From Candidatus Eremiobacterota bacterium (GTDB lineage: Bacteria > Vulcanimicrobiota > Vulcanimicrobiia > Vulcanimicrobiales > Vulcanimicrobiaceae), in contig JAFAKB010000088.1 in assembly GCA_019235885.1 (NCBI GenBank), positions 1 through 64,000 on the forward strand: a DNA stretch of 64,000 nucleotides, read 5' to 3'. Each line of letters begins with the position of its first letter. Position 1 is the stretch's first letter. The notes below the pieces were generated by a model. It ran no database searches, was not told the DNA's origin, and was given only the letters and a program-made list of their open reading frames with translations. A program made the translations under genes and the position numbers. Positions 1 to 64,000 of the stretch are shown here, piece by piece.

Positions 1-1
1 C

Positions 2-331
2 GTGCACATCTCGCAGCTCGCGCCGCAGCGCGTCGAGCGGGTCGAGGACGTGGTGAAGCCGGGCGACCAGATCATGGTCAAGGTGATCGAGATCGACTCG
101 CAAGGCCGCATCAACCTGAGCCGCAAGGCCGTGCTCGGCGCCGAGGCCGGCGGAGGCGACGGCGAAACGCACCGCGGCGGCCGCGCGGGCGACGGCGAGT
201 ACGGGCGCGGCAACGGCGCCCCGCAGCGCCGCGAGGGAAGCGGCTCCGGCGGTGGCGGTGGCGGCGGTGACCGCGGTCCGCGCCGGCGGCGTCCGCGGCC
301 GACCGGCGGCGGTGGCGGTTCGGCGGAGTAA
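2..331 (+). CDS. pnp: Polyribonucleotide nucleotidyltransferase, C-terminal end (partial)
   Basis: Only the last 109 residues are in the window; the gene continues to the left. The fragment opens inside an S1 RNA-binding domain with the PNPase-type run [18 protein letters not shown] followed by [17 protein letters not shown]. PNPase is the phosphorolytic 3'-to-5' exoribonuclease of RNA turnover. After the S1 domain there is a glycine/arginine-rich tail of about 60 residues (GG, RGG and RRRR runs), longer than in E. coli and probably an additional RNA-contact region. The assignment could be confused with another S1 protein, but the QGRINLSRK ending fits PNPase best. Confidence 0.85.
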
Positions 332-368
332 ACGCACGGAACGCCGGCGGAAGAAGGAAAGACCTTGG

Positions 369-390
369 GAGCCCGTCGCAAGACGGGCTC
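369..390 (+). terminator. Perfect 8-bp hairpin after pnp
   Basis: GAGCCCGT, a 6-nt loop CGCAAG, then ACGGGCTC. It sits 37 bases past the pnp stop and ends 5 bases before the next start codon. There is no T-run after it, so it is at best a weak or factor-assisted terminator; it could equally be an mRNA 3'-end stabiliser or a leader structure for the next gene. Confidence 0.45.
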
Positions 391-395
391 TCGCC

Positions 396-953
396 ATGTC
401 CGCCGTCCGCGCGCTCGTGCTCGCCCTGGCCGCAACGCTGGCCCTCACCGGCGCGGCCCGGCACGTCCCGACCGTCTTCGACCTGTCGGACTCGGTGGGC
501 AAGCCGGCGCCCGAGGTGACGCTGACCGAGAGCGACGGAACGCCGCTTCCGTTCGCGGCGCTCAGAGGAAAGCCGACCTACGTGTTCCTGTTCGCGGGCT
601 GGTGCGCGCCGTGTCAGGAAGCGATGCCGTTCGTGCGCAACGCCTACGCGAGATACGGCGACCGCGTGCGCTTCGTCGGCGTCGACGTGCTCGAGGACGG
701 CGCGGCCGCGCGCGCCGCGATCGCGAACGCCGCGCTGCCGTTCACCGTCGCGATCTACCCGATCGATCAGCTCGACGCGATCGTCGCGCCCGACGTGCAG
801 CTGCACGCGGGGACGAAGTACCGCATTCCGGCCGATTTCCTGCTCGACGCCGACGGCGTGGTGCGTTACGCCTGGCACGGGCTCTCGGTCGACGACGGCG
901 GCGATCCCGTCGACGTGCTGCCGTCGTATCTCGCGAAGCTCGGCATTCGCTGA
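396..953 (+). CDS. TlpA/ResA-like thioredoxin-fold protein, exported or membrane-anchored
   Basis: A 185-residue protein with a hydrophobic N-terminus (residues 4-20, MSAVRALVLALAATLALTG) that acts as signal peptide or anchor, then an AhpC/TSA-thioredoxin fold. The redox motif WCAPC lies at residues 69-73 inside FLFAGWCAPCQEAM. A cis-Pro region (YRIPADFLLDADG) is followed by a C-terminal helix, as in TlpA/ResA. Such proteins reduce periplasmic disulfides, for example in cytochrome c maturation, but no ccm gene is nearby. The ATG at 396 was chosen because it begins the hydrophobic leader and follows the hairpin at 369-390; the frame is open upstream without further homology. Confidence 0.82.
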   Translation: MSAVRALVLALAATLALTGAARHVPTVFDLSDSVGKPAPEVTLTESDGTPLPFAALRGKPTYVFLFAGWCAPCQEAMPFVRNAYARYGDRVRFVGVDVLEDGAAARAAIANAALPFTVAIYPIDQLDAIVAPDVQLHAGTKYRIPADFLLDADGVVRYAWHGLSVDDGGDPVDVLPSYLAKLGIR

Positions 954-955
954 CG

Positions 956-1468
956 GTGCCGCGGCCGTCGTGGACGGTGCGCCCGAAAGGCGAGCGCGAC
1001 GTGACGGCGGTCGTCGCTTTGCTGGCCGACGTCGCGCGTGAAGGGAACTGGATCGCCACCGAGTGGCCCTTCGACCTCGACGCGCGCGCCGCGGCGCAGC
1101 GCGACGCGCTGCTGCACCGCTACACCGTCGGCTGGGTCGCGGTCGAACGGCGCGTCATCGTCGGCGATCTCACGCTGTGGGAGCTCGGGCGCGACGAGCC
1201 CGAGCTCGGGATGATCGTCGCTGCGGCGCACCGCCGCCGCGGGATCGGGCGCGCGCTGCTCGAGCGCGCGATCGCGTGGGCGGAGGCGAACGAGAAGACC
1301 GCGCTGCTGCTGCGCGTCTTCCCCGACAACGACGCCGCGCGCGCGCTCTACCGCGGCTGCGGCTTCGTCGACGTCGAGCTGCAGCGCAAGGCGATCTCGC
1401 GCCGCGACGGCTCGCGGCGTGACGCCGTCCTGATGCGCCGCCCCACCGCCGAAACGAGACGTGAGTGA
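956..1468 (+). CDS. GNAT-family N-acetyltransferase
   Basis: 170 residues starting at GTG 956, two bases after the thioredoxin-like stop, so probably co-transcribed. The acetyl-CoA binding motif A is RRRGIGRALLERAIAWA, followed by the motif-B-like FPDNDAARALYRGCGFVDVE seen in RimI/ribosomal-type GNATs. Substrate cannot be predicted. The final E (EL)GM strand before motif A is also typical. The start could be a little further in, because no Shine-Dalgarno stands out. Confidence 0.78.
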   Translation: MPRPSWTVRPKGERDVTAVVALLADVAREGNWIATEWPFDLDARAAAQRDALLHRYTVGWVAVERRVIVGDLTLWELGRDEPELGMIVAAAHRRRGIGRALLERAIAWAEANEKTALLLRVFPDNDAARALYRGCGFVDVELQRKAISRRDGSRRDAVLMRRPTAETRRE

Positions 1469-2049
1469 TGATGCGAGCCGAAGTCGTCTCGCGCGCGCCG
1501 CACGCGCGCAAGCACGGAACGACGTTTGCCGAAAGCTGGCGCAGCGCCGACGGCGCGACGCTGGTCGCGGTCGGTGCGGTGCTGGCCGGCGACGATCCGG
1601 TGATCGTCAGCGACCTCTTGCGCACCGGGGGGCGCGCGCTCGTCACCTCGCGCAAGGCGCTCGGCGTCGCGCTGGGCGCGCTCGACCGCGTCGTGCAGAA
1701 GCACGCGCACGAGCACCGCGACGACGAGCTCGCCGCCGCGGTGCTGCTGCTCGCGTTCGCGCCGGACGGCAACGACCTCGACGCCGCCGGCGCGGGTCAG
1801 CTGCACGCAGCGCTGATCGACGGTTCAGGGAACCAGCACCCAATTCACGGCCGCGCGGGCGCGCTCGGCACCGGGATCGAGCCGAAGGACCTGATCGAAT
1901 CGCTGCACCTGCGCCGCGACGACATCCTCGTCGCCGCGACGGTACCCATCGATCCCGAATGGTGGAACGCCGGCAACCGCACCGCCGAAGCGCTGCTTCA
2001 CCACAGCGCCGCCCACGACGCGTCCGTCGCGCTCGTGTCGGTCGGCTGA
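1468..2049 (+). CDS. Uncharacterised protein, possible PP2C/SpoIIE-like fold
   Basis: 193 residues. The start ATG at 1468 shares one base with the stop of the acetyltransferase gene, so the two are translationally coupled. I do not recognise the family with certainty. The arrangement of a glycine-rich strand (DAAGAGQLHAALIDGSG), a short GALGTGIEP stretch and LHLRRDDILVAATVP resembles the end of SpoIIE/PPM-type phosphatase domains (where LxxGDxLLLYTDG is usual), but the metal-binding aspartates are not obvious. It may be a degenerate relative or an unrelated fold. Confidence 0.55.
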   Translation: MMRAEVVSRAPHARKHGTTFAESWRSADGATLVAVGAVLAGDDPVIVSDLLRTGGRALVTSRKALGVALGALDRVVQKHAHEHRDDELAAAVLLLAFAPDGNDLDAAGAGQLHAALIDGSGNQHPIHGRAGALGTGIEPKDLIESLHLRRDDILVAATVPIDPEWWNAGNRTAEALLHHSAAHDASVALVSVG

Positions 2050-2067
2050 CGCGCTGCCGCGCGCGGT

Positions 2068-2364
2068 TCAGCCGCGGGGACCGAACCCGCGGTACGCCGT
2101 GACGGGGATCAGCGCGTCGATCACCAGCATCCCGCGCTGCTGCAGCGGCAGGGTGTCGAGCGCGGCGCGCGCTTCGTCGAGCGAGGCGGACTCGATGAGA
2201 ATCACCGCGCCCGGGCTGTCGCCGCGGCCCCAGACCTGCCGAAAGACGCCGTCGCGGTGGAGGGTCCGCACGCGCTCGGCCTCCGCCTCGAGCAGCTCCG
2301 GCGTGAACGCTGCTTCCGGAAAATCGTCGTAGTTGCGCCGAGCAGAGGCGATGAACTGGGCCAT
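2068..2364 (-). CDS. YciI/muconolactone-isomerase-like small protein
   Basis: 98 residues on the minus strand, beginning MAQFIASARRNYDDFP. The pattern of an N-terminal strand and helix, a central ERVRTLHRDGVFRQVW helix-strand and an ILIESASLDEARAALDTLPL segment matches the ferredoxin-like (dimeric alpha/beta barrel) YciI and muconolactone delta-isomerase group. Members are small-molecule isomerases or of unknown function. It stands alone, convergent with the upstream operon. Confidence 0.65.
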   Translation of the reverse strand: MAQFIASARRNYDDFPEAAFTPELLEAEAERVRTLHRDGVFRQVWGRGDSPGAVILIESASLDEARAALDTLPLQQRGMLVIDALIPVTAYRGFGPRG

Positions 2365-2441
2365 GACGCCTCGAGATTCTGAAGCCGCCGCGGAAATGCC
2401 CGCGCCGAGCCCGAAAGGGTCGCGCCTGCGAGGAGGTTGTT

Positions 2442-3026
2442 GTGAGCGTTCTCTATCCGACCATCAACTGTCTGGAGTTCGTCGCGTACAGCGGCACCCG
2501 GATCGTGTTGAGCTACTACTACGTCACCGGCCAGCCATCGGTCGCGGCATATCAAGGGATGGTGAAAGCCGGGATCAAGTCGGTCCTGTGCGTCCGTTTG
2601 CCGGGTGAGACCGTCGAATCGCCGCCGTATCCGCCGCCGCCGCCGTTCAGTCCGGCCGACGCCGCGCGCGAGCGCGACGACTTGGCGAAGCTCGGCATCT
2701 CGTTCACGAACATCCCGATCGAGCGCTCGATGGACCAGACGGACTTCAACAAAGCCGCGACCGCGGCGGCGGCAGCGTTCGACAAGAACACCCGCACCGG
2801 GCCGACGATGGTACACTGCTCGACCGGCGACCGCGCCTCGTCCGTGTTCGCGGCCTTGTTGATCGGATACGGGACGCCGAACGCGGAGGCGGCCGACTAC
2901 GCCAAGAACGCGCTGCTGCTGGCGAACGGGACGATCATCGACCGCGTCCTCGGCTACCGGCCGACCGCGGCGCTGACCGCCCAGCTTCAGGAGACCGCCG
3001 CCGGGGCTGCGCCCTCGCTGCGCTGA
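2442..3026 (+). CDS. DUF442/BLH-like protein tyrosine phosphatase-fold protein
   Basis: 194 residues from GTG 2442, with a strong ribosome site AGGAGG at 2431-2436. The phosphate loop HCSTGDRAS has Cys126 and Arg131 in the CX4R spacing of the beta-lactamase-hydrolase-like (DUF442) phosphatases, not the CX5R of classical tyrosine phosphatases. The N-terminal part (VTGQPSVAAYQGMVKAGIKSVLCVRLPGE) matches the usual GQP and KSVINLRxxxE elements of that family. An insertion of consecutive prolines (residues 61-69) follows the first strand. Probably a cytosolic phosphatase; substrate unknown. Confidence 0.72.
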   Translation: MSVLYPTINCLEFVAYSGTRIVLSYYYVTGQPSVAAYQGMVKAGIKSVLCVRLPGETVESPPYPPPPPFSPADAARERDDLAKLGISFTNIPIERSMDQTDFNKAATAAAAAFDKNTRTGPTMVHCSTGDRASSVFAALLIGYGTPNAEAADYAKNALLLANGTIIDRVLGYRPTAALTAQLQETAAGAAPSLR

Positions 3027-3079
3027 CGGCGGCGGGGCGCCGCAAAGAGCGCCGGTCCGCGCCGTCTAAGGACTCACGA

Positions 3080-4641
<1,562 letters not shown>

Positions 4642-4645
<4 letters not shown>

Positions 4646-5499
4646 ACGCGATCAAGCTCTTTCTGCGCGACATTCGGGTCGAGCACACGCTGTTCGCGCT
4701 GCCGTTCGCGTACGTCGGCGCGGTGATGGCGGCGCACGGCCTGCCCGCCTGGTGGCAGCTGGCGTGGATCACGCTGGCGGTGATCGGCGCTCGGACCGCG
4801 GCGATGGCGGCGAACCGCTACTTCGACAAGGAGATGGACGCCGCGAACCCGCGCACCGCAAAGCGCGCGCTCGCCAGCGGGAAATTGTCGCCCGCGGTGA
4901 TGGTGTGGGCGATCGTTGCCGGACTGGCATTGCTCGTGCTGAGCGCGGCGATGCTCAACCCGCTGTGCGTGAAGCTCCTCCCGCTCGCCGCGCTCGGCGC
5001 GGTCGGCTACCCGCTCTGCAAGCGCTTCACCTGGACGGTGCACTTCGTGCTCGGCGCGGTCGACGCGTGCGCGCCGCTCGGCGCGTACGTCGCCGTCGCG
5101 GGTAAAGTCGACGTGCCGGCGCTGCTGTTGTTCGTCGCGGTGACGGTGTGGGTGGCGGGCTTCGACATCCTGTACGCGCTGATGGACCTGCGCTTTGATC
5201 TGGCCAACAACGTGCGCTCGTTTCCGCAGGCGTTCGGCGAGCGCAGCGCGCGCGTGTGGCCGGTGGTGCTGCACGCGGTCATGGCGCTGGCGCTGCTCGG
5301 CGCGGGCCGGCTCGCGCAGGCCGGCTGGCTGTACTATGTCGGCGTGGCACTGGCGGTCGCCGTCACGGTGTACGAAGAGCGGTTGATCGCGCTCGCCAAA
5401 GACGTGTTCGCGCTGAACGAGCGCGTGTTCCTCACCAACATGGCGTTTTCGGTCGGCTTCCTCGGGACGACGCTCGCGTCGTACGTGCTCGCGCGATGA
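4642..5499 (+). CDS. UbiA-family prenyltransferase
   Basis: 285 residues starting at GTG 4642, overlapping the UbiD stop (GTGA). An integral membrane protein with about eight hydrophobic helices. The first aspartate motif is NRYFDKEMD (Asp62 and Asp66), the second is MDLRFDLANN (Asp182 and Asp186); both bind Mg-diphosphate of the polyprenyl donor. It attaches a prenyl chain to an aromatic ring in respiratory-quinone synthesis, and with the upstream UbiD homologue gives the order decarboxylase-prenyltransferase also seen for mqnL-mqnP. The acceptor substrate cannot be read from sequence. Confidence 0.87.
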
Positions 5500-6644
5500 T
5501 ACGTTCGCAGTTTCTGGCCGGGGTCGGGGGCGCCGCGGGCGCGACCCAAGTCGCGCAAATCGCGCCGTACACGGCGACGCTGCGGATCGCGGTCGTCTGC
5601 CCGCAGAGCGGTCCCGACGCGCGGGTCGGGAAGCAGCTCGCCGACGGCGTGCGCGCGGCGGTCGACCACATCAACGACGAGCGCAGCACCTTCGAGCGCG
5701 CGCTGCTGCTGTCGACCTACGACGACCACAACACCGCGGCCGACGCTACCGTGCAGGCGAGCTTCGCGGTCGCGCAGCCCGACACGCTGGCGGTGATCGG
5801 CCACCTCAGCGCGGGGACGACGTACGTCACCGAGCCGGTCTACGCGCAGGCGCAGGTGGCGCTGATCGTGCCGACCGTCACCGACGACCGCATCACCGCG
5901 CGCGGCTACCGCAACATCTTCCGGCTGCCCACGAAAGACTCCGACGAAGGACAGCTCGTCGCGGCGTACGCGATCCAGACCGGCTCGAAAGCGCCGCACG
6001 CCGTCACGCAGGACGGCGACTACGGGCCCGACGTCGCGCGCGGCTTCGTGCAGCGCGCCGCCTCGCTGCACGTCAATGCCGGTTCGACGCAGTTCTCGCT
6101 CGACAAACCCGACTACGCCGCCGCGGCCGCGCAGGTCCTCACGCACGCGCCCGACTGCGTTCTGCTCGCGGGCAACATCGCCGACATGGGGCCGCTGATC
6201 GCGGCGCTGCGCACGAAAGGCTACGCGGGGCGCTTCATCGCGACGCAAGGGTTCTTCGACGCGCAAACGATCTCGAGCGAGTACGCCAAGCAGACGGAAG
6301 GGCTCGTCGTCTCGACCAGCGTCCCGTACTATCCGCTCGCGCCGATCGCGCAGCGCGACGTGCAGGAGTACCAGGCGCGCTACGGCGCGCTGGCCCCGGT
6401 ATCGGCGTTCGGCTACGCCGCCGTCCAGCTGGTCCGCCTGGCCGTGCGCCGGACCGGCGCCTCGAACCGCCTCTCGGTGATCCGCGCGCTCGCGACCGGC
6501 GGCGCGTACGACACGATCACCGGCTCGTACACCTTCGGCCCCGCCGGCGACGCGATCGACCCGAACTGCTACTTCTACCGGGTCAAGGACGGAAAATTCG
6601 CCTACGAGCGCCAAGCTCACCCCAGCGGGTTCATGCTGAAGTGA
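5496..6644 (+). CDS. Periplasmic binding protein, branched-chain amino acid (LivJ/LivK) type
   Basis: 382 residues, start ATG 5496 overlapping the prenyltransferase stop (ATGA). The N-terminus MIRSQFLAGVGGAAGATQ resembles a Tat/Sec leader without the twin arginine. The mature part begins LRIAVVCPQSGPDARVGKQLADGVRAAVDHIN, typical of type I periplasmic binding folds (Peripla_BP_6). Later elements AVIGHLSAGTTYVTEPVYAQAQVALIVPT and FGYAAVQLVRLAVRRTG fit the same family. No ABC permease or ATPase is adjacent, so it is either an orphan receptor or served by genes elsewhere; its place in a quinone-gene operon is unexplained. Confidence 0.8.
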   Translation: MIRSQFLAGVGGAAGATQVAQIAPYTATLRIAVVCPQSGPDARVGKQLADGVRAAVDHINDERSTFERALLLSTYDDHNTAADATVQASFAVAQPDTLAVIGHLSAGTTYVTEPVYAQAQVALIVPTVTDDRITARGYRNIFRLPTKDSDEGQLVAAYAIQTGSKAPHAVTQDGDYGPDVARGFVQRAASLHVNAGSTQFSLDKPDYAAAAAQVLTHAPDCVLLAGNIADMGPLIAALRTKGYAGRFIATQGFFDAQTISSEYAKQTEGLVVSTSVPYYPLAPIAQRDVQEYQARYGALAPVSAFGYAAVQLVRLAVRRTGASNRLSVIRALATGGAYDTITGSYTFGPAGDAIDPNCYFYRVKDGKFAYERQAHPSGFMLK

Positions 6645-6658
6645 TCTAGGAGGCCACC

Positions 6659-7969
6659 GTGACGACGCTCTTCGCCGGAAGGGAGTCGCTGCGCGTTCCC
6701 GGCGAGCGCGCCACGTTCGTGTGGACGCTCCTCTCGCTGCCGCTGACCGTGCTGGTGCTGGGGTGGCTGCTGCAGCACCAGCTCACCTGGCAGGAGATCG
6801 CGCTGCTCCTCGTCGTCGCGATGGTCTACGTCGCGTTCGCGCGCGGCCGGCTGCTCGGCGGCGGGCTGCGCATCCACGCCGGCCAGCTCGGCCACGTGCA
6901 CGCCGTCGTCGAGGAGTGCGCGCGGATGATGCGGATGCCCACGCCGCACGTCTTCGTGCGCGACGACCCGTTCGTCCCCGTCGTCGCGGTCGGGATCGGC
7001 GAGCCGTACGCGATCGTCCTCTCGGCTCAGTACGTCGACCACTTCCGCGAGGACGAGCTGCGCTTCCTGATCGGGCGCGAGCTCGGCCACATCGCTTCCG
7101 GACACACCCGCTTCACCTCGCTGCTCAGCGCGAACGGCCGCGAGAACGGAATCGTCGCGATCGCCTTCGGCGCCTGGCTGCGCAAAATCGAGTACACCGC
7201 CGACCGCACCGGCCTGCTCTGCTGCGGCTCGCTCGACGCCGCGCTGCGCGCGATCGCCGTCTCGACCTTCGGCGAGGTCGGGCGCAAAGCGGATCTGAGC
7301 GCGTTCGCCGGCCAGCTCAAAGAGCTGCACGCCGAACCGTCGCTGCGGATGGCGGAGTGGAGCGCCTCGGCGCCGTACCCGACGAACCGCATCGCCGCGC
7401 TGCACCGCTTCGCGCGCGACCCGCTCTTCGCGACCTGGGCGCCGCGCTTCGCGCAGAATGCGGCCGCGCCGGTGGTGCGCGAGCCGGGCGAGGAAGTCTA
7501 CGCCGGATTCTGGCGGCGGACGTGGGCGTTTCTCATCGACGTCTCGGTGATCCAGGCGATCGTGCCGGCCGCGACCGCGGTGCAGCAGCGGGTCTTCTCG
7601 CTGAACGAGCTCGCGAACGACAAGGACGCAGGGCCGTTCGTCAATCAACTCGCGAAGAGCCTCGGGCCGAACGGTCACGTCACCGTGAGCGTCGGCGACA
7701 ACATGCTGCTGTGGGTCGTGTTCGCCGTCTACGCGGTCGTGCTCGTCGCGCTGATCGGCCAGACGGCCGGGATGATGATCTGCGACCTGCGCGTCATCAA
7801 CGCGAACCACGACCCGCGCGTCGGCTTCACGCGCGCGCTCGGCCGCTACGTCTCGCTCGTCGCTTCCTTGTTCGCGGTGGTCGGGTGGTTCGCGATCTTC
7901 AACCGCATCCAACCGTACGAGAAGTGGTCGCACACCCGGCTGGTCAGCGGCAGCGCCGCGATCCGCTGA
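6659..7969 (+). CDS. M48-like peptidase domain fused to RDD membrane domain; zinc motif altered
   Basis: 436 residues from GTG 6659, with ribosome site TAGGAGG at 6647-6653. Two membrane segments (about residues 20-60) precede an M48/HtpX-like domain. Its signature reads RELGHIASGH at residues 140-149, with Arg140 where the first zinc-binding His of HEXXH would be; the distal Glu178 in IEYTADR is kept. The C-terminal part (about residue 280 on) is an RDD domain with FWRRTWAFLIDV and GMMICDLRVI plus further membrane helices. It may be an inactive or non-canonical metalloprotease scaffold in the inner membrane. Some M48 relatives carry other residues at this position, so loss of activity is not certain. 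Confidence 0.75.
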   Translation: MTTLFAGRESLRVPGERATFVWTLLSLPLTVLVLGWLLQHQLTWQEIALLLVVAMVYVAFARGRLLGGGLRIHAGQLGHVHAVVEECARMMRMPTPHVFVRDDPFVPVVAVGIGEPYAIVLSAQYVDHFREDELRFLIGRELGHIASGHTRFTSLLSANGRENGIVAIAFGAWLRKIEYTADRTGLLCCGSLDAALRAIAVSTFGEVGRKADLSAFAGQLKELHAEPSLRMAEWSASAPYPTNRIAALHRFARDPLFATWAPRFAQNAAAPVVREPGEEVYAGFWRRTWAFLIDVSVIQAIVPAATAVQQRVFSLNELANDKDAGPFVNQLAKSLGPNGHVTVSVGDNMLLWVVFAVYAVVLVALIGQTAGMMICDLRVINANHDPRVGFTRALGRYVSLVASLFAVVGWFAIFNRIQPYEKWSHTRLVSGSAAIR

Positions 7970-8920
7970 CTAGCCGGCCGGAACGCTCGCCGGCTTCTGC
8001 GCCGGCTCGTCGCGCTTCGCGTTCGGGTCGACGTCCTGGGGCACGGCGCCGATGCGCGAGCCGTGCGTCTCGGCGTAGACGCGGGTGAACTCGGCGCCGA
8101 TCAGCAGGATCATCGAGGAGTAGTAGACCCACAGCAGCAGCACCAGCAGCGAGCCGGCGGCGCCGTACGCCGAGGCGACGCCGGCGCGGCCGAGGTAAAA
8201 CGCGATCAGCGCCTGTCCGACGACGAACAGCACGGCGGTGACGAGCGCGCCGGTCCACACGTCGCGCCACTCGATCTTCGCGTCGGGCAAGTACTTGTAC
8301 ATCAGCCCGAACATCAGCGTCACGATCGCCAGCGTGACGAGCCAGTTGACGAGCGCGAAGACGAACCCCGCGCCCGGGAACGGCAGCGCGTGCGCGACGT
8401 ACGTCGACACGTATGCGATCGCCGCGTTGATCGCCGTCGTCACCAGCAGCAGAAACCCGATCGCGAGCAGCATGCCGATCGAGGCGATGCGGTCGCGGAT
8501 CGCCGTCCACAGCGGCTTCTTCGGCGGCTCGACGTGCCAGACGGTGTTGAGCGCGTCCTGCAGCGCGGCGAACAGCCCCGCCGCGCCGAGCAGCAGCGTG
8601 ATCCAGCCGACGACCTGCGCGATCCCGCCCTGCTTGCGGTGGCCGTACGCGGCGGTCACCATCTGCTTGACGCTGTCGGCCGCTTCTTGGCCGGCCGAGC
8701 GTTTGATCGCCTCCAGCATCTGGTCCTCGACGAGATGGTGGCCGTGCCCGCCGTTCGTCAACCCCAAGACCTCGCCGGCAACCGCGATCACGATCAAAAA
8801 GACCGGCGCCAGCGCGAAGATCGTCGTGTACGAGAGCGCGGCGGCGAGGCGCGGCACCTTGTCCGCGTTGAACCGCGCGTACGTGTTCTTGAGCATCCCG
8901 ACATCCGCGTGCAGCGCCAT
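7970..8920 (-). CDS. YihY/BrkB-family inner-membrane protein
   Basis: 316 residues, convergent with the preceding gene and abutting it. It shows the family hallmarks RLAAALSYTTIFALAPVFLIVIA near the N-terminus, GLFAALQDALNTVW in the middle and GAAGSLLVLLLWVYYSSMILLIGAEFTRVYAE before a polar tail. About six membrane helices. Once called RNase BN by mistake, the family is now regarded as putative transporters or envelope proteins of unknown role. The tail is proline/alanine-rich (PAQKPASVPAG). Confidence 0.85.
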   Translation of the reverse strand: MALHADVGMLKNTYARFNADKVPRLAAALSYTTIFALAPVFLIVIAVAGEVLGLTNGGHGHHLVEDQMLEAIKRSAGQEAADSVKQMVTAAYGHRKQGGIAQVVGWITLLLGAAGLFAALQDALNTVWHVEPPKKPLWTAIRDRIASIGMLLAIGFLLLVTTAINAAIAYVSTYVAHALPFPGAGFVFALVNWLVTLAIVTLMFGLMYKYLPDAKIEWRDVWTGALVTAVLFVVGQALIAFYLGRAGVASAYGAAGSLLVLLLWVYYSSMILLIGAEFTRVYAETHGSRIGAVPQDVDPNAKRDEPAQKPASVPAG

Positions 8921-8997
8921 CGTGCGCTATGGTACCCGGTTCAGCCGCACGACGCCGAGGGTACGCTGAATCCCCAGCGCTGCGAAACGAGGCCACC

Positions 8998-9702
8998 ATG
9001 GCGGAACACAGCGGATCGGTGAGCGTCAACGCACCGGTCCACCAAGTCTACGAGCTGTACAGCCACTTCAACGACTACCCGAAGTTCATGACGTTCGTCA
9101 AAGAGGTCACGTACCTGGACGAGGAGCGGAGCCACTGGGTGGTCGACGTCGTCGGCAAGCACGAATGGGACGCGGTCAACGAGGACTGGATCGCGGACCG
9201 GCAGATCGGTTGGCGTTCGCTCGACGGCTTGGAGAACAGCGGGCGCGTGACGTTCGAGCCGGATGGCGGCGCTCGCACGCGCATCACCGTGCAGGTGAGC
9301 TACACGCCGCCGGCCGGAATCGCCGGCGCGCTCGCCGAGCGGCTCGGCGCCGGCGGTCAGTTCGAGCGCCGGCTGCAGCACGATCTGCAGCACTTCGCGG
9401 CGATGGTCGAGCAGGCGCCGCCCGGCGCGCTCGACCCGACCTCCTCTGCGTATTTGTTCCACGCCGAGAGCGCGGCCGCAAAAGGCCAGACGACGCAAGC
9501 GCAAAACGAGTCGATGGGGATGAGCGGCGACGACGCTGCGCCCGGAAACCGAGGCAGCATCGAGAGCACGACCGAGATCGCTTCGAACGACGTGCGCAGC
9601 GCGCCGGTCGGGACGAACGTTTCGCCCGCGGACGCGGAGCTGAACGATCCGGCGATCCCGCGCATCCCGGGAACGTCGGCGAATCCCGACCAGCCGATCT
9701 AG
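8998..9702 (+). CDS. SRPBCC (polyketide-cyclase/COQ10-like) protein with disordered tail
   Basis: 234 residues. The first 145 form a START/SRPBCC fold: PVHQVYELYSHFNDYPKFM at the start, RSHWVVDVVGKHEWDAV and ARTRITVQVSYTPP strands, and a closing long helix FERRLQHDLQHFAAMVE. This is the ligand-binding type common in small stress-associated proteins. The last 90 residues are polar, low complexity and probably disordered. It diverges from the BrkB-type gene with 77 bases between starts. The upstream open frame is not homologous, so ATG 8998 is preferred. Confidence 0.72.
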   Translation: MAEHSGSVSVNAPVHQVYELYSHFNDYPKFMTFVKEVTYLDEERSHWVVDVVGKHEWDAVNEDWIADRQIGWRSLDGLENSGRVTFEPDGGARTRITVQVSYTPPAGIAGALAERLGAGGQFERRLQHDLQHFAAMVEQAPPGALDPTSSAYLFHAESAAAKGQTTQAQNESMGMSGDDAAPGNRGSIESTTEIASNDVRSAPVGTNVSPADAELNDPAIPRIPGTSANPDQPI

Positions 9703-9705
9703 CCG

Positions 9706-9933
9706 CTACTCCTCGTCGTCGTCCTCCTCGTCTTCGTCGTCGTCCTCGTAGTCGTCGTCCGGAACGCTGTCCTCGGTGTTCCCGTGGCCGTCGTGCAGCG
9801 CCGAGGGCCGCGCGGCGTCGTTGTCGAGCGTGTCGGGGTCGAGCGCTTCGGTCGTCGCGACGTCGTCGCGGTGGGCGGGGGCGGGGAGACGTTCCTCGGT
9901 GAGGTCGTCTTCGTAGAGGTCGCGGCGTTCCAC
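9706..9933 (-). CDS. Small highly acidic protein, unknown function
   Basis: 75 residues from GTG 9933, convergent with the SRPBCC gene three bases away. The C-terminal 20 residues are almost only Asp and Glu (DDDYEDDDEDEEDDDEE). No fold recognised. Acidic tails of this type occur in nucleic-acid mimics and in solubility or chaperone tails, but there is no specific evidence. The start is in a plausible position, but a protein this biased could also be a chance frame in GC-rich DNA. Confidence 0.45.
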   Translation of the reverse strand: MERRDLYEDDLTEERLPAPAHRDDVATTEALDPDTLDNDAARPSALHDGHGNTEDSVPDDDYEDDDEDEEDDDEE

Positions 9934-9998
9934 GCGCTCAGCGTACCCCGCCCGGGACCGCGGAAACCGGCGGCTCGCTTTTGCGGTCCGAACCTAGC

Positions 9999-10973
9999 GT
10001 GAAAGCGATACGAGTCGACCGCCTCGGCGGTCCCGAAGTCCTCGAGCTCGCCGAGGTCCCGGTCCCGGCGCCCGGGCCGGGCGAAGTGCTCGTGCGGCAA
10101 CGCGCCGCCGGCGTGAACTACATCGACGTCTACCTCCGCACGGGGCTCTACCAGCGCCCGCTCCCGTTCATCGACGGCCAGGAAGGCGCGGGCGTCGTCG
10201 AAGCGGTCGGCGAGGGCGTGACCGAGTTTCGTCCCGGCCAGCGCGTCGCGTACCCGCAGACGCCGAACATGGGCGGCTACGCCGAAGCCAACGCGGTTCC
10301 GGCCGGCCGGCTCGTCCCGATTCCGGACGGTGTCGACGAGCGCGACGCCTGCGCGACGATGCTGCAAGGCATGACGGCGCACTATCTCGTCAACGACACG
10401 TTCCCGCTGCGCGCGGGCCAGGTCGCGCTGGTGCACGCGGCGGCCGGCGGCGTCGGCTCGATCTTGGTGCAGCTCGCCAAAGCGAAGGGCGCGACGGTGA
10501 TCGGGACCGTCGGAACGGAAGAGAAGGCGCAGCTCGTGCGCGGCTTCGGCGCCGACCACGTCATCGTCTACGCGCAGCAAGACTTCGCCGAGGCGACGAA
10601 CGCACTCATCGGAGAGCACAAGGTCGACGTCGCGTACGACTCGGTCGGCAAGGAGACGTGGGAACGCAGCTTGAGCGTACTGCGCCCGCGCGGGATGCTG
10701 ATCGTCTATGGAAACTCGAGCGGACCGGTGCCGCCGGTCGAGCCGCAAAAGCTCTCCGCCGCCGGCTCCGTCTTCTTCACCCGCCCCACGCTCGCCAACT
10801 ACATCAGCAAGCGCGCAGAGCTGCTGACGCGCGCGCACGAATTGTTCGACGCGATCAGAGGCGGCAAGCTGCACGTGCGCGTCGGCGCGACGTACCCGCT
10901 CGCCGACGCGGCGCAAGCGCACCGGGATCTCGAATCGCGGAAGACGACGGGAAAGCTGCTGCTGTTACCGTAG
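9999..10973 (+). CDS. Zinc-independent quinone oxidoreductase (zeta-crystallin/QOR type)
   Basis: 324 residues from GTG 9999, giving the standard QOR opening MKAIRVDRLGGPEVLELAEVPVP. The nucleotide-binding motif is HAAAGGVGSILVQLAKAKG, preceded by MLQGMTAHYLVNDTFPLRAGQ, both hallmarks of the NADPH quinone reductase branch of MDR proteins. It lacks the structural zinc cysteines. It probably carries out one-electron reduction of quinones or reduction of enones in the cytosol. The stop overlaps the convergent PNPOx-like gene by nine bases. Confidence 0.88.
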   Translation: MKAIRVDRLGGPEVLELAEVPVPAPGPGEVLVRQRAAGVNYIDVYLRTGLYQRPLPFIDGQEGAGVVEAVGEGVTEFRPGQRVAYPQTPNMGGYAEANAVPAGRLVPIPDGVDERDACATMLQGMTAHYLVNDTFPLRAGQVALVHAAAGGVGSILVQLAKAKGATVIGTVGTEEKAQLVRGFGADHVIVYAQQDFAEATNALIGEHKVDVAYDSVGKETWERSLSVLRPRGMLIVYGNSSGPVPPVEPQKLSAAGSVFFTRPTLANYISKRAELLTRAHELFDAIRGGKLHVRVGATYPLADAAQAHRDLESRKTTGKLLLLP

Positions 10974-11600
10974 CGCGGGCGGCGCAACGCCGGCGTTCGT
11001 CGTCTCGTCGGGTTCGGGTGCGCCGGCGACGAGCGCGAGCGGGATGACGCCGCCCCACAGATCGCCGTGCAAGTCCTCCGGCGCGTCCTTCGGTCCGCCC
11101 TCGCGAATCTTCGCCGAGACCGCGTCGAGCGCGAGCGCGACGACCTGCGTCGCCTCGAGCTCGCCGGGCGACATACCGCGCATCCGCGCGCGGCGGTTCG
11201 GGATCAGCCGGTCGACGAACGCGTCGAGCAGCCGGGTCTTTTCTTCCGGATCGTCGACGACGCGGGCCGCGCCGTGGACGACGACCGAGCGGTAGTTCAT
11301 CGAGCAATGAAACGCGCTGCGCGCGACGACGACTCCGTCGAGGTGCGTGACGGTCGCGCAGATCGGCTCGCCCGACGCGATCGCCGAAAGGATCCCGGCT
11401 TTCGTCGAGCCGTGCAGCACGAGTTCCTCGCCGACGCGCGCGCACGCGTACGGGATCACGACCGGGAGGCCGCCGGCGAGCGCGCCGACGTGCGCGACGT
11501 ACGCTTCGTCGAGGATCGCGTGGACGGTCTCTCGGTCGTAATGCGCGCGCTCGGCGAGGCGGCGGACGCGCGTGTTCGGCGTCGCTGAAACGGTGCTCAC
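10965..11600 (-). CDS. Pyridoxamine-5'-phosphate-oxidase-fold flavoprotein
   Basis: 211 residues from GTG 11600. The split-barrel pattern is LPVVIPYACARVGEELVLHGST and SAFHCSMNYRSVVVHGAARVVDD, as in the PNPOx-like (NimA-related, Pyridox_ox_2) flavin-binding group. Members bind FMN or related cofactors; they are not necessarily B6 enzymes. It is the last gene of a leftward operon, nine bases after a MocR regulator, and MocR regulators often control B6-linked genes, which makes a cofactor or redox role plausible. Confidence 0.75.
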   Translation of the reverse strand: MSTVSATPNTRVRRLAERAHYDRETVHAILDEAYVAHVGALAGGLPVVIPYACARVGEELVLHGSTKAGILSAIASGEPICATVTHLDGVVVARSAFHCSMNYRSVVVHGAARVVDDPEEKTRLLDAFVDRLIPNRRARMRGMSPGELEATQVVALALDAVSAKIREGGPKDAPEDLHGDLWGGVIPLALVAGAPEPDETTNAGVAPPALR

Positions 11601-11609
11601 CCGGCGATC

Positions 11610-13091
11610 TTACGGGCTGGGCGCGGTTCCCGTCGAGGTCCGATTCGGCTGCGCGCGCGGGTGCCGCGCCTCCTCGAACGCGCGGGCGAGCCGCTCGGCG
11701 GCGGCTTCGATCGCGACCGGACCGCCGGCGGCGAAGCCGAGCACGAGCCCGCTCGGACCGCGGCCGTCGAGCGCGTAGCGCGAGAGCGCCGGCGTGACGA
11801 CGCCATGCGCGGCGGCGGCGCGCGCGACCGCGACGTCGTCGCCTTCGAAGCGCGCGCAGACGTGCAGTCCGGTCGCCGCGCCCTGGACGCGCAGCGCCCC
11901 GCCGAGCCGGTGCTCCAGCGCGCCGGCCAGCGCGTCGCGCCGCTCGCGATAGCGCGCCGACGCGCGCCGCACGTGCAGCGCGAAATGTCCTTCGCCGACG
12001 AACGCGGCGAGCGCCGCGTGCAGCGGGTACGCCGGCCCGCCCGACGTCACCGCGCGCGCCGCGGCGAACGCGTCGAGCAGCGCGTCGGGAACGACGATCC
12101 AGGCGACGCGCAAGCCGGGGGCGAGCGTCTTGCTGAACGTGCCGACGTACAGCACGCGCGCGGCCTGCCCCGAGCCCGCCGCCGGGTCGAGCCCCTGCAG
12201 CGCGGGGAGCGGCGCGCCGTCGTAGCGGAACTCCGCGTCGTAGTCGTCTTCGATCACGTACGCGTTCGCTGCGCGCGCCCACGCCAGCAGCTCCAGCCGC
12301 CGCCGCAAGCCCATCACCACGCCGGTCGGATACTGGTGCGAGGGCGTGACGTACGCGAGCCGCGCGTCCTGCGGCGCGCGCGCGACGTCGAAGCCGTCCT
12401 CGTCGACGCCGACCGGAACGATTCTGCCGCCCGCCGCGGCGACGGCGTCGCGCACCGCGCCGTAGCCGGGATCTTCGACCGCGACGGGGTCGTCCGGATC
12501 GAGCAGCACGTCGGCGATCAGCGCCAGCGCCGCGCGCGTTCCTTCGGTGACGACGACGTTGCGGGCGCCGAGCGTGACGCCGCGCGTTTGGCGCAGATGC
12601 GTCGCGATCGCTTCGCGCAGCGGGCGAAATCCGAGCGCGTCGCCGTAGCCGCGCGTTTCGCTCGCGTCGAGCCAGCGGTTCGCGACCCGCCGCCACACCG
12701 CGTCGGGGAAGAGCGTCAGATCGGGGATGCCGGGCCGAAACAGCGCCGGCTCGCTCCCACCGTCGGCGTCTTGGGCCGGCAGCAGCCGCTGCGCGCGCGC
12801 CGAGATTCGCGGCGGTTCCGCCGCAACGCTGGCGCCGCGCGCCCGCGGCGTGAGTCCCGTAGCGACGTACGTTCCGGCGCCGACGCGCGTCTCGAGATAG
12901 CCCTCGGCGACGAGCTGGTCGAGCGCCTGCGTGACGGTGTTGCGCGAGACGCCGAGCTGCTGCGCGAGCGTGCGCGAGGCGTGCAGCCGCGTCCCGCCGC
13001 CGAGCTCGCCGGCCAGGATCGCGTCGCGCAGATGGCTCGCGAGCTGGCGGTGCAGCGCGGCCGGCGAAGCGCGGTCGGGGAAGAACGACAT
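11610..13091 (-). CDS. MocR-family regulator (GntR HTH plus aminotransferase domain)
   Basis: 493 residues. Residues 1-75 are a GntR winged helix (AALHRQLASHLRDAILAGEL, then SRTLAQQLGVSRNTVTQALDQLVAEGYLETRVGAGTYV). The rest is an aspartate-aminotransferase-like domain with the PLP lysine in TFSKTLAPG (Lys321) and the pyridine-binding aspartate in DDYD (282-285). Members such as PdxR and GabR sense PLP compounds and regulate nearby genes. It sits between two M16 peptidase genes and a PNPOx-like gene on the same strand with gaps of 5 and 9 bases. Confidence 0.88.
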   Translation of the reverse strand: MSFFPDRASPAALHRQLASHLRDAILAGELGGGTRLHASRTLAQQLGVSRNTVTQALDQLVAEGYLETRVGAGTYVATGLTPRARGASVAAEPPRISARAQRLLPAQDADGGSEPALFRPGIPDLTLFPDAVWRRVANRWLDASETRGYGDALGFRPLREAIATHLRQTRGVTLGARNVVVTEGTRAALALIADVLLDPDDPVAVEDPGYGAVRDAVAAAGGRIVPVGVDEDGFDVARAPQDARLAYVTPSHQYPTGVVMGLRRRLELLAWARAANAYVIEDDYDAEFRYDGAPLPALQGLDPAAGSGQAARVLYVGTFSKTLAPGLRVAWIVVPDALLDAFAAARAVTSGGPAYPLHAALAAFVGEGHFALHVRRASARYRERRDALAGALEHRLGGALRVQGAATGLHVCARFEGDDVAVARAAAAHGVVTPALSRYALDGRGPSGLVLGFAAGGPVAIEAAAERLARAFEEARHPRAQPNRTSTGTAPSP

Positions 13092-13096
13092 GCGCG

Positions 13097-14467
13097 CTAC
13101 GCGCCCAGCGAAGGCGATCCCAGATCGAGCCGTTCGAACGGGATCACGCGCGCGTCGGCGTGCGCGCGCACCAGCTCGTCCGCGAACTTCGACGCGTCGC
13201 CAACCAGCACCAGAAACTCGTCCGGGATCAGCTCGCGCGCCGCGAACTCGCGCACCGCGTTCGCGTCGACCGCGCGCACGCGCGGCGCGTACTCGCGCAT
13301 CTCGCCCAGCGGGACGTCGTAGAGCACGTGCTCGGTGAGCGTGCCGGCGATCCCGTCGATCGTCTCGATCGAGCGGTAGAAGCTGCCGGTCACCGTCGCC
13401 TTGCGCGAGACGAGATCGTCGTCGCTCGCCGGCGCGCCGGCGAGCGAACGGATCGTCGCGCGCATCACCTCCGCGGTCTCCGCCGCGCGCGCGTGGTCGA
13501 CCATCGTCGCCGCGGTGAAGAGGCCCTCCATCCGGCGCGCCGCGAGCGAAGCGCCCGCGCCGTACGAGAGCCCGCGCTTCACGCGGATCTCCTGGTTCAG
13601 CCGCCCGCTGTACCCGGACAGCACCGCCATCGCGACCAGCGCGGAATAGTAGTCGGGCGAACGGCGCGGAATCGTCACCCGGCCCGCGTACAGCGCGGTC
13701 CGGCCGGCATCGGGCTTGTCGATCACGACCGTGCGCTCGCGCGGCGGCGGAACCGGGCCCTGCGGCAGCTCGCCGATCGGCGTGCCGGGCACGCGCCACG
13801 ACCGGAGCTCGCGCTCGGCGAGCGCGAACGCATCGTCGGCGCTCACGTCGCCGCCGATCACCAGCACCGCGTCGTCGGGGCGGTAGAAGCGCTCGTGAAA
13901 CCACGCCACCCGGTCGCGCCCGAGCGCGCCCAGCGTCGCGGCGGTTCCCGCCAGCGGATGACCGTACGGCGCGCCGCCGTACGCGACGCGCTGCGCGACG
14001 AGCCGCGCCAGCCCGCTCGGGTTCGCATACGTCAGCGCAAGATCGGAGATCGACTTCGTGCGCACGCGCTCCACCTCGTCGGGCGCGAACGCGGGCTGCC
14101 GCACGACCTCGTCGAGCAGCGCGAACGCCTGCGGGAACGCGGGCGTCGTCGCGCTCACGCTCAACACCGAGGCGTCGAAACCGGAGATCGCGTCGAAACG
14201 CGCGCCGAGCGCGTCGACCGCGGCGCTCATCTCCGTCGCGCTGCGCCTCGTCGTGCCGTGGGTGAGCAGCGCGGCGACCAGCGCGGCGAGACCGGCTTCC
14301 TCTTCGCGTTCCGCCACGCCGCCGCAGCCGACGACGAGCTGCGCGGCGATCAGCGGCAAGTTGCGCTGCGAGAACGCGATGACGCGCAACCCGTTGTCGA
14401 GAACGCGCTCGACCGGCGCGGGAAGCTCGGCGTCGCGCGGCGGCGCGGGCGCCGGAATCGCGCTCAT
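13097..14467 (-). CDS. M16-family peptidase homologue, non-catalytic type
   Basis: 456 residues, starting at ATG 14467 inside the stop region of the upstream M16 gene (ATGA overlap). The fold is that of pitrilysin/processing-peptidase proteins (LDNGLRVIAFSQRNLPLIAAQLVV), but the zinc site HXXEH is replaced: the equivalent segment reads AALVAALLTHGT. The arginine/tyrosine-containing second half LNQEIRVKRGLSYGAGASL is kept. Such inactive partners pair with an active subunit, here encoded just upstream, as in mitochondrial-type MPP and bacterial two-gene M16B pairs. Confidence 0.85.
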   Translation of the reverse strand: MSAIPAPAPPRDAELPAPVERVLDNGLRVIAFSQRNLPLIAAQLVVGCGGVAEREEEAGLAALVAALLTHGTTRRSATEMSAAVDALGARFDAISGFDASVLSVSATTPAFPQAFALLDEVVRQPAFAPDEVERVRTKSISDLALTYANPSGLARLVAQRVAYGGAPYGHPLAGTAATLGALGRDRVAWFHERFYRPDDAVLVIGGDVSADDAFALAERELRSWRVPGTPIGELPQGPVPPPRERTVVIDKPDAGRTALYAGRVTIPRRSPDYYSALVAMAVLSGYSGRLNQEIRVKRGLSYGAGASLAARRMEGLFTAATMVDHARAAETAEVMRATIRSLAGAPASDDDLVSRKATVTGSFYRSIETIDGIAGTLTEHVLYDVPLGEMREYAPRVRAVDANAVREFAARELIPDEFLVLVGDASKFADELVRAHADARVIPFERLDLGSPSLGA

Positions 14468-15771
14468 GCCGGCAGGTACTCGATCACGGTGCGGTTCTGC
14501 GGGCGCAGATAGGTGCGCGCGACACGCAGCAGATCCTCGCCGGTGACCGCGAGGTAGCGTTCCAGGTCGCCGTTGATCAACCCGGGATCGCCGCGCTCGG
14601 CCGTCGCGCGCACGACCGCGATGGCGACCGAGTTGTTCATCTGCCGCGAGCGCACCAAGCTGCTGACGATCTGCGTACGCACGCGCTCGAGCTCCGCTTC
14701 GCCGGGCGGCTCGCTCAGCAGGCGGTCCATCTCGCGCGCGAGCGCGGCGCGCGCGCCGGCGAGCGCGACGCCGCGCGCGCAGATCAGCCGCACGCTGAAC
14801 AGTCCGGGCTGCTCGCGCAAGTCGGCGCTCGCGTACGCGGTCGTCGCGACTTGCTCGCGGTAGACGAGCGAGGAGTAGAGCCGCGAGGAGCGGCCGGAGC
14901 CGAGCAGCGTCTCGAGCACGTCGAGCGCCGCCGCGTCGGGATGCGCCGCTGCCGGGATGTGATAGACTTCTTCGACGGCCGCGAGCGGCACGTTCGCGGC
15001 GCGGTGTTCGTAGAAGCGCTCGGCCGCCTGCGGCGGCTCGACGACCTGCACGCGCGGAATCGGCGATGACGGCGTGTGAATGCGGCCGAACCAGCGCTCG
15101 ATCATCGCCAGCGTCTCGTCCGGATCGAGGTCGCCGGCGACGACGACGATCGCGTTGTCGGGCCGGTAGTACGTCGCGTGGAACGCCACGACGTCCTCGA
15201 GCGCGGCGGCGTTCAACTCTTGGGGACTGCCGATCACGCCGCGCCGGTACGGGTGCAGCAGGTACGCTTCGCGGTTGACGAGCTCGTCGAGCATCCCGTA
15301 CGGCTCGGCGAGGATGCGCTGGTCGTACTCGCCGATCACCACGTCGCGCTCGGTGGCGAAGTTCTGCGCGTTCACCTCGAGCGCCGCCAGCCGGTCGGCT
15401 TCGGCCCACAGCAAACGCTCGAGGTGGTTCGAGGGGACGACCTCGTAGTAGTTGGTGATGTCTTCGGAGGTGAACGCGTTGTTGTAGCCGCCGACGTCCT
15501 CGGTGAGCCGGTCGATCGTCTCGGGCGCGGTCCGCGCCGTCCCCTTGAACATCAGGTGCTCGAAGAGGTGCGCGAACCCCGAGCGGTTCGGCGGGTCGTC
15601 CTTCCCGCCGACGCGGTAGACGACGTTGATCGCGACCGAGGGCACCCGGCGGTCGGGGACCAGGATGGCGCGCAGGCCGTTGTCGAGGACGTGGTCGACG
15701 TAGTCCAGCGGCGCGACGCCGATCGCCGCGGCGGAGATGGTGGGGAGTGCGGTCACGGGCCTTCGGTTCAT
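14464..15771 (-). CDS. M16-family zinc metallopeptidase, catalytic subunit
   Basis: 435 residues from ATG 15771. The inverted zinc motif HXXEH appears as HLFEH at residues 68-72, with the downstream glutamate in ERDVVIGEYDQR. The second half (SRLYSSLVYREQVATTAYA) contributes the substrate cleft. It probably degrades short peptides as a heterodimer with the non-catalytic protein encoded next. The short region upstream is shared with the SOS promoter of imuA on the other strand, so LexA could affect both. AGGAGG at 15791-15796 (in minus orientation) is rather far from the start. Confidence 0.9.
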   Translation of the reverse strand: MNRRPVTALPTISAAAIGVAPLDYVDHVLDNGLRAILVPDRRVPSVAINVVYRVGGKDDPPNRSGFAHLFEHLMFKGTARTAPETIDRLTEDVGGYNNAFTSEDITNYYEVVPSNHLERLLWAEADRLAALEVNAQNFATERDVVIGEYDQRILAEPYGMLDELVNREAYLLHPYRRGVIGSPQELNAAALEDVVAFHATYYRPDNAIVVVAGDLDPDETLAMIERWFGRIHTPSSPIPRVQVVEPPQAAERFYEHRAANVPLAAVEEVYHIPAAAHPDAAALDVLETLLGSGRSSRLYSSLVYREQVATTAYASADLREQPGLFSVRLICARGVALAGARAALAREMDRLLSEPPGEAELERVRTQIVSSLVRSRQMNNSVAIAVVRATAERGDPGLINGDLERYLAVTGEDLLRVARTYLRPQNRTVIEYLPA

Positions 15772-15823
15772 CCCCGCGCCGCGCCCGGGGTCCTCCTGGG
15801 CTCGACCAGCATTCATTTCCGGA

Positions 15824-15852
15824 TTGACAATCGAACATATGTTCGATAGCAT
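15824..15852 (+). promoter_or_regulatory. imuA promoter, -35 and -10 elements flanking an SOS box
   Basis: TTGACA at 15824-15829 (consensus -35) and TAGCAT at 15847-15852 (4 of 6 matches to TATAAT) are 17 bases apart. The spacer is almost entirely the LexA-type palindrome at 15831-15846. If this promoter is right, transcription would start about 15859 and the mRNA would be almost leaderless for the ATG at 15862. A GAGG at 15853-15856 resembles a ribosome site and would argue for an earlier start point. Confidence 0.7.
15831..15846 (+). promoter_or_regulatory. LexA (SOS) box, Bacillus/actinobacterial type
   Basis: TCGAACATATGTTCGA is a perfect 16-base palindrome and fits the CGAACRNRYGTTCG consensus used by Gram-positive LexA at every position. 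It lies between the -35 and -10 elements of imuA. A second perfect box occurs in front of dnaE2 at 28889-28904, which makes a chance match unlikely. No lexA or recA gene is in the window. Confidence 0.85.
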
Positions 15853-15861
15853 GAGGCTCCC

Positions 15862-16611
15862 ATGAGCGCCGACCCTGCTTTCGCGGCCTTGCGCGAGCGC
15901 CTCGACCGTCGTCACCGGGAGACGACGGCGGCGGCCTTCGCGCTCGGCGAGGAAGCGGTGCTTCGGAGCGGTCTGGCCGAGTTGGACGCCGTGTGTGGCG
16001 GTTTCCGGCGCGGCACGATCGCGACGCTCGAGGGGCCGCCGAGCTCCGGGAGGAGCGCGCTCGCCGCGCGTCTCCTCGCGGCTGCGACGCGGCGCGGGTT
16101 GGGAGCGATGGTCGGGGTGGACCTCTTCCCGCCCGCGCTTGCGGCCGCCGGCGTGCGGCTCGAACGGCTTCTTTTCGTGCGTGTCGGGGAGCCGGTCGAG
16201 GCCGCACGCGCGGCCGACATCATCCTGCGGTCGGGCGCGTTCGCGGTCGTCGTGATCCCCGCTCTCCCTAGCGGGCGCGGGATCGGCTCGGCGACCTGGA
16301 CGCGCCTGGCCTCGTTGGCGCACCGCGCGAACGCGCTGCTGCTGGCGCTCGGCGCCGAAGCCTCGGCCGAGCTGCGCTACTTCGCCACCTTGCGGCTCGA
16401 GACGTCGATCGAGCGGGTGCGCTGGAACGGCCCTGCCGGACACCTCGGCGAGCCGGCCGGCTACGACGTGCGCGCGGTCGTGCGCAAGCACAAGCGCGCC
16501 GCCCCGGTCGGCGCGGCGCTGGTCCGCTGCGAGCCGTTCGAAGACCGCGCCCCGCTGGTCGACCTGCGCGAGCGCAGCGCCGCGAGCGCGGACGAGGCCC
16601 TCGCCCTGTAG
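15862..16611 (+). CDS. imuA: ImuA, RecA-like subunit of the SOS mutasome
   Basis: 249 residues with a shortened RecA-like core: SGLAELDAVCGGFRRGTIATLEGPPSSGRSAL. The Walker A (GPPSSGRS, residues 58-65) has Arg in place of the usual Lys, as expected for ImuA, which is thought not to need full ATPase activity. ImuA, ImuB and DnaE2 together carry out damage-induced mutagenesis and lesion tolerance. The adjacent LexA box and the downstream imuB support this. The following gene on the same strand, imuB, is 508 bases away with an antisense gene between, which is unusual. Confidence 0.82.
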   Translation: MSADPAFAALRERLDRRHRETTAAAFALGEEAVLRSGLAELDAVCGGFRRGTIATLEGPPSSGRSALAARLLAAATRRGLGAMVGVDLFPPALAAAGVRLERLLFVRVGEPVEAARAADIILRSGAFAVVVIPALPSGRGIGSATWTRLASLAHRANALLLALGAEASAELRYFATLRLETSIERVRWNGPAGHLGEPAGYDVRAVVRKHKRAAPVGAALVRCEPFEDRAPLVDLRERSAASADEALAL

Positions 16612-16618
16612 TGGCGGC

Positions 16619-17080
16619 TCAGCGCGGAATCGGGAGCATCGAGACGCCGGCGGCGCTCGCCAGCGCCGCGGCGTCGACGGAGAGCGCACGCGCCGCCGGC
16701 GAGGAGCTCGGGCAGGACAGGTCGGGCGAGATCTTCCCGCCGTACCCGATCGAGGTCGACGAGCCGAACGAGGCGCTCTTCATGCAGTGCGCCGCCGGGA
16801 GCTTGTCGAGCGGCGCCGCCGCTTTCAGGTCCGAGAAGAAGCGCGCGACCAGCGCCGCGGGGAGGCGCTTGCGGATCGGGACGTCGCCCTGCTGCAGCGC
16901 CGCCCAACCGTCGGCGGTTATGCGCAAGCGGTATCCGGCGCGGTTCGTCGAGCCCGAGTTGACGATCAGCGCTTCATTGGGCGCCGTCGGGACGCGCAGG
17001 TACGCCGGCGGCGGCGACGCGGTTCCGACCGGGAGCGGCCCGTACGTCGGGAGCGCGAAGAGGGCGAACGCGAGCAGCAT
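16619..17080 (-). CDS. Small secreted protein of unknown function, antisense within the imu cluster
   Basis: 153 residues with an N-terminal hydrophobic segment (MLLAFALFALPTYGPLPVGTA, first 21 residues) acting as a signal peptide. The mature sequence has two cysteines (HCMKS and SCPSSS) and no recognisable domain. Composition and strand-like pattern (YRLRITADGWAALQQG) look like a real protein, not a chance frame. It occupies nearly the whole gap between imuA and imuB on the opposite strand, so imuB is unlikely to share a simple overlapping operon with imuA. It might be a later insertion. Confidence 0.55.
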   Translation of the reverse strand: MLLAFALFALPTYGPLPVGTASPPPAYLRVPTAPNEALIVNSGSTNRAGYRLRITADGWAALQQGDVPIRKRLPAALVARFFSDLKAAAPLDKLPAAHCMKSASFGSSTSIGYGGKISPDLSCPSSSPAARALSVDAAALASAAGVSMLPIPR

Positions 17081-17119
17081 GTCCGATCAACGCGTCCGCG
17101 CGCGGCGGACGTTTCTCCC

Positions 17120-18619
17120 GTGCCGATCGTCTGCGTCTGGGCTCCGGCGTTCCGGCTCGCCGTCGCGCGGCTGACCCAGCCTCCTTCGGCAGGCTCAGGG
17201 CAGGCGATCGACCTCGACGCGCCGCTGATCCTGGCCGACCGGATCGAGCGCGGTCGCGTCGTGGACTGCACGCTGACCGCGGCCGCGCTCGGCGTGCGGC
17301 GCGGGATGACGCTGGTGCAGGCGCAGGCGACCGCGACGGAGGCGCGGACCGTCTTCGACGACCCGGCCGCCGACGTGCGGGTGTGGGCCGAGATGCTGGA
17401 GGCGCTCGACGCGGCTTCGCCGCTCGTCGAGGACGACGGGCTGGGCTGCGCGTTTCTGGAGATGCACGGCGTGCGCGGCGAACCCGCCGCGTGGCTCGCC
17501 GCGGTGCGCGGCGCGCTGGCCGGATTCGACGTCCCGGTGCGCGTCGCGTGCGGGCCGAACCGCTTCGTCGCGCGCGCGGCGGCGTGGCGCGGCGACGGGG
17601 TCGTGTGCGACGGCGATCCGGCGGCGTTTCTGGCACCGCTTTCGCTCGAGCTGCTGCCGCTCGAGCGCGGCGCGCTCGAGCGCTTGCGACTGCTCGGCGT
17701 GACGACGCTCGGCGAGCTCGCCGCGCTCCCGCACGGTCCGTTCGTGCGCCGCTTCGGAACCGAGGCGGCGAGGTGGCACGATCTCGCGCGCGGGATCGAC
17801 CGCCGTCCGCTCGAGCCGCGCGCGCGCGCATTGCGCGTCGGCCGCGCGCTCTACGGCGAAGGCGAAGCGAGCTCCGAAGAGCAGGTGCTGTTCGCGCTGC
17901 GCACGCTGGTCGGCTGGGTCGTCGACGATCTGTGCGCGGCGGGAAAACGCGCCGGGCGGCTGGTGCTGCGGCTCGAGTGCGAGGACGGCGAGACGCGCGA
18001 GCTGACGACGCGCGTCGCGCAGCCGACCGCGGTGCCGTCGACGCTGTTCGAGCTGCTGCGCGCGCGGCTCGAAGGCGTGACGCTCGGCGCGCCCGTCGTC
18101 GGCTTGCGGTTGAGCGCCGAAGAGCTCACGAGCGGCGGCGTCGCGCTCTCGCTGTTCGCGGCGAGCGATCCCGATCCGGACGCGATCGGCGTCGTGCTCG
18201 CGCGGCTCGACGCGGCGCTCGGCGAAGGCCGCGCGCTGCGCGCGCACGTCGTCGAAGGCCCGCGCATCGAGCGCCGCTTCAGCTTCGAGCCGTTCACGCT
18301 CGAGCCGCTCGCGACGCGCGGCCCGCGCGCCGAGCCCGCGCCGCTCCCCGAGACCGCGACATTGCAACTGCGCTTGACCGCGCCGCGCCCGATCGAGGTG
18401 CGTGTGATCGACGGCGCGCCGCGCTTCGTCGGCTCGCCGCCGCAGCACGTCGTCGAGTTCGCCGGCCCGTGGCGCGCCGAAGAAGGCTGGTGGACGAACG
18501 CCACCGGCGAAAGCACCCCGCTCGTCCGCGACGAGTACGACGTCTTCCTCGAAGACGGCTCGCTGCTGCGGCTGTCGGCAGAACCTGCTGGCTGGCGCGT
18601 GCTCGGAATCTACGACTAG
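17120..18619 (+). CDS. imuB: ImuB, catalytically inactive Y-family polymerase homologue
   Basis: 499 residues from GTG 17120. The family pattern of a Y-polymerase lacking catalytic acids is seen: where active enzymes have SIDExF this protein has VEDDGLGCAFLEMHG, and the N-terminal catalytic Asp motif is replaced by VCVWAPAFRLAVARL. The HhH-like thumb reads LERLRLLGVTTLGELAALPHGPFVRRFG. A clamp-binding-like motif VALSLF sits at the position of the usual QLxLF. ImuB is the scaffold that links DnaE2 and ImuA to the sliding clamp. A 22-base dispersed-repeat-like insert (17183-17204) lies near the N-terminus. Confidence 0.85.
   Translation: MPIVCVWAPAFRLAVARLTQPPSAGSGQAIDLDAPLILADRIERGRVVDCTLTAAALGVRRGMTLVQAQATATEARTVFDDPAADVRVWAEMLEALDAASPLVEDDGLGCAFLEMHGVRGEPAAWLAAVRGALAGFDVPVRVACGPNRFVARAAAWRGDGVVCDGDPAAFLAPLSLELLPLERGALERLRLLGVTTLGELAALPHGPFVRRFGTEAARWHDLARGIDRRPLEPRARALRVGRALYGEGEASSEEQVLFALRTLVGWVVDDLCAAGKRAGRLVLRLECEDGETRELTTRVAQPTAVPSTLFELLRARLEGVTLGAPVVGLRLSAEELTSGGVALSLFAASDPDPDAIGVVLARLDAALGEGRALRAHVVEGPRIERRFSFEPFTLEPLATRGPRAEPAPLPETATLQLRLTAPRPIEVRVIDGAPRFVGSPPQHVVEFAGPWRAEEGWWTNATGESTPLVRDEYDVFLEDGSLLRLSAEPAGWRVLGIYD
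17183..17204 (+). repeat. Dispersed-repeat-like 22-mer inside imuB
   Basis: The core CTTCGGCAGGCTCAGGGCAG, with the flanking bases, matches a repeat family (CTTCGNCAGGCTCAGGGCAGG) that I know from intergenic regions of many GC-rich environmental bacteria. Here it is within the imuB reading frame and codes for PSAGSGQA, apparently extending a loop after the first helix. I see only this copy in the window. Whether it is one of that family in this genome has to be tested. Confidence 0.5.
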
Positions 18620-18659
18620 CGCGCGCGGGTGCTCGCGGCGGAACGTCGTATCAACGTGC

Positions 18660-19178
18660 ATGCCGGCCGCGGAGCAGCTCGTGATCCGAAGTGCGCGCGA
18701 CGGCGACGCGGAAGCGGTCGCCGAGATCCTCAACGCGGCGATCGCCGGTCGCGCGGCGACCGCGCGGCTCGAGCCGATCACGGCCGAGCAGCAGCGCGAC
18801 CGGTTGCGTGCCTACGGCGAGCGATACGCGTTCTGGGTCGCGGCGGACGAAGCGCCCGCGACGGGCACGGGGATCGCCGCCTGGTGCACGATCGCTCCGT
18901 GGTCGGAACGCAGCGGATACGATCTCACCGCCGAGGTCAGCGTCTACGTCGCAGCCGACCGGCAGCGGCGCGGGATCGCCGCGAAGCTGCTGCGGCACGC
19001 GATCGCCGAAGCGCCGCAACGCGGGATCGAGGTCTACGTCGCGCGCGTCTTCACCCACAATCCGGCCTCGCTGCGGCTCTTCGAGCGCTTCGACTTCCAG
19101 CGCTGGGGCACGATGCGCGGCGTCGCGCGGCTCGACGGCGTGCTGCGCGACGTCGCGATCCTCGGCCGGCGCGTCTAG
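18660..19178 (+). CDS. GNAT N-acetyltransferase, phosphinothricin-acetyltransferase-like
   Basis: 172 residues. The motif A is DRQRRGIAAKLLRHAIAEAPQRGIEVYVARVF, and the first segment LVIRSARDGDAEAVAEILNAAI matches the PAT/MnaT subfamily, which acetylates phosphinothricin-like or methionine-derived substrates. It follows imuB by 40 bases on the same strand and could be co-transcribed. A hairpin after it (19184-19204) may end the transcript. Confidence 0.78.
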   Translation: MPAAEQLVIRSARDGDAEAVAEILNAAIAGRAATARLEPITAEQQRDRLRAYGERYAFWVAADEAPATGTGIAAWCTIAPWSERSGYDLTAEVSVYVAADRQRRGIAAKLLRHAIAEAPQRGIEVYVARVFTHNPASLRLFERFDFQRWGTMRGVARLDGVLRDVAILGRRV

Positions 19179-19183
19179 GAGTT

Positions 19184-19204
19184 TGGGTCACCGTAGGTGA
19201 CCCA
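19184..19204 (+). terminator. Perfect 9-bp hairpin
   Basis: TGGGTCACC, loop GTA, GGTGACCCA: a perfect 9-base-pair stem with a 3-nt loop, starting six bases past the acetyltransferase stop. No poly-T follows. It could be a rho-independent-like structure without a tract, an mRNA 3' end stabiliser, or an operator for the gene at 19252. Confidence 0.45.
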
Positions 19205-19251
19205 CTAGCCCGAACAGGCGCGCGCGTCCCGCCACGGGTACAGAGGACGCA

Positions 19252-19707
19252 ATGGATCCCCTTGACCGCATCGACGCCGGCGGCGGCGGCGATGACGACG
19301 ACGAGCTCGCCCCACCCCAGTTCTACCTGACTACCTTCATCCCGCGCCCGGCTTGGTACGAGCTCGACCCGAACGAGGCCCGGGCGTTCTTGCAGAACCG
19401 CGTCGCGCAGCTCAACGAAGCGTTCATCGAAGAAGACGAAGGGGTGATCTGGGCCTACCGATACCACGTCGTCGAGCGCTCGCGCGAAGTCGATGCGGTC
19501 GTGCTGCTGTGGATGATCAGCTCCGACGAAGCGCTCGCGACGCTCGAGAACACCTTGCGCCGATCCGACGTCAACACGTACTTCGACTGGAGCGTGATCG
19601 GGGGCCCGCAAAATAACGCCCCGCAAGACATCCTCGGCGCGTTCCTGTCGACGCTCGCCCCCGACGATGAAGACGAGGACGAACGCCCGAGCCCGAGCGA
19701 AAACTGA
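19252..19707 (+). CDS. Conserved-looking hypothetical protein
   Basis: 151 residues, begins MDPLDRIDAGGGGDDDDELAPPQFYLTTFIPRPAWYELDPNEA. The middle is well-formed with EDEGVIWAYRYHVVERSREVDAVVLLWMISSDEALATLENTLR, so it is likely a real folded protein; the ends are acidic and disordered. I do not recognise a family. It is separated from the preceding gene by a hairpin and convergent with an aldo/keto reductase gene. Confidence 0.5.
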   Translation: MDPLDRIDAGGGGDDDDELAPPQFYLTTFIPRPAWYELDPNEARAFLQNRVAQLNEAFIEEDEGVIWAYRYHVVERSREVDAVVLLWMISSDEALATLENTLRRSDVNTYFDWSVIGGPQNNAPQDILGAFLSTLAPDDEDEDERPSPSEN

Positions 19708-19723
19708 CGCGCGCGCGAGCGCG

Positions 19724-20698
19724 CTACGACGTGTACGGCTCGAAGGGCGCGACCGGCGCGAGAATCTCGTCGATTTCGCGGAAGATCTCCGGATCGACGT
19801 CGAGGTCGGCGGCGGCGACGTTGTCATCGACTTGCTCGGGCCGCGTCGCGCCGACGATCACCGAGGTGACGGCGTCGTTGCGCAGGCACCACGCCAGCGC
19901 GAGCTGCGCCGGCGTGCAGTGCGCGCGCTCGGCGAGCGGCTTCACGCGCTGCACCGCGTCGAGCACGGGCTGCGTGAAGTAGTCTTCCATCATCTCGGCG
20001 GCGCGGCCGGCGGCGCGCGTCCCGTGCGGCGGATGCGCCGCGTCGGTGTACTTGCCGGTGAGAATTCCCATCGCGAGCGGCGACCACACGACGTTGCCGA
20101 GCCCGTACTCCTTGCAGGCCGGGAAGACGCGCGGCTCGACGCGGCGCCACAGCGCGCTGTACTGCGGCTGGTTCGAGACGGGCTCCGCCCAGCCGCGCGC
20201 CCGCGCGAGCATCGTCGCGCCCGCGATCTGGTCGGCGTTCCACTCGCTCACGCCCCAGTACAAGATCTTGCCCGCGCGCACCAGATCGTCCATCGCCTGC
20301 ACCGTCTCCTCGAGCGGCGTCGCCACGTCGTAACGATGGCATTGGTAGAGATCGACGTAGTCGACTTGCAGGCGGCGCAGCGAGGCGTCGATCTCGACGC
20401 GCACGTGCTTGCGCGAAAGGCCGCGGTCGTTCGGGCCGTCGCCCATCGGGAAATAGACTTTCGTGGCCAGCACGAGCTGATCGCGCGGAAAGTCGCGGAT
20501 CGCGCGGCCGACGACCTCTTCGGCGCGCCCGCGCGCGTACACGTCGGCGGTGTCGAAGAAGTTCACCCCGCGCTCGTACGCGCGCCGAATGCACGCGCGC
20601 GCCGATTCTTCCTCGACGCTGCTGCCGTAGGTCAGCCACGAGCCGAGCCCGACGGCCGAGAGTTTGACGCCCCAGCGCCCCAGGTTCCGGTACCGCAC
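19724..20698 (-). CDS. Aldo/keto reductase (Kv-beta-like/YghZ-like)
   Basis: 324 residues from GTG 20698, beginning VRYRNLGRWGVKLSAVGLGSW. The catalytic tetrad is visible: Asp49 and Tyr54 in FDTADVY, Lys80 in LATKVY, and His121 in LYQCHRYD. The NADPH-binding end includes NDAVTSVIVGATRPEQVDDN. It reduces aldehydes or ketones in the cytosol. It converges on the hypothetical protein to the left and diverges from the small acidic gene pair to the right. An upstream frame stays open for about 460 bases but has no further homology. Confidence 0.86.
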   Translation of the reverse strand: MRYRNLGRWGVKLSAVGLGSWLTYGSSVEEESARACIRRAYERGVNFFDTADVYARGRAEEVVGRAIRDFPRDQLVLATKVYFPMGDGPNDRGLSRKHVRVEIDASLRRLQVDYVDLYQCHRYDVATPLEETVQAMDDLVRAGKILYWGVSEWNADQIAGATMLARARGWAEPVSNQPQYSALWRRVEPRVFPACKEYGLGNVVWSPLAMGILTGKYTDAAHPPHGTRAAGRAAEMMEDYFTQPVLDAVQRVKPLAERAHCTPAQLALAWCLRNDAVTSVIVGATRPEQVDDNVAAADLDVDPEIFREIDEILAPVAPFEPYTS

Positions 20699-20765
20699 CG
20701 CAGGCTCGTACCCGCTTCGAAGGGCTCGTCCTTTCGATGCGCGCCGAAGTGGGAACGAACCCGGC

Positions 20766-20894
20766 ATGAACGATCGAGACGAGCGTCCCACCGACGTTCT
20801 CGCCGAAGCGCACGAGCAGGACGACGACGTCGAGGGCAACGAGCTCGGAGGCGGGCTCGGCAACACGCCGGACGGCGGCGCGAGCGACGGATGA
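20766..20894 (+). CDS. Small acidic protein, unknown
   Basis: 42 residues, MNDRDERPTDVLAEAHEQDDDVEGNELGGGLGNTPDGG...; strongly acidic and probably disordered. Its stop overlaps the start of the next small acidic gene (ATGA at 20891-20894), the usual arrangement for coupled genes. No homology recognised and too short to judge; composition and the coupling favour a real gene. Confidence 0.4.
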   Translation: MNDRDERPTDVLAEAHEQDDDVEGNELGGGLGNTPDGGASDG

Positions 20895-21157
20895 CCGGCG
20901 GCGGCGACCTGGACGAGGTCCGGCACGAGGAGCTTGAAGAGACGCTCGACGAGACGGCGGACGAGCTCGTGCCCGTCGAGGCCGAGAAGGACGACGAGCT
21001 CGACGAGCTTGGCGGCACCGCCGAAGGCGAGGCCGACGCGCCGGTCGAGTACGATCTCGGCGTAAACGAGAACGACGCCGATCCGACCGCGGGCGCCTCG
21101 GACGTCGGGGGGCTCGCGGGCGGGATCGATGCGGGCGACGGAACGAGCGGAGGCTAG
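20891..21157 (+). CDS. Small acidic protein, unknown
   Basis: 88 residues, acidic throughout (LDEVRHEELEETLDETADELV, AEKDDELDELGG) with a predicted helical, coiled-coil-like first half and a glycine-rich end. Starts by ATGA coupling to the 42-residue protein. Its 3' end overlaps the start of a diacylglycerol-kinase-like gene by 29 bases. Possibly a small stress or envelope-associated protein; function unknown. Confidence 0.42.
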   Translation: MTGGGDLDEVRHEELEETLDETADELVPVEAEKDDELDELGGTAEGEADAPVEYDLGVNENDADPTAGASDVGGLAGGIDAGDGTSGG

Positions 21158-22073
21158 CACCGTCGCTGCGAACGCGCCGCCGCGCGAGGTCGTCGTCGTG
21201 GTGAACCGCCATTCGCGGCACAGCGATGCGGAGATCGAGCGGCTGTACGACGCGCTCGCCGCACACGGTCTGCGCGTCGCGGCGTTTCACGCGGAGCCGG
21301 CGGAAGATGGCTGCCGCACGCGCATCAAGCGCGCGGCGAAGGCCGGCGCGCCGGCGATCCTGGTCGGCGGCGGCGACGGCACGATGACGCACGCGGTCAA
21401 CGAGCTGGCGAAGCGCCGGAGCGTGCTGGGCGTGCTGCCGTTCGGGACGGGGAACAGCTTCGCGCAGTCGCTCGGCATCCCGCTGCACGACCTCGACGCC
21501 GCGCTCGCGGTGATCGCGCGCGGCCACGTGGAGTGCATCGACGTGGGCGTCGTCAACGGCACCTACTTCGCGAACTTCGCGACCGTCGGGCTCTCCTCGG
21601 AGATCGCCGCGGCGACGCCGCGCGGGCTCAAGAAGGTGGTCGGCGCGGTCGCCTACGGGCTCGCGAGCATTCGCCCCATGCTCACCCACCGCGCGTTCCG
21701 CGCGCGCATCGACTGGAGCGGCGGGCGGCTCGACGTGACCACGCAAGACATTATCGTCGCGAACGGCCGCTTCTACGGCGACACGCCGGTCGCGCCCGAC
21801 GCGACGATCGTCGACGGCCGGCTGCACCTCTTCACCACCGACAACGGCTCGGCGCTCGCCGCCGCGCGCACGTACATCGCGCTCGGCCGCGGCGAGCACG
21901 CGCGGCTGCCCGACGCGCACCTGCTCACCGCACGCGCGTTCACGGTGCGCACGCGCAAGCGCCAGCCGATCGCGATCGACGGCTCGCCGCTCGAGAAGAC
22001 GCCGGCGCGCTTTCGCGTCGCGCGCGCGGCCTTGCGCGTGTTCGTTCCGGAGGCCGGCGTTGCGCACGGTTGA
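21129..22073 (+). CDS. Diacylglycerol/lipid kinase-like protein
   Basis: 314 residues with the catalytic motif GGGDGTMTHAVNEL (residues 80-85 GGGDGT) and PFGTGNSFAQSLG. The fold is the DgkB/YegS type that phosphorylates diacylglycerol or related lipids using ATP. Overlaps the acidic gene by 29 bases, and its stop overlaps the PAP2 gene. A second homologue is at 24065-24967 on the other strand; the two do not share an operon. Confidence 0.85.
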   Translation: MRATERAEASTVAANAPPREVVVVVNRHSRHSDAEIERLYDALAAHGLRVAAFHAEPAEDGCRTRIKRAAKAGAPAILVGGGDGTMTHAVNELAKRRSVLGVLPFGTGNSFAQSLGIPLHDLDAALAVIARGHVECIDVGVVNGTYFANFATVGLSSEIAAATPRGLKKVVGAVAYGLASIRPMLTHRAFRARIDWSGGRLDVTTQDIIVANGRFYGDTPVAPDATIVDGRLHLFTTDNGSALAAARTYIALGRGEHARLPDAHLLTARAFTVRTRKRQPIAIDGSPLEKTPARFRVARAALRVFVPEAGVAHG

Positions 22074-22692
22074 CGCGGTAGAATTGCGGCTGTGGGTCGC
22101 CGCGGTGCTTTGCTTGGCCGCGGCCATCGCGCTCGGCTTCTCCGTCGCAGCGCGCACGCCGGCGCGAATCGACGTCGAAGCGGTGGCGCTGCGCGGCACG
22201 GCCGTTCCGCTGGCGTTGTTCTTCACCGCGCTCGGGCGCTGGCCGGTGCTTCTTGCGCTGAGCCTGCTCGCGGCGCTCGTCGGGTGGCGGCTGCGCACCG
22301 GGATGGGCGCAGTCGTGCTGCTGTACGTCACGCAGATCGTCTCGCAAGGCGTCAGCACGCTGCTGAAGCTGGGGCTTCACCGCTCGCGCCCCGATCACTG
22401 GCTGGTGATTCAGGAGAAAGACTGGTCGTACCCGAGCGGGCACGCGGTGACGGCGGTCGTGTTCTTCGTGGGGCTTGCGCTTCTGGCGTGGCACGCGCCG
22501 CTGCCGCGACCGCTCGCCGGCGTCATTGCGGCCATTCTGCTGATCTGTGCGGTCGGGATACCGTGGTCGCGGCTCGCGCTTGGCGCGCACTACCTCACCG
22601 ACGTGCTCGGCGGGCTGCTGCTCGGCACGGCGTTTCTGTGCGCGGCCTTCGCGCTGATGCTGCGCTTCGCGCACGCCTCCTCGGCGGCGTAG
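22060..22692 (+). CDS. PAP2-superfamily membrane phosphatase
   Basis: 210 residues from TTG 22060, overlapping the lipid kinase stop by 14 bases. All three phosphatase motifs are present: KLGLHRSRPD, PSGH and SRLALGAHYLTDV. Several membrane helices. This enzyme type dephosphorylates phosphatidic acid, lipid diphosphates or undecaprenyl pyrophosphate. Co-located with the lipid kinase, which could make a small phosphorylation/dephosphorylation pair. The start is not firm; there is no better codon just downstream. Confidence 0.85.
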   Translation: MRTVDAVELRLWVAAVLCLAAAIALGFSVAARTPARIDVEAVALRGTAVPLALFFTALGRWPVLLALSLLAALVGWRLRTGMGAVVLLYVTQIVSQGVSTLLKLGLHRSRPDHWLVIQEKDWSYPSGHAVTAVVFFVGLALLAWHAPLPRPLAGVIAAILLICAVGIPWSRLALGAHYLTDVLGGLLLGTAFLCAAFALMLRFAHASSAA

Positions 22693-22702
22693 CGCCGGCG
22701 CG

Positions 22703-23557
22703 TCACTCGGCTTCGATCAGGTCGATCAGCGGCGGGTAGACCAGCTCCGTCTGCTCCTGCGGGATCGCCGGCTCGATGATGTCGTGGATCGGCGGCAAGC
22801 CGGGAAGGACGACGCGTTCGAGCTCGACGCCGTGCTCGCGCAGCGCGCGGAAGCGCCGCTCCGCGTGGGCGTTGTTCACTGCCGGCTCGTTCGCGTTCAG
22901 CACCAGCACGGCGCGCCGCGCGTGCGGGCCGGGCGGCGCGCCGGCGATCGCCGTCGAGATGGAAAGGCATTCGCCGAGCACCCGCGTCGCGAAGCGCGGG
23001 TAGCCGTGCTCGGGCGGCTGGTTTTGCTTGTTGCGCGGATCCCACCACAGAAACGCGTTCGGCGCCGCGCGCAGCAGCGCGCCGAGCGCGTCGTTCGCCG
23101 CGCCGGGTACCGTGCGCAGCCCGCAGTACGGCGCGACCGCGATCGCCAGATCGATTCGCGTGCGCGCGGCGAGCCAGCCGGCCAGCGTTCCGGCGACCGA
23201 GATCCCGGCGACCACGACGCGGCGACCGCACAGCGCGGCGAGCGCAACGGCCCGCAGCGCGGTGCTCGTGAAATCGGCCGCGCGCATGCGGGCGATCTCG
23301 GTCGTCATGCGATCGCCGTAGCCGTGGTACGGAAAGCGCGGCACGATCACCGCATGTCCGCGCGCGTGCAGCTGCGGCGCGAAGCGATCGTACTGCGGCG
23401 GGCTGTTCGTCACGCCGTGCAGCAGCACCACCGCGGCCGGCGCGACGCCGTCGTCGAGCCACCAGCGCGTGTAGTGCGCGATCTTCGGATCGGCGCGCTC
23501 CTCGGCCGCGATCGCTTCCAGCTGTGCGCGCGCCTGCGCGACGCGGTCATCTGCCAC
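22703..23557 (-). CDS. Alpha/beta hydrolase
   Basis: 284 residues. Begins with a helical region, then APAAVVLLHGVTNSPPQYDRF (oxyanion-hole strand), RFPYHGYGDRMT, the nucleophile elbow VVVAGISVAG and the histidine-containing PGLPPIHDIIEP. Substrate unknown. Overlaps the HAD phosphatase gene by 11 bases and so is probably translated with it and with the lipid kinase further upstream. Confidence 0.8.
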   Translation of the reverse strand: MADDRVAQARAQLEAIAAEERADPKIAHYTRWWLDDGVAPAAVVLLHGVTNSPPQYDRFAPQLHARGHAVIVPRFPYHGYGDRMTTEIARMRAADFTSTALRAVALAALCGRRVVVAGISVAGTLAGWLAARTRIDLAIAVAPYCGLRTVPGAANDALGALLRAAPNAFLWWDPRNKQNQPPEHGYPRFATRVLGECLSISTAIAGAPPGPHARRAVLVLNANEPAVNNAHAERRFRALREHGVELERVVLPGLPPIHDIIEPAIPQEQTELVYPPLIDLIEAE

Positions 23558-24068
23558 GCCGCGCGAGACCGCGCGGCACGCCGCGCAGCACGACCCGCTC
23601 GAGCCAGCGCAGCGGCCGCGTGTTCCACGGATCGTGCCGCACCAGCGGGTCGACCAGAATAACCTCGAGCCCAGCCAGCTTCGCGCCCAGGACGTCGGTG
23701 AAGAGCTGGTCGCCGATCACGACGACCTCGTTCGGCTGCAGCTCGAGCACGTTGGTCGCGCGGCGGAAGCCGTGCGGCAGCGGCTTGCGCGCGCGCGGGA
23801 TGCACGGCACGCCGAGGTCCTTCGCGACCTCCGCTGCCCACGGCGTCCCGTTGTTGGTGAGCACCGCGACGCTCACGCCGGCATCCCGCGCGCGGCGAAC
23901 CCAGGCCGCGTCCTCTTCGAGCGGCGCGAGCGAACGGAATCCGACCAGCGTGTTGTCGAGGTCGACGATCGCGCCGCGAATCCCGCGCGCGCGCAGCTCC
24001 GCCGGATCGATCTCGGTGATTCGCTCCGCCCAACGCTGCGGCCGAAAGAAGCTCAGCACGGCGCTCAT
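23547..24068 (-). CDS. YqeG-type HAD phosphatase (subclass IIIA)
   Basis: 173 residues from ATG 24068. HAD motif I is AIVDLDNTLVGF (Asp36 and Asp38), motif II SVAVLTNNGTP, motif III/IV GDQLFTDVLGAKLAG. This corresponds to the YqeG/PGP family that dephosphorylates phosphatidylglycerol phosphate. The neighbouring lipid kinase (starting four bases before this stop region) supports a phospholipid role. Spacing of the three genes on this strand suggests one operon. Confidence 0.82.
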   Translation of the reverse strand: MSAVLSFFRPQRWAERITEIDPAELRARGIRGAIVDLDNTLVGFRSLAPLEEDAAWVRRARDAGVSVAVLTNNGTPWAAEVAKDLGVPCIPRARKPLPHGFRRATNVLELQPNEVVVIGDQLFTDVLGAKLAGLEVILVDPLVRHDPWNTRPLRWLERVVLRGVPRGLARRGR

Positions 24069-24967
24069 CGTATTTCCGCAACCTTCGCCGGGGAAACGAG
24101 CACGCTCACCGCGCGTTCGAGGATGGCGAACTCGGCCGGCAGCTGGGTGACGACTTCGCTGTCGGCGGCGACCGGATACGGGCGCCCGTGCACCGAGCGC
24201 ACGACGAAGCGTTTGCCGGAGAACGTCTGCACCTCGGGCGACTCCTGGAAGCGGCGCAGCGCGACCGCGCCGATCAGGGCGATCGTCCGCCAAAAGCCGG
24301 CGGCGTCGATCGAGTACAGGTCGAGCACGCCGTCGGCCAGACTCGCTTGCGGGTTCTCGACGACGCCGCCGAAACGGTAGCTGTTCGCCACGGTGAGCTG
24401 CACGGCGCGCACGACGCGCTTGGTTCCGTCCTCCGCTTCGACCTCGAGGTGCAAGGGCCGCGACCAGCGCAGCGCGCGCAGCGTCGTCAGCGGGACGGCG
24501 AGCATTCCCCACCGCCGTTTGACCTCCGGCGTCTGCAGCCGCGTGATGCGCGTCGACAAGCCGGCCGAGGCTTCGTTGAAGTACTTGTGGCCGTTGACGC
24601 TGCCCACGTCGAGCTGCAGCGGGACGCCTTCGTCGACCAGCGCGGCGACCGCCGCCGGATCGGAGGGGACGCCGAGCGTTCGCGCGAGCTCGTTGAACGT
24701 GCCGAGCGGCAGGATCGCCAGCGGCAGCTTCGTCTCGATCAAGCCGTCGATCGCGGTCACCAGCGTCCCGTCGCCGCCGCCGACGACCACCACGTCCACG
24801 TCGTCCTTGCGCGCGACGATCGTGTTGGACAGCTCGCCCGGCGGAATGTCCTTGGTGATCTCGATGACCTCGTGTCCGCGCGCGCGAAACACGGCCGCGG
24901 CCTGATCGCGCGCCGCGCGCCCGCGGCGAGCCCGTCCGTTGACCGCGAGCAGGACGCGTTTGGCCAT
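24065..24967 (-). CDS. Diacylglycerol kinase-like lipid kinase (YegS/DgkB type)
   Basis: 300 residues. Motif GGGDGTLVTAIDGLIETKLPLAILPLGTFNELARTLGVP gives the ATP- and lipid-binding signature (GGGDGT at residues 63-68; the second element is LGTFNE in place of the more common FGTGN). It is the first gene of a leftward run with the YqeG-type phosphatase and an alpha/beta hydrolase. Its ATG overlaps the next gene's start region by a 4-base ATGA. Confidence 0.84.
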   Translation of the reverse strand: MAKRVLLAVNGRARRGRAARDQAAAVFRARGHEVIEITKDIPPGELSNTIVARKDDVDVVVVGGGDGTLVTAIDGLIETKLPLAILPLGTFNELARTLGVPSDPAAVAALVDEGVPLQLDVGSVNGHKYFNEASAGLSTRITRLQTPEVKRRWGMLAVPLTTLRALRWSRPLHLEVEAEDGTKRVVRAVQLTVANSYRFGGVVENPQASLADGVLDLYSIDAAGFWRTIALIGAVALRRFQESPEVQTFSGKRFVVRSVHGRPYPVAADSEVVTQLPAEFAILERAVSVLVSPAKVAEIR

Positions 24968-25030
24968 CCGCCTCTCCCTACCCGGCCGAAGCGGCGGACG
25001 AACGTCGCGCCTGGCAGCGCGCCGGCGCCG

Positions 25031-26101
25031 TCAGGACGGCGGCGGGTTCGTTGCGGTCTCCTCCGGTACGACGACCGTCGCGGACCGCGCCCCCAAACCC
25101 TTGAACAGCGCGCCGATCGTTCCGAGCAGCCCCACGACCGCGGTTATCAGGCCGCCGAGCGCGGTCGTCGACTCCTGGAGCCCGGCCAGCGTGGTCGGCG
25201 GCGACACCTGCACGCGCACCAGCGGCACCGCGATGTCGTCGCCGACGAACGAGAGGTGCACGTCGATCGGCTGCTCGCCTTTGGGAAACGTGACGAACCA
25301 GCGCCACACGCGCTCGTTCACGTACACCGTTTTGGCGCGCTCGAACGACGTTATCGCGACCGGCGGTTTTGCGCCGTACGACGCCGTCGCGTTCGGCATC
25401 TGTCCCGGCTTGGCGAGCGGGCAGTAGACGCTCAGGTCGATCGGAACCTGCTCCTCGGTCGATGCGCTCGAAGGACTCCACACCGACGCGGTGCACGGCT
25501 CGATCGTTTCGAGGCACGGAGCGGCGCCGGTGCACGACGCCGGCTTTTGCTCGTTCGGCAAGCACTCGCGCTGCGTGCACCAGACGACGTTCTCTTTCTT
25601 GCGGAGCTCGAACTTGCTCTGCGAGCGCAGATGTCCCAGCTGTGCGGACGACAACAGCGCGAAGCTGAACGCAAGCACGGCCAGCCCCGCGAGCGCCGCT
25701 CCACGCCACGGCTGCGAGGCGACGACGCGCGGCACCGACATGTCGGTGCCCGCGGCGCTCGCACCGACGGCCGCGACGGCGACGGCGTGCCGCTTTTCGC
25801 TGCGGTCCGCGCTGACGGCGAACATAGCGGTGAGCAACGAAAGCGCGAGCCACCCGAGCGGTGCCTTGACGACGTGCACGATCTCCGGCCACTCGTTCGT
25901 CCCGCTCAACCGCCAGATCTCGTACGCGAAGAACGCCAGCAACAGCACCGCCGCGACGAGAATCGCGATCGCCGCCCAGCGCCGCCCGCGCGCGGACGTC
26001 ATGGAACCGATCCCTTTGACGATGTCGGCGATCATCTGCACCTCGCTGTCCGGTTTACCATGACCGTGCGCCGCAAGCGCTTGGTCGCCCTCCGCCCGCA
26101 T
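25031..26101 (-). CDS. Membrane protein of unknown function
   Basis: 356 residues with the start placed at ATG 26101, which leaves 34 bases before the divergent pirin gene. Three or four hydrophobic segments lie in the first 160 residues (AAIAILVAAVLLLAFFAYEIW, LGWLALSLLTAMFA, ALAGLAVLAFSFALLS). A cysteine-rich periplasmic stretch follows (CTQRECLPNEQKPASCTG...PCLETIEPC). The remainder is beta-rich and ends near a second hydrophobic segment. Family not recognised. An ATG at 26137 is possible but would share its bases with the pirin start. Confidence 0.5.
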   Translation of the reverse strand: MRAEGDQALAAHGHGKPDSEVQMIADIVKGIGSMTSARGRRWAAIAILVAAVLLLAFFAYEIWRLSGTNEWPEIVHVVKAPLGWLALSLLTAMFAVSADRSEKRHAVAVAAVGASAAGTDMSVPRVVASQPWRGAALAGLAVLAFSFALLSSAQLGHLRSQSKFELRKKENVVWCTQRECLPNEQKPASCTGAAPCLETIEPCTASVWSPSSASTEEQVPIDLSVYCPLAKPGQMPNATASYGAKPPVAITSFERAKTVYVNERVWRWFVTFPKGEQPIDVHLSFVGDDIAVPLVRVQVSPPTTLAGLQESTTALGGLITAVVGLLGTIGALFKGLGARSATVVVPEETATNPPPS

Positions 26102-26135
26102 CTTTTCAGCACCGGCTACTGTTCGTAAGTACGAC

Positions 26136-27032
26136 ATGCCCGCTGAAACGACTAGCACCGCCGTGCGTTCCCTCGCCCGCGTGATTCCCGCGGTGGCGAC
26201 CCTCGAAGGCGGCGGCTTTCTCGTCCACCGCCCGGTGCCGGCGCGCGGCCTGGAGCACGTCGATCCGTTTCTGCTCCTCGACGAGATGGGGCCGATGGAT
26301 CACGGCCCCGGCGAGGCGCAAGGCGCGCCGGACCACCCGCACAAGGGCTTCGAGCTGATCACGTACCTCATCGCCGGCGAGATGGAGCACCTCGACTCGC
26401 ACGGCAACCACGGAATCCTGCGCCCGGGCGACGCGCAGTACATGCTCGGCGGGACGGGACTCGTCCACTCCGAGATGCCGACCGAAGCGTTCCAGCGCAC
26501 CGGCGGGTACCGTCACGGTTTCCAGATTTGGGTGAACTTGGCGAAGGCCGACAAAGCGCTCGCGCCGGCGTACAAGGACGTGACCGCGGCGCAGATTCCG
26601 GTCGTGCATCCGTCCGAGGGCGTGACGGCGCGGGTCGTCGCCGGCGAGGTCTTCGGCGTGAGCGGTCCGGTGCACACGGTGACGCCGTGGAACTACGTGC
26701 ACGTCACGCTGCAGCCCGGCGCACGCGTCGTGGAGCCGGTTCCGCCGGACTGGACGGCAACGGCGTACGTCTTCGCCGGTATCGGCCACCTCGGCGCGCG
26801 CGAAGTGCGCCGCGGGGACTACGCCGTCTTTGCGAACGACGGCGAGACGATTGCGCTGGAGAACACCGGCACCGAACCGCTCGAAGCGCTGCTCCTCGCG
26901 GCCCGGCCGATCGGCGAGCCGATGGTCCGCTACGGCCCGTTCGTGATGAACACGATCGACGAGATCCGCGTCGCCTTCGAGGACTTCCGAGCGGGCCGCT
27001 TCGGCGAGATCAAACCTATCGTCGCGAAGTAG
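26136..27032 (+). CDS. Pirin-family protein (bicupin)
   Basis: 298 residues. Pirin hallmarks: HVDPFLLLDEMGP, DHPHKGFELITYLIAGEMEHLDSHGNHGILRPGDAQYMLGGTGLVHSEMP. The metal-binding residues are His58-type (HPHKGFE) and His in GLVHSE. Some pirins have quercetinase activity and others act as regulators. Its upstream frame is immediately divergent from the membrane protein and no Shine-Dalgarno is clear. Confidence 0.86.
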   Translation: MPAETTSTAVRSLARVIPAVATLEGGGFLVHRPVPARGLEHVDPFLLLDEMGPMDHGPGEAQGAPDHPHKGFELITYLIAGEMEHLDSHGNHGILRPGDAQYMLGGTGLVHSEMPTEAFQRTGGYRHGFQIWVNLAKADKALAPAYKDVTAAQIPVVHPSEGVTARVVAGEVFGVSGPVHTVTPWNYVHVTLQPGARVVEPVPPDWTATAYVFAGIGHLGAREVRRGDYAVFANDGETIALENTGTEPLEALLLAARPIGEPMVRYGPFVMNTIDEIRVAFEDFRAGRFGEIKPIVAK

Positions 27033-27036
27033 CCTG

Positions 27037-27810
27037 TCAGTTGGCGCTGATCGTGATGTTCGAGCGGGCGCCGCGCACCTTGACCGGAATCCCACCCTCA
27101 ACCGGCGGCGGCGCCGCGACGCTGCATCCCGCGGCGCTGATGCGATAGTCGCCGCCGCGCGCTGCCGGGACGGTCAGCGCGAACCGGCATTTGGCGATCA
27201 TGACGTCGACTGCGCGCGTCTCGCGCTCCCGCGAAAGCTCGACGTCGATCGCGTCCGACGCGCAGTGAAGCTGCACCCTGCCGGCAACGTCGCGCAGCAC
27301 GGCGGTTCCTTTCGCGGAACGGACGACGACGTCGTCGAGTCCGGTGACCGCGATCCGGCTCTTCGCAAAGTCCAGCCGTACCGCCGTCCCGAGCGGCGCC
27401 TGCACGTGGACGCGCCGCCGAGGAACGAGGTCGACCACCGTCACCCGCGGTTCCGCAACCTCGGTTTTTCGCGTGAACGCCGCCGGCATGCCGTCGGCGA
27501 GATCGGGGGCCGCGACGACGATCCCTGGGCCCTCCCCGGCGACGACGGTCACCTCGTTGAACGCCCCGCGCAGCACCAACTGCGGCACCGCGTCGAGCTC
27601 GACCCGGCTCCCCTGATCGACCGTCGAGGTCGCGCCGAGAAGCGGCTCGCTGAACATCCGGTCGGGGATCAACGGCTCTTCGATGAGCGGCCCCGTGATG
27701 AGCGGCCCGCTGAAGGAATGCCGTCGGCGGGGACCCCGCCGCCCGGCCCCCGCGACGAACCCGATTCCGGCCGCGATCAAGCCAACCCCGACGAGCATCC
27801 GCTGCTTCAT
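27037..27810 (-). CDS. Secreted adhesin/GIN-domain-like (DUF2807/DUF4097-like) protein
   Basis: 257 residues. MKQRMLVGVGLIAAGIGFVAGAG is a signal sequence; the rest is a series of repeated short beta strands (VAEPRVTVVDLVP, VHVQAPLGTAVRLDFAKSRIAV, LDDVVVRSAKGTAVLRDVAG), as in bacterial putative auto-transporter head or GIN domains. Convergent with the pirin gene, four bases apart. Biological role unknown; it is probably exposed at the cell envelope. Confidence 0.55.
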   Translation of the reverse strand: MKQRMLVGVGLIAAGIGFVAGAGRRGPRRRHSFSGPLITGPLIEEPLIPDRMFSEPLLGATSTVDQGSRVELDAVPQLVLRGAFNEVTVVAGEGPGIVVAAPDLADGMPAAFTRKTEVAEPRVTVVDLVPRRRVHVQAPLGTAVRLDFAKSRIAVTGLDDVVVRSAKGTAVLRDVAGRVQLHCASDAIDVELSRERETRAVDVMIAKCRFALTVPAARGGDYRISAAGCSVAAPPPVEGGIPVKVRGARSNITISAN

Positions 27811-27841
27811 GCCGAAGCTACGCCGGTCGCCGAACCGAGTT

Positions 27842-28426
27842 TCAACGAGCGCGCCGATTCAATGCACGCTTCAGCTCGTTGAGGAAGTGGTCGCGGCGGC
27901 TGCGATCGTACACCGGCGCCTCGCGCAGTTCCCGTTCCGTCCATGCCTCGATGGCCGGCAGGTCAATCCTTGCGGATTGCGCAGCGGCGACGTCAAGCGC
28001 GACACGCAGCGTTCGTTGGTCGCCCCAGGCCCAGTAGTGCATGAAGCGGTCGCGAACCACGTCCGTCGGCGTGTACACGTGCAGGAGCAAGTCGCCTCGA
28101 TGCTCCGTCGCGTAGGCGGTGACCGTCTCCGAGCCGATCGACGGTGGGCCGGTCGGAAACTCCACGGTGTAGAGCACGTCCGGATGGCGATAGAGACGTT
28201 CCGGCGCGCGAAGATAGCCGAGCGGCCGAAGCGCCTCGTCGACGGTCTTCGCACGCGCTCCGAAACGGAGGATGAAATCGAGGTCGCGCGACTCGTATGC
28301 TTCGGGCGCGTAGAACGTCGCAGCGCTTCCGCCGCACAGAACGGCGGGTTCGTCCGCGCGTTCCAGCGCCGTGCACACCGCGAACGCGACGTCGGTCAGC
28401 GTCGAGGTCGCATCGAGCGGCATCAT
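27842..28426 (-). CDS. Nucleotidyltransferase-fold protein, possible toxin-like partner
   Basis: 194 residues from ATG 28426. The nucleotidyltransferase core is AVLCGGSAATFYAPEAYESRDLDFIL: GGS at residues 32-34 and DLD at 48-50, the expected metal-binding pair. It overlaps the winged-helix gene by four bases (ATGA). Such HTH/NTase pairs resemble AbiEi/AbiEii and MNT-type toxin-antitoxin modules. The sequence does not show which member would be toxic, and the similarity is to the pattern only. Confidence 0.65.
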   Translation of the reverse strand: MMPLDATSTLTDVAFAVCTALERADEPAVLCGGSAATFYAPEAYESRDLDFILRFGARAKTVDEALRPLGYLRAPERLYRHPDVLYTVEFPTGPPSIGSETVTAYATEHRGDLLLHVYTPTDVVRDRFMHYWAWGDQRTLRVALDVAAAQSARIDLPAIEAWTERELREAPVYDRSRRDHFLNELKRALNRRAR

Positions 28427-28764
28427 AGTTCTTTTCCGGCCCGGCGCGGGCGCTGGCGCAATCGCTGGGCGGCTGCGACGATCTCCGGGTCGCTCTGTCC
28501 CATTCGGCTGAGAAGCTCGCGCAGCGGCGCGTAGTGCTGATAGGTGCGATTGAGCTCAAAGATACGCGTGCGTCCCATCAACCGCGAGGCAAGCACGCCG
28601 TCTCGCTCCAGATCGTTGGCCGTCCGCTGAACCACGCTAAGGTCCTCGCCGAGCACGACGGCGAGCTCGCGCGGATAGGACCGCTCGAGGAGGCCGAGCA
28701 GCTTGAGGACACGTTCCCGAGCGCGTGAGCCGAACAGGCCCTTTGACTGCACTGGCACGTTCAC
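28423..28764 (-). CDS. Winged-helix DNA-binding protein, probable partner regulator
   Basis: 113 residues from GTG 28764. The pattern ARERVLKLLGLLERSYPRELAVVLGEDLSVVQRTANDLERDGVLASRLMGRTRIFELN is a winged helix-turn-helix of MarR/ArsR type. A near-perfect palindrome abuts the start codon (28765-28786) and is probably its own operator. The nucleotidyltransferase gene follows with a 4-base overlap, giving a regulated two-gene module. Confidence 0.68.
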   Translation of the reverse strand: MNVPVQSKGLFGSRARERVLKLLGLLERSYPRELAVVLGEDLSVVQRTANDLERDGVLASRLMGRTRIFELNRTYQHYAPLRELLSRMGQSDPEIVAAAQRLRQRPRRAGKEL

Positions 28765-28786
28765 ATGATAGCGATGTCGCCATCAT
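28765..28786 (-). promoter_or_regulatory. Operator-like palindrome before the winged-helix gene
   Basis: Read on the plus strand: ATGATAGCGA, TG, TCGCCATCAT. The two arms of 10 bases differ at one position (TCGCTATCAT would be perfect). It ends directly at the GTG start of the winged-helix gene, the position expected for autoregulation. The promoter itself is not clear to me. Confidence 0.55.
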
Positions 28787-28888
28787 ATGACAAATAGCCG
28801 ACGTCATACGACCGCGTCCTTTGCAGGTCGTGCGCGGGCGCCGCTTCTGCATGCTGGCGCAGATTGGCAATGTCGGCCGGAACGGATA

Positions 28889-28904
28889 TCGAACACGCGT
28901 TCGA
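28889..28904 (+). promoter_or_regulatory. LexA (SOS) box upstream of dnaE2
   Basis: TCGAACACGCGTTCGA is a perfect 16-base palindrome that fits the CGAACRNRYGTTCG Gram-positive LexA consensus. It lies 17 bases before the ATG at 28922, close to the 15-base distance from the imuA box to its ATG. Here I see no good -35 at the matching distance; GTATGG follows the box where TAGCAT follows at imuA. Confidence 0.85.
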
Positions 28905-28921
28905 GTATGGTCATCGTCCCG

Positions 28922-31900
28922 ATGCCCGATTCCGCCGGTTCCGCCGAGTACGCCGAGCTGCACTGCTGGTCGAACTTCAGCTTCCTCGAAGGGGCCTCGC
29001 ACCCGGAGGACCTGGTGGCGGCCGGGCTGCAGCTCGGGCTGCGCGGGATCGCCCTGACCGACCGGGACGGGCTCTACGGGGCGGTCCGGTTCGCCAAGGC
29101 GGCGGTGCCCGCGCCGCACTTCGCCGCCCTGTGCGGGGCCGAGCTGACGCTGGAGTCCGCCGAGTCGCAGCCGCTCAAGCCCAGCCGGCCGGCCCGGCCG
29201 GCCAAGGAAGTCCCGACCGACACCCCGCGCCTGGTATTGATCGCCGCCGACAAAACCGGCTACGGCAACCTCGCCAACCTAATCTCGATCGCCCAGCTCC
29301 GCGGCCGCAAGCGCGACGCCCGGCTGCGCCTCGACGACCTCGACGGCCGCACCGACGGGCTGATCGCGCTCTCCGGCGGGCGCAACGGCTTGGTCGAGAA
29401 GGCGCTGCTGCGGCGCGACGGCGCCGTCGCGGTCGCGCTCGGCGCCCGGCTGCGCGACCTCTTCCCCGGGCGCTTTTATCTCGAGCTGCAGCATCATCTG
29501 CGGCCGGAGGACCCGGCGCTGATCCGCGCGCTGGTGCGGCTCGCGATGCAGCTCGACGTGCCGTACGTCGCGACCAACGGTGTCGCGTACGCCTCGCGCG
29601 ACGACGGCAAGCTGTGCGACGTGCTGACCTGCGTGAAGTACGGCACGCCGCTGCAGAACGCGGGGACGCTGCTGCGCCCCAACCACGAGCACGACCTGAA
29701 ATCGCCGGCGCGCATGGCGCGGCTGTTCGCCGAGTTTCCGCTCGCGCTGCGCAACACGCTCGCGATCGTCGAGCGCTGCCCGTTCCGGCTCGAGCGGCTG
29801 CACGGTGAGTTTCCGCTCTACCCGATCCCCGAGAACGAAGCCTCGCCGCAGTCGTATCTGCGCACGCTGGTCTACGAAGGCGCGCGCACGCGCTTCGCGC
29901 AGCCGCTCGAAGCGAAAGTCGAACGGCAGCTCGAGTACGAGCTCGGAATCATCGCGCGCATGGACCTCGCCGGCTACTTCCTGGTCGTGTGGGACATCGC
30001 GAACGCCGCCGCGCGGCTCGACGTGCTCGCGCAAGGCCGCGGCTCGGCGGCGAACTCGGCGGTCTGCTACGCGCTGGGGATCACCGCGGTCGACCCGATA
30101 AAAGCGGGGCTGCTGTTCGAGCGCTTCTTGAGCGAAGAGCGCGGCGAGGTTCCCGACATCGACATCGACTTCGCGCACCAAGACCGCGAAAAAGTCATCC
30201 AGTACGTGTACGAGCGCTACGGCCGCGAGCACGCGGCGATGGCCGCCGAAGTGATCACCTATCGCACGCGCTCGGCGATTCGCGACGTCGGCAAGGCGCT
30301 GGGGCTCACCCTCGGGCAAGTCGACCAGATCGTGCGCGAGTACGACGCGCGCGAGTCGCTCGCCGGCGCGGTCGGCGCGCCGCACGCCGAGGAGAAACCG
30401 CTCCCGCCCTCGATCGCGAAACGCCGCGACCTCGACGCGGGCTCGAACGTGCTGCACTCGCGCGCGGACGATCTTCCCGCCTCGGGCGGGATCCGCGCGC
30501 TCACGCCCGGCTTTCACGACGCCGACTTCGGCGCCGATCCCGACGCGCAGATTAGGGGTCCGGTCGGCGGCGCGCTCGGCGCGTTGCTGCTGAAGATCTG
30601 CCGGCGGATCGACGGCTTTCCGCGCCACATGGGGATTCACAGCGGCGGGATGGTCATCACCCGCTCGCCGCTGGTCGAGGTCGCGCCGGTCGAGTGGGCC
30701 TCGATGCGCGACCGCACGATCGTGCAGTGGGACAAGGACGACCTCGCCGACCTGGGCCTGATCAAGATCGACTTGCTCGGGCTCGGCATGCTCGCGCTGC
30801 TGCGCGACGCGTTCGCGCTGTACCGGCGGCGCTATCCGCAGCGCGTGCCGCTCTCGCTCAACGACATTCCGCCCGACGACCGCGAAACGTACGAGATGCT
30901 GCAGCGCGCCGACTCGATCGGCGTCTTCCAAGTCGAGTCGCGCGCGCAGATGTCGATGCTCCCGCGGCTCAAGCCGGCCTGCTTCTACGACATCGTCATG
31001 CAGGTCGCGATCATTCGCCCCGGCCCGATTCAAGGCGACATGATTCACCCGTTCTTGCGGCGCCGCAACGGACAAGAACCGATCACCTATCCGCATCCGA
31101 AGCTGAAGCCGATCTTGGAACGAACGCTCGGCGTCCCGCTCTTTCAGGAGCAGGGGATGCGGATGGCGATGGAAGCGGCCGGGTTTTCGGCCGGCGAGGC
31201 CGATCGCTTGAGGCGAGCGATGGGGCACAAGCGCTCGCGGGAGCGGATGGCCGAGCTTTATCCACGGCTTGTGGAAGGAATGGTGCATAACGGCATCCCG
31301 CGCGAGGCCGCCGACAAGCTCTACCACATGCTGGAAGGGTTCGCCGACTACGGCTTCCCGGAGTCGCACGCGGCCTCGTTCGCCCTGCTGGCCTACGCCT
31401 CGGCGTACGTGAAATGCCACGAGCCCGCGATCTTCTGCGCGGCGATCCTCAACGTGCAGCCGATGGGATTCTACTCGACGGAAGTGCTCGTCAACGACGC
31501 GCGCCGGCACGGCGTCGTCGTCAAGCCGATCGTCGTCAACGAGAGCGAGTGGTGGAGCTTCGTCGACCAGGACGGCGCGCTGCGGCTCGGCTTTCATCTG
31601 GTGCGCGGAATGGGCGAGGTGCAGCGCGACCGGCTCGAGCGTACGCTGGCGTACGGAGAAGACCGCAGCGCACCGCACGAGTTTTCGGACTTGGTCGACT
31701 TCGCGCGGCGCACCGGGCTGGAGCGCGACGCGCTGGAGAACCTTGCCGCGGCCGGCGCGTTCGCGCCCTGGCATCCGACCCGGCGCGAAGCGATGTGGGC
31801 GCTGCGCGGCCTGGACGAGCGCGAAGCGCGCGGCGAGCTCGGCCGCGCGATGGAGATCGAGAACGAGCCGCCGGCCGCGCTGCGCGCGCTCACGCCGGCC

Positions 31901-32308
31901 GAGCAGACGACGCTCGACATCGCCGCGACCGGCGTGAGCGACGTCCAGCCGATCGCGCACCTGCGCCCGCTGCTCGACGCGCAGAACGTCCTCGCCGCCG
32001 GCCGCCTGCCGTCGATGCCGAAGAACCTCGTCTGCAAGGTGGGCGGCCTGGTCATCACGCGCCAGCGCCCCGGCACCGCGAAAGGCTTCGTCTTCCTGAC
32101 GCTCGAGGACGAGACGGGCTTGGTGAACGTGATCGTCCGCCCCGACGTCTACGAGCGCAACCGCCGCACGATCCGCGGCTCGCACTGCCTGATCGTCGAA
32201 GGCGTTTTGCAGAAAGAACAAGGCTGCATCGACCTGATCATGAAGCGCTGCTGGGAGCTCGACGAACAAGGCGCCGCCGCAAAAGTCCGCGCGCGGAACT
32301 TTCACTAA
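28922..32308 (+). CDS. dnaE2: DnaE2, error-prone DNA polymerase III alpha-type subunit
   Basis: 1128 residues. N-terminal PHP domain (YAELHCWSNFSFLEGASHPE), a finger/palm region with the metal-binding motif PDIDIDFAHQDREKV, and IGVFQVESRAQMSMLPRLKP, then a tail OB domain KVGGLVITRQRPGTAKGFVFLTLEDETGLVN. This is a C-family polymerase of the DnaE2 (ImuC) type, induced by DNA damage and working with ImuA/ImuB. ATG 28922 is preferred over ATG 28907 because the latter would lie at or before the predicted transcription start next to the LexA box. The gene is separated from imuAB by 10 kb. Confidence 0.93.
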   Translation: MPDSAGSAEYAELHCWSNFSFLEGASHPEDLVAAGLQLGLRGIALTDRDGLYGAVRFAKAAVPAPHFAALCGAELTLESAESQPLKPSRPARPAKEVPTDTPRLVLIAADKTGYGNLANLISIAQLRGRKRDARLRLDDLDGRTDGLIALSGGRNGLVEKALLRRDGAVAVALGARLRDLFPGRFYLELQHHLRPEDPALIRALVRLAMQLDVPYVATNGVAYASRDDGKLCDVLTCVKYGTPLQNAGTLLRPNHEHDLKSPARMARLFAEFPLALRNTLAIVERCPFRLERLHGEFPLYPIPENEASPQSYLRTLVYEGARTRFAQPLEAKVERQLEYELGIIARMDLAGYFLVVWDIANAAARLDVLAQGRGSAANSAVCYALGITAVDPIKAGLLFERFLSEERGEVPDIDIDFAHQDREKVIQYVYERYGREHAAMAAEVITYRTRSAIRDVGKALGLTLGQVDQIVREYDARESLAGAVGAPHAEEKPLPPSIAKRRDLDAGSNVLHSRADDLPASGGIRALTPGFHDADFGADPDAQIRGPVGGALGALLLKICRRIDGFPRHMGIHSGGMVITRSPLVEVAPVEWASMRDRTIVQWDKDDLADLGLIKIDLLGLGMLALLRDAFALYRRRYPQRVPLSLNDIPPDDRETYEMLQRADSIGVFQVESRAQMSMLPRLKPACFYDIVMQVAIIRPGPIQGDMIHPFLRRRNGQEPITYPHPKLKPILERTLGVPLFQEQGMRMAMEAAGFSAGEADRLRRAMGHKRSRERMAELYPRLVEGMVHNGIPREAADKLYHMLEGFADYGFPESHAASFALLAYASAYVKCHEPAIFCAAILNVQPMGFYSTEVLVNDARRHGVVVKPIVVNESEWWSFVDQDGALRLGFHLVRGMGEVQRDRLERTLAYGEDRSAPHEFSDLVDFARRTGLERDALENLAAAGAFAPWHPTRREAMWALRGLDEREARGELGRAMEIENEPPAALRALTPAEQTTLDIAATGVSDVQPIAHLRPLLDAQNVLAAGRLPSMPKNLVCKVGGLVITRQRPGTAKGFVFLTLEDETGLVNVIVRPDVYERNRRTIRGSHCLIVEGVLQKEQGCIDLIMKRCWELDEQGAAAKVRARNFH

Positions 32309-32330
32309 AAAAAAGCCGACGCCGAGGCTC

Positions 32331-32359
32331 TTGACAACAGCGCTTTTTCGTGCTTTAGT
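32331..32359 (+). promoter_or_regulatory. Promoter of the diiron/TetR/fusion operon
   Basis: TTGACA at 32331-32336 and TTTAGT at 32354-32359, 17-base spacer; 4 of 6 matches at the -10. The -10 element is the first half of the operator palindrome at 32354-32371, so binding would block polymerase directly. The ribosome site GGAGGAGG lies at 32422-32429 before the ATG at 32437. Confidence 0.65.
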
Positions 32360-32371
32360 CAAACGACTAAA
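32354..32371 (+). promoter_or_regulatory. Operator palindrome overlapping the -10, probable TetR site
   Basis: TTTAGTCAAACGACTAAA is a perfect inverted repeat (7-base arms TTTAGTC / GACTAAA with a 4-base AAAC centre). It overlaps the -10 element. The second gene of the operon encodes a TetR-type regulator, the class that usually binds such palindromes in its own promoter. The match to that protein is inference. Confidence 0.7.
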
Positions 32372-32436
32372 CCGAGCGACTACTTCCCACCGCGACGCAC
32401 CCGGGCCGGCTTTCTCGGCCTGGAGGAGGCATAGCC

Positions 32437-33381
32437 ATGCACAGCACCATGGTTCCGGTCGATCGTGCCCGGTTCGAGCGCTGCATCGCTGCATCGAAAC
32501 GGGTTCGCTGGGACATCGATGAAGACGTCATCCGCGGCCGGCGCTTCGACCGCGAGCACAAATACCTGCCCGACGGGCTCTCGCTCGTCGACCGGCTCAC
32601 CTTTCTGTCTCCCGCGGAGCAGCGCTATCTGAGCCAGCTCCAAGGCCGCACCTATGCAAACGTGTTCGGATTGGTCGAGCGCTACATCAGCGACAAGGTG
32701 CTCGAGCTCAGCCGCGACCACTCCTTCTCCGACCAGACCGCGCTCGAAGCGATGGTGCGCTTCACCGACGAAGAGCTCAAGCACCAGGAACTGTTCCGCC
32801 GCATCGAGGCGATGGTCGCGGAGACGATGCCGGCCGGCTATCGGTTCGTGCCCGATCCGAACGACGTCGCGCGCGCCGTTCTCAGCAAGAGCACCTGGGC
32901 GGTGCTGCTCCTCACCCTGGACATCGAGCTCTTCTCGCTCGCGCATTACAAGGAAAGCATCGAGCCGGACGCCGCACTCTCGCCGCTCTTCAAAGACGTC
33001 TTCCTCTATCACTGGAAAGAAGAGAGCCAACACGCGATCATGGACGAGCTGGAGCTGCGGCGGGTCGATGCCGGCATCACGCCGGCGCAGCGCGACGCCG
33101 CGGTCGACGAGTTCATCGAGCTGGTCGCCGCGGTCGACGGCATCCTGCAGGCGCAGTCGGCCGCCGACGCAGGCTACTTTTCGCAGACGTGCGGCCGGGC
33201 GCTGACCGCCGCGGAAGACGAAGCCGTTCGGGCCGGCCTGCTCGACGCGTACCGCTGGCAGTACATCTTCTCCGGGGCGCAGCTGCCGCAGTTCGGAAAG
33301 GCCCTCTCGAGCTTGATCGACGGCGCCCAAGGCGCGCGCATCCAAGCCGCGCTCGCGTCGCTCGGAGGAAACGCGGCGTGA
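32437..33381 (+). CDS. Ferritin-like diiron carboxylate protein (putative oxygenase)
   Basis: 314 residues, nearly all helical. The complete diiron pattern is visible: Glu81 in LVERYI, Glu113-x-x-His116 in DEELKH, Glu164 in LDIELF, Glu196-x-x-His199 in EESQH. That is the arrangement of ferritin-like oxygenases, including AurF-type N-oxygenases and related diiron enzymes, though I cannot assign a subfamily. First gene of an operon with TetR and a hydrolase-glycosyltransferase fusion, suggesting a step in small-molecule modification. The operator overlaps its promoter. Confidence 0.7.
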   Translation: MHSTMVPVDRARFERCIAASKRVRWDIDEDVIRGRRFDREHKYLPDGLSLVDRLTFLSPAEQRYLSQLQGRTYANVFGLVERYISDKVLELSRDHSFSDQTALEAMVRFTDEELKHQELFRRIEAMVAETMPAGYRFVPDPNDVARAVLSKSTWAVLLLTLDIELFSLAHYKESIEPDAALSPLFKDVFLYHWKEESQHAIMDELELRRVDAGITPAQRDAAVDEFIELVAAVDGILQAQSAADAGYFSQTCGRALTAAEDEAVRAGLLDAYRWQYIFSGAQLPQFGKALSSLIDGAQGARIQAALASLGGNAA

Positions 33382-33422
33382 CTGCGCCGAGTAACCGGCA
33401 GCTTTCAGGAGAGCTGCCGTAA
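33378..33422 (+). other. 14-codon mini reading frame coupled to the diiron gene
   Basis: GTG at 33378 overlaps the diiron stop (GTGA) and reads V T A P S N R Q L S G E L P then TAA at 33420-33422. The TAA overlaps the first codon of the TetR frame (GTA at 33419-33421). One missing base here would join this leader to the TetR reading frame, and GTGA coupling is the usual way the next gene in an operon starts. It is either a leader peptide, or the true N-terminus of TetR split by a frameshift. Confidence 0.45.
33397..33418 (+). promoter_or_regulatory. Hairpin with the ribosome-site-like AGGAG in its loop
   Basis: GGCAGCT, loop TTCAGGAG, AGCTGCC: a perfect 7-base stem with an AGGAG in the loop, ending just before the TetR frame starts. 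It is placed to control access to the TetR ribosome site, or is a by-product of the leader sequence. Confidence 0.4.
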
Positions 33423-34042
33423 CGACTCCACCGAAGCGCGAACGGCTCGGAATTTCCGACGCGCGGCACGACACCGAACAGGCGTTCCTCGACGCGGCAG
33501 AACGCCTGCTGATTCAATGCGGCTACGCCGAGATCACGACGCGCAAGCTGGCCGCCGAGGCCGGGGCCAACCATGGTCTGGTGCACTATTATTTCGGCTC
33601 GATGGAGGAGTTGTTCGTGCAGGTCCTCGAGCGGTTCACCGAGCGCATTACCGCGCGGCAGCGCTCGATGTACGGCGTCGAGAAACCGTTCATCGAGAAG
33701 TGGCGCACCGCGATCCGCTACATCGACGAAGACCTTGCTTCCGGCTACCCGAAGGTGTGGTTCGAGCTTGAGGCGATGGCCTGGAACCGGCCCGAATTTC
33801 GCGAGCGCATCGCCCACATTCACGACACCTGGCACGTCGTGCTCGGGGAAGCAATCGATCGAGCGATGGCGGACTACGGCCTCGATCGCCGGCGCTTCCC
33901 CGCCGAAGCGCTCACTACGCTGGTGCGGACCTTCAACCTCGGCGTTCTGCTCGAACGGCTGATCGACGTCGACCGCGGACATGAGTCGATGTTCCGCATG
34001 ATCGACCGCTGGCTGGCGTCGCTCGAGAAGAGGCGCGAATGA
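33419..34042 (+). CDS. TetR/AcrR-family regulator with no canonical start codon
   Basis: About 207 residues. The N-terminal helix-turn-helix is complete (DAAERLLIQCGYAEITTRKLAAEAGANHGLVHYYFGSMEELF), but no ATG, GTG or TTG occurs in frame between the upstream stop at 33392 and GTG 33581, which is inside the recognition region. So a normal start is missing: translation could begin at a rare codon (GTA 33419, or ATT/CTG downstream), or a one-base deletion has separated the gene from the GTG at 33378. The ligand-binding half includes WFELEAMAWNRPEFRERIAHIHDTWHVV. Its stop overlaps the ATG of the next gene. Confidence 0.75.
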   Translation, partial: VTTPPKRERLGISDARHDTEQAFLDAAERLLIQCGYAEITTRKLAAEAGANHGLVHYYFGSMEELFVQVLERFTERITARQRSMYGVEKPFIEKWRTAIRYIDEDLASGYPKVWFELEAMAWNRPEFRERIAHIHDTWHVVLGEAIDRAMADYGLDRRRFPAEALTTLVRTFNLGVLLERLIDVDRGHESMFRMIDRWLASLEKRRE

Positions 34043-36135
34043 GAGCCCGCCTACCCGATCGGTCGGGATATGTGACGCGTGACGGCACGCGGCTGTACTA
34101 CGAGCTCTTCGGCGCCGGCGAACGGACCGTCGTGTTTCTTCCGACTTGGTCGATCATCCACTCGCGGCACTGGAAAGCGCAAATCCCGTACTTCGCTCGG
34201 CACTTCCGGGTGCTGACCTTCGACGGCCGCGGAAACGGGCTCTCCGATCGGCCCGCCGAGCCGCGCGCCTACGACGACGAGGAATTCGCCCTCGACGCGC
34301 TCGCCGTCATGGACGCCAACGAGATCGAGCACGCCGCGATCGTGGCCCTCTCGGCCGGATCCCGCTGGGCTCTCATCCTCGCGGCGCGCTATCCCGAACG
34401 CATCGCAGCGGCCGCGTTCATCGGTCCGAACGCACCGCTCGGCGCTCCCATCGCCGAGCGCGCTGCGGCAATGCTCGACTTCGACGTTTTGCGCGAGCGG
34501 TACCAGGGCTGGCAGAAGTACAACCGCAACTACTGGCGGCTCGATCAGCGCGACTTCCTCGAGTTCTTCTTCTCGCAAGCCATTTCGGAACCTCACTCGA
34601 CCAAGCAGATCGAAGACTGCGTCGGCTGGGGAATGGAGACGACGCCGGAAACGCTCATCGCGACGCAGGCGGAGCGCACGATGAGCGAAGACGAGGCGCT
34701 CGATCTGGCCGCCGCGGTTCGTTGTCCGGTGCTCGTCGTGAACGGCGACGACGACCGGATCGTCGGGTTCGCGCGCGCGCAGGGCCTTGCCCGCGCGACC
34801 GGTGGGAAGCTGCTGACGCTCGTGGGATCGGGACATTTGCCGCACGCCCGCGATCCGGTGGCCGTCAACCTGGCCTTGCGAGCGTTCATCGATCGACCGA
34901 TCGGAGCACGTACGTGGCGACGCGGGCGCGACCGGCGGAAACGCGCGCTCTTCATCTCCTCGCCGATCGGGCTGGGGCACGCGCAACGCGACGTAGCGAT
35001 CGCGCGGGAGCTTCGCAAGCTGCATCCCGATCTCGAGATCGACTGGCTGGCGCAGCATCCCGTTACCAGAGTGCTCGAAGCGAGCGGCGAGCGCATCCAT
35101 CCGGCCAGTGCGCTCCTCGCCAACGAGTCGGCGCACATCGAGGACGAATCGGCCGAGCACGACCTGCACTGCTTTCAGGCGCTGCGCCGCATGGACGAGA
35201 TCCTGATCGCGAACTTCATGCTTTTCCACGACGTGGTCTCGGAGGAGCACTACGACCTCTGGATCGGCGACGAAGCGTGGGAGCTCGATTACTATCTGCA
35301 CGAGAACCCGGAGCTGAAGCGCACACCGTACGCCTGGCTTACCGACTTCGTCGGCTACCTGCCGATGCCGGAAGGCGGCCGACGTGAAGCCTTCCTGACA
35401 GCGGACTACAACGCCGAGATGATCGAGCACGTCGAGCGCTATCGCTACGTGCGTGACCGCGCGATCTTCGTGGGCAACCCGGAGGACGTCGTGCCGGAGA
35501 CGTTCGGCGCAGGTCTACCGGCGATTCGCGACTGGACCGAGAGCCATTTCCAGTTCTCCGGATACGTCACCGGGTTCGAACCGGTCGAGGACGCCGACCG
35601 CGCCGCGCTCCGGGCGCGGTTCGGATATCGCGACGACGAGCAGGTCTGCATCGTCACCGTCGGCGGCTCGGGCGTCGGCGCGCCGCTGCTGCGCCGCATC
35701 ATCGAGGCGTATCCGCACGCCAAAGCGCGTCTCCCGGCGCTGCGCATGATCGTCGTCGCGGGCCCGCGCATCGATCCCCGCACGCTGCTCAGCGCTGCAG
35801 CCGTCGAAATACATTCCTTCGTTCCGCACCTTTACCAACGGCTGGCAGCCTGCGACATCGCGATCGTCCAAGGCGGACTGACGACGACGATGGAGCTCAC
35901 CGCACATCGTCGCCCGTTTCTTTACTTCCCGCTTCACAATCACTTCGAGCAGAATTTCCACGTGCGCTATCGCCTCGAGCGCTACGGCGCCGGCCGCTGC
36001 ATGCGGTACGACGAATGCGGCCCCGAGCAGATCGCCGAGGCGCTCGTCGACGAGCTCGGCCGAACTCCCGCCTACCGGCCCGTCGAGTCCGACGGCGCGG
36101 CGAAGGCCGCGGCCCTCATCGCAGCGCTGGTGTAG
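34039..36135 (+). CDS. Alpha/beta-hydrolase fused to a GT-B glycosyltransferase
   Basis: 698 residues starting at ATG 34039 (ATGA overlap with TetR). Residues 1-290 are an alpha/beta hydrolase: HFRVLTFDGRGNGLSDRP, nucleophile elbow VALSAGS (Ser105), acid in VVNGDDDRIV and His in GSGHLPHARDP. Residues about 305-698 are a GT-B transferase with ISSPIGLGHAQRDVAIARELRKL and the UGT/MurG-like C-terminus VQGGLTTTMELTAHRRPFLYFPL. One chain with both activities is unusual. With the diiron enzyme it suggests oxidation, hydrolysis and glycosylation of a secondary metabolite or toxic compound. Which substrate is unknown. Confidence 0.8.
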   Translation: MRARLPDRSGYVTRDGTRLYYELFGAGERTVVFLPTWSIIHSRHWKAQIPYFARHFRVLTFDGRGNGLSDRPAEPRAYDDEEFALDALAVMDANEIEHAAIVALSAGSRWALILAARYPERIAAAAFIGPNAPLGAPIAERAAAMLDFDVLRERYQGWQKYNRNYWRLDQRDFLEFFFSQAISEPHSTKQIEDCVGWGMETTPETLIATQAERTMSEDEALDLAAAVRCPVLVVNGDDDRIVGFARAQGLARATGGKLLTLVGSGHLPHARDPVAVNLALRAFIDRPIGARTWRRGRDRRKRALFISSPIGLGHAQRDVAIARELRKLHPDLEIDWLAQHPVTRVLEASGERIHPASALLANESAHIEDESAEHDLHCFQALRRMDEILIANFMLFHDVVSEEHYDLWIGDEAWELDYYLHENPELKRTPYAWLTDFVGYLPMPEGGRREAFLTADYNAEMIEHVERYRYVRDRAIFVGNPEDVVPETFGAGLPAIRDWTESHFQFSGYVTGFEPVEDADRAALRARFGYRDDEQVCIVTVGGSGVGAPLLRRIIEAYPHAKARLPALRMIVVAGPRIDPRTLLSAAAVEIHSFVPHLYQRLAACDIAIVQGGLTTTMELTAHRRPFLYFPLHNHFEQNFHVRYRLERYGAGRCMRYDECGPEQIAEALVDELGRTPAYRPVESDGAAKAAALIAALV

Positions 36136-36178
36136 CCGCGACTCGCGTCGACCGGTCGCACGCCATCATGTCAAGACG

Positions 36179-36955
36179 CTACGGCGTGACGGCGCGTTTC
36201 CAGAGGTCGTAGGCGCGGCCGATCAGACCGCTTTGGGTCTGCGTCGCGGCTCGCGCTTCGTCTGCGGTGAGATAGTTCGGGGTCCCACCGAGGCGCAGCG
36301 CCTCGGCCTCCAGCAGGGCGTTCTGCGCGGTGTAGTACGCGCGGAAGACCGCTTCGGGCAGCGTCGAGCCCACCGCCACCATCCCGTGCCCGCGCATCAG
36401 CGCGACGTTCGCGCTGCCCAGCGTGCGCGCCAGCGCATCGCCGAGCGCGAGCGTCTTCACCAGCAGGTCGGTCCCCGTTCCGCCCGTGTCGCGAATCTCG
36501 AACACCGGCGCGCCGGCGCCGAGAAACGCCGCCATGTGAAAGACCGGCTGCAGTTTGACCTGCGAGACGCCGAACGGGATCACCGCCGGCGTGTGCGCGT
36601 GCACGATCGCCATCACGTCGGGACGCGCCTTGTAGATCGCGCCGTGGATGAACCGCTCGGCGTACGGCGTCGCGTAGTTGCGGTTCAGCGCGTTGCTGTC
36701 GAGGTCGTAGGTGAAGATGTCGTTCTCGGTGACGAGCGCGGGCGCCATGCTGCGCGCCAGCCAGTAGTTCTGCGCCGAGTGCGGGCTGCGCACGCTGACG
36801 TGGCCGTAGCCGTCGACGACGTTCTCGTGCGCGAGGATATGGTTCGCGAGCGCCAGATCCCCGAACGTCGGGGCCGGCGCGTCGGCGGCGAGCGCGGGCG
36901 CCGCGGCCGCGCACGACGCGGCCAGGACGCCGAGAAGAAACTGCGGTCTGTCCAT
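36179..36955 (-). CDS. Exported class II aldolase/adducin-fold protein
   Basis: 258 residues from ATG 36955. A signal sequence leads (MDRPQFLLGVLAASCAAAAPALA), then the aldolase fold: ALANHILAHENVVDGYGHVSVR, the metal-binding HAHTP and RGHGMVAVG with histidines in place. Class II aldolases such as fuculose-phosphate aldolase are normally cytosolic, so the predicted export is unusual. It diverges from the next two exported genes, which all sit together. Confidence 0.75.
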   Translation of the reverse strand: MDRPQFLLGVLAASCAAAAPALAADAPAPTFGDLALANHILAHENVVDGYGHVSVRSPHSAQNYWLARSMAPALVTENDIFTYDLDSNALNRNYATPYAERFIHGAIYKARPDVMAIVHAHTPAVIPFGVSQVKLQPVFHMAAFLGAGAPVFEIRDTGGTGTDLLVKTLALGDALARTLGSANVALMRGHGMVAVGSTLPEAVFRAYYTAQNALLEAEALRLGGTPNYLTADEARAATQTQSGLIGRAYDLWKRAVTP

Positions 36956-37015
36956 GACCTGCGCTTCCGCGGGGGAAACCCGCATCCTCGCGAAAAGCGC
37001 GTTTTAGGAGGCTCC

Positions 37016-37450
37016 ATGAAGCGACACGTCGTCGCCGCGCTCGCCGCGGCGCTGCTCACCACCGCCGCGGCCTCGGCGCAGTCGTATCCCGGCGATCCCG
37101 GCACCGGCGTCGAGCGCGGGATCGAGCAGGTGAACAACTCGGGCCAAGTCGGGACCGCGACGCTGTTCCACGCCGGGCCGAGCGCGACGCGCGTGCTCGT
37201 CGTGCTGCACGGAGCGCCGCCCGGGCGCGCGCAGTCGGTGCGCATCTACCGCGGCCAGTCGTGCGAGGACTTCGCGCCGGGCGGGCCGACGCATTTCTTG
37301 AACGACCTGAAGAACGGCACCTCGAGCTCGACCGTCAAGCTGCCGGAAGAGAAGTTGCTGTCGGGGAACTACAACGTCGTCGTCTTCTCGACGAACCGCG
37401 CGGGCGCGGGCGCGACCGCGTGCGGGCATCTCTACCCGGGCGCCGGATGA
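37016..37450 (+). CDS. Small secreted protein, CHRD-like
   Basis: 144 residues, ribosome site TAGGAGG at 37005-37011. MKRHVVAALAAALLTTAAASAQ is a signal peptide. The mature part is beta-rich (GTATLFHAGPSATRVLVVLHGAPPGRAQSVRIYRG, then LLSGNYNVVVFSTN) and resembles short CHRD or copper/zinc-superoxide-dismutase-like beta sandwiches, but the metal ligands are not clear. Two cysteines (QSCEDF and TACGHL) could form a disulfide. The stop overlaps the start of the next gene (ATGA). Confidence 0.6.
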   Translation: MKRHVVAALAAALLTTAAASAQSYPGDPGTGVERGIEQVNNSGQVGTATLFHAGPSATRVLVVLHGAPPGRAQSVRIYRGQSCEDFAPGGPTHFLNDLKNGTSSSTVKLPEEKLLSGNYNVVVFSTNRAGAGATACGHLYPGAG

Positions 37451-38358
37451 GGCCACTCGAAGAAAGCTTCACCGACCCCGTCGACGCGACGAAGGCCGAG
37501 TTCTCGCGGCGCGGTTTCGTCTCGCTCGGCGCCGGCGCCGCGCTCGCGGCCGGTAATGCCGCTGCGGCGAGCGCGCAGACCGATGGGTTGGGCAAGCCGC
37601 ATCCGCCGCTCGTCGCCGAAGACGATCCGGCGATCGTCGTCTCGCGGCCGCGGCTCACGCCCGCCGCGGGCGGCGCGATCGGCGCGTATGCCGCGACGCC
37701 GCGCACGGTGAAGAGCACGACGCCCGGCGTGGTGGTGATCATGCACGCCTGGGGCGTCGACGCGCAGATCCGCGACACGGTTCGGCGCTACGCGAAAGCC
37801 GGGTTCATCGCAATTGCGCCCAACCTCTTCGAGCGCCTCAACGCGCCGAGCGGCGACGGCGTCAACGACTTCGACGTCTTCCGCCCGTACCTCAGCAAGC
37901 TGTTCACGCAGGGCTTCGTGCCGACCGACGTGCTCGCGGCGCACGGTTGGATCCCGGCGCAGGCGCGGGATGCGGCGATCGGGATCACCGGATTCTGCAT
38001 GGGCGGCGGCATCGTGCTGCAGTCGATCATCGATTCGAAGGGCTTCGCGGCCGCCTCCATGTTTTACGGAAACGTCTTGCCCGGGGCAGACCCGAACGCT
38101 GCGCGGACACCGGCGACGTTCGATTTCGCCAGCCGCATCACCACCCCACTGATGGGCAGTTTCGGCGCGCGCGACACCTCGATCAAGCCCGATGACGTGC
38201 GCGCGATGTTCGCGCGGCTCAGCGCGCCGCACGACGTGAAAATTTACGACGAAGCGGGACACGCGTTCTTCGACGACACGCGCCCCAGCTACGTCCCGAG
38301 CGCGGCGGCGGACGCATGGACGCGCACGCTAACCTGGTTCCACAAATACCTGGGGTAG
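37447..38358 (+). CDS. Exported dienelactone-hydrolase-like enzyme (Tat signal)
   Basis: 303 residues. A Tat-type leader, EFSRRGFVSLGAGAALAAG, with the twin arginine at residues 21-22, then a DLH domain: VVIMHAWGVDAQIRDTVRRYAKAGFIAIAPNLF, nucleophile GFCMGGG with Cys, Asp in GARDTSI and His in AGHAFFDD. Dienelactone hydrolases open lactone rings in aromatic degradation. Export of this enzyme, next to the exported aldolase-like protein and a small secreted protein, suggests a periplasmic carbohydrate or aromatic-lactone task. Confidence 0.82.
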   Translation: MRPLEESFTDPVDATKAEFSRRGFVSLGAGAALAAGNAAAASAQTDGLGKPHPPLVAEDDPAIVVSRPRLTPAAGGAIGAYAATPRTVKSTTPGVVVIMHAWGVDAQIRDTVRRYAKAGFIAIAPNLFERLNAPSGDGVNDFDVFRPYLSKLFTQGFVPTDVLAAHGWIPAQARDAAIGITGFCMGGGIVLQSIIDSKGFAAASMFYGNVLPGADPNAARTPATFDFASRITTPLMGSFGARDTSIKPDDVRAMFARLSAPHDVKIYDEAGHAFFDDTRPSYVPSAAADAWTRTLTWFHKYLG

Positions 38359-38369
38359 CACGCGGTGAG

Positions 38370-39158
38370 TCAGCCGCCGTAGATCAAGTCGAATACGCTG
38401 GTAGCCGTCGCGAGCCAGCGCTCGCGATCTTCTCTCGTCCATGGTTGCCCTTCAATAGGGATTGTCTGGTACAGCGCCGCGATAAGCGGATGCTTGGACC
38501 CGCCTGGCTCGGGAGCTGGCGAGGCACTATGGACGGTTGGCGTCGAATCGGCCGTCGGGCGGTCTTCCGCCGTCGTGGAGATTGTAGAGGAGCCGGGGAA
38601 CTGCGGCTCCAGCAGCCGATCCGGGGCAACATTGAAGAAGCCCGCTTGCTTTGCCGAGCGCTGCATTACTTGCCGGGCGCGAGCTTTTTGCTTTGGCGCT
38701 ACCCCCAGCTGCTCAAGTGCTGCCTCAAGGCCCGCATCGGGAGGAAGCTTCACACCTTTAAATTTTTCGTACAGTCTCTCGTACAGCGGAACCTGCAAGA
38801 AAGACCGTACACGCGCTGCCTTCTCGTTACCAGAAACAGCCTCATGCCCCAGCGGCAAGAGCTCAATTTTGCCGTCTCGGGATACGCGAATAAAGCCGAA
38901 AATCCGGGCCGCGCTTACTTTTTGGCGAAACGCGCCAGACTCTGTCCCGCCATGGCCAAGGTAACCCGCAAGGCGCGCCATGTCAGTGTGGCCGCCTGCG
39001 CGCTCGTAAACTGTGCGAGCAACCTGTACCGCATCGTCCTGCGATAGATAGGGGAAGGCTATCTGCGATCTACCTCGCTCTTCCGCCTGCTCTTGGGCTA
39101 TCTCGTCCGTCTCCACAACTATGCCTCCACGCCTAATATTCGCATAGTTTGGAGTCAT
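38370..39158 (-). CDS. Orphan accessory gene, putative DNA-associated winged-helix-like protein
   Basis: 262 residues from ATG 39158 (an upstream ATG at 39212 is possible). Segments IAFPYLSQDDAVQVARTVYERAGGHTDMARLAGYLGH and RIFGFIRVSRDGKIELLPLGHEAVSGNEKAA resemble the DUF5343-like or winged-helix type seen near mobile and defence genes, but I would not assign it. The tail is Pro/Ser/Thr-rich, then GQPWTREDRERWLATATSVFDLIYGG. Base composition is visibly less GC-rich than its neighbours, indicating transfer. Confidence 0.5.
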   Translation of the reverse strand: MTPNYANIRRGGIVVETDEIAQEQAEERGRSQIAFPYLSQDDAVQVARTVYERAGGHTDMARLAGYLGHGGTESGAFRQKVSAARIFGFIRVSRDGKIELLPLGHEAVSGNEKAARVRSFLQVPLYERLYEKFKGVKLPPDAGLEAALEQLGVAPKQKARARQVMQRSAKQAGFFNVAPDRLLEPQFPGSSTISTTAEDRPTADSTPTVHSASPAPEPGGSKHPLIAALYQTIPIEGQPWTREDRERWLATATSVFDLIYGG

Positions 39159-39711
39159 TGTCAATGCGGACACCAGACTCCACCGGGCGCCGCCACCCTC
39201 AGTCGGCATCAAGTCCGAGGCACATTGTCGCCGACAGCCTTGTGCGACGCAATGCTTAGGCGTATACTGGCCCTGGACGACGAACCCCGTCGTCCAGGGC
39301 GGTGGCCGAGTAGGAGAGGCACCAGCTGTTCCCCGCGGCGGACGCGGACCCAGAGGCTGGATGGAGGCAGGTTCGACTCCTGCCCGCCTTCCCTATTGCC
39401 TCTTTATACTGTACCACGCCGCATGGAGCCCCAGCGAAGCGTGCGCCGTCAGGATGGCGCCCAAAATGCCGGCTACATCTACGCCGGTTTGAAATCTCGC
39501 CGCGGGACATGCCGTGCGCAGTCACGTGCACGAGATATTTCCTACTTCCTTTCGCGGCGCGGCCGCGCCGATTGTGGCTGTGACCGCGATGCCGCGCGCA
39601 AATGCCTTTTCAATAGTAACGCGCGTAATCGCCGCCGCATTGTACCACGCACACGCTTCACTTGGTTAATAAATTGGAGTAGCGGCTTCGGACGCGGCGA
39701 ATGACGCACCG
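39159..39711. other. Gene-free stretch with one structured element
   Basis: About 550 bases with no plausible gene on either strand. It contains the 12-bp hairpin and tRNA-like sequence at 39271-39391. Apart from that I see only a short T- and A-rich zone at 39650-39680. The region ends with an ATG at 39712 for the synthetase. Confidence 0.6.
39271..39391 (+). ncRNA. Candidate structured RNA, tRNA-like 3' half with unusual middle
   Basis: Starts with a perfect 12-bp hairpin, CCCTGGACGACG (39271-39282), loop AACCC, CGTCGTCCAGGG (39288-39299). Then a class-II-tRNA-like 5' part (39296-39320) with GTGGCCGAG and GGC, an inserted middle with another stem (CCGCG 39333-39337 / CGCGG 39343-39347, loop GCGGA), a stem CCAGC/GCTGG at 39322-39326 and 39356-39360, and a perfect T-arm GCAGG-TTCGACT-CCTGC at 39367-39383. 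Ends at 39384-39390 CCGCCTT pair with AGGGCGG at 39296-39302 including a G-U. The anticodon loop is not regular (29-nt loop, no U33), so it is not a normal tRNA. It may be a tRNA-derived ncRNA, a degenerate tRNA or an integration-site remnant. Confidence 0.4.
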
Positions 39712-41211
39712 ATGGTCCACTCGGTCCTCGACGCACTCGATGCCCACGCCGCTATGCAGCCGAACGCGCTTGCGTTCGACGATGTGCCGTACGGCGTAGT
39801 GTGCGACGCTTCGCTACGCGTCGCAGCGAAGTTGCACGACGCCGGGCTGAAGCCGAGGGACCGGCTGGCGATCTATTCGGAGAACCGGCCGGGATTCGTC
39901 TACGCGTACCTGGGCGGCCTGCGCGCGGGCGCGATCGTCGTGACGGTAAACGTTCTTTACCGCACGTCCGATCTTGAGCATGTTCTCACCGATGCGGATC
40001 CGTCGGTCGTGTGCGTCTCGGAGCAGAGCGCGCAGTACGTGAGGCCGCGCGCGGGCCGCGCGGTCGTTGACTTGGCCGACGTCGAGCGGTGGGCGCACGA
40101 CGCGACGATCATGCCGCTCGCCGATCCGCCGGCGATCCACGCCGGCGATGGCGCGATTCTAATCTACACCAGCGGAACGACGGGTCGCAGCAAGGGCGCG
40201 ATGCTGACCCACTGCAACCTGGCGGCGATCGCGAGCGCGCTCGTCGAAGCGTGGCACTGGACCGCGAACGACACGCTGCTGCTCACGCTCCCGCTCTTTC
40301 ACGTTCACGGCCTGGGCGCCGGGTTGAACGGAACGCTCGTCGCCGGCGGGCGCGTGCTGGTGCGCGAGCGGTTCGACGCGCCCGCGGTCGTCGCAGCGCT
40401 GGCGAACGGCGAGGCGACGATGTTCTTCGGCGTGCCGACGATGTACGTGCGCATCCTGGAAAACGCCGGCGAGGGCGTGCGCTTCGACCGTGTGCGGCTG
40501 TTCGTCTCGGGCTCCGCGGCGCTGCCGGCGAGCGTGCACGAAGAGTTCGACCGACGGTTCGGCGTCTCGATCCTCGAACGCTACGGCTCCACCGAGTTCG
40601 GCTTCGCGCTGAGCAACCGCTACGACGCGGCACGCCACGCGGGAACGGTCGGGTTCCCGCTTCCGCGCGTCGAAGTGCGGCTCGCCGATCCCGTGAGCGG
40701 CGCCGACGTCGCCCCCAGCGCGGCCGGCGAAATTCTGGTGCATGGCCCGAACGTCTTCAAAGGCTACTGGCGCAACGAGGCCGCGACCGACCGCGCGTTC
40801 GTGCGCGACGCGCAGGGCCGCCGCTGGTACAAGAGCGGCGACCTCGCAACGTTCCACCCCGAGCGCGGCTACGTAATCAACGGCCGCTTGAAGGAACTCG
40901 TGATCAGCGGCGGTTTCAACGTGTACCCGATCGAGGTTGAAGACGAGCTGTTGCGCTTGCCGGGGATTCGCGCCGCGGCAGTCGTCGGCCAACCCGATCC
41001 CGCCCGCGGCGAAATTCCGGTGGCGTTCCTCGAAACGGACGCGAGCTTCGATGCGGAGCAAACGCTCGCGACCCTCCGCGAGCGCCTCGCCAGCTTCAAA
41101 GTCCCCAAGCATCTCTATCCGATCGACGCCCTTCCCCGCAACGCCATGGGCAAAGTCGAAAAACCCCGCCTCCGTGAACTGTTGGCAAAGCCAAGTCCTG
41201 ACAGCGAGTAG
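39712..41211 (+). CDS. Acyl-CoA synthetase, malonyl-CoA synthetase (MatB)-like
   Basis: 499 residues. Motifs of the ANL superfamily: YTSGTTGRSKGAM (P-loop), ERYGSTEFGFAL, YKSGDLATFHPERGYVINGRLKELVISGGFNVYPIEVEDEL and the catalytic-lysine end LPRNAMGKVEKPRL. The element LPLFHVHGLGAGLNGTL is typical of the MatB/ACSF3 malonyl-CoA synthetase group. It would make malonyl-CoA (or a related acyl-CoA) from the acid with ATP. It stands alone between the structured element and the TnpB element. Confidence 0.85.
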   Translation: MVHSVLDALDAHAAMQPNALAFDDVPYGVVCDASLRVAAKLHDAGLKPRDRLAIYSENRPGFVYAYLGGLRAGAIVVTVNVLYRTSDLEHVLTDADPSVVCVSEQSAQYVRPRAGRAVVDLADVERWAHDATIMPLADPPAIHAGDGAILIYTSGTTGRSKGAMLTHCNLAAIASALVEAWHWTANDTLLLTLPLFHVHGLGAGLNGTLVAGGRVLVRERFDAPAVVAALANGEATMFFGVPTMYVRILENAGEGVRFDRVRLFVSGSAALPASVHEEFDRRFGVSILERYGSTEFGFALSNRYDAARHAGTVGFPLPRVEVRLADPVSGADVAPSAAGEILVHGPNVFKGYWRNEAATDRAFVRDAQGRRWYKSGDLATFHPERGYVINGRLKELVISGGFNVYPIEVEDELLRLPGIRAAAVVGQPDPARGEIPVAFLETDASFDAEQTLATLRERLASFKVPKHLYPIDALPRNAMGKVEKPRLRELLAKPSPDSE

Positions 41212-41496
41212 GCCGATCCCCTTTTCCCCGGATCCCGAACGCGAACCCGTCGGCGTGACGAGCATCGCGGCGAACTGCTTTGGATGAACGAGTAGACCAT
41301 CGCGCCGATCAGGGGCCGGATTACCGTGCCTCGCCTCCCGTCTGATGAAGGGGTGCAGAAAACGGATCGCCCGGATGTCGCGTCGAACAGACGTACGAAT
41401 GGGCTGCGGAGTGAGCTACCGGCTTGGCGGACAAGGCCGAGCGCAAGTCTGCAAAATGCCATACAGGTGGCATAACCAGGTAGGACGATCGGAGAC
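41212..41496. other. Gap before TnpB, probable left end of the insertion
   Basis: 285 bases with no supported gene. Near its right edge is a small perfect hairpin, ATGCCA-TACAGG-TGGCAT (41456-41473), as is common just ahead of TnpB genes of the IS1341/IS605 type. The element's left boundary cannot be fixed without comparative sequences. Confidence 0.45.
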
Positions 41497-42693
41497 ATGA
41501 TCCTCGCGCACCGCATCCGTCTCGATCCGACGAGCGCGCAGGAGGCATATTTTGCGCGCGCCTGCGGTGTTGCGCGCTTCGCTTACAATTGGGGGTTGGC
41601 CGAATGGCGGCGACAGTATGACTCCGGCGGCAAGCCGTCCGAAATCGCTCTGCGAAGACTACTTAATGCGATTAAGAACGAACAGTTTCCCTGGATGCGT
41701 CAGGTCACCAAGAATGCACCGCAGCAGGCGATCAAGAATCTCGGTCGGGCATATATCAACTTCTTCCGTGAACTCACGAAGTGTCGTCGTGGTGAGATTC
41801 CGCGAAAGGTTCGCGCTCCACGGTTCAAGAAAAAGGGTCGTCACGAATCATTCCGCGCCGACAATGGCCCCGACAAGCGGCACCCACATAACGTCATCAC
41901 GGCAGGGAAATGGGTAAAGCTGCCGCTGATAGGGTGGCTCGCGATGCGCGAGGAGGTGCGCTTCGCCGGACGCATTCTTTCAGTGACAATCTCACGGCGA
42001 GCGGATCGCTGGTATGCCAGTTTCTGCATCGAAGTCGAATACGTGCCGGATCTCCGGACCGATGATTCCGTCGTCGGCGTGGACCTCGGCATCACCGCTC
42101 TCGTAACCCTCAGTGACCAAACCCCCAAAGTGTCGGGAGTTAAGGCGCTCCGGCGCTATCTCGATAAAGTTAGACGCCTCTCGCGGATTATTTCCCGTAT
42201 GCGGCGCGGATCACGCAATTGTGGCAAAGCGAAAACCAAGCTTGCACGACTGCACACCCGCATCGCAAACATCCGGTCCGATGCCTTACACAAGGTCACG
42301 ACGTACCTAACACGCTATCGAACGATTGCCATCGAGGATCTCAACGTAGCCGGCATGCTCAAGAACCGGCAACTCTCCCGTGCCGTTGGCGATGTCGGTT
42401 TCTTCGAGTTTCGTCGACAATTGGAATATAAAGCGGTGATGGCGGGTTCCACGGTAATTGTCGCGAGCCGTTGGTTTGCTTCTTCGAAGCTCTGCTCCAG
42501 TTGCGGAACGAAGAACGAGACGCTTACGCTTTCGGAGCGCACTTGGACGTGCCTATCGTGCGGCACCTCGCATGACCGCGACCGTAACGCGGCCGTGAAC
42601 CTTGCACGTTACGCGGAGAGTTCACCCGCGTCAGCCTGTGGAGCGGAAGGCTCTGGCGACGGTCACCAGACGGTCGCGAAACCAGCCGCGTAG
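41497..42693 (+). CDS. tnpB: TnpB, RNA-guided nuclease of an IS605-like element
   Basis: 398 residues, full-length. The RuvC-like catalytic acids are all in place: Asp196 (VGVDLGITAL), Glu280 (IAIEDLNVAG) and Asp360/362 (HDRDRNAAVNL). The zinc finger has CSSCG (Cys333/336) and CLSCG (Cys352/355). TnpB is a guide-RNA-directed DNA nuclease that favours element retention. The 3' end codes ACGAEGSG and a KPAA ending, close to the usual KPxSVKQE, with the stop three codons early. Base composition is less GC-rich than the host genes. No tnpA nearby. Confidence 0.88.
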   Translation: MILAHRIRLDPTSAQEAYFARACGVARFAYNWGLAEWRRQYDSGGKPSEIALRRLLNAIKNEQFPWMRQVTKNAPQQAIKNLGRAYINFFRELTKCRRGEIPRKVRAPRFKKKGRHESFRADNGPDKRHPHNVITAGKWVKLPLIGWLAMREEVRFAGRILSVTISRRADRWYASFCIEVEYVPDLRTDDSVVGVDLGITALVTLSDQTPKVSGVKALRRYLDKVRRLSRIISRMRRGSRNCGKAKTKLARLHTRIANIRSDALHKVTTYLTRYRTIAIEDLNVAGMLKNRQLSRAVGDVGFFEFRRQLEYKAVMAGSTVIVASRWFASSKLCSSCGTKNETLTLSERTWTCLSCGTSHDRDRNAAVNLARYAESSPASACGAEGSGDGHQTVAKPAA

Positions 42694-42704
42694 AAGCAGG
42701 AAGA
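42600..42704 (+). ncRNA. Candidate omega-RNA (guide RNA scaffold) at the TnpB 3' end
   Basis: In TnpB elements the guide RNA is made from the 3' end of the gene and the right end of the element. Here GCGAC at 42656-42660 can pair with GTCGC at 42673-42677, giving a stem, and the conserved right-end core GAAGCAGGAAG follows. The guide would be the host sequence after about 42704. Inferred from family knowledge; not a sequence-level proof. Confidence 0.35.
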
Positions 42705-42705
42705 T

Positions 42706-43836
42706 ATGCCTGGAAGAAATATCCACGCAGATCAGAACGGTGATTCGATCACCATCGTCCACTGCGCGGACGTCCATCTGGAGACGGCGTTTACCGAGGT
42801 GCGCGGCGGGGCGCGGCGGCGGGCCGCGCTTGCCGACGCGTTCGAGCGCGTCGTCGACCTTGCACTCGAGCGGCGCGCCGCGGCGCTGACGATCGGCGGC
42901 GACCTCTACGAGGCCGAGCGCGCCGGACCGCAGACGGCGCGCTTCGTGTTCGCGCAGCTCGCGCGCTTCGGCCGCCCGGTGTTCGTCGCACCGGGCAACC
43001 ACGACCCGTACTCCGCCCGCGCGCTCTACGCGCGCGATGACCTGCCTGCCAACGTGCGCGTCTTCGCCGAACCGGCCTGGGCGCCGTACCCGCTGACTGA
43101 CGAGGTGACGATCTACGGCTTCGGCCACGCGCCGGCCGAGCCGGGTCGGCCGTTCGCCGGCGCGCGGTTCGAGCGGCCGGGGACGCGGCTCGCGCTCGTC
43201 CACGGCAGCGACGAAGACCGCTGTCCGCCCGGGAAGCGCCCGACCGCGCCGTTCACGCTCGCCGAGATCGTCGCGTCCGGCGCGACCTGCGCCCTGGCGG
43301 GACACTATCACGGCGGCGCGGTGGTGAGCGACGCCGCCGGACCGCGACTCGCCTATCCGGGTTCGCCCGAACCGATCAAGTTCGGCGAGCGCGGCTCGCA
43401 CGGCGCGCTGGTCGTCACGGTCGCCGGCGGCCGCGTCGCGACCGAGCCGGTCGAGCTGGCGCGCACGCGGCTGGTCGACCTCGACGTCTCGCTCGACGAC
43501 GCCGCCAGCGAGCACGCCGTCCTCGCCGCGCTCGAAACCGCGCTGACGCCGTACGACCGCGACGATTTCCTGCGCGTTCGCCTGCACGGCACGGTCGCGC
43601 CGGGAACGCGCATCGACCGCGACCTGATCGCCGACCGCTTCGGCGGGAGCCTCGGCGCGCTGGAGCTCACCGACGTGACGGTCTCCGCCGATTACGCCGC
43701 GATCGCACGGGAGCCGAACGTGCGCGGCCGCGCCGTCGCCGATCTGTTGCAGCAGGCGGAGGACGGCGACGAGGACGCGCGCGCCGCGCTGCGCTACGCC
43801 GTCGCGGCCTTCGCCGGCTCGGAGCTTCGCCCGTGA
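42706..43836 (+). CDS. SbcD/YhaO-like metallophosphoesterase, DNA repair exonuclease type
   Basis: 376 residues. Metallophosphoesterase motifs: HCADVHLETAF, IGGDLYE, VFVAPGNHDPYSA, and ALAGHYHGGAVV with the histidine pair. It is the Mre11/SbcD nuclease type and precedes a Rad50-like ATPase, as in the YhaO-YhaN pair of Bacillus. The first 13 residues after ATG 42706 look unrelated and lie at the right end of the TnpB element, so the native start may be further in or have been replaced by the insertion. Confidence 0.82.
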   Translation: MPGRNIHADQNGDSITIVHCADVHLETAFTEVRGGARRRAALADAFERVVDLALERRAAALTIGGDLYEAERAGPQTARFVFAQLARFGRPVFVAPGNHDPYSARALYARDDLPANVRVFAEPAWAPYPLTDEVTIYGFGHAPAEPGRPFAGARFERPGTRLALVHGSDEDRCPPGKRPTAPFTLAEIVASGATCALAGHYHGGAVVSDAAGPRLAYPGSPEPIKFGERGSHGALVVTVAGGRVATEPVELARTRLVDLDVSLDDAASEHAVLAALETALTPYDRDDFLRVRLHGTVAPGTRIDRDLIADRFGGSLGALELTDVTVSADYAAIAREPNVRGRAVADLLQQAEDGDEDARAALRYAVAAFAGSELRP

Positions 43837-43849
43837 GCCGTCGCGCGGC

Positions 43850-46264
43850 GTGAGAGTTCGCTCGCTGCACGTCCACGGCTTCGGGCGCTTGACCGAGTGC
43901 GCGTTCGAGTTCGCTCCGGGGCTCAACGTCGTGGTCGGCCCGAACGAGGCCGGCAAGTCGACACTCGGCGCGGCGCTGGTCGCCTCGCTCTACGGTCTGC
44001 AGCGCGGCGAGAAAGACCGCTGGCGCCCGTGGGCGGCGAACGCGGCGTACGCTTCGGTGTTGAAGTACGAGACCTCGGACGGCGCGCGCTGGGAAGTCCA
44101 CCGCGCGTTCGAGCACGACACCAAAGGCGTGCGCGTCTACGACGGTGAGGGACGTGACGCCGCCGCGCGCGTCGGCGAAGGCCGCTCGCTGAGCCCCGGT
44201 GCCGCGCACTTGCAGATTTCGCTCGATGTCTTTCTCCAAACAGCCTGCGTGCGCGAGAGCGAGGTCGCGCTCGCGCGCGGCAGCGCGAACGACGTTTCGA
44301 CCGCGCTGGCGCGCGCGCTTGGCGGCGGCCCGAAGGAAGACGCCGCACTCGGCGCGCTCGCGCGGCTCGACGCGGCGCTCAAAGCGCACGTCGGGAGCGA
44401 GCGCGCGCACAAGAACGCGCCGCTGAAGAAGCTGCGCGAGCTCGAGCTGCAGCAAGCCCGCGCCGCCGAAGACGCCCGCGCCGCGCTCGACGTCCTCGGC
44501 TCGCTCCGCGAGAAGATCGCCGCCGAGCGCGCGCAGCGCGACCACGACGCCGCGGCACTGGTCGAGCTGGAGCGCCGCGTGCAGGCGCTGCGCGCGGCGC
44601 ACGTTCGCGCGCGGCTCGACGCGCTCAAAGAGTACCGCCGCGAGCTCGCCGCGCTGCAGAGCGCGCGGGCCACGTTCGACGACGTGGCGCAGTTTGCCGC
44701 CGAACGCGTCTCCGCACTCGACGACGCTTACCATTCGTGGCGCTCGGCGGCAAGCGTCGCCGAGGCGGCGGCGCGCGACGCGGCCGAGGAAGCGCTCAGC
44801 GAGGACGAGCGGCGCGAGCTCGAAGCGCGCCGCGCCGACGCCGGCGCGCTCGGCGACGAAGCGTACGATGCACTGCGCGCCGCCGCCGCGCAGGCCGACG
44901 CGGCGCACGCGCGCGCCGCCGCGGCCGCGCACGATGCTGCGGCCGCACGCCGCGAAGGCGACGGCGGTCGCGCGCTGGCCGGCGGGTTGGTGGCAAGCGC
45001 GTTCGTTGCGGCTCTCGGCGACGCTGCGCTGGCGATCGCGCACCTCTGGTCGGGGACGGCCGTCGCGAGCGTCGTTGCGATCGTGCTGGGGAGCGCGGCG
45101 TTCGCGCGTGCCCGCGCGCGCGCCGAGCGGCTGCGCGAAGCAGAAACGAAGCAGCGCATCTCGGACGCCGCGCTCGCCGACGAGCGCACCGCCGCGAGCA
45201 CCGTCGCCGGCGTGCTGGAGCCGCTCGGCGTCGTGAGCGTCGACGAGCTCGTGCGCCGTCGCGAGCGGTTCGGCGCGCTCTCGATCCGTGAAGCGGCGGC
45301 GCGCAAAAGCGAGGCGCGCGCGCGGACAACGCGCGAGCAGGCCGAGGCCGAAGCGGCGCGCTTCGACGAGCTCGCCGCGGCGCTCGTCCCGGACGTCCCC
45401 GGCCCGCGCGACGCGCTGCGCGCCGCCGCCCACCACCGCGCCGCGCGCCGGCGCGAGCGCGACGGACTCGACGCGCGCCTCGCGATGCTCGCCCTCCGCC
45501 GCGGCGACATCCTGCACGGCGAGGACGACTTCGCGCTGGAAGCCGAGTACGCCGCGCTGATCGCGAGCGGCGTCGAACCGGCCGCGAGCGACGACCCTCA
45601 CAAGCTCCGCGCGCTCGAGCGGGCGCGCGCCGAACGCGATGCGCGCGCCCGCCAAGCAGACCGCGTCGTCGCCGACCTCGAGGGCGAGCTGCGCGCCGGC
45701 GAAGCGAAGGTTCCCGACGTCGCCGCGCTCGACGAAGCGCTCGCCGCGACGCGCGCCGAGATCGCGCGGCTCGAAGCGTTCGCGCGCGCCGTCAAGCTGG
45801 CGCGAAAGACGATCGACGAACGCAAGGACGAAGCGCACCGCGCCTTCGCGCGCCGGCTCGAAGAGTACAGCGCCGGCGTGCTCGGCTCGATCACCGGCGG
45901 CCGCTACGGCGAGATCAAGCTGAACCCGACGACGCTCGCGATCAACGTCCGCGTTCCGGAGACGAACGCGTTCGCGGAGCTCGAACAGCTTTCGTCCGGC
46001 ACGCGCGATCAGATCGCGCTGGTCGTGCGCTTTGCCACCGCGCGCATGTTCACCGAAGGCCTCGAATCGCCGCCGCTGCTGCTCGACGACCCGTTCTCGT
46101 TCTGGGACGCCGACCGCATCGCGCGCTGCCTTCCCGTGCTGATGCACGGCACGCACGACGCACAATGCATCCTCTTCACCACGAGCCCCGAGCTTGCGGC
46201 GGCAGCAGCCTCCGCGGGCGCAAATCGCATCGATCTGGCAGCACCAGCGAGAGTGCCCGCTTGA
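43850..46264 (+). CDS. Rad50/SbcC-like ATPase, YhaN type with central membrane segment
   Basis: 804 residues from GTG 43850. Walker A is VVGPNEAGKSTLG (residues 30-37), and the C-terminal signature LSSGTRDQIALVVRFATARMF is followed by Walker B LLLDDPFSFWD. Between are long alanine/arginine-rich coiled coils. About the middle (near residue 375 to 425) lie two hydrophobic stretches, LAGGLVASAFVAALGDAALAI and VASVVAIVLGSAAFA, that could span a membrane, as described for YhaN. Works with the upstream phosphoesterase in end processing of DNA breaks, perhaps at the membrane. Confidence 0.83.
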   Translation: MRVRSLHVHGFGRLTECAFEFAPGLNVVVGPNEAGKSTLGAALVASLYGLQRGEKDRWRPWAANAAYASVLKYETSDGARWEVHRAFEHDTKGVRVYDGEGRDAAARVGEGRSLSPGAAHLQISLDVFLQTACVRESEVALARGSANDVSTALARALGGGPKEDAALGALARLDAALKAHVGSERAHKNAPLKKLRELELQQARAAEDARAALDVLGSLREKIAAERAQRDHDAAALVELERRVQALRAAHVRARLDALKEYRRELAALQSARATFDDVAQFAAERVSALDDAYHSWRSAASVAEAAARDAAEEALSEDERRELEARRADAGALGDEAYDALRAAAAQADAAHARAAAAAHDAAAARREGDGGRALAGGLVASAFVAALGDAALAIAHLWSGTAVASVVAIVLGSAAFARARARAERLREAETKQRISDAALADERTAASTVAGVLEPLGVVSVDELVRRRERFGALSIREAAARKSEARARTTREQAEAEAARFDELAAALVPDVPGPRDALRAAAHHRAARRRERDGLDARLAMLALRRGDILHGEDDFALEAEYAALIASGVEPAASDDPHKLRALERARAERDARARQADRVVADLEGELRAGEAKVPDVAALDEALAATRAEIARLEAFARAVKLARKTIDERKDEAHRAFARRLEEYSAGVLGSITGGRYGEIKLNPTTLAINVRVPETNAFAELEQLSSGTRDQIALVVRFATARMFTEGLESPPLLLDDPFSFWDADRIARCLPVLMHGTHDAQCILFTTSPELAAAAASAGANRIDLAAPARVPA

Positions 46265-46278
46265 CCAGAACGACGAAC

Positions 46279-47157
46279 TTACGCGCTGACCTCGCGCATC
46301 AGCGGCGGGATCTCGGGCAACAGCTCGCGCGCGAGGAAGCCGAAGCCGATCCGTTCCGCGAGCACGTCGCCCGCGCGCGCGTGCAGGTACACGCCCCATG
46401 CTGCGGCGTGCAGCGGCAGCGTTCCGCGCGCCAGCAGGCCGCCGATGATTCCGGCGAGGACGTCCCCCGAACCGGAGGTCGCGAGGCCGGCGTTGCCGTG
46501 CTCGTTGCGCACGAGCTCGCCGTGCGGATCGGCGACGTAGGTCATCTCGCCTTTGAGCGCGACGACGGCGTTGAAGCGCCGCGCCGCATCGACGGCAAAG
46601 CGCGCGGGATCGGCTTCGATCTCGTCGCGAGATCGCTGTAGCATCGAGGCCATCTCGCCGCAATGCGGCGTGAGGACTGCCCGGCCCGCGAGGTGCGCGA
46701 CCGCGTCGGTGCGGTCGGCGAAACACGCCAGCGCGGCGGCGTCGATCACCGCCGGCACCTCGAGCGCGCTCGCGACCGCGGCGATCAGCGCCGCCGACGC
46801 CGCCTCGTCGACCAGCCCCGGTCCGATCACCAGCGCGTCGGCGCGGTTGGCGCGCTCGGCGAGCGGCTTCGCGTTGGACGTCGCGACCGCGCCGGACGGC
46901 GTCTCGTCGAGCCCGACGACGAGCGCTTCGAGGACCGCACTGCCGACGTGCGCTGCAACCGATGCACAGGTACCGATCTGCAGCTTTCCGGCGCCGGCGC
47001 GCAAGGCCGCCGTCCCGGCGAGCACGGCCGCGCCCGGCATCTGCGGCGCGCCGGCGACGACGAAGACGCTGCCGCGCGCGTTCTTGTCGCCGCCGCCCGG
47101 CGGCGGGAGCCGCCATCCGCGCAGCAGCGCGCGGTCGAGCGCCTTACCCGCGGGCAA
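46279..47157 (-). CDS. nnrD: ADP/ATP-dependent NAD(P)H-hydrate dehydratase
   Basis: 292 residues from TTG 47157, overlapping the histidine phosphatase end by 14 bases. Motifs of the NnrD/ribokinase-like fold: GSVFVVAGAPQMPGAAVLAGTAALRAGAGKLQIGT, VLTPHCGEMASML, and GNAGLATSGSGDVLAGIIGGLLARG. It repairs hydrated NAD(P)H. The NnrE epimerase domain that is fused in many bacteria is absent here. The start codon is the only candidate in frame near the upstream gene's end. Confidence 0.82.
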   Translation of the reverse strand: MPAGKALDRALLRGWRLPPPGGGDKNARGSVFVVAGAPQMPGAAVLAGTAALRAGAGKLQIGTCASVAAHVGSAVLEALVVGLDETPSGAVATSNAKPLAERANRADALVIGPGLVDEAASAALIAAVASALEVPAVIDAAALACFADRTDAVAHLAGRAVLTPHCGEMASMLQRSRDEIEADPARFAVDAARRFNAVVALKGEMTYVADPHGELVRNEHGNAGLATSGSGDVLAGIIGGLLARGTLPLHAAAWGVYLHARAGDVLAERIGFGFLARELLPEIPPLMREVSA

Positions 47158-47890
47158 TGGGAACGTCGGGCGCGGCGGTGACCAGCTCGCCCGCCTCTTC
47201 CATCGGCGCGACGACGTTGTAGCCGCGCAGCACCAGCGCGTCCGCCGCGCGGTCGAACCGGTACGTCGTGACCGCGCAGTTCGCGACGTCGCCTTGCCGG
47301 TCGATCGCAAGCAGCTGCTCTTCGGTCTGCCTCTCGAGGACGTAGCGCAGGCACAGCACGCAGACTTGGTGCGTGAGGATCGCGACGCGCTCGCCGGGAT
47401 GCTCGCGCAGCAGCGACTCGGCGAAGCTTCGCAGCCGCAAGATGACGTCGGTCCAGCTCTCGCCGCCGGGCGGGCGGTAGTAGAACTTGCCGAGCGCGCG
47501 CCGCAACTCGGCTTGCTCCGGAAACTTCGCCTCGATCCCGGCGTGCGTGAGCCGGTCGAGGATGCCGAACTCTTTCTCGCGCAGCCGCTCGTCGATCTCG
47601 ACCGGAACGTTGCGCCAGCCCGCTTCGCGCAAGGCGATCGCCGCCGTCTCGCGCGCCCGAAAATACGGCGAGGAAACGACCGCGTCGATCGGCTCGATGT
47701 GCCGCGCGCACCACGCTCCGAGCGCTGCGGCTTGCCGCTCGCCGAGCTTCGAGAGCGGGACGTCGCAGTCGCGCGTCGCCGCGATCTCGATCACCGGGGC
47801 GCCGGCCGCGAGCGCCTGCGCGCGCGCAACGTTTCCCGCGCTCTCCGCGTGCCGGATCAGGTACAGCTCGCTCGGCCAGCCGATCTTCAC
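47144..47890 (-). CDS. Histidine phosphatase (phosphoglycerate mutase-like)
   Basis: 248 residues with the start at GTG 47890 (TTG 47920 is an alternative ten codons upstream). Motif YLIRHAESAGN gives the catalytic histidine, with DVPLSKLGERQAAALG and HQVCVLCLRYVLER for the second histidine. Family is histidine-phosphatase branch 1; substrate unknown. It runs into nnrD by overlap, so both are one transcript. Confidence 0.82.
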   Translation of the reverse strand: MKIGWPSELYLIRHAESAGNVARAQALAAGAPVIEIAATRDCDVPLSKLGERQAAALGAWCARHIEPIDAVVSSPYFRARETAAIALREAGWRNVPVEIDERLREKEFGILDRLTHAGIEAKFPEQAELRRALGKFYYRPPGGESWTDVILRLRSFAESLLREHPGERVAILTHQVCVLCLRYVLERQTEEQLLAIDRQGDVANCAVTTYRFDRAADALVLRGYNVVAPMEEAGELVTAAPDVPIARG

Positions 47891-47948
47891 GAAGGCTGTC
47901 GTACCCTTCGCCGAGCTCAAGGTGACCGGAAGCTCGGGGCGAGGGGAA

Positions 47949-49097
47949 CTACAACCCGATCTGCCGGGCGATCACCAAGCGCTGGACCTCGTTCGTCCCC
48001 TCGCCGATCTCGTTGATCTTCTGGTCGCGGTACATCCGCGAGACCGGGTACTCGTCCATGAAGCCGTAGCCGCCGTGGATCTGGACGGCCTCGTTCACCA
48101 CCCGGCGCGAGACCTCGCCGGAGAAGAGCTTCGCCAGCGAGGCGTTCAGCTCGAAGGGCCGGCCCTCGTCCTTCTCCCACGCCGCCTTGAGCACCATCAG
48201 CTTGGCGTGCTCGATCTCCATCAGCATGTCGGCCAGCTTGAACTGGATCGCCTGGAACTTCGAGATCGGCTTGCCGAACTGGTGCCGCTCCTGCGCGTAC
48301 TTGTACGCCTCGTCGTAGGCGCCCATCGCCAGCCCGACCGAGAGCGCGGCGACCGAGATGCGGCCGCCGTCCAGGATCGTCAGAAAGTTCTTCAGCCCCT
48401 TGCCCCGCCCGCCGAGCAGGTTCTCTTCGGGGACTTCGGCGTCCGCGAAGGAAAGCTCGCGGGTGTCGGACGCCCGCCAGCCCATCTTCGCGTACTTCTT
48501 CGAGCGGGTGAAGCCCGGGGTGTCCTGCGGGACGATGATGGTCGATATCTCCGCCCGGCCGCGGCCGTCGCGCCCGGTGACGGCGGTGATCGTCGTGCCG
48601 CCGGTGATCTCGGTCCCGCTGTTGGTGATGAAGGCCTTGGTTCCGTTGATCACCCACTTGCCGTCCCGCAGCTCGGCCCGCGTCTGGGTGCCGCCGGCGT
48701 CGCTCCCGGCACCCGGCTCGGTGAGGCCGAATCCCCACAGCCGCTCGCCCCTTGCCAGGGGGACGAGGAACTCTTCCTTTTGTTTTTCGGTGCCGAACAG
48801 TAGGAACGGCGACGCGCCGAGCGAGACGTGGGCGGCCAGGGTGATCGCGGTCGACGCGTCGGCGCGCGCGATCTCCATGACGGCCAGCGCGTAGCTCACG
48901 GTATCGGCGCCGGCACCGCCGTACTTCTCAGGGAAAGGCAAGCCCATCAAACCGAGCTCGGCCATCTTCCGCACCAGCTCGTACGGAAAGCGCTCCTCGC
49001 GGTCGTTGCGCTCGGCCTGCGGCGCGACCTCCTCGCGCGCGAACTCGCGGCACAGGTCCCGGATCGCTTTCTGCTCGTCGGACAGATCAAAGTTCAT
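47949..49097 (-). CDS. Acyl-CoA dehydrogenase
   Basis: 382 residues. Opens MNFDLSDEQKAIRDLCREFAREEVAPQAERND. Family motifs are present: GFGLTEPGAGSDAGGTQTRA, WVINGTKAFITN, DGGRISVAALSVGLAMGAYDEAYKYAQERHQFGKPI, and VQIHGGYGFMDEYPVSRMYRDQKINEIGEGTNEVQR. FAD-linked beta-oxidation or branched-chain catabolic enzyme of the short/medium-chain type. ATG 49097 is chosen as it gives the standard N-terminus; the frame is open further upstream without homology. Confidence 0.92.
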   Translation of the reverse strand: MNFDLSDEQKAIRDLCREFAREEVAPQAERNDREERFPYELVRKMAELGLMGLPFPEKYGGAGADTVSYALAVMEIARADASTAITLAAHVSLGASPFLLFGTEKQKEEFLVPLARGERLWGFGLTEPGAGSDAGGTQTRAELRDGKWVINGTKAFITNSGTEITGGTTITAVTGRDGRGRAEISTIIVPQDTPGFTRSKKYAKMGWRASDTRELSFADAEVPEENLLGGRGKGLKNFLTILDGGRISVAALSVGLAMGAYDEAYKYAQERHQFGKPISKFQAIQFKLADMLMEIEHAKLMVLKAAWEKDEGRPFELNASLAKLFSGEVSRRVVNEAVQIHGGYGFMDEYPVSRMYRDQKINEIGEGTNEVQRLVIARQIGL

Positions 49098-49273
49098 AGA
49101 ATACCGCAGGTATGGGCTGCACGAACCGGAAACCCTTGTCTCCAACGATGGCACCACGCCACAGGCGCGCACGTCGTTGAGCGCCGGATTCCGCCACCGG
49201 CACACACGTCGTTACGCGCGCCCTCGGGGAATCTCGACATGAGCAGCATCGTGAGCGCGCGCGCGTCGGGGGG

Positions 49274-49296
49274 CCCCATGCGCCGCGCGCATGGGG
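49274..49296 (+). repeat. Perfect 9-bp inverted repeat before ftsE
   Basis: CCCCATGCG, loop CCGCG, CGCATGGGG, 31 bases ahead of the ftsE start codon. It could be a terminator for an unseen upstream transcript or a regulator of the division operon. No T-run follows. Confidence 0.4.
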
Positions 49297-49327
49297 GGCG
49301 CGCAGCCCGGGGCGGAGCGCCTTCAGA

Positions 49328-50038
49328 ATGATCAGTCTCCGCGGCGTTTCGCTCGTGTATCCCAACGGAACGCGAGCGCTCGACGACGTCGATCTCGAGA
49401 TCGAGAAGGGCAGTTTCGTTTTCCTGGTCGGCCATTCAGGAACCGGGAAGTCGTCGCTGCTCAAACTCATCTACCGTGAAGAGCTGCCGAGCGGCGGCGA
49501 GGTCTACGTGGACGACCACCGCGTCGACACGCTGCGCCGCGGCCGCGTCCCGAAGCTGCGCCGCAACATCGGCGTGGTCTTCCAAGACTTCAAGCTGCTC
49601 CAGCACAAGACCGTGTGGGAGAACGTCGCCTTCGCGCTGCAGGTCACCGGGACGCGCACGCGCGACGTGATGCGGATGGTGCCGCGCGCGCTCGACCTGG
49701 TCGGGCTCTCGCACAAGTCGCGCATGTTCCCGAGCGAGCTGTCGGGCGGCGAGCAGCAGCGCGCCGCGATCGCGCGCGCGCTGGTCGGCAACCCGAAGAT
49801 CCTCCTCTGCGACGAGCCGACCGGGAATCTCGATCCGTCCAACACGACCGAGATCATGGAGCTGCTGCAGCGGATCAACCTCAAGGGCACGACCGTGGTG
49901 GTCGCGACCCACAACCAGGCCGTCGTCGACCGGATGCGCCGGCGCGTCGTTCGCCTGGAGCACGGACGCATTCTGCACGACGACGAGCGAGGCTATTATT
50001 TCCGTGGACTGGGGCAGACTGCGGTTCTTCCTGGGTGA
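49328..50038 (+). CDS. ftsE: Cell-division ATP-binding protein FtsE
   Basis: 236 residues. Walker A GHSGTGKSSLLKL, signature LSGGEQQRAAIARAL, Walker B ILLCDEPTGNLDP, H-loop VVVATHN. The N-terminal MISLRGVSLVYPNGTRALDDV is typical of FtsE. It is the ATPase of the FtsEX complex that gates peptidoglycan hydrolases at the septum. The gene overlaps ftsX by 35 bases, which shows tight coupling. Confidence 0.95.
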   Translation: MISLRGVSLVYPNGTRALDDVDLEIEKGSFVFLVGHSGTGKSSLLKLIYREELPSGGEVYVDDHRVDTLRRGRVPKLRRNIGVVFQDFKLLQHKTVWENVAFALQVTGTRTRDVMRMVPRALDLVGLSHKSRMFPSELSGGEQQRAAIARALVGNPKILLCDEPTGNLDPSNTTEIMELLQRINLKGTTVVVATHNQAVVDRMRRRVVRLEHGRILHDDERGYYFRGLGQTAVLPG

Positions 50039-50876
50039 GGTTCTGACGAACTTCACCCGCAACGCCGGGATGCAGTTCACCGCGATCGGAACGGTCGCGG
50101 TCACCATCATCCTGCTCGGCTCGTTCTTGTACGTCCAAGAGACGCTCAAGACGTTCGGAACCGGCGTCCTCTCGCAGATCGAGATCGCCGTCTACTTGAA
50201 GGACGACGTCGATGACGCGAAGGCCAAGGACCTCGCCGCGAAGCTCGCGAGCGACCCGCGCATCGCCTCGGCCGCGTACGTTCCGAAGCGCGACGGGCTC
50301 AAGCGGATGCAGGCCGTGCTCGGCAAGGACTTCGACACCTCGCTGCTGACCACGAACCCGCTCCCGAACACCTATCACCTGCGCGTCAAAGATCCCGACC
50401 AGGTTCCGGCGGTCGCGCGCTGGATCGCCAAGGACCCGCGCGTCGCGAAGACCGACTACGCCGCCGACACGGTGCAGAAGCTGCTCAAGACCGCCGCCGT
50501 CCTCGGCCGCGCCGGGCTCGCGCTCATCGCGCTGCTCTCGATCTCCGCCGCGATCGTGATCGCCAATACGATTCGGCTGACGGTGTTCGCGCGGCGGCGC
50601 GAGATCGCGATCATGCAGCTCGTCGGCGCGACGAACATGTACATCCGGATGCCGTTCATCGCCGAAGGGATGCTCGCGGGCGTGCTGGGCGCGGGCGTCG
50701 CAATCGGCGTCCTCGCGCTCGCCGAGCACCAGGTCGTGCCGAAGCTCGCCGCGACGCTCGCGTTCGTGACGTTCCGCGTGAACGAGCTGACGCTGAGCGT
50801 GGAGCTGCTCGCGGTCGGCGCGGCGGTCGGATTGATCGCCTCGTGGTACAGCGTCGGACGGCACCTGCGCGCGTGA
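50004..50876 (+). CDS. ftsX: Cell-division permease-like protein FtsX
   Basis: 290 residues from GTG 50004. FtsX pattern: one N-terminal membrane helix (GTVAVTIILLGSFLYVQE), a periplasmic domain with SQIEIAVYLKDD and YVPKRDGLKRMQAVLGKDFD, and three more C-terminal helices (ALIALLSISAAIVIANTIRLTVFARRREIAIMQLVGATN). The extracellular part binds the hydrolase activator encoded next. Its stop overlaps the start of that gene (GTGA). Confidence 0.93.
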   Translation: MDWGRLRFFLGEVLTNFTRNAGMQFTAIGTVAVTIILLGSFLYVQETLKTFGTGVLSQIEIAVYLKDDVDDAKAKDLAAKLASDPRIASAAYVPKRDGLKRMQAVLGKDFDTSLLTTNPLPNTYHLRVKDPDQVPAVARWIAKDPRVAKTDYAADTVQKLLKTAAVLGRAGLALIALLSISAAIVIANTIRLTVFARRREIAIMQLVGATNMYIRMPFIAEGMLAGVLGAGVAIGVLALAEHQVVPKLAATLAFVTFRVNELTLSVELLAVGAAVGLIASWYSVGRHLRA

Positions 50877-52108
50877 CGGGACCTCTGGGCGGTCCTCGCT
50901 TCGCTGCGGCCCGGACCGCGCTCGCTGCGCTCGCGATAGCGGTCGCGCTCGTTCCGAGCGCGGGTTATGCGAAGAGCCACGTCGATCAGAAGATCCAAGC
51001 CCAGCAGGCGCACATCCACGACGTGCGCGCGAAGCTGCACGAGAAGCGCGGCAAGCTCGACGAGGCGAAGGCGCGCGTCGGGACGATTCAAGCCGAGCTG
51101 GACGACACGAACCGCAACATCGCCGCCGCCAACGGCCGGCTCGGCGGGATCCAAGCGGCGATCAGGTCGACGCAGCGCAAGCTGGCGTGGAACCAGGTCC
51201 AGCTCGACGCGGCGAAGGCGACGCTGAAGCGGCACGAGGACGTGCTCAGCCGCCGGCTGGTCGACGCGTACGAGCACGGCGACCTCGGCTACGTCGACGT
51301 GCTGCTGCGCGCGCGCTCGTTCGCCGACTTCGTCGAGCGCTGGAACGACGTGCGCTTCTTGATCAAGGCGAACGAAGCGACGATCCGCGCGCGCAAGGCC
51401 GACGAGGCGAAGGTGGTCGGAATCGAGCGCGGGCTGCTCGGCACGCAGGCGGAGCTGCGCGGGGAGGAGGCGCAGGCCCAGCAGCAGCGCCAGGCCCTCG
51501 ACGGGCTGGCGGCGCAGCGCACGCAGCTGCTGCTCGCCGCCGACGAGGCGCGCAAGGTCGCTCAAACCGAGGTCAACGAGCTCGAGGAAGAGTCGGCGGC
51601 CGGCGAGGCCGCGCTCGAGGCGCTGATCGTCGAGAAGCAGAAAGAGGAGGAGGCGCGCCGGCTCGCCGAGCGCCGCGCTCGCCAGCTCGCCGGCGAGGAG
51701 CTGCCGCCCGAGACCGCGCCCGGGCAGCTGATGTGGCCGGCCTCCGGGCCGATCACCTCGCCGTTCGGGATGCGGGTCAACCCGGTCACGCACGTCTTCC
51801 GGCTGCACGCCGGGATCGACATCGCCGTGCCGACCGGCACCACCGTGGCAGCGGCGGCCGACGGCCGGGTGATCGTCGCCGGCTGGGACGACGGCGGCTG
51901 CGGCAACATGGTCGTCATCGACCACGGCGGCCGGCTGGCGACCCAGTACTGCCACCTCTCGCAGATCTTCGTGGGCGTCGGCCAAGACGTCCAGCGCGGC
52001 CAGGCGATCGCGGCCTCCGGCTCGACCGGCAACTCGACCGGCCCCCACCTCCACTTCGGCGTCCGGGTGAACGGGCGGGCCGTCGACCCGATGGGGTATC
52101 TGCGCTAA
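50873..52108 (+). CDS. EnvC-like murein hydrolase activator (M23/LytM domain)
   Basis: 411 residues from GTG 50873. A signal segment (ALAALAIAVALVPSAGYA), then a long coiled coil (residues about 35-280), then an M23 domain with LHAGIDIAVPTGTTV and the histidine motif GPHLHFGVRVNGRAVDP. The M23 domain keeps the His and Asp typical of metal-bound LytM proteins, so it may be active or act as activator. It is directly downstream of FtsX, matching FtsEX-EnvC or FtsEX-PcsB type control of amidases. Confidence 0.88.
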   Translation: MTGPLGGPRFAAARTALAALAIAVALVPSAGYAKSHVDQKIQAQQAHIHDVRAKLHEKRGKLDEAKARVGTIQAELDDTNRNIAAANGRLGGIQAAIRSTQRKLAWNQVQLDAAKATLKRHEDVLSRRLVDAYEHGDLGYVDVLLRARSFADFVERWNDVRFLIKANEATIRARKADEAKVVGIERGLLGTQAELRGEEAQAQQQRQALDGLAAQRTQLLLAADEARKVAQTEVNELEEESAAGEAALEALIVEKQKEEEARRLAERRARQLAGEELPPETAPGQLMWPASGPITSPFGMRVNPVTHVFRLHAGIDIAVPTGTTVAAAADGRVIVAGWDDGGCGNMVVIDHGGRLATQYCHLSQIFVGVGQDVQRGQAIAASGSTGNSTGPHLHFGVRVNGRAVDPMGYLR

Positions 52109-52262
52109 TTCCAAGCCCGCTGCGGGATGATGGACCGCACATGTTGCCGACCCGTCCGGGTGGGAATGCTTATCGAACCCCAATCGTGCCGCCGGAACAA
52201 AGCCGCCGCGGCCGGGGTTCAAGGGAGTACGACCCGTTGCCCGCGCCGCTAAGGACCGCCGT

Positions 52263-53672
52263 TTGACCGCCCGCACCCGTTTCTTGTCCGCCGCCCTCGT
52301 GGTCGCGCTCGCCGCCTTCGGCGGCGCCGCATATGCCGACCGGGCCGAAGCCACCGACGCCGGCACGCCTGCGTTCGTCGTCGGGTCCGGCCGGATCGTG
52401 GGGCTCGACCTCGCCACGCTGCTCGGCGGCGGCGACCGCCAGCGGCAGCTGCTCGCGCTCGCCTACGAACGCGTCCAGCACGCCTACTACAAGCCCGTCG
52501 CGGACGAACAGCTCGTCGGCGGCGAGCAGAAGGCGCTGACCGCGTTCCTGCGGGCGAAGCGGGTCGGCAACCCGCAGGTTCCGCACAACGCCGCGACCGG
52601 CGAGCGGGGCCGCGATCTGGCGATCCTCGAGAGCACGCTCACCAGCGTGCAGAAACGCTACGCGACGCTGGCGCCGAAAGACGTCTACACGCAGGTCGCG
52701 CTCATCGGGATGCTCGGCGGCCTCGGCGATCCGTACACGACCTACCTTTCGCCGCAAGAGATCAACGGGCTCGACGAGCAATTGCGCGGCGGCAACTTCG
52801 GCGGGATCGGCGTCTACATCGTTCAGGACCCGAAGACCGGCTCGATCCTGGTCGACCCGATCGAAGGAAACCCGGCGATCAAGGCCGGCGTCCGGCCCGG
52901 CGACGTCATCGTCGCGGTCGACGGCCGCTCGACGGCGGGCCAGAAGATCGATGCCGTCGAGCGCGAGATTCGCGGTCCGAACGGAACGATCGTCTCGCTG
53001 ACGCTCAAGCGCCACGGGACCGAGGCGACGAGCACCGTGCACGTCACCCGCGCGGAGATCCACGTTCCGTCGGTGCGCGCGAAGGTCGAGAACGGCATCG
53101 AGTACATGCGCCTTTCCGACTTCGGCTCGACGTCGGCCGACGAAGTCCGCCAAGCGATCGAGGACGGCAAGAAGCACAACGTGCGCGGCTACATCCTCGA
53201 CCTGCGCAACAACGGCGGCGGCTTGCTCGACGCGGCGGTCGACATCTCGAGCCTGTTCATCCCGCAAGGGACGATCGTCTCGACGATCGACCGCGCGGGC
53301 AACCGCGACGTGCGCACCGCGAGCGGCCACGCGCTGGATGCCAAGCCGCTCGTCGTGCTGGTGAACCGGTTCACCGCCAGCGCGTCCGAGATCACCGCCG
53401 GCGCGGTGCAGGACTACGGCGCCGGAACCCTCGTCGGTGAGAAAACGTTCGGAAAAGGCGTCGTGCAGAGCCTGTACACGCTGCCCGACAAGGGCGCGCT
53501 GAAGATCACGACCGCGCGCTACGTCACCCCCAAAGGCCGCGACATCCAGCACAAGGGGATCGTCCCCGACGTCGTCGTGACCCAGCGCACCGACCTGCCC
53601 CTGATCGACACGCCCGGCGACAAGCAGCTCGGCGCCGCCAAGAAGATCATCGAAAGCAAGAGTACCGTCTGA
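52263..53672 (+). CDS. S41-family C-terminal processing peptidase, copy 1
   Basis: 469 residues from TTG 52263. Signal peptide (MTARTRFLSAALVVALAAFGGAAYA), CtpA-like domain GGLGDPYTTYLSPQE, a PDZ domain (GGIGVYIVQDPKTGSILVDPIEGNPAIKAGVRPGDVI), and the Ser/Lys site in FTASASEITAGAVQDYGAGTLVGEKTFGKGVVQ. Cuts periplasmic proteins at the C-terminus and often controls cell-wall hydrolases. Its stop shares one base with the next gene, which encodes a paralogue. Confidence 0.88.
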   Translation: MTARTRFLSAALVVALAAFGGAAYADRAEATDAGTPAFVVGSGRIVGLDLATLLGGGDRQRQLLALAYERVQHAYYKPVADEQLVGGEQKALTAFLRAKRVGNPQVPHNAATGERGRDLAILESTLTSVQKRYATLAPKDVYTQVALIGMLGGLGDPYTTYLSPQEINGLDEQLRGGNFGGIGVYIVQDPKTGSILVDPIEGNPAIKAGVRPGDVIVAVDGRSTAGQKIDAVEREIRGPNGTIVSLTLKRHGTEATSTVHVTRAEIHVPSVRAKVENGIEYMRLSDFGSTSADEVRQAIEDGKKHNVRGYILDLRNNGGGLLDAAVDISSLFIPQGTIVSTIDRAGNRDVRTASGHALDAKPLVVLVNRFTASASEITAGAVQDYGAGTLVGEKTFGKGVVQSLYTLPDKGALKITTARYVTPKGRDIQHKGIVPDVVVTQRTDLPLIDTPGDKQLGAAKKIIESKSTV

Positions 53673-55081
53673 TGCAACGCACCCTCCCCGCCGTCGTCGC
53701 CGCCCTGCTCGTCCTCGCGACCGTGCACCCGGCCGCGACCGCCGCCTCGTCTTCGCTCAGCACGCTGCAGAGCCAAGAGCTCGCCGCGAGCTACCGCCAT
53801 CTGACGGCCGACTTCTACAAGAAGGTCGATCGCCAGGCCGCGCTCGACGGCGCGCGCACGTCGGTCGTCGAATACCTCAAGAAGCGCAAGGTCGCGAACC
53901 CCGTGCTCCCCGCGCTGCGCGCGAGCGACGACGACGTGACGAACGCCGAAGCGCTGAACCGCGAAGTCGCGACCGCCGTGGGCGAGTACTCCTCGAAGCT
54001 CGAGCCGCTCGACTCGATCTCGCCGTCCTCGCAGATCACCTACGCGGCGATCGCCGGCGTGCTCAACTCGGTGAAGGACAAATACACGACGTTCCTCACG
54101 CCGAAGGAGTACGCCGCGCTCAACGAAGGGCTCGACGGCACCTCGTTCGGCGGCGTCGGCATCTCGTACAACATCGACGACAAAACGCACTACCTGCACG
54201 TCGAGAGCGTGATCCTGGACGGGCCCTCCGACAAGGCCGGCATCCAGTCCGACGACCTGATCACCGCAATCGACGGCAAGCCCGTTCCGCAGATGCTCGA
54301 CGGCGCGGCGACGACCGAGCTGCAGCAGAAACGCGTCACGCAGGCGCTGCGCGGCGACCCGGGAACGCGCGTGCGGCTCACGATCCAGCGCGCCGGCGCG
54401 ACGTTGGCACCGCTGACGATTACCCGCGAGACGATCCATCAGCCGAGCGTCACCTCGAAGATGCTTCCGGGCAGCATCGGCTACGTCGACCTCGCCGTGT
54501 TCGGTTCGACGACGGCGCAGGAGCTGAACACCGCGCTGCACCGGCTCGACTCGGAAGGCGCGAAGGCGTACGTGCTCGACCTGCGCTTCAACGGCGGCGG
54601 TTACCTCAACGCCGCGGTCGACGTCTCCTCGAAGTTCATCTCGACGGGTCCGATCGTCAGCGTGCAGTCGCGCGCCGGCACCGACACCGAGTACGACGCG
54701 GAGAACACCGCGATCGCGCCGCGCCCGCTGGCGGTGCTGGTGAACCAGTACACCGCCTCGGCCTCGGAGATCACCGCCGGCGCGATCCAGGACAGCGGCG
54801 TCGGCACGCTGGTCGGGACGAAGACGTTCGGCAAGGGCGTCGTGCAGACGATCTTCCCGATGCCCGACGGCTCGGCGGTGAAGATCACGACCGCGCGCTA
54901 CTTCACGCCGAAGGGCCGCGACATCAACTCGGTCGGGATCGAGCCCGAGATCAAGAGCGATCTCGCGAAGGGCGTGAAGATCCGGCCCGGCGATCTGTCG
55001 CAGGACCCGCAGCTCGTCGCGGCGGTGAACTTCATCAACACGCGGATCGCGCAGAACGCCGTTCCCGCGCCGCAGCGCTGA
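53672..55081 (+). CDS. S41-family C-terminal processing peptidase, copy 2
   Basis: 469 residues, the same length as the upstream gene. Signal peptide MQRTLPAVVAALLVLATVHPAATA. The PDZ element is FGGVGISYNIDDKTHYLHVESVILDGPSDKAGIQSDDLI and the catalytic site YTASASEITAGAIQDSGVGTLVGTKTFGKGVVQ, so the Ser and Lys are kept in both copies. The PDZ loop and the middle segment differ from copy 1, which suggests different substrates. The operon ends here at a strong terminator. Confidence 0.88.
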   Translation: MQRTLPAVVAALLVLATVHPAATAASSSLSTLQSQELAASYRHLTADFYKKVDRQAALDGARTSVVEYLKKRKVANPVLPALRASDDDVTNAEALNREVATAVGEYSSKLEPLDSISPSSQITYAAIAGVLNSVKDKYTTFLTPKEYAALNEGLDGTSFGGVGISYNIDDKTHYLHVESVILDGPSDKAGIQSDDLITAIDGKPVPQMLDGAATTELQQKRVTQALRGDPGTRVRLTIQRAGATLAPLTITRETIHQPSVTSKMLPGSIGYVDLAVFGSTTAQELNTALHRLDSEGAKAYVLDLRFNGGGYLNAAVDVSSKFISTGPIVSVQSRAGTDTEYDAENTAIAPRPLAVLVNQYTASASEITAGAIQDSGVGTLVGTKTFGKGVVQTIFPMPDGSAVKITTARYFTPKGRDINSVGIEPEIKSDLAKGVKIRPGDLSQDPQLVAAVNFINTRIAQNAVPAPQR

Positions 55082-55102
55082 CGCACCGCGGGTAGCGTAA
55101 CG

Positions 55103-55137
55103 AAAAGACCGCGCTCGTTCGGGCGCGGTCTTTTTTT
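55103..55137 (+). terminator. Intrinsic terminator after the ftsEX operon
   Basis: Perfect 12-bp stem AAAAGACCGCGC (55103-55114) and GCGCGGTCTTTT (55123-55134) with loop TCGTTCGG, and T7 at 55131-55137. The A-run makes the structure bidirectional (the minus strand gives a T4 run), so it can also end the RNase E/G transcript converging from the right. Confidence 0.93.
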
Positions 55138-55157
55138 GCTGCGCGCGCGGCGTTCGC

Positions 55158-58100
55158 TCAGCGCTTCTTGCGCGTGCTCGCAGCCTTCTTCGCGGCCGGC
55201 GCTTTGCGCGTCGAGGACGCTTTCTTCTTCGCGCCCGCGGCCGGCTTCGCGGCACCGGTCTTCTTCGCGGCCGGCACGCGCGCCGGAGCCTTCTTGGCGG
55301 CGGTCGCGGCCGTCGCGGTCGAGGACTTCTTGCGCGCGCGCGGCGCCGGCTTGGCGGCAGCTTCAGCAGCGGCGGCCGGGGCGGCCGCTGCCGGCGCAGC
55401 GGCGGCGTTGCGGGTCCGGCGGCGCGGCGTCGCGGCTGCGTCTCCCGGCGTGGTGGCCGCAGGGGCGGCGGGCGCCGGCGCCGGCAGCGCCGGGACCGGC
55501 GCAGCGGCCTCGAGACGTCCGCCGCGGCCCGGCGCCGGCGCCGTCTCGGTGCGGCGGCGCCGCGAGGGGCGAGCGGCCTTGACCGGCTCCTTCGGCTCCG
55601 GCGGCGGGACGATCACCGGCGGCGGCGGCTCGATCGCGACGTCGCCGCGCTTGCGGTTCCACGGCGCGATCGCGCGCGAGGGCGCCGGCGGGGCGGTCTC
55701 GCCGGTCGCCTGCGCGCCGGCCGGGCCGACCCGGAAGATGTGGCGGTCGGGAACCGGCTCGCGGCCCGGCTCGGCGGCACCCGCGGCGACGCCCTGTCCC
55801 GGTCCCTGACCCTCCGCCCCACCGCGTCCGCGGCGGCGGCGGCGCCGGCGGCGGCGCTTGCGCTCGCCCTCGGCGTGCTCGGTGCCGGTTCCCGGGTGGG
55901 CGACGGCGCCCAGCTCCTCTTCGTCCTCGTCGCCCTCAGCGACAACCGCGGCGACTCGGCCGCCGACACTCGGCGCCGGGGCGGCGCCCGCGGCGACCTC
56001 GGACCCGCGCCCGCCGCGACGCCGGCGACGCCGGCGGCGTCGGCCGGCCTCTTCACCCTCACCGGCCTCGCCGTTGGCGGCCGGCGTGGCCGGAGCCGCC
56101 CCGCCGGCAACCACGGGCCGGCCGGCCGGCGGCCGCACGGCGAGCGACGGCGGGGTCAGCACGACGCCGCCCGCGCTCACGCGGTCGCCGGAAAGCTTCT
56201 CGCCGGGCAGGACGCCGGCGACCCGGCCGCCGCTGAGCGACTCGCCCGGCAGCAGCGCGACGGCGCCGTCGGCCGCCTTCTGGGCGGTCGTCTTGGGCCC
56301 GGCCTTCTTCGCGACGACCTCTTCGGTCGTCGAGATCCCGATCGAGGTGCGGCCGCCGAGCCCCTTTTCAGCCTCCTCGGCGAGCGCGCGCAGCTCTTCG
56401 GCCTGCTCGGCCGCGGTGAGCTCGCGCTTGCGACCGCGGCCGCCGCGGCGGCGTTTCTTCCCGCGGCCCTCGCCGATCGGCGTCGCCGCCTCGACGGGCG
56501 TGCGCGGCTCGGCCAGGATGTCGCTGCCGTCGACGTCCAGGATGCGGATCTTGATCGTCTTGCCGGCCGCGTTGGCGGCGTTCTCCACCTCGATGAGCCG
56601 GCCGGCGACGACTGCCGCGGCGGAGGTCGCGTTGGGCAGCCGGACGTTGAGCAGCTCGACCTCGAACTCGTCGCCGACGCGGATCGGCCCGAGCGCCGGG
56701 AGCTTGTCGTCGCCCCACACGATCCTCGGCCGCTCGGGGTGAACGGCCGGATCGACGAAGACGTCGATCTGCTTGCCGAGCCGCTCGGCGAGTTGAACGC
56801 GCTCGTCCTCGTACCAGTACTCCGCCTGCGCCGCGACCGAGGGCGAGGCCGCGATGTGCACGTGCTGCGCAGCCGGTGCTGCGCCGCTCGGCGAGCCGTT
56901 GCGGTGGCCGAGAATCTCGCGGAAGGTTCCGATCGCGACCGACTCCGGCGACATCACGCTGCCCAGCCCTTCGCAGGTCGGGCACTTGCCGCGCAGCTGC
57001 TGGCCCAAGTCCTTGCCGACGCGCTTGCGGGTGAACTCCAGCAGGCCGAGCGGCGAGAACGACTGGATCGTCGAGCGCGTGCGGTCCTTGCGCAAGCCGT
57101 CCTGCAGCGCGGAGATGACGCGGTTGCGATCGCCTTCCGACGACATGTCGATGAAGTCGCAGACGATGATCCCGCCGATGTCGCGCAGCCGCACTTGGCG
57201 CGCGATCTCGGTCGCCGCCTCGACGTTCGTGCGCACGATCGTGTCGTCGAGGTTCTTGCCGCCGGTGAACTTGCCGGAGTTCACGTCGACGACGGTGAGC
57301 GCTTCGGTCGACTCGATCACGATCGAGCCGCCCGAGGGCAGCTTCACCGTCGGCTTCATCAGGCGCGCGATCTCGTCGTCGATCTTGAAGTCCGCGAAGA
57401 GGCGCTTTCCGCCCTCGTAGTACTTGATGCGGTCGACGTACTGCGGGCCCAATAGCCGCATGAAGTCTTTGACGTTTTCCGCTTCGGTCTCGTCGTCGAT
57501 CCAGACGCTGCCGACTTCGGGGGTGATGAAGTCGCGGGCCGTCTTGTAGACGAGGTTCATGTCCTTGTGCAAGAGCGCCGGCGCTTCGATGCGCTTGTAC
57601 TGTTCGAGGATCCCGTGCCACATGCGGATCAGCACGCCGAGATCGGCGATCAGCTCGGCGCTCGAGACGCCGTCGGCGGCGGTGCGCACGACGGTCGCCA
57701 TCCCGTCGGGGCGGATCGCCTTCATGATGGTCTTCAGCCGGTTGCGCTCGTCGGCCGACTCGATCTTGCGCGAGACGCCGCTGAACTTTCCGGTCGGCAT
57801 CAAGATGAGATAGCGGCCCGGGAGCGAGATGTTGGTCGAGACGCGCGCGCCTTTGAGCCCGCGCGGCTCCTTCACGATCTGCACCAGGACGTCGTCACCG
57901 CGGCTGACCTTCTCGGTGATCGTGTAGCCGCTGCGGCCCGCGGTGACTTCGACGTCGCCGATGTTCAGCGGCGTCTTGTTGATGTCGTCGACGTACAGAA
58001 ACGCGTTGCGCCCGAGCCCGATGTCGACGAAACTGGCGCCCATCCCGGGCAGGACGTTGACGACCTTGCCCTTGTAGATGGAGCCGATGACGCGCTCCTC

Positions 58101-58193
58101 ACGCTCGACGTAGATTTCCGCGAGACGACCGTCCTCGAGGATCGCGACGCGGTTCTCCCACGGATCGCTCGAGATCAGGATATCGGTCGGCAA
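55158..58193 (-). CDS. rng: Ribonuclease E/G with an extended basic tail
   Basis: 1011 residues from TTG 58193. The catalytic half contains the S1 domain (GSIYKGKVVNVLPGMGASFVDIGLGRNAFLYVDDI), the 5' sensor, the DNase-I-like active-site aspartates (VVDVNSGKFTG and GGIIVCDFIDMSSEGD) and the zinc-link CPTCEGLG. This endonuclease starts mRNA decay and rRNA processing. About residue 520 on is a TRAM-like strand region, then blocks of Arg runs (RRRRRRRRRGG, KRRRRRRRRRRG), and a tail of KKxxA repeats like histone H1. The tail is a probable RNA- or protein-binding platform. Confidence 0.9.
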   Translation of the reverse strand: MPTDILISSDPWENRVAILEDGRLAEIYVEREERVIGSIYKGKVVNVLPGMGASFVDIGLGRNAFLYVDDINKTPLNIGDVEVTAGRSGYTITEKVSRGDDVLVQIVKEPRGLKGARVSTNISLPGRYLILMPTGKFSGVSRKIESADERNRLKTIMKAIRPDGMATVVRTAADGVSSAELIADLGVLIRMWHGILEQYKRIEAPALLHKDMNLVYKTARDFITPEVGSVWIDDETEAENVKDFMRLLGPQYVDRIKYYEGGKRLFADFKIDDEIARLMKPTVKLPSGGSIVIESTEALTVVDVNSGKFTGGKNLDDTIVRTNVEAATEIARQVRLRDIGGIIVCDFIDMSSEGDRNRVISALQDGLRKDRTRSTIQSFSPLGLLEFTRKRVGKDLGQQLRGKCPTCEGLGSVMSPESVAIGTFREILGHRNGSPSGAAPAAQHVHIAASPSVAAQAEYWYEDERVQLAERLGKQIDVFVDPAVHPERPRIVWGDDKLPALGPIRVGDEFEVELLNVRLPNATSAAAVVAGRLIEVENAANAAGKTIKIRILDVDGSDILAEPRTPVEAATPIGEGRGKKRRRGGRGRKRELTAAEQAEELRALAEEAEKGLGGRTSIGISTTEEVVAKKAGPKTTAQKAADGAVALLPGESLSGGRVAGVLPGEKLSGDRVSAGGVVLTPPSLAVRPPAGRPVVAGGAAPATPAANGEAGEGEEAGRRRRRRRRRGGRGSEVAAGAAPAPSVGGRVAAVVAEGDEDEEELGAVAHPGTGTEHAEGERKRRRRRRRRRGRGGAEGQGPGQGVAAGAAEPGREPVPDRHIFRVGPAGAQATGETAPPAPSRAIAPWNRKRGDVAIEPPPPVIVPPPEPKEPVKAARPSRRRRTETAPAPGRGGRLEAAAPVPALPAPAPAAPAATTPGDAAATPRRRTRNAAAAPAAAAPAAAAEAAAKPAPRARKKSSTATAATAAKKAPARVPAAKKTGAAKPAAGAKKKASSTRKAPAAKKAASTRKKR

Positions 58194-58491
58194 AGTAAGT
58201 GGCTGGCCTCTCTATGGTCGAGCGCGGCCGTCGTCCGCGCGCACATCGCGATGACTTCTCGCCTGGTCAGGCGGTCATCGAGCGGGCGCAGCGGGCGGAC
58301 GTTCTCGGCCTCGGAAAAAATCGTGAAAATTCTTGCTGAAACGCATCCGGACGATCCAACGCCGGGCCACGGGCCCCGCGCAATCGCCCCTCGAATGCTC
58401 TCGCGCTGAAGGTTCCGGTTGTTCCTGGGATGGTCCTTTTGCGGCCAAAGAGGTCGGCCGTTGACGGAGGGTAGGGCAGCCTTCCGCTGCG
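58194..58491. other. Intergenic stretch upstream of the RNase E/G gene
   Basis: 298 bases between the RNase E/G start and the small gene at 58492. It has a low-complexity A/T segment (AAAAAATCGTGAAAATTCTTG near 58315-58336) that could hold a promoter reading left, and no gene that I can support. I see no clear -35/-10 pair. Confidence 0.45.
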
Positions 58492-58704
58492 CTACTCGTC
58501 GGTGATGTCGTCGGCGGAGTCGGGATAGCCGGCCAGCTCGTCGAGCGCGACCTTCAAACGCTGCTTCACCAGCTCGATCCGCGAGCGCGCGCCGGCGTCG
58601 CCGCCGAACGCTTTGGCGCGCACCGCCACCTCGGTCGCGAGCGCTTCGACCTGGGCGCTGGACGCTTCGAGCCGCTCGAGCGGCGTGCCGGTCTCGTCCG
58701 TCAT
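58492..58704 (-). CDS. Small coiled-coil protein, unknown, co-transcribed with rodA
   Basis: 70 residues, MTDETGTPLERLEASSAQVEALATEVAVRAKAFGGDA... Mostly helical with a heptad-like pattern, and an acidic end (PDSADDITDE). The ATG at 58704 overlaps the rodA stop (ATGA), so it is translated with rodA. Its gene partner hints at a cell-shape or division role; no family is recognised. Confidence 0.55.
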   Translation of the reverse strand: MTDETGTPLERLEASSAQVEALATEVAVRAKAFGGDAGARSRIELVKQRLKVALDELAGYPDSADDITDE

Positions 58705-59822
58705 GCGCGGCGCACCGCCGCGTCGCCGAAGACGAGCTTGTCTTTCTGTAGGATGATGTTGAGCAGAATCCCCACCGCGACGTAGTCGGTCATCAGCGCG
58801 CTCCCGCCGTACGACATGAACGGGAGCGGGATCCCGGTGATCGGCATGATCCCGATCGTCATCCCGACGTTGACGATGATGTGAAAGGCGAGCATCGTGA
58901 CGAGCCCGACCGCGAGCAGGACGCCGAAGCGGTCCTTCGCCGCGAACACCGCGCGCAGCGCGAACCCGATCGTGACCGCGTACAGCGCGAGCAGCAGCGT
59001 CGCGCCGATGAACCCCGCCTCTTCGCCGACGGCGGTGAAGATGAAGTCGCGCGAGTTCTCCGGGACGAAATTGAGCTGCGTCTGCGTCCCCTTGAAGAGC
59101 CCTTTGCCGAACCACTCTCCGCTGCCGACCGCGATCTTCGACTGGTTCAAGTTGTAGCCGACCCCTTGCGGGTCCAGCTTCGGATCGAGAAAGACGAGCA
59201 GCCGCGCGCGCTGGAACGGCTTGAGCAGGTGCTCGCTGGTCAAGACGTACGCCGCCGCGCAGCCGACCGCGCCGGCGTACACCCCGAAGTCGATCAGGTT
59301 CGGCAGTCCGAAGTACAGCTCGGCCGTCAAGATCGCGCCGATTACCAGCGTCGTCCCGAGATCGGGCTGCTTGATGATCAACACTGCCGGCAGCGCGACG
59401 GCGAGCAGCGGCAGCCAGAGCTCTTGGATCTTGCGGAACGAGCCGCGCGAAAGGAGCGCCGCGACGGCGATCGCGATGACGACCTTGGCCGGCTCCGAAG
59501 GCTGAAACTGGAACGGGCCGATCGCGATCCAGCGCGCCGCACCGAGCGCCGAGTGGCCCTTGAACGTGATGAACACGAGCAGCCCGAGCGTGACCGCGTA
59601 CAGCGGCAGCGCCCAGCGCCGCCAGGCGCGGTAGTCGACGAACGCCGTCCCGAGCATCATCCCGATCCCGACCGCGCCGTAGACGAGCTGCTTGCGCCAC
59701 TCGTCCGCCGCGTACGGCTCGTGCAGCGTCGCAGACCGAATGAACACGATCCCGAGCATCGTCACCAAGACCGGCGCGATCGCCAGCGGCCAAGAAAACC
59801 GCGTGTACCAGGGTCGTTCCAT
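58701..59822 (-). CDS. rodA: Peptidoglycan glycosyltransferase RodA (SEDS family)
   Basis: 373 residues, about ten membrane helices. Hallmarks: GARWIAIGPFQFQPSEPAKVVIAIAVA, NQSKIAVGSGEWFGKGLFKGTQTQLNFVPENSRDFIFTAVGEEAGFIG, and ITGIPLPFMSYGGSALM near the C-terminus. RodA polymerises glycan strands in the elongasome with a class B PBP, which is not in the window. Three bases after the upstream gene's stop, so it is part of the leftward operon that begins with minC. Confidence 0.94.
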   Translation of the reverse strand: MERPWYTRFSWPLAIAPVLVTMLGIVFIRSATLHEPYAADEWRKQLVYGAVGIGMMLGTAFVDYRAWRRWALPLYAVTLGLLVFITFKGHSALGAARWIAIGPFQFQPSEPAKVVIAIAVAALLSRGSFRKIQELWLPLLAVALPAVLIIKQPDLGTTLVIGAILTAELYFGLPNLIDFGVYAGAVGCAAAYVLTSEHLLKPFQRARLLVFLDPKLDPQGVGYNLNQSKIAVGSGEWFGKGLFKGTQTQLNFVPENSRDFIFTAVGEEAGFIGATLLLALYAVTIGFALRAVFAAKDRFGVLLAVGLVTMLAFHIIVNVGMTIGIMPITGIPLPFMSYGGSALMTDYVAVGILLNIILQKDKLVFGDAAVRRA

Positions 59823-59825
59823 ACC

Positions 59826-60713
59826 TTACCGAGACCAGACAGACCAAGAGAACTTTAGGTTCTGGCGCGGTTCCCGAAGCTTATCGTATCCTCCGCCCGG
59901 CCGCGCCGTCGCACCGTAAAAATTGTAAAATGTCCGCCCGGGCGGGTAGCCGAATGGAGTCCTCTCCTCGTGTTGGGCATCAAATACCGCGAGGGGGCGG
60001 AATCCGTTTTCCCGCAACCATCTTTCGAGTCGCGGGATGCTTTGTAGCGCGTTCGAATAGTTGTTGAAGTCGACAAGCACGACCGCGCCGTGCGGGGCGA
60101 CCGATCTGAGAAACGCCAGTGTCGCCGCAGTCGGCTTGCCGTCATGGCAAATCTCGTTCGCGCAGTTCTGGAACGTGAGCACATCCGCGGCAGGCAAAGT
60201 TGCGGGCGGGGGTTCACGTACGTCGATCCGACGCAGCCGGAGATCGACCGTGATTCCCGGCACCAGATCTGCCGCGATTTCCACCGATGCACGCGCCGCG
60301 TCCATCCAAACGTCGGCGTTGATATCGTAGACGGTCGCGTCGATGCGACCACGCTCGACGCCCCGTGTCACAGCCGCCTCGACGAGACCGATGATCTCAG
60401 GAAACGGCCCCGCCGCGACCGAGGTGAGACGCAGGTGTGATTGTGCAATTTTGCTCAGCAACTCGGCGGGAAGTCCCGCTGTGCCGCGAAACGCCATGTA
60501 CGCATAGTGCGGAAGATAGTGAAGGCGATATGCTTCAGCGGCTCCAGGAGCGCCGTAGTCGACGACGACGTTTCCTCGCTGATACGCGTCCCATAGAACA
60601 TCGTAGGCTGCGCCGAGTTCGCGAAGATATTCTCGCGAACTCAGTCCCCAGTGGACGCGAAGGACGCTATTTTCGACGAGTCGATATAACCGTTCTCGTG
60701 TTGCTCGGCGCAT
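59826..60713 (-). CDS. Degenerate SAM-methyltransferase-like protein next to AlkB
   Basis: 295 residues, overlapping the AlkB gene by 47 bases. The pattern YLPHYAYMAFRGTAGLPAELLSKIAQSHLRLTSVAAGPFPEIIGLVEAAV fits a Rossmann methyltransferase, but motif I (VAAGPFPE) does not have the usual DxGxG. Other elements are ATVYDINADVW and VLTFQNCANEICHD, then a VVLVDFNNYS strand. It may bind SAM without methylating, or methylate an unusual substrate. Base composition is less GC-rich than the division genes, as is that of AlkB. Confidence 0.6.
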   Translation of the reverse strand: MRRATRERLYRLVENSVLRVHWGLSSREYLRELGAAYDVLWDAYQRGNVVVDYGAPGAAEAYRLHYLPHYAYMAFRGTAGLPAELLSKIAQSHLRLTSVAAGPFPEIIGLVEAAVTRGVERGRIDATVYDINADVWMDAARASVEIAADLVPGITVDLRLRRIDVREPPPATLPAADVLTFQNCANEICHDGKPTAATLAFLRSVAPHGAVVLVDFNNYSNALQSIPRLERWLRENGFRPLAVFDAQHEERTPFGYPPGRTFYNFYGATARPGGGYDKLREPRQNLKFSWSVWSR

Positions 60714-61329
60714 CGATCACCCGGAACGTGAGGTTAATCCGAGCCGAGTGTACATTCCTCTCTTTCGGTACACGATGACACCAGAAGCGTTGCGTTTCAC
60801 GCGACATGACAAGCAGACTGCCAGGTTCCAGTGGGACAGATACGACCTCGCCGTCGATGCGATGCTTGAGTTGAAATTCGCGGACGGCCCCGAGGCTCAG
60901 CGACGCGATGATCGGTTCATCACCAAGTTCGGGCTCATCATCCGCATGCCAGCTGAGGCTGTCTTGACCATGACGATAGTAATTGAGTAGCACGCTGTTG
61001 AAGCGCACTCCCATCCGCTCGACGAGGCGACCTTGCAGGTCGCGTAATGCGGGCGTCCATCGGTGTGGTTCATTCCGAACACCGGAATAGGTGTAGGCCG
61101 CCCCAGAGTCTCCGTACCAAGCCGTGAGGCGCGGAAACGGAATACGACGACCGTACATCTTGAGGAACTCCTGGGACCACTCGATGTCGCTCTGGAGTAA
61201 GTGAAATGCGCGCTCGGCGGTATCAGGGTCGAGAAAGTACGGATCGTATGTGACGAGACCGTCGCGCTCCACTAGGATTCGCGGCGAGAACTCTACTTCT
61301 GGGGCATCGGAGAGCTTCGGCTGGTACAT
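60667..61329 (-). CDS. alkB: AlkB-family 2-oxoglutarate/Fe(II) dioxygenase
   Basis: 220 residues. Metal-binding HxD is in NYYRHGQDSLSWHADDEPELG, the distal His in FWCHRVPKE, and the 2-oxoglutarate-binding arginine in ARINLTFRVI. SLGAVREFQLKHR and PRLTAWYGDSGAAYTYSGV fit the ALKBH2/3-like bacterial subgroup. It removes methyl groups from alkylated DNA or RNA. It sits between minE and rodA and likely forms a cassette with the methyltransferase-like gene, which overlaps it by 47 bases. Confidence 0.86.
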   Translation of the reverse strand: MYQPKLSDAPEVEFSPRILVERDGLVTYDPYFLDPDTAERAFHLLQSDIEWSQEFLKMYGRRIPFPRLTAWYGDSGAAYTYSGVRNEPHRWTPALRDLQGRLVERMGVRFNSVLLNYYRHGQDSLSWHADDEPELGDEPIIASLSLGAVREFQLKHRIDGEVVSVPLEPGSLLVMSRETQRFWCHRVPKERNVHSARINLTFRVIDAPSNTRTVISTRRK

Positions 61330-61374
61330 GATGGCCTCGTTACGTCATACTATACCGCCGAAAGCAGCCGCGCA

Positions 61375-61863
61375 CTAGGCCCCAGCCGCGTTCGCGCTCG
61401 CTTGACGCCGCCGTTTCTTCCGCGTTGGCCGCTCGCCGTTCTGCGGCGACTTCGGCTTGGACTGCGCCGCTACCGGAGCGGTGCCCGTCTCGGGAACCGA
61501 TGCTAGCGATGCGGTTGCACCTTCCAAGTCCAGCGCTGGGGGCGGGTCGGGCTCGCGGGATGGCGGCGCAGGTGGCGTCGGCGGCGGCGCGGGCGACGGC
61601 GGGATCGGGCGCGAGCGCATGCCGAGGATCGGGATGTTGGCAAGCATCGCGACCTCTTTCTCGCGCTGCTCGAAGGTGACGTCGCAGTTCTGCTCGTCGA
61701 CGTCGACGTAGCGCGAGATCACCTCGAGCAGGTCGTGCTTGAGCGCTTCGACGACGTCGGGCGCGAGCGAGAGGTGGTCGGAGAGCAAGACCAGGCGCAG
61801 GCGCTCCTTCGCCGTCGCGCTGGAACTCGGCTTGCCGAAGAAACGCTGGATGAACTCGAACAC
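61375..61863 (-). CDS. minE: Cell-division topological factor MinE, with long tail
   Basis: 162 residues, nearly twice the usual 80-90. The N-terminus MFEFIQRFFGKPSSSATAKERLRLVLLSDHLSL has the membrane-targeting and anti-MinCD segment. The topological-specificity domain continues ALKHDLLEVISRYVDVDEQNCDVTFEQREKEVAMLANIPILG. A proline-rich stretch (PPSPAPPPTPPAPPS) and a basic end (RKKRRRQASAN) follow; their role is unknown. MinE drives oscillation of MinD and MinC. Its ATG is directly next to the minD stop. Confidence 0.9.
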   Translation of the reverse strand: MFEFIQRFFGKPSSSATAKERLRLVLLSDHLSLAPDVVEALKHDLLEVISRYVDVDEQNCDVTFEQREKEVAMLANIPILGMRSRPIPPSPAPPPTPPAPPSREPDPPPALDLEGATASLASVPETGTAPVAAQSKPKSPQNGERPTRKKRRRQASANAAGA

Positions 61864-62700
61864 TTACTTGAGGCTCCCGAAGAGCTTTTCGAAAAACGTT
61901 CGTTCGCGCGGGATCTCCGGCGCGGTGGTCAGCGTGCCGGCGATGCGCTGCGCGATCTGCCGGTACGACTCGCCGACCGGCGAGGCGGGGTCGAGCGCGA
62001 CCGGCTCGCCGCGGTTCGTCGAGACGATCACGTCGGGCGCGTCGGCGATCACCCCGAGCAGCGGCAGCCGCAAGATGCCGTTGACGTCGTCGACGGAGAG
62101 CATCTTTCCCTTGCGCACGAGGCCCGGGCGCAAGCGGTTGATGATCAGCTTCACCCGGCGCTCGTCGCCGAGCAGGCCGACGACGCGGTCGGCGTCGCGC
62201 ACCGCCGAGACTTCGGGCGTGCACACGATGATCGCTTCGTCGGCGCCGGCGATCGCGTTCGCGAAGCCCTTCTCGATCCCGGCCGGACAGTCGATCAGCA
62301 CGTAGTCGAACCGCTCGCGCAGCGAGCCGATGAGGTCGCGAAACGCGGCCGTGTCGACCTCGTCCTTCTCGCGCGTCTGCGCGGCGGCGAGCAACTTCAT
62401 CGTCGCCACGCGCTTGTCGCTCACCAGCGCGTCGTCGAGCGCGGTCTTTCCTTCGAGCACGTCGAGGACGTGGTGGCGGACGCGCGCTTCGAGGCCGAGG
62501 ACGATGTCGAGGTTGCGCAAGCCGACGTCGGCGTCGACCAGCACGACGCTCGCGCCGCCGGCGCCGAGCGCCGCGCCGAGGTTCGCCGTCGTGGTGGTCT
62601 TTCCGACGCCGCCCTTCCCGCTGGTGACGACGATCGCGCGCCCGCGCTGGCGCGGAACGGCGCTCGCGGCCGGCGCTTCGTGCTCGATCATCTCGCGCAT
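61864..62700 (-). CDS. minD: MinD, second copy of the tandem pair
   Basis: 278 residues with an N-terminal extension of about 20. Deviant Walker A TSGKGGVGKTTTTANLGAAL, DADVGLRNLDIVLGLE, IDCPAGIEKGFANAIAGADE, and NRLRPGLVRKGKMLSVDD. The C-terminus TFFEKLFGSLK is an amphipathic membrane-targeting helix, as in MinD. Directly downstream of the first minD with a 1-base gap, and directly upstream of minE. Confidence 0.92.
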   Translation of the reverse strand: MREMIEHEAPAASAVPRQRGRAIVVTSGKGGVGKTTTTANLGAALGAGGASVVLVDADVGLRNLDIVLGLEARVRHHVLDVLEGKTALDDALVSDKRVATMKLLAAAQTREKDEVDTAAFRDLIGSLRERFDYVLIDCPAGIEKGFANAIAGADEAIIVCTPEVSAVRDADRVVGLLGDERRVKLIINRLRPGLVRKGKMLSVDDVNGILRLPLLGVIADAPDVIVSTNRGEPVALDPASPVGESYRQIAQRIAGTLTTAPEIPRERTFFEKLFGSLK

Positions 62701-62701
62701 C

Positions 62702-63487
62702 TCATGAAGCCTTTCCGAAGATACGCGCGAAGAAACCGGGCGCGCTGAACGAGGTGAACTCGACGAGCTCGCCTTCGAGGCGGCGCGCGATCTTGTCGTA
62801 GACGACGGCGAGCCGCGACTCCGGCTGCAGCACGATCGGCTCGCCGCGGTTCGTCGTGTCGATAATCTCTTCGTCGTCGGGGACGATCCCGAGCAGCTCG
62901 GCGGAGAGGATGTCGGTCACGTCGTCGACCGAGAGCATGTCGCCGCTGCGCACCATCTCGGGCCGCAAGCGGTTGACGATCAACCGCAGCGGGAGCCCGC
63001 GCTCGTGCAGCTTGCCGATCACGCGGTCGGCGTCGCGGATCGCGCTGACCTCGGGCGTCGTCACCACGATCGCTTCGCTCGCCCCCGCGACCGCGTTGCG
63101 GAAGCCGTGCTCGATCCCCGCCGGGCAGTCGATCAGCACGTACTCGCACAGCGCGCCCAGCTGCTCGACGACGCCGGCGAACTGCGCTTCGCTGACCGCC
63201 GTCTTGTCGCGCGTCTGCGCCGCCGGAAGAATCGACAAGTTCTCCAGGCGCTTGTCCTTGATGAGCGCTTGCCGCAACTGGCAGCGGCCTTCGACGACCT
63301 CGACCAGATCGAAGACGATCCGCTTCTCGACGCCGAGCACGAGGTCGAGGTTGCGCAACCCGATGTCCGCGTCGACCAGCACGACGCGATGTCCGCGCTT
63401 GGCGAGCGCCGCGCCGAGGTTCGCGGTGGTCGTCGTCTTCCCGACCCCGCCTTTGCCCGAGGTCAAAACGATCCGGCGTGCGCTCAT
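62702..63487 (-). CDS. minD: MinD, first copy of the tandem pair
   Basis: 261 residues. Deviant Walker A TSGKGGVGKTTTTANLGAALAKRG, DADIGLRNLDLVLGVE, YVLIDCPAGIEHGFRNAVAG, and NRLRPEMVRSGDMLSVDD. The C-terminus FFARIFGKAS gives a MinD-type amphipathic membrane helix. ATG 63487 overlaps the minC stop. Both copies keep all ATPase motifs, so neither looks like a pseudogene. Confidence 0.92.
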   Translation of the reverse strand: MSARRIVLTSGKGGVGKTTTTANLGAALAKRGHRVVLVDADIGLRNLDLVLGVEKRIVFDLVEVVEGRCQLRQALIKDKRLENLSILPAAQTRDKTAVSEAQFAGVVEQLGALCEYVLIDCPAGIEHGFRNAVAGASEAIVVTTPEVSAIRDADRVIGKLHERGLPLRLIVNRLRPEMVRSGDMLSVDDVTDILSAELLGIVPDDEEIIDTTNRGEPIVLQPESRLAVVYDKIARRLEGELVEFTSFSAPGFFARIFGKAS

Positions 63488-64000
63488 CGGCTCTCTCCGT
63501 TCATGGCGGCAGGGACGGGTTCGCGGCGAAGATTTGCCTCGGCGAAGGGGACGACCACGATGCGCTCGTCGGCGATCGAGGCGTGCTCGGGACCGCGCGC
63601 GCGGCCGCCCGCATCGCCGCTCGCGATCGCGGTCGCGATCCGCAACTGCGTGGGCGCGAGCTCGAGCGCGATCACGCGCGCGGCGCGGTCGCCTTGCGCG
63701 CCCGCGTGCGCGGTGCCGCGCAATGCGCCGAAGACCACGATGTCGCCGGAGGCGACCAGCTCGGCGCCGGGGTTCACGTCGCCGATCACCACGATGTTGC
63801 CGAGGTTGTGCAGCGCCTGCCCGCCACGCAGCGTCCCGCGGTGGTAGAGCGTCGAGACGCCGACCGGAACGGCGCGGCCGGCCGCGCTTTGCGGGAGGAC
63901 GACCCCGGCCGAGGCGAGCGTCGAGGCCGCCGCGGGGGCGACGGCGTGCCCGTTGCGCCGCCGGCGCACCATGTCGTCGCGCGCGCCGGCGAAGTCGGCG
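63484..64000 (-). CDS. minC: Septum-site inhibitor MinC, C-terminal part (cut by the window end)
   Basis: Open through the window edge; 172 codons are visible. The beta-helix C-terminal domain has TLYHRGTLRGGQALHNLGNIVVIGDVNPGAELVASGDIVVFGALRGTAHAGAQGD, the characteristic MinC repeat. Just before it is the MinC-like hinge ending RRRNG with AVAPAAAS. MinC blocks FtsZ assembly at the poles. First visible gene of the minC-minD-minD-minE operon. Confidence 0.9.
   Translation of the reverse strand, partial: ADFAGARDDMVRRRRNGHAVAPAAASTLASAGVVLPQSAAGRAVPVGVSTLYHRGTLRGGQALHNLGNIVVIGDVNPGAELVASGDIVVFGALRGTAHAGAQGDRAARVIALELAPTQLRIATAIASGDAGGRARGPEHASIADERIVVVPFAEANLRREPVPAAMNGESR

Follow-up and report, generated by a model that had tools for sequence, protein, structure and literature searches.

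The locus at nt 32331–36135 of the window analysed here, a stretch of 64,000 nt from Candidatus Eremiobacterota bacterium (GCA_019235885.1, contig 88, JAFAKB010000088.1 positions 1–64,000), is interpreted with moderate confidence as a TetR-autoregulated, small-molecule-inducible chemical-modification unit, serving detoxification or signal inactivation and carrying an exchangeable passenger gene. Three co-directional genes encoded an AurF-like diiron protein, a TetR regulator, and a 698-aa hydrolase-glycosyltransferase chain; the cassette was located downstream of a dnaE-like gene and was faced by a class II aldolase gene in the 4.5-Mb genome of this soil bacterium. Comparison of related loci indicated that the conserved unit is tetR plus the fusion gene alone, the first gene being exchanged from genome to genome.

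The predicted TetR operator (nt 32354–32371) was 18 bp long and overlapped the probable -10 region, with TTTAGTC (nt 32354–32360) and GACTAAA (nt 32365–32371) flanking an AAAC centre. On the forward strand, a -35-like TTGACA box (nt 32331–32336) preceded the left-arm hexamer TTTAGT with a spacing of 17 bp. The initial annotation had described a promoter overlapped by a perfect palindrome; the promoter was borne out, as was the perfection of the 7 + 7 bp arms, but the 4-bp centre is not symmetric. The TTGACA/TTTAGT pair was missing from the promoter scan list because the scan accepts only second hexamers whose second base is A. In the whole host genome, TTAGTCN4GACTAA with no more than 1 mismatch occurred at a single site, that of the window, and the chance expectation for the operator palindrome at up to 2 mismatches was 0.2 per window.

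The operator consensus CTTAGTCAnnTGACTAAG headed 36 tetR-fusion operons from several phyla, usually preceded by cTTGACA, and all 12 genomes of the host phylum possessing this tetR had the operator and were among these 36 loci. Positions C7, G12, and C14 were invariant in the 36 sites, and in 33 of the loci TTGAC was found no more than 45 nt upstream of the operator, against a background of 2.2%. When up to 3 mismatches were allowed, 440 kb contained 41 sites and one mononucleotide shuffle none; several loci had a second site, 13 bp after the first. No operator was found in the fusion loci lacking this tetR or in those whose TetR was less than 40% identical; L044, first listed as lacking tetR, was shown by tblastn to carry one. 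In L009 and L071, a close tetR was present, yet no match to the operator was found. Since operator and promoter are conserved and track with this tetR, and the operator occurs only once in the host genome, autoregulation by the TetR protein, as initially proposed, is well supported at the level of sequence. A dimer-type palindromic operator over the promoter and a repressor gene within its own operon are features shared with TetR-family autoregulated operons; in the cassette, unlike these, the same operator sequence accompanies one enzyme in several phyla, and the gene heading the operon is swapped. In the literature searched, no described TetR was recognisable as using this operator.

Between operator and tetR, the passenger slot contained DUF1326 plus PpoB2, an Rv2258c-like methyltransferase, a Lumazine_bd_2/NTF2-like protein, SBP56, or OsmC, or was empty, and these passengers had no single obvious chemistry. 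A methyltransferase gene occupied the slot in G076, G111, and G023, members of the window's own family, and the diiron gene did so in the window only. Two loci had a divergent neighbour, encoding OsmC in L003 and a methyltransferase in L060. At least 14 changes of slot state, or 10 with empty slots left out, were counted on the fusion tree, a count that is approximate because many forks of this tree, built without bootstrap, are weakly supported. SBP56 belongs to a Cu-dependent methanethiol oxidase family (PMC5739008), and PpoB2 transfers copper (PMC2855505). A common substrate theme of sulfur/thiol compounds or copper was considered for the passengers, but it leaves the NTF2-like, methyltransferase, and diiron passengers unaccounted for, and it stays a lead. 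OsmC, MBL-fold, and MddA-like genes were also seen near some loci, the latter two being recognised by eye without a family search. A literature search on DUF1326/DUF2182 found no paper.

The first gene of the window (nt 32437–33381, forward strand) encoded a protein of 314 aa that matched PF11583 (AurF) below the cut-off (E = 7e-5; 22.5 bits versus a gathering threshold of 29.6). Scanned singly, 13 of its 14 homologues, which shared 28% to 65% identity with it, matched the same family at E ≤ 0.01, with a best value of 2.2e-7. The complete diiron set named in the initial annotation comprised six residues, all present and invariant in the 14 homologues; it lacked His192, which is likewise invariant, so that the set consists of seven (E81, E113, H116, E164, H192, E196, and H199). 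The ligands are at 88/123/126/182/209/213/216 in DnfA and 102/137/140/198/225/229/232 in AzoC (PMC9478400, PMC6783550), and it is the agreement with these in order and spacing that shows the earlier set to be one histidine short. The window protein has the seven-ligand 3-His/4-carboxylate site with HxxxExxH that marks the AurF family, and shares with AurF, CmlI, AzoC, and DnfA (PF11583) the order Glu, ExxH, Glu, HxxxExxH (81/113/116/164/192/196/199), whereas it differs from them in its score under the Pfam cut-off, in having no PDB relative by sequence, and in its neighbourhood. His170 was also kept in all 14 homologues. A profile search of the PDB with the family gave no significant match, and the absence of AurF and CmlI from the PDB matches is not evidence against kinship. 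A structure model was all-helical, but it was based on two sequences only (L134 added) and, with a pLDDT of 42, was too poor to read. From its ligand set, the protein is predicted to be an AurF/CmlI-type diiron oxygenase.

Ten plasmid or megaplasmid records contained homologues of the diiron protein, as did 7 of the 398 Pseudomonadota genomes that were sampled; among 149 genomes of the host phylum, the family was found in the window's own alone. None was detected in phage records, in 14 genomes carrying the fusion, or in a 396-genome sample, without a positive control, from the phylum to which the Thermoleophilia record L005 belongs. The nearest relatives (61% to 65% identity) were alpha- and betaproteobacterial and located in megaplasmids. 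The genes adjoining the homologues encoded AraC, OsmC, ABH-GerE proteins, one ABH protein whose N-terminus is regulator-like, and a wHTH-TPR regulator, and tetR plus fusion was not found beside homologues elsewhere. As the relatives are mainly proteobacterial and absent from the other 148 genomes of the phylum, the simplest reading is that the window gene was probably acquired horizontally from proteobacteria.

The third gene (nt 34039–36135, forward strand) encoded a hydrolase (residues ~1–290) and a GT-B glycosyltransferase (~300–698) in one chain, as had been noted initially, with matches above cut-off to Abhydrolase_1 (PF00561; 72.6 bits) and Glyco_tran_28_C (PF04101; 33.2 bits versus a gathering threshold of 22). 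The possibility of an annotation error or a junction frameshift was rejected: the junction contained no stop or frameshift, 80 aligned homologues were likewise one continuous polypeptide, and structure prediction of the fusion, which the initial annotation had proposed as a check, gave an AF2 model with pLDDT 93.4 and pTM 0.93. The catalytic triad was Ser105-Asp239-His266, with Asp239 and His266 kept in 80/80 chains and position 105 being Ser in 69 and Cys in 11. The glycosyltransferase motifs IGLGHAxR, GDEAWE, GGSGVG, QGGLTT, and FEQ were near invariant in the 80 chains, and median identity to the window fusion was 53% in the hydrolase half and 71% in the glycosyltransferase half. The chain is widespread, one genome scan having yielded 102 stretches related to it, and no paper on a hydrolase-glycosyltransferase fusion was found in the literature search.

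Structural matches of the hydrolase half were esterases, arylesterases, perhydrolases, and the AHL-degrading Est816 at Z ~32, with D14-type receptors close behind. With Est816, arylesterases/perhydrolases, the PcaD enol-lactonase, and the macrolide esterases EstT/EstX it shares the alpha/beta-hydrolase fold (Z ~32) and the triad; it differs from them in its low identity (20% to 26%), in scores far below the NCBIfam cut-offs (macro_16_ester, 57 of 420 bits; EstT, 46 of 450), and in being fused to a glycosyltransferase. The glycosyltransferase half was matched structurally by OleD and CalG1 and by profiles of UDP-glycosyltransferase, YjiC, and MurG. It resembles these GT-B enzymes in fold and C-terminal donor-site motifs, but is joined to a hydrolase and scores far under the MurG and MGT equivalog cut-offs (27 of 260 bits for MGT, the macrolide glycosyltransferase model).

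The second gene (nt 33419–34042, forward strand) was correctly recognised as a TetR regulator: its HTH matched PF00440 (TetR_N, E = 1.1e-13) at residues 32–76 of the frame open from nt 33395, and TetRs of 54% to 67% identity were encoded in 11 other genomes of the host phylum. From the upstream stop to the HTH, the frame contained no ATG, GTG, or TTG, and a start at GTG 33581 would lose most of the HTH; thus, with no standard codon before the HTH and this GTG too late, either the start is non-standard or a base is wrong, possibly through an assembly error. The best candidate was GTA at nt 33419, 7 nt 3′ of AGGAG. Lacking a standard start, the window repressor may be produced weakly or not at all.

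In seven relatives (G043, G045, G046, G047, G048, G050, and G051), the matching place was occupied by AUC, AUU, or AUA, about 7–9 nt 3′ of a GGAGG-like SD. In G045, G047, and G048, no standard tetR start was found anywhere after the preceding stop; in G043, G046, G050, and G051, one exists upstream but is less suitably placed. The tetR of G076 and G111 had a CTG overlapping the preceding stop, and that of G023 a TTG start. As a control, the fusion gene starts in the same 12 loci were inspected; these were ATG or GTG in 12/12, so these loci do not have unusual starts in general. Thus, tetR appears to begin at non-standard codons (AUC/AUU/AUA/CUG) in the host phylum, while in other phyla its starts were mostly ordinary. 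A conserved AUA start with a strong SD is known for the S. aureus repressor gene ccpN (PMC13009471). In both cases, a gene encoding a repressor apparently retains a weak, non-standard start codon behind a strong SD; the two differ in repressor family and phylum, and the cassette case is deduced from sequence, with GTA in the window tetR versus AUC/AUU/AUA in its relatives and AUA in ccpN. The fusion ATG overlaps the tetR stop (ATGA) in the window, and an ATGA or GTGA overlap was present in 11 of 12 relatives.

These observations are consistent with a core consisting of a cTTGACA promoter overlapped by the 18-bp operator, tetR, and a translationally coupled polypeptide with esterase/lactonase-like hydrolase and GT-B parts. 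In the resting state, as suggested by the position and conservation of the operator, a small amount of TetR would block the promoter. Judging from the TetR and hydrolase classes, TetR would be freed by a ligand that is probably small and either lipophilic or a lactone/aromatic compound, upon which passenger, TetR, and fusion would be made together. The fusion would then hydrolyse and/or glycosylate the ligand or its product, thereby ending the signal and restoring repression. The passenger between operator and tetR would add further chemistry, in the window that of an acquired diiron oxygenase. More broadly, and only tentatively, the cassette may be a cross-phylum response system, in which the promoter-operator is standardised, AUC/AUU/AUA/CUG-type starts hold the repressor at a low level in the host phylum, the fusion is fixed, and the slot receives unrelated redox, transferase, and metal-handling genes by horizontal transfer, the whole responding to one shared class of chemical signal.

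The initial annotation had suggested a pathway of oxidation, hydrolysis, and glycosylation carried out by the three genes. That the diiron enzyme oxidises, and the fusion hydrolyses and glycosylates, one triggering compound, for biosynthesis or detoxification, would suit the presence of the three window genes in one transcription unit under one promoter and operator and the complete active-site signatures of all three, but this was judged unlikely. The search for the gene order diiron-tetR-fusion, likewise proposed there, found the set in the window only: the diiron gene adjoins the fusion in this genome alone, its homologues have other neighbours, and the slot of relatives is filled by unrelated genes or empty. 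With only tetR and fusion conserved, a dedicated three-step pathway is not supported. Somewhat less doubtful is signal inactivation proper, with the hydrolase opening a lactone-type signal (acyl-homoserine lactone or butyrolactone), the glycosyltransferase conjugating it, TetR sensing it, and the passenger acting as a response gene. Unrelated passengers on one switch would suit a general signal, Est816 ranks among the nearest structures to the hydrolase half, and the autoregulator-binding ScbR is among the weak NCBIfam TetR matches; however, the ScbR match reaches only 33 of 150 bits, and Est816 lies within Z 1 of arylesterases and perhydrolases, so that this match is not specific.

The hydrolase domain could also be receptor-like instead of enzymatic. 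That it acts as a D14/KAI2/RsbQ-like sensor gating the glycosyltransferase would agree with the presence of the D14 and DAD2 receptors in the top structural matches, of RsbQ in the sequence matches, and of ABH domains, joined to GerE or placed after a regulator-like N-terminus, next to diiron homologues; we regard it as quite unlikely, since esterases score equally or better and the triad is kept in 80/80 chains, with Cys for Ser in 11. Very unlikely, in our view, is decay of the window copy, in which tetR would have lost its start, the diiron gene would have been inserted by chance, and the operon would be either silent or constitutively expressed. The lack of an in-frame ATG, GTG, or TTG before the HTH speaks for it, but the tetR frame, HTH, operator, and diiron ligand set are intact, and relatives in the phylum that also lack a standard start keep a strong SD 7–9 nt before AUC/AUU/AUA, which suggests weak initiation, not loss.

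TetR-inducible enzyme operons are already known as a kind; what is added by the autoregulated unit preferred here is an operator consensus across 36 tetR-fusion operons and, with it, a widespread bifunctional core, apparently uncharacterised in the literature searched, with an exchangeable passenger. The diiron gene clearly exemplifies how an AurF-like enzyme can be placed under an inducible switch that already existed, and the non-standard repressor start, if confirmed, would be another natural weak start codon setting the level of a repressor. A one-off story of three genes thereby becomes a recurring, testable unit, whose operator consensus could retrieve every passenger under the same repressor, the set of passengers in turn narrowing what is sensed.

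The cassette, in which a TTGACA promoter and a palindromic operator precede an exchangeable passenger gene, tetR and the hydrolase-glycosyltransferase fusion gene, was directly preceded in the window by a gene for a second-type DNA polymerase III alpha subunit (dnaE-like, 1173 aa, nt 28787-32308), the end of which lies 22 bp upstream of the TTGACA box. Next to this dnaE-like gene, nothing resembling imuB was noticed. Two small overlapping genes on the minus strand (nt 27845-28764) encoded proteins that by eye resembled a winged-helix protein and a nucleotidyltransferase, and may form a toxin-antitoxin-like pair.

In most genomes of the phylum, the standard start codon before the HTH of the cassette tetR was missing or poorly placed, as observed in the window (nt 33395-33581) and in the related loci L109, L110, L112, L113, L114, L147, L148, L149, and L150. 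Within the phylum, a strong SD sequence was followed at 7-9 nt by AUC, AUU, or AUA; alternatively, there was a CTG overlapping the upstream stop codon.

Additional stand-alone hydrolase-domain genes, sharing 43-58% identity with the hydrolase half of the fusion, were located immediately 5' or 3' of the fusion gene in L044, L058, L109, L067, and L090. On a plasmid of Deinococcus sp. QL22 (L102, nt 8055-10106), the fusion homologue was annotated as two genes, a hydrolase and a glycosyltransferase, that lie downstream of tetR and of a sequence matching the operator; this copy is either broken or miscalled. Fusion loci of a second large class (L008, L023, L025, L037, L040, L041, L043, L064, and others) possessed neither tetR nor the operator; these loci carried an Rv2258c-like methyltransferase gene 5' of the fusion and a divergent gene for a large MalT/LuxR-like ATPase regulator.

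Near homologues of the diiron protein, the passenger in the window, an alpha/beta-hydrolase domain was joined to a LuxR-type GerE domain (L105, nt 4709-5791; L106, nt 3982-5055) or followed an N-terminal region that by eye resembled BTAD (L132, nt 7222-8826); these three proteins are suspected to be hydrolase-type sensors. An OsmC-family gene directly adjoined the diiron homologues of L103, L104, L107, and L132, which came from Novosphingobium, Nostoc, and another proteobacterium, and this same family also serves as the passenger in the fusion loci L066 and L071.
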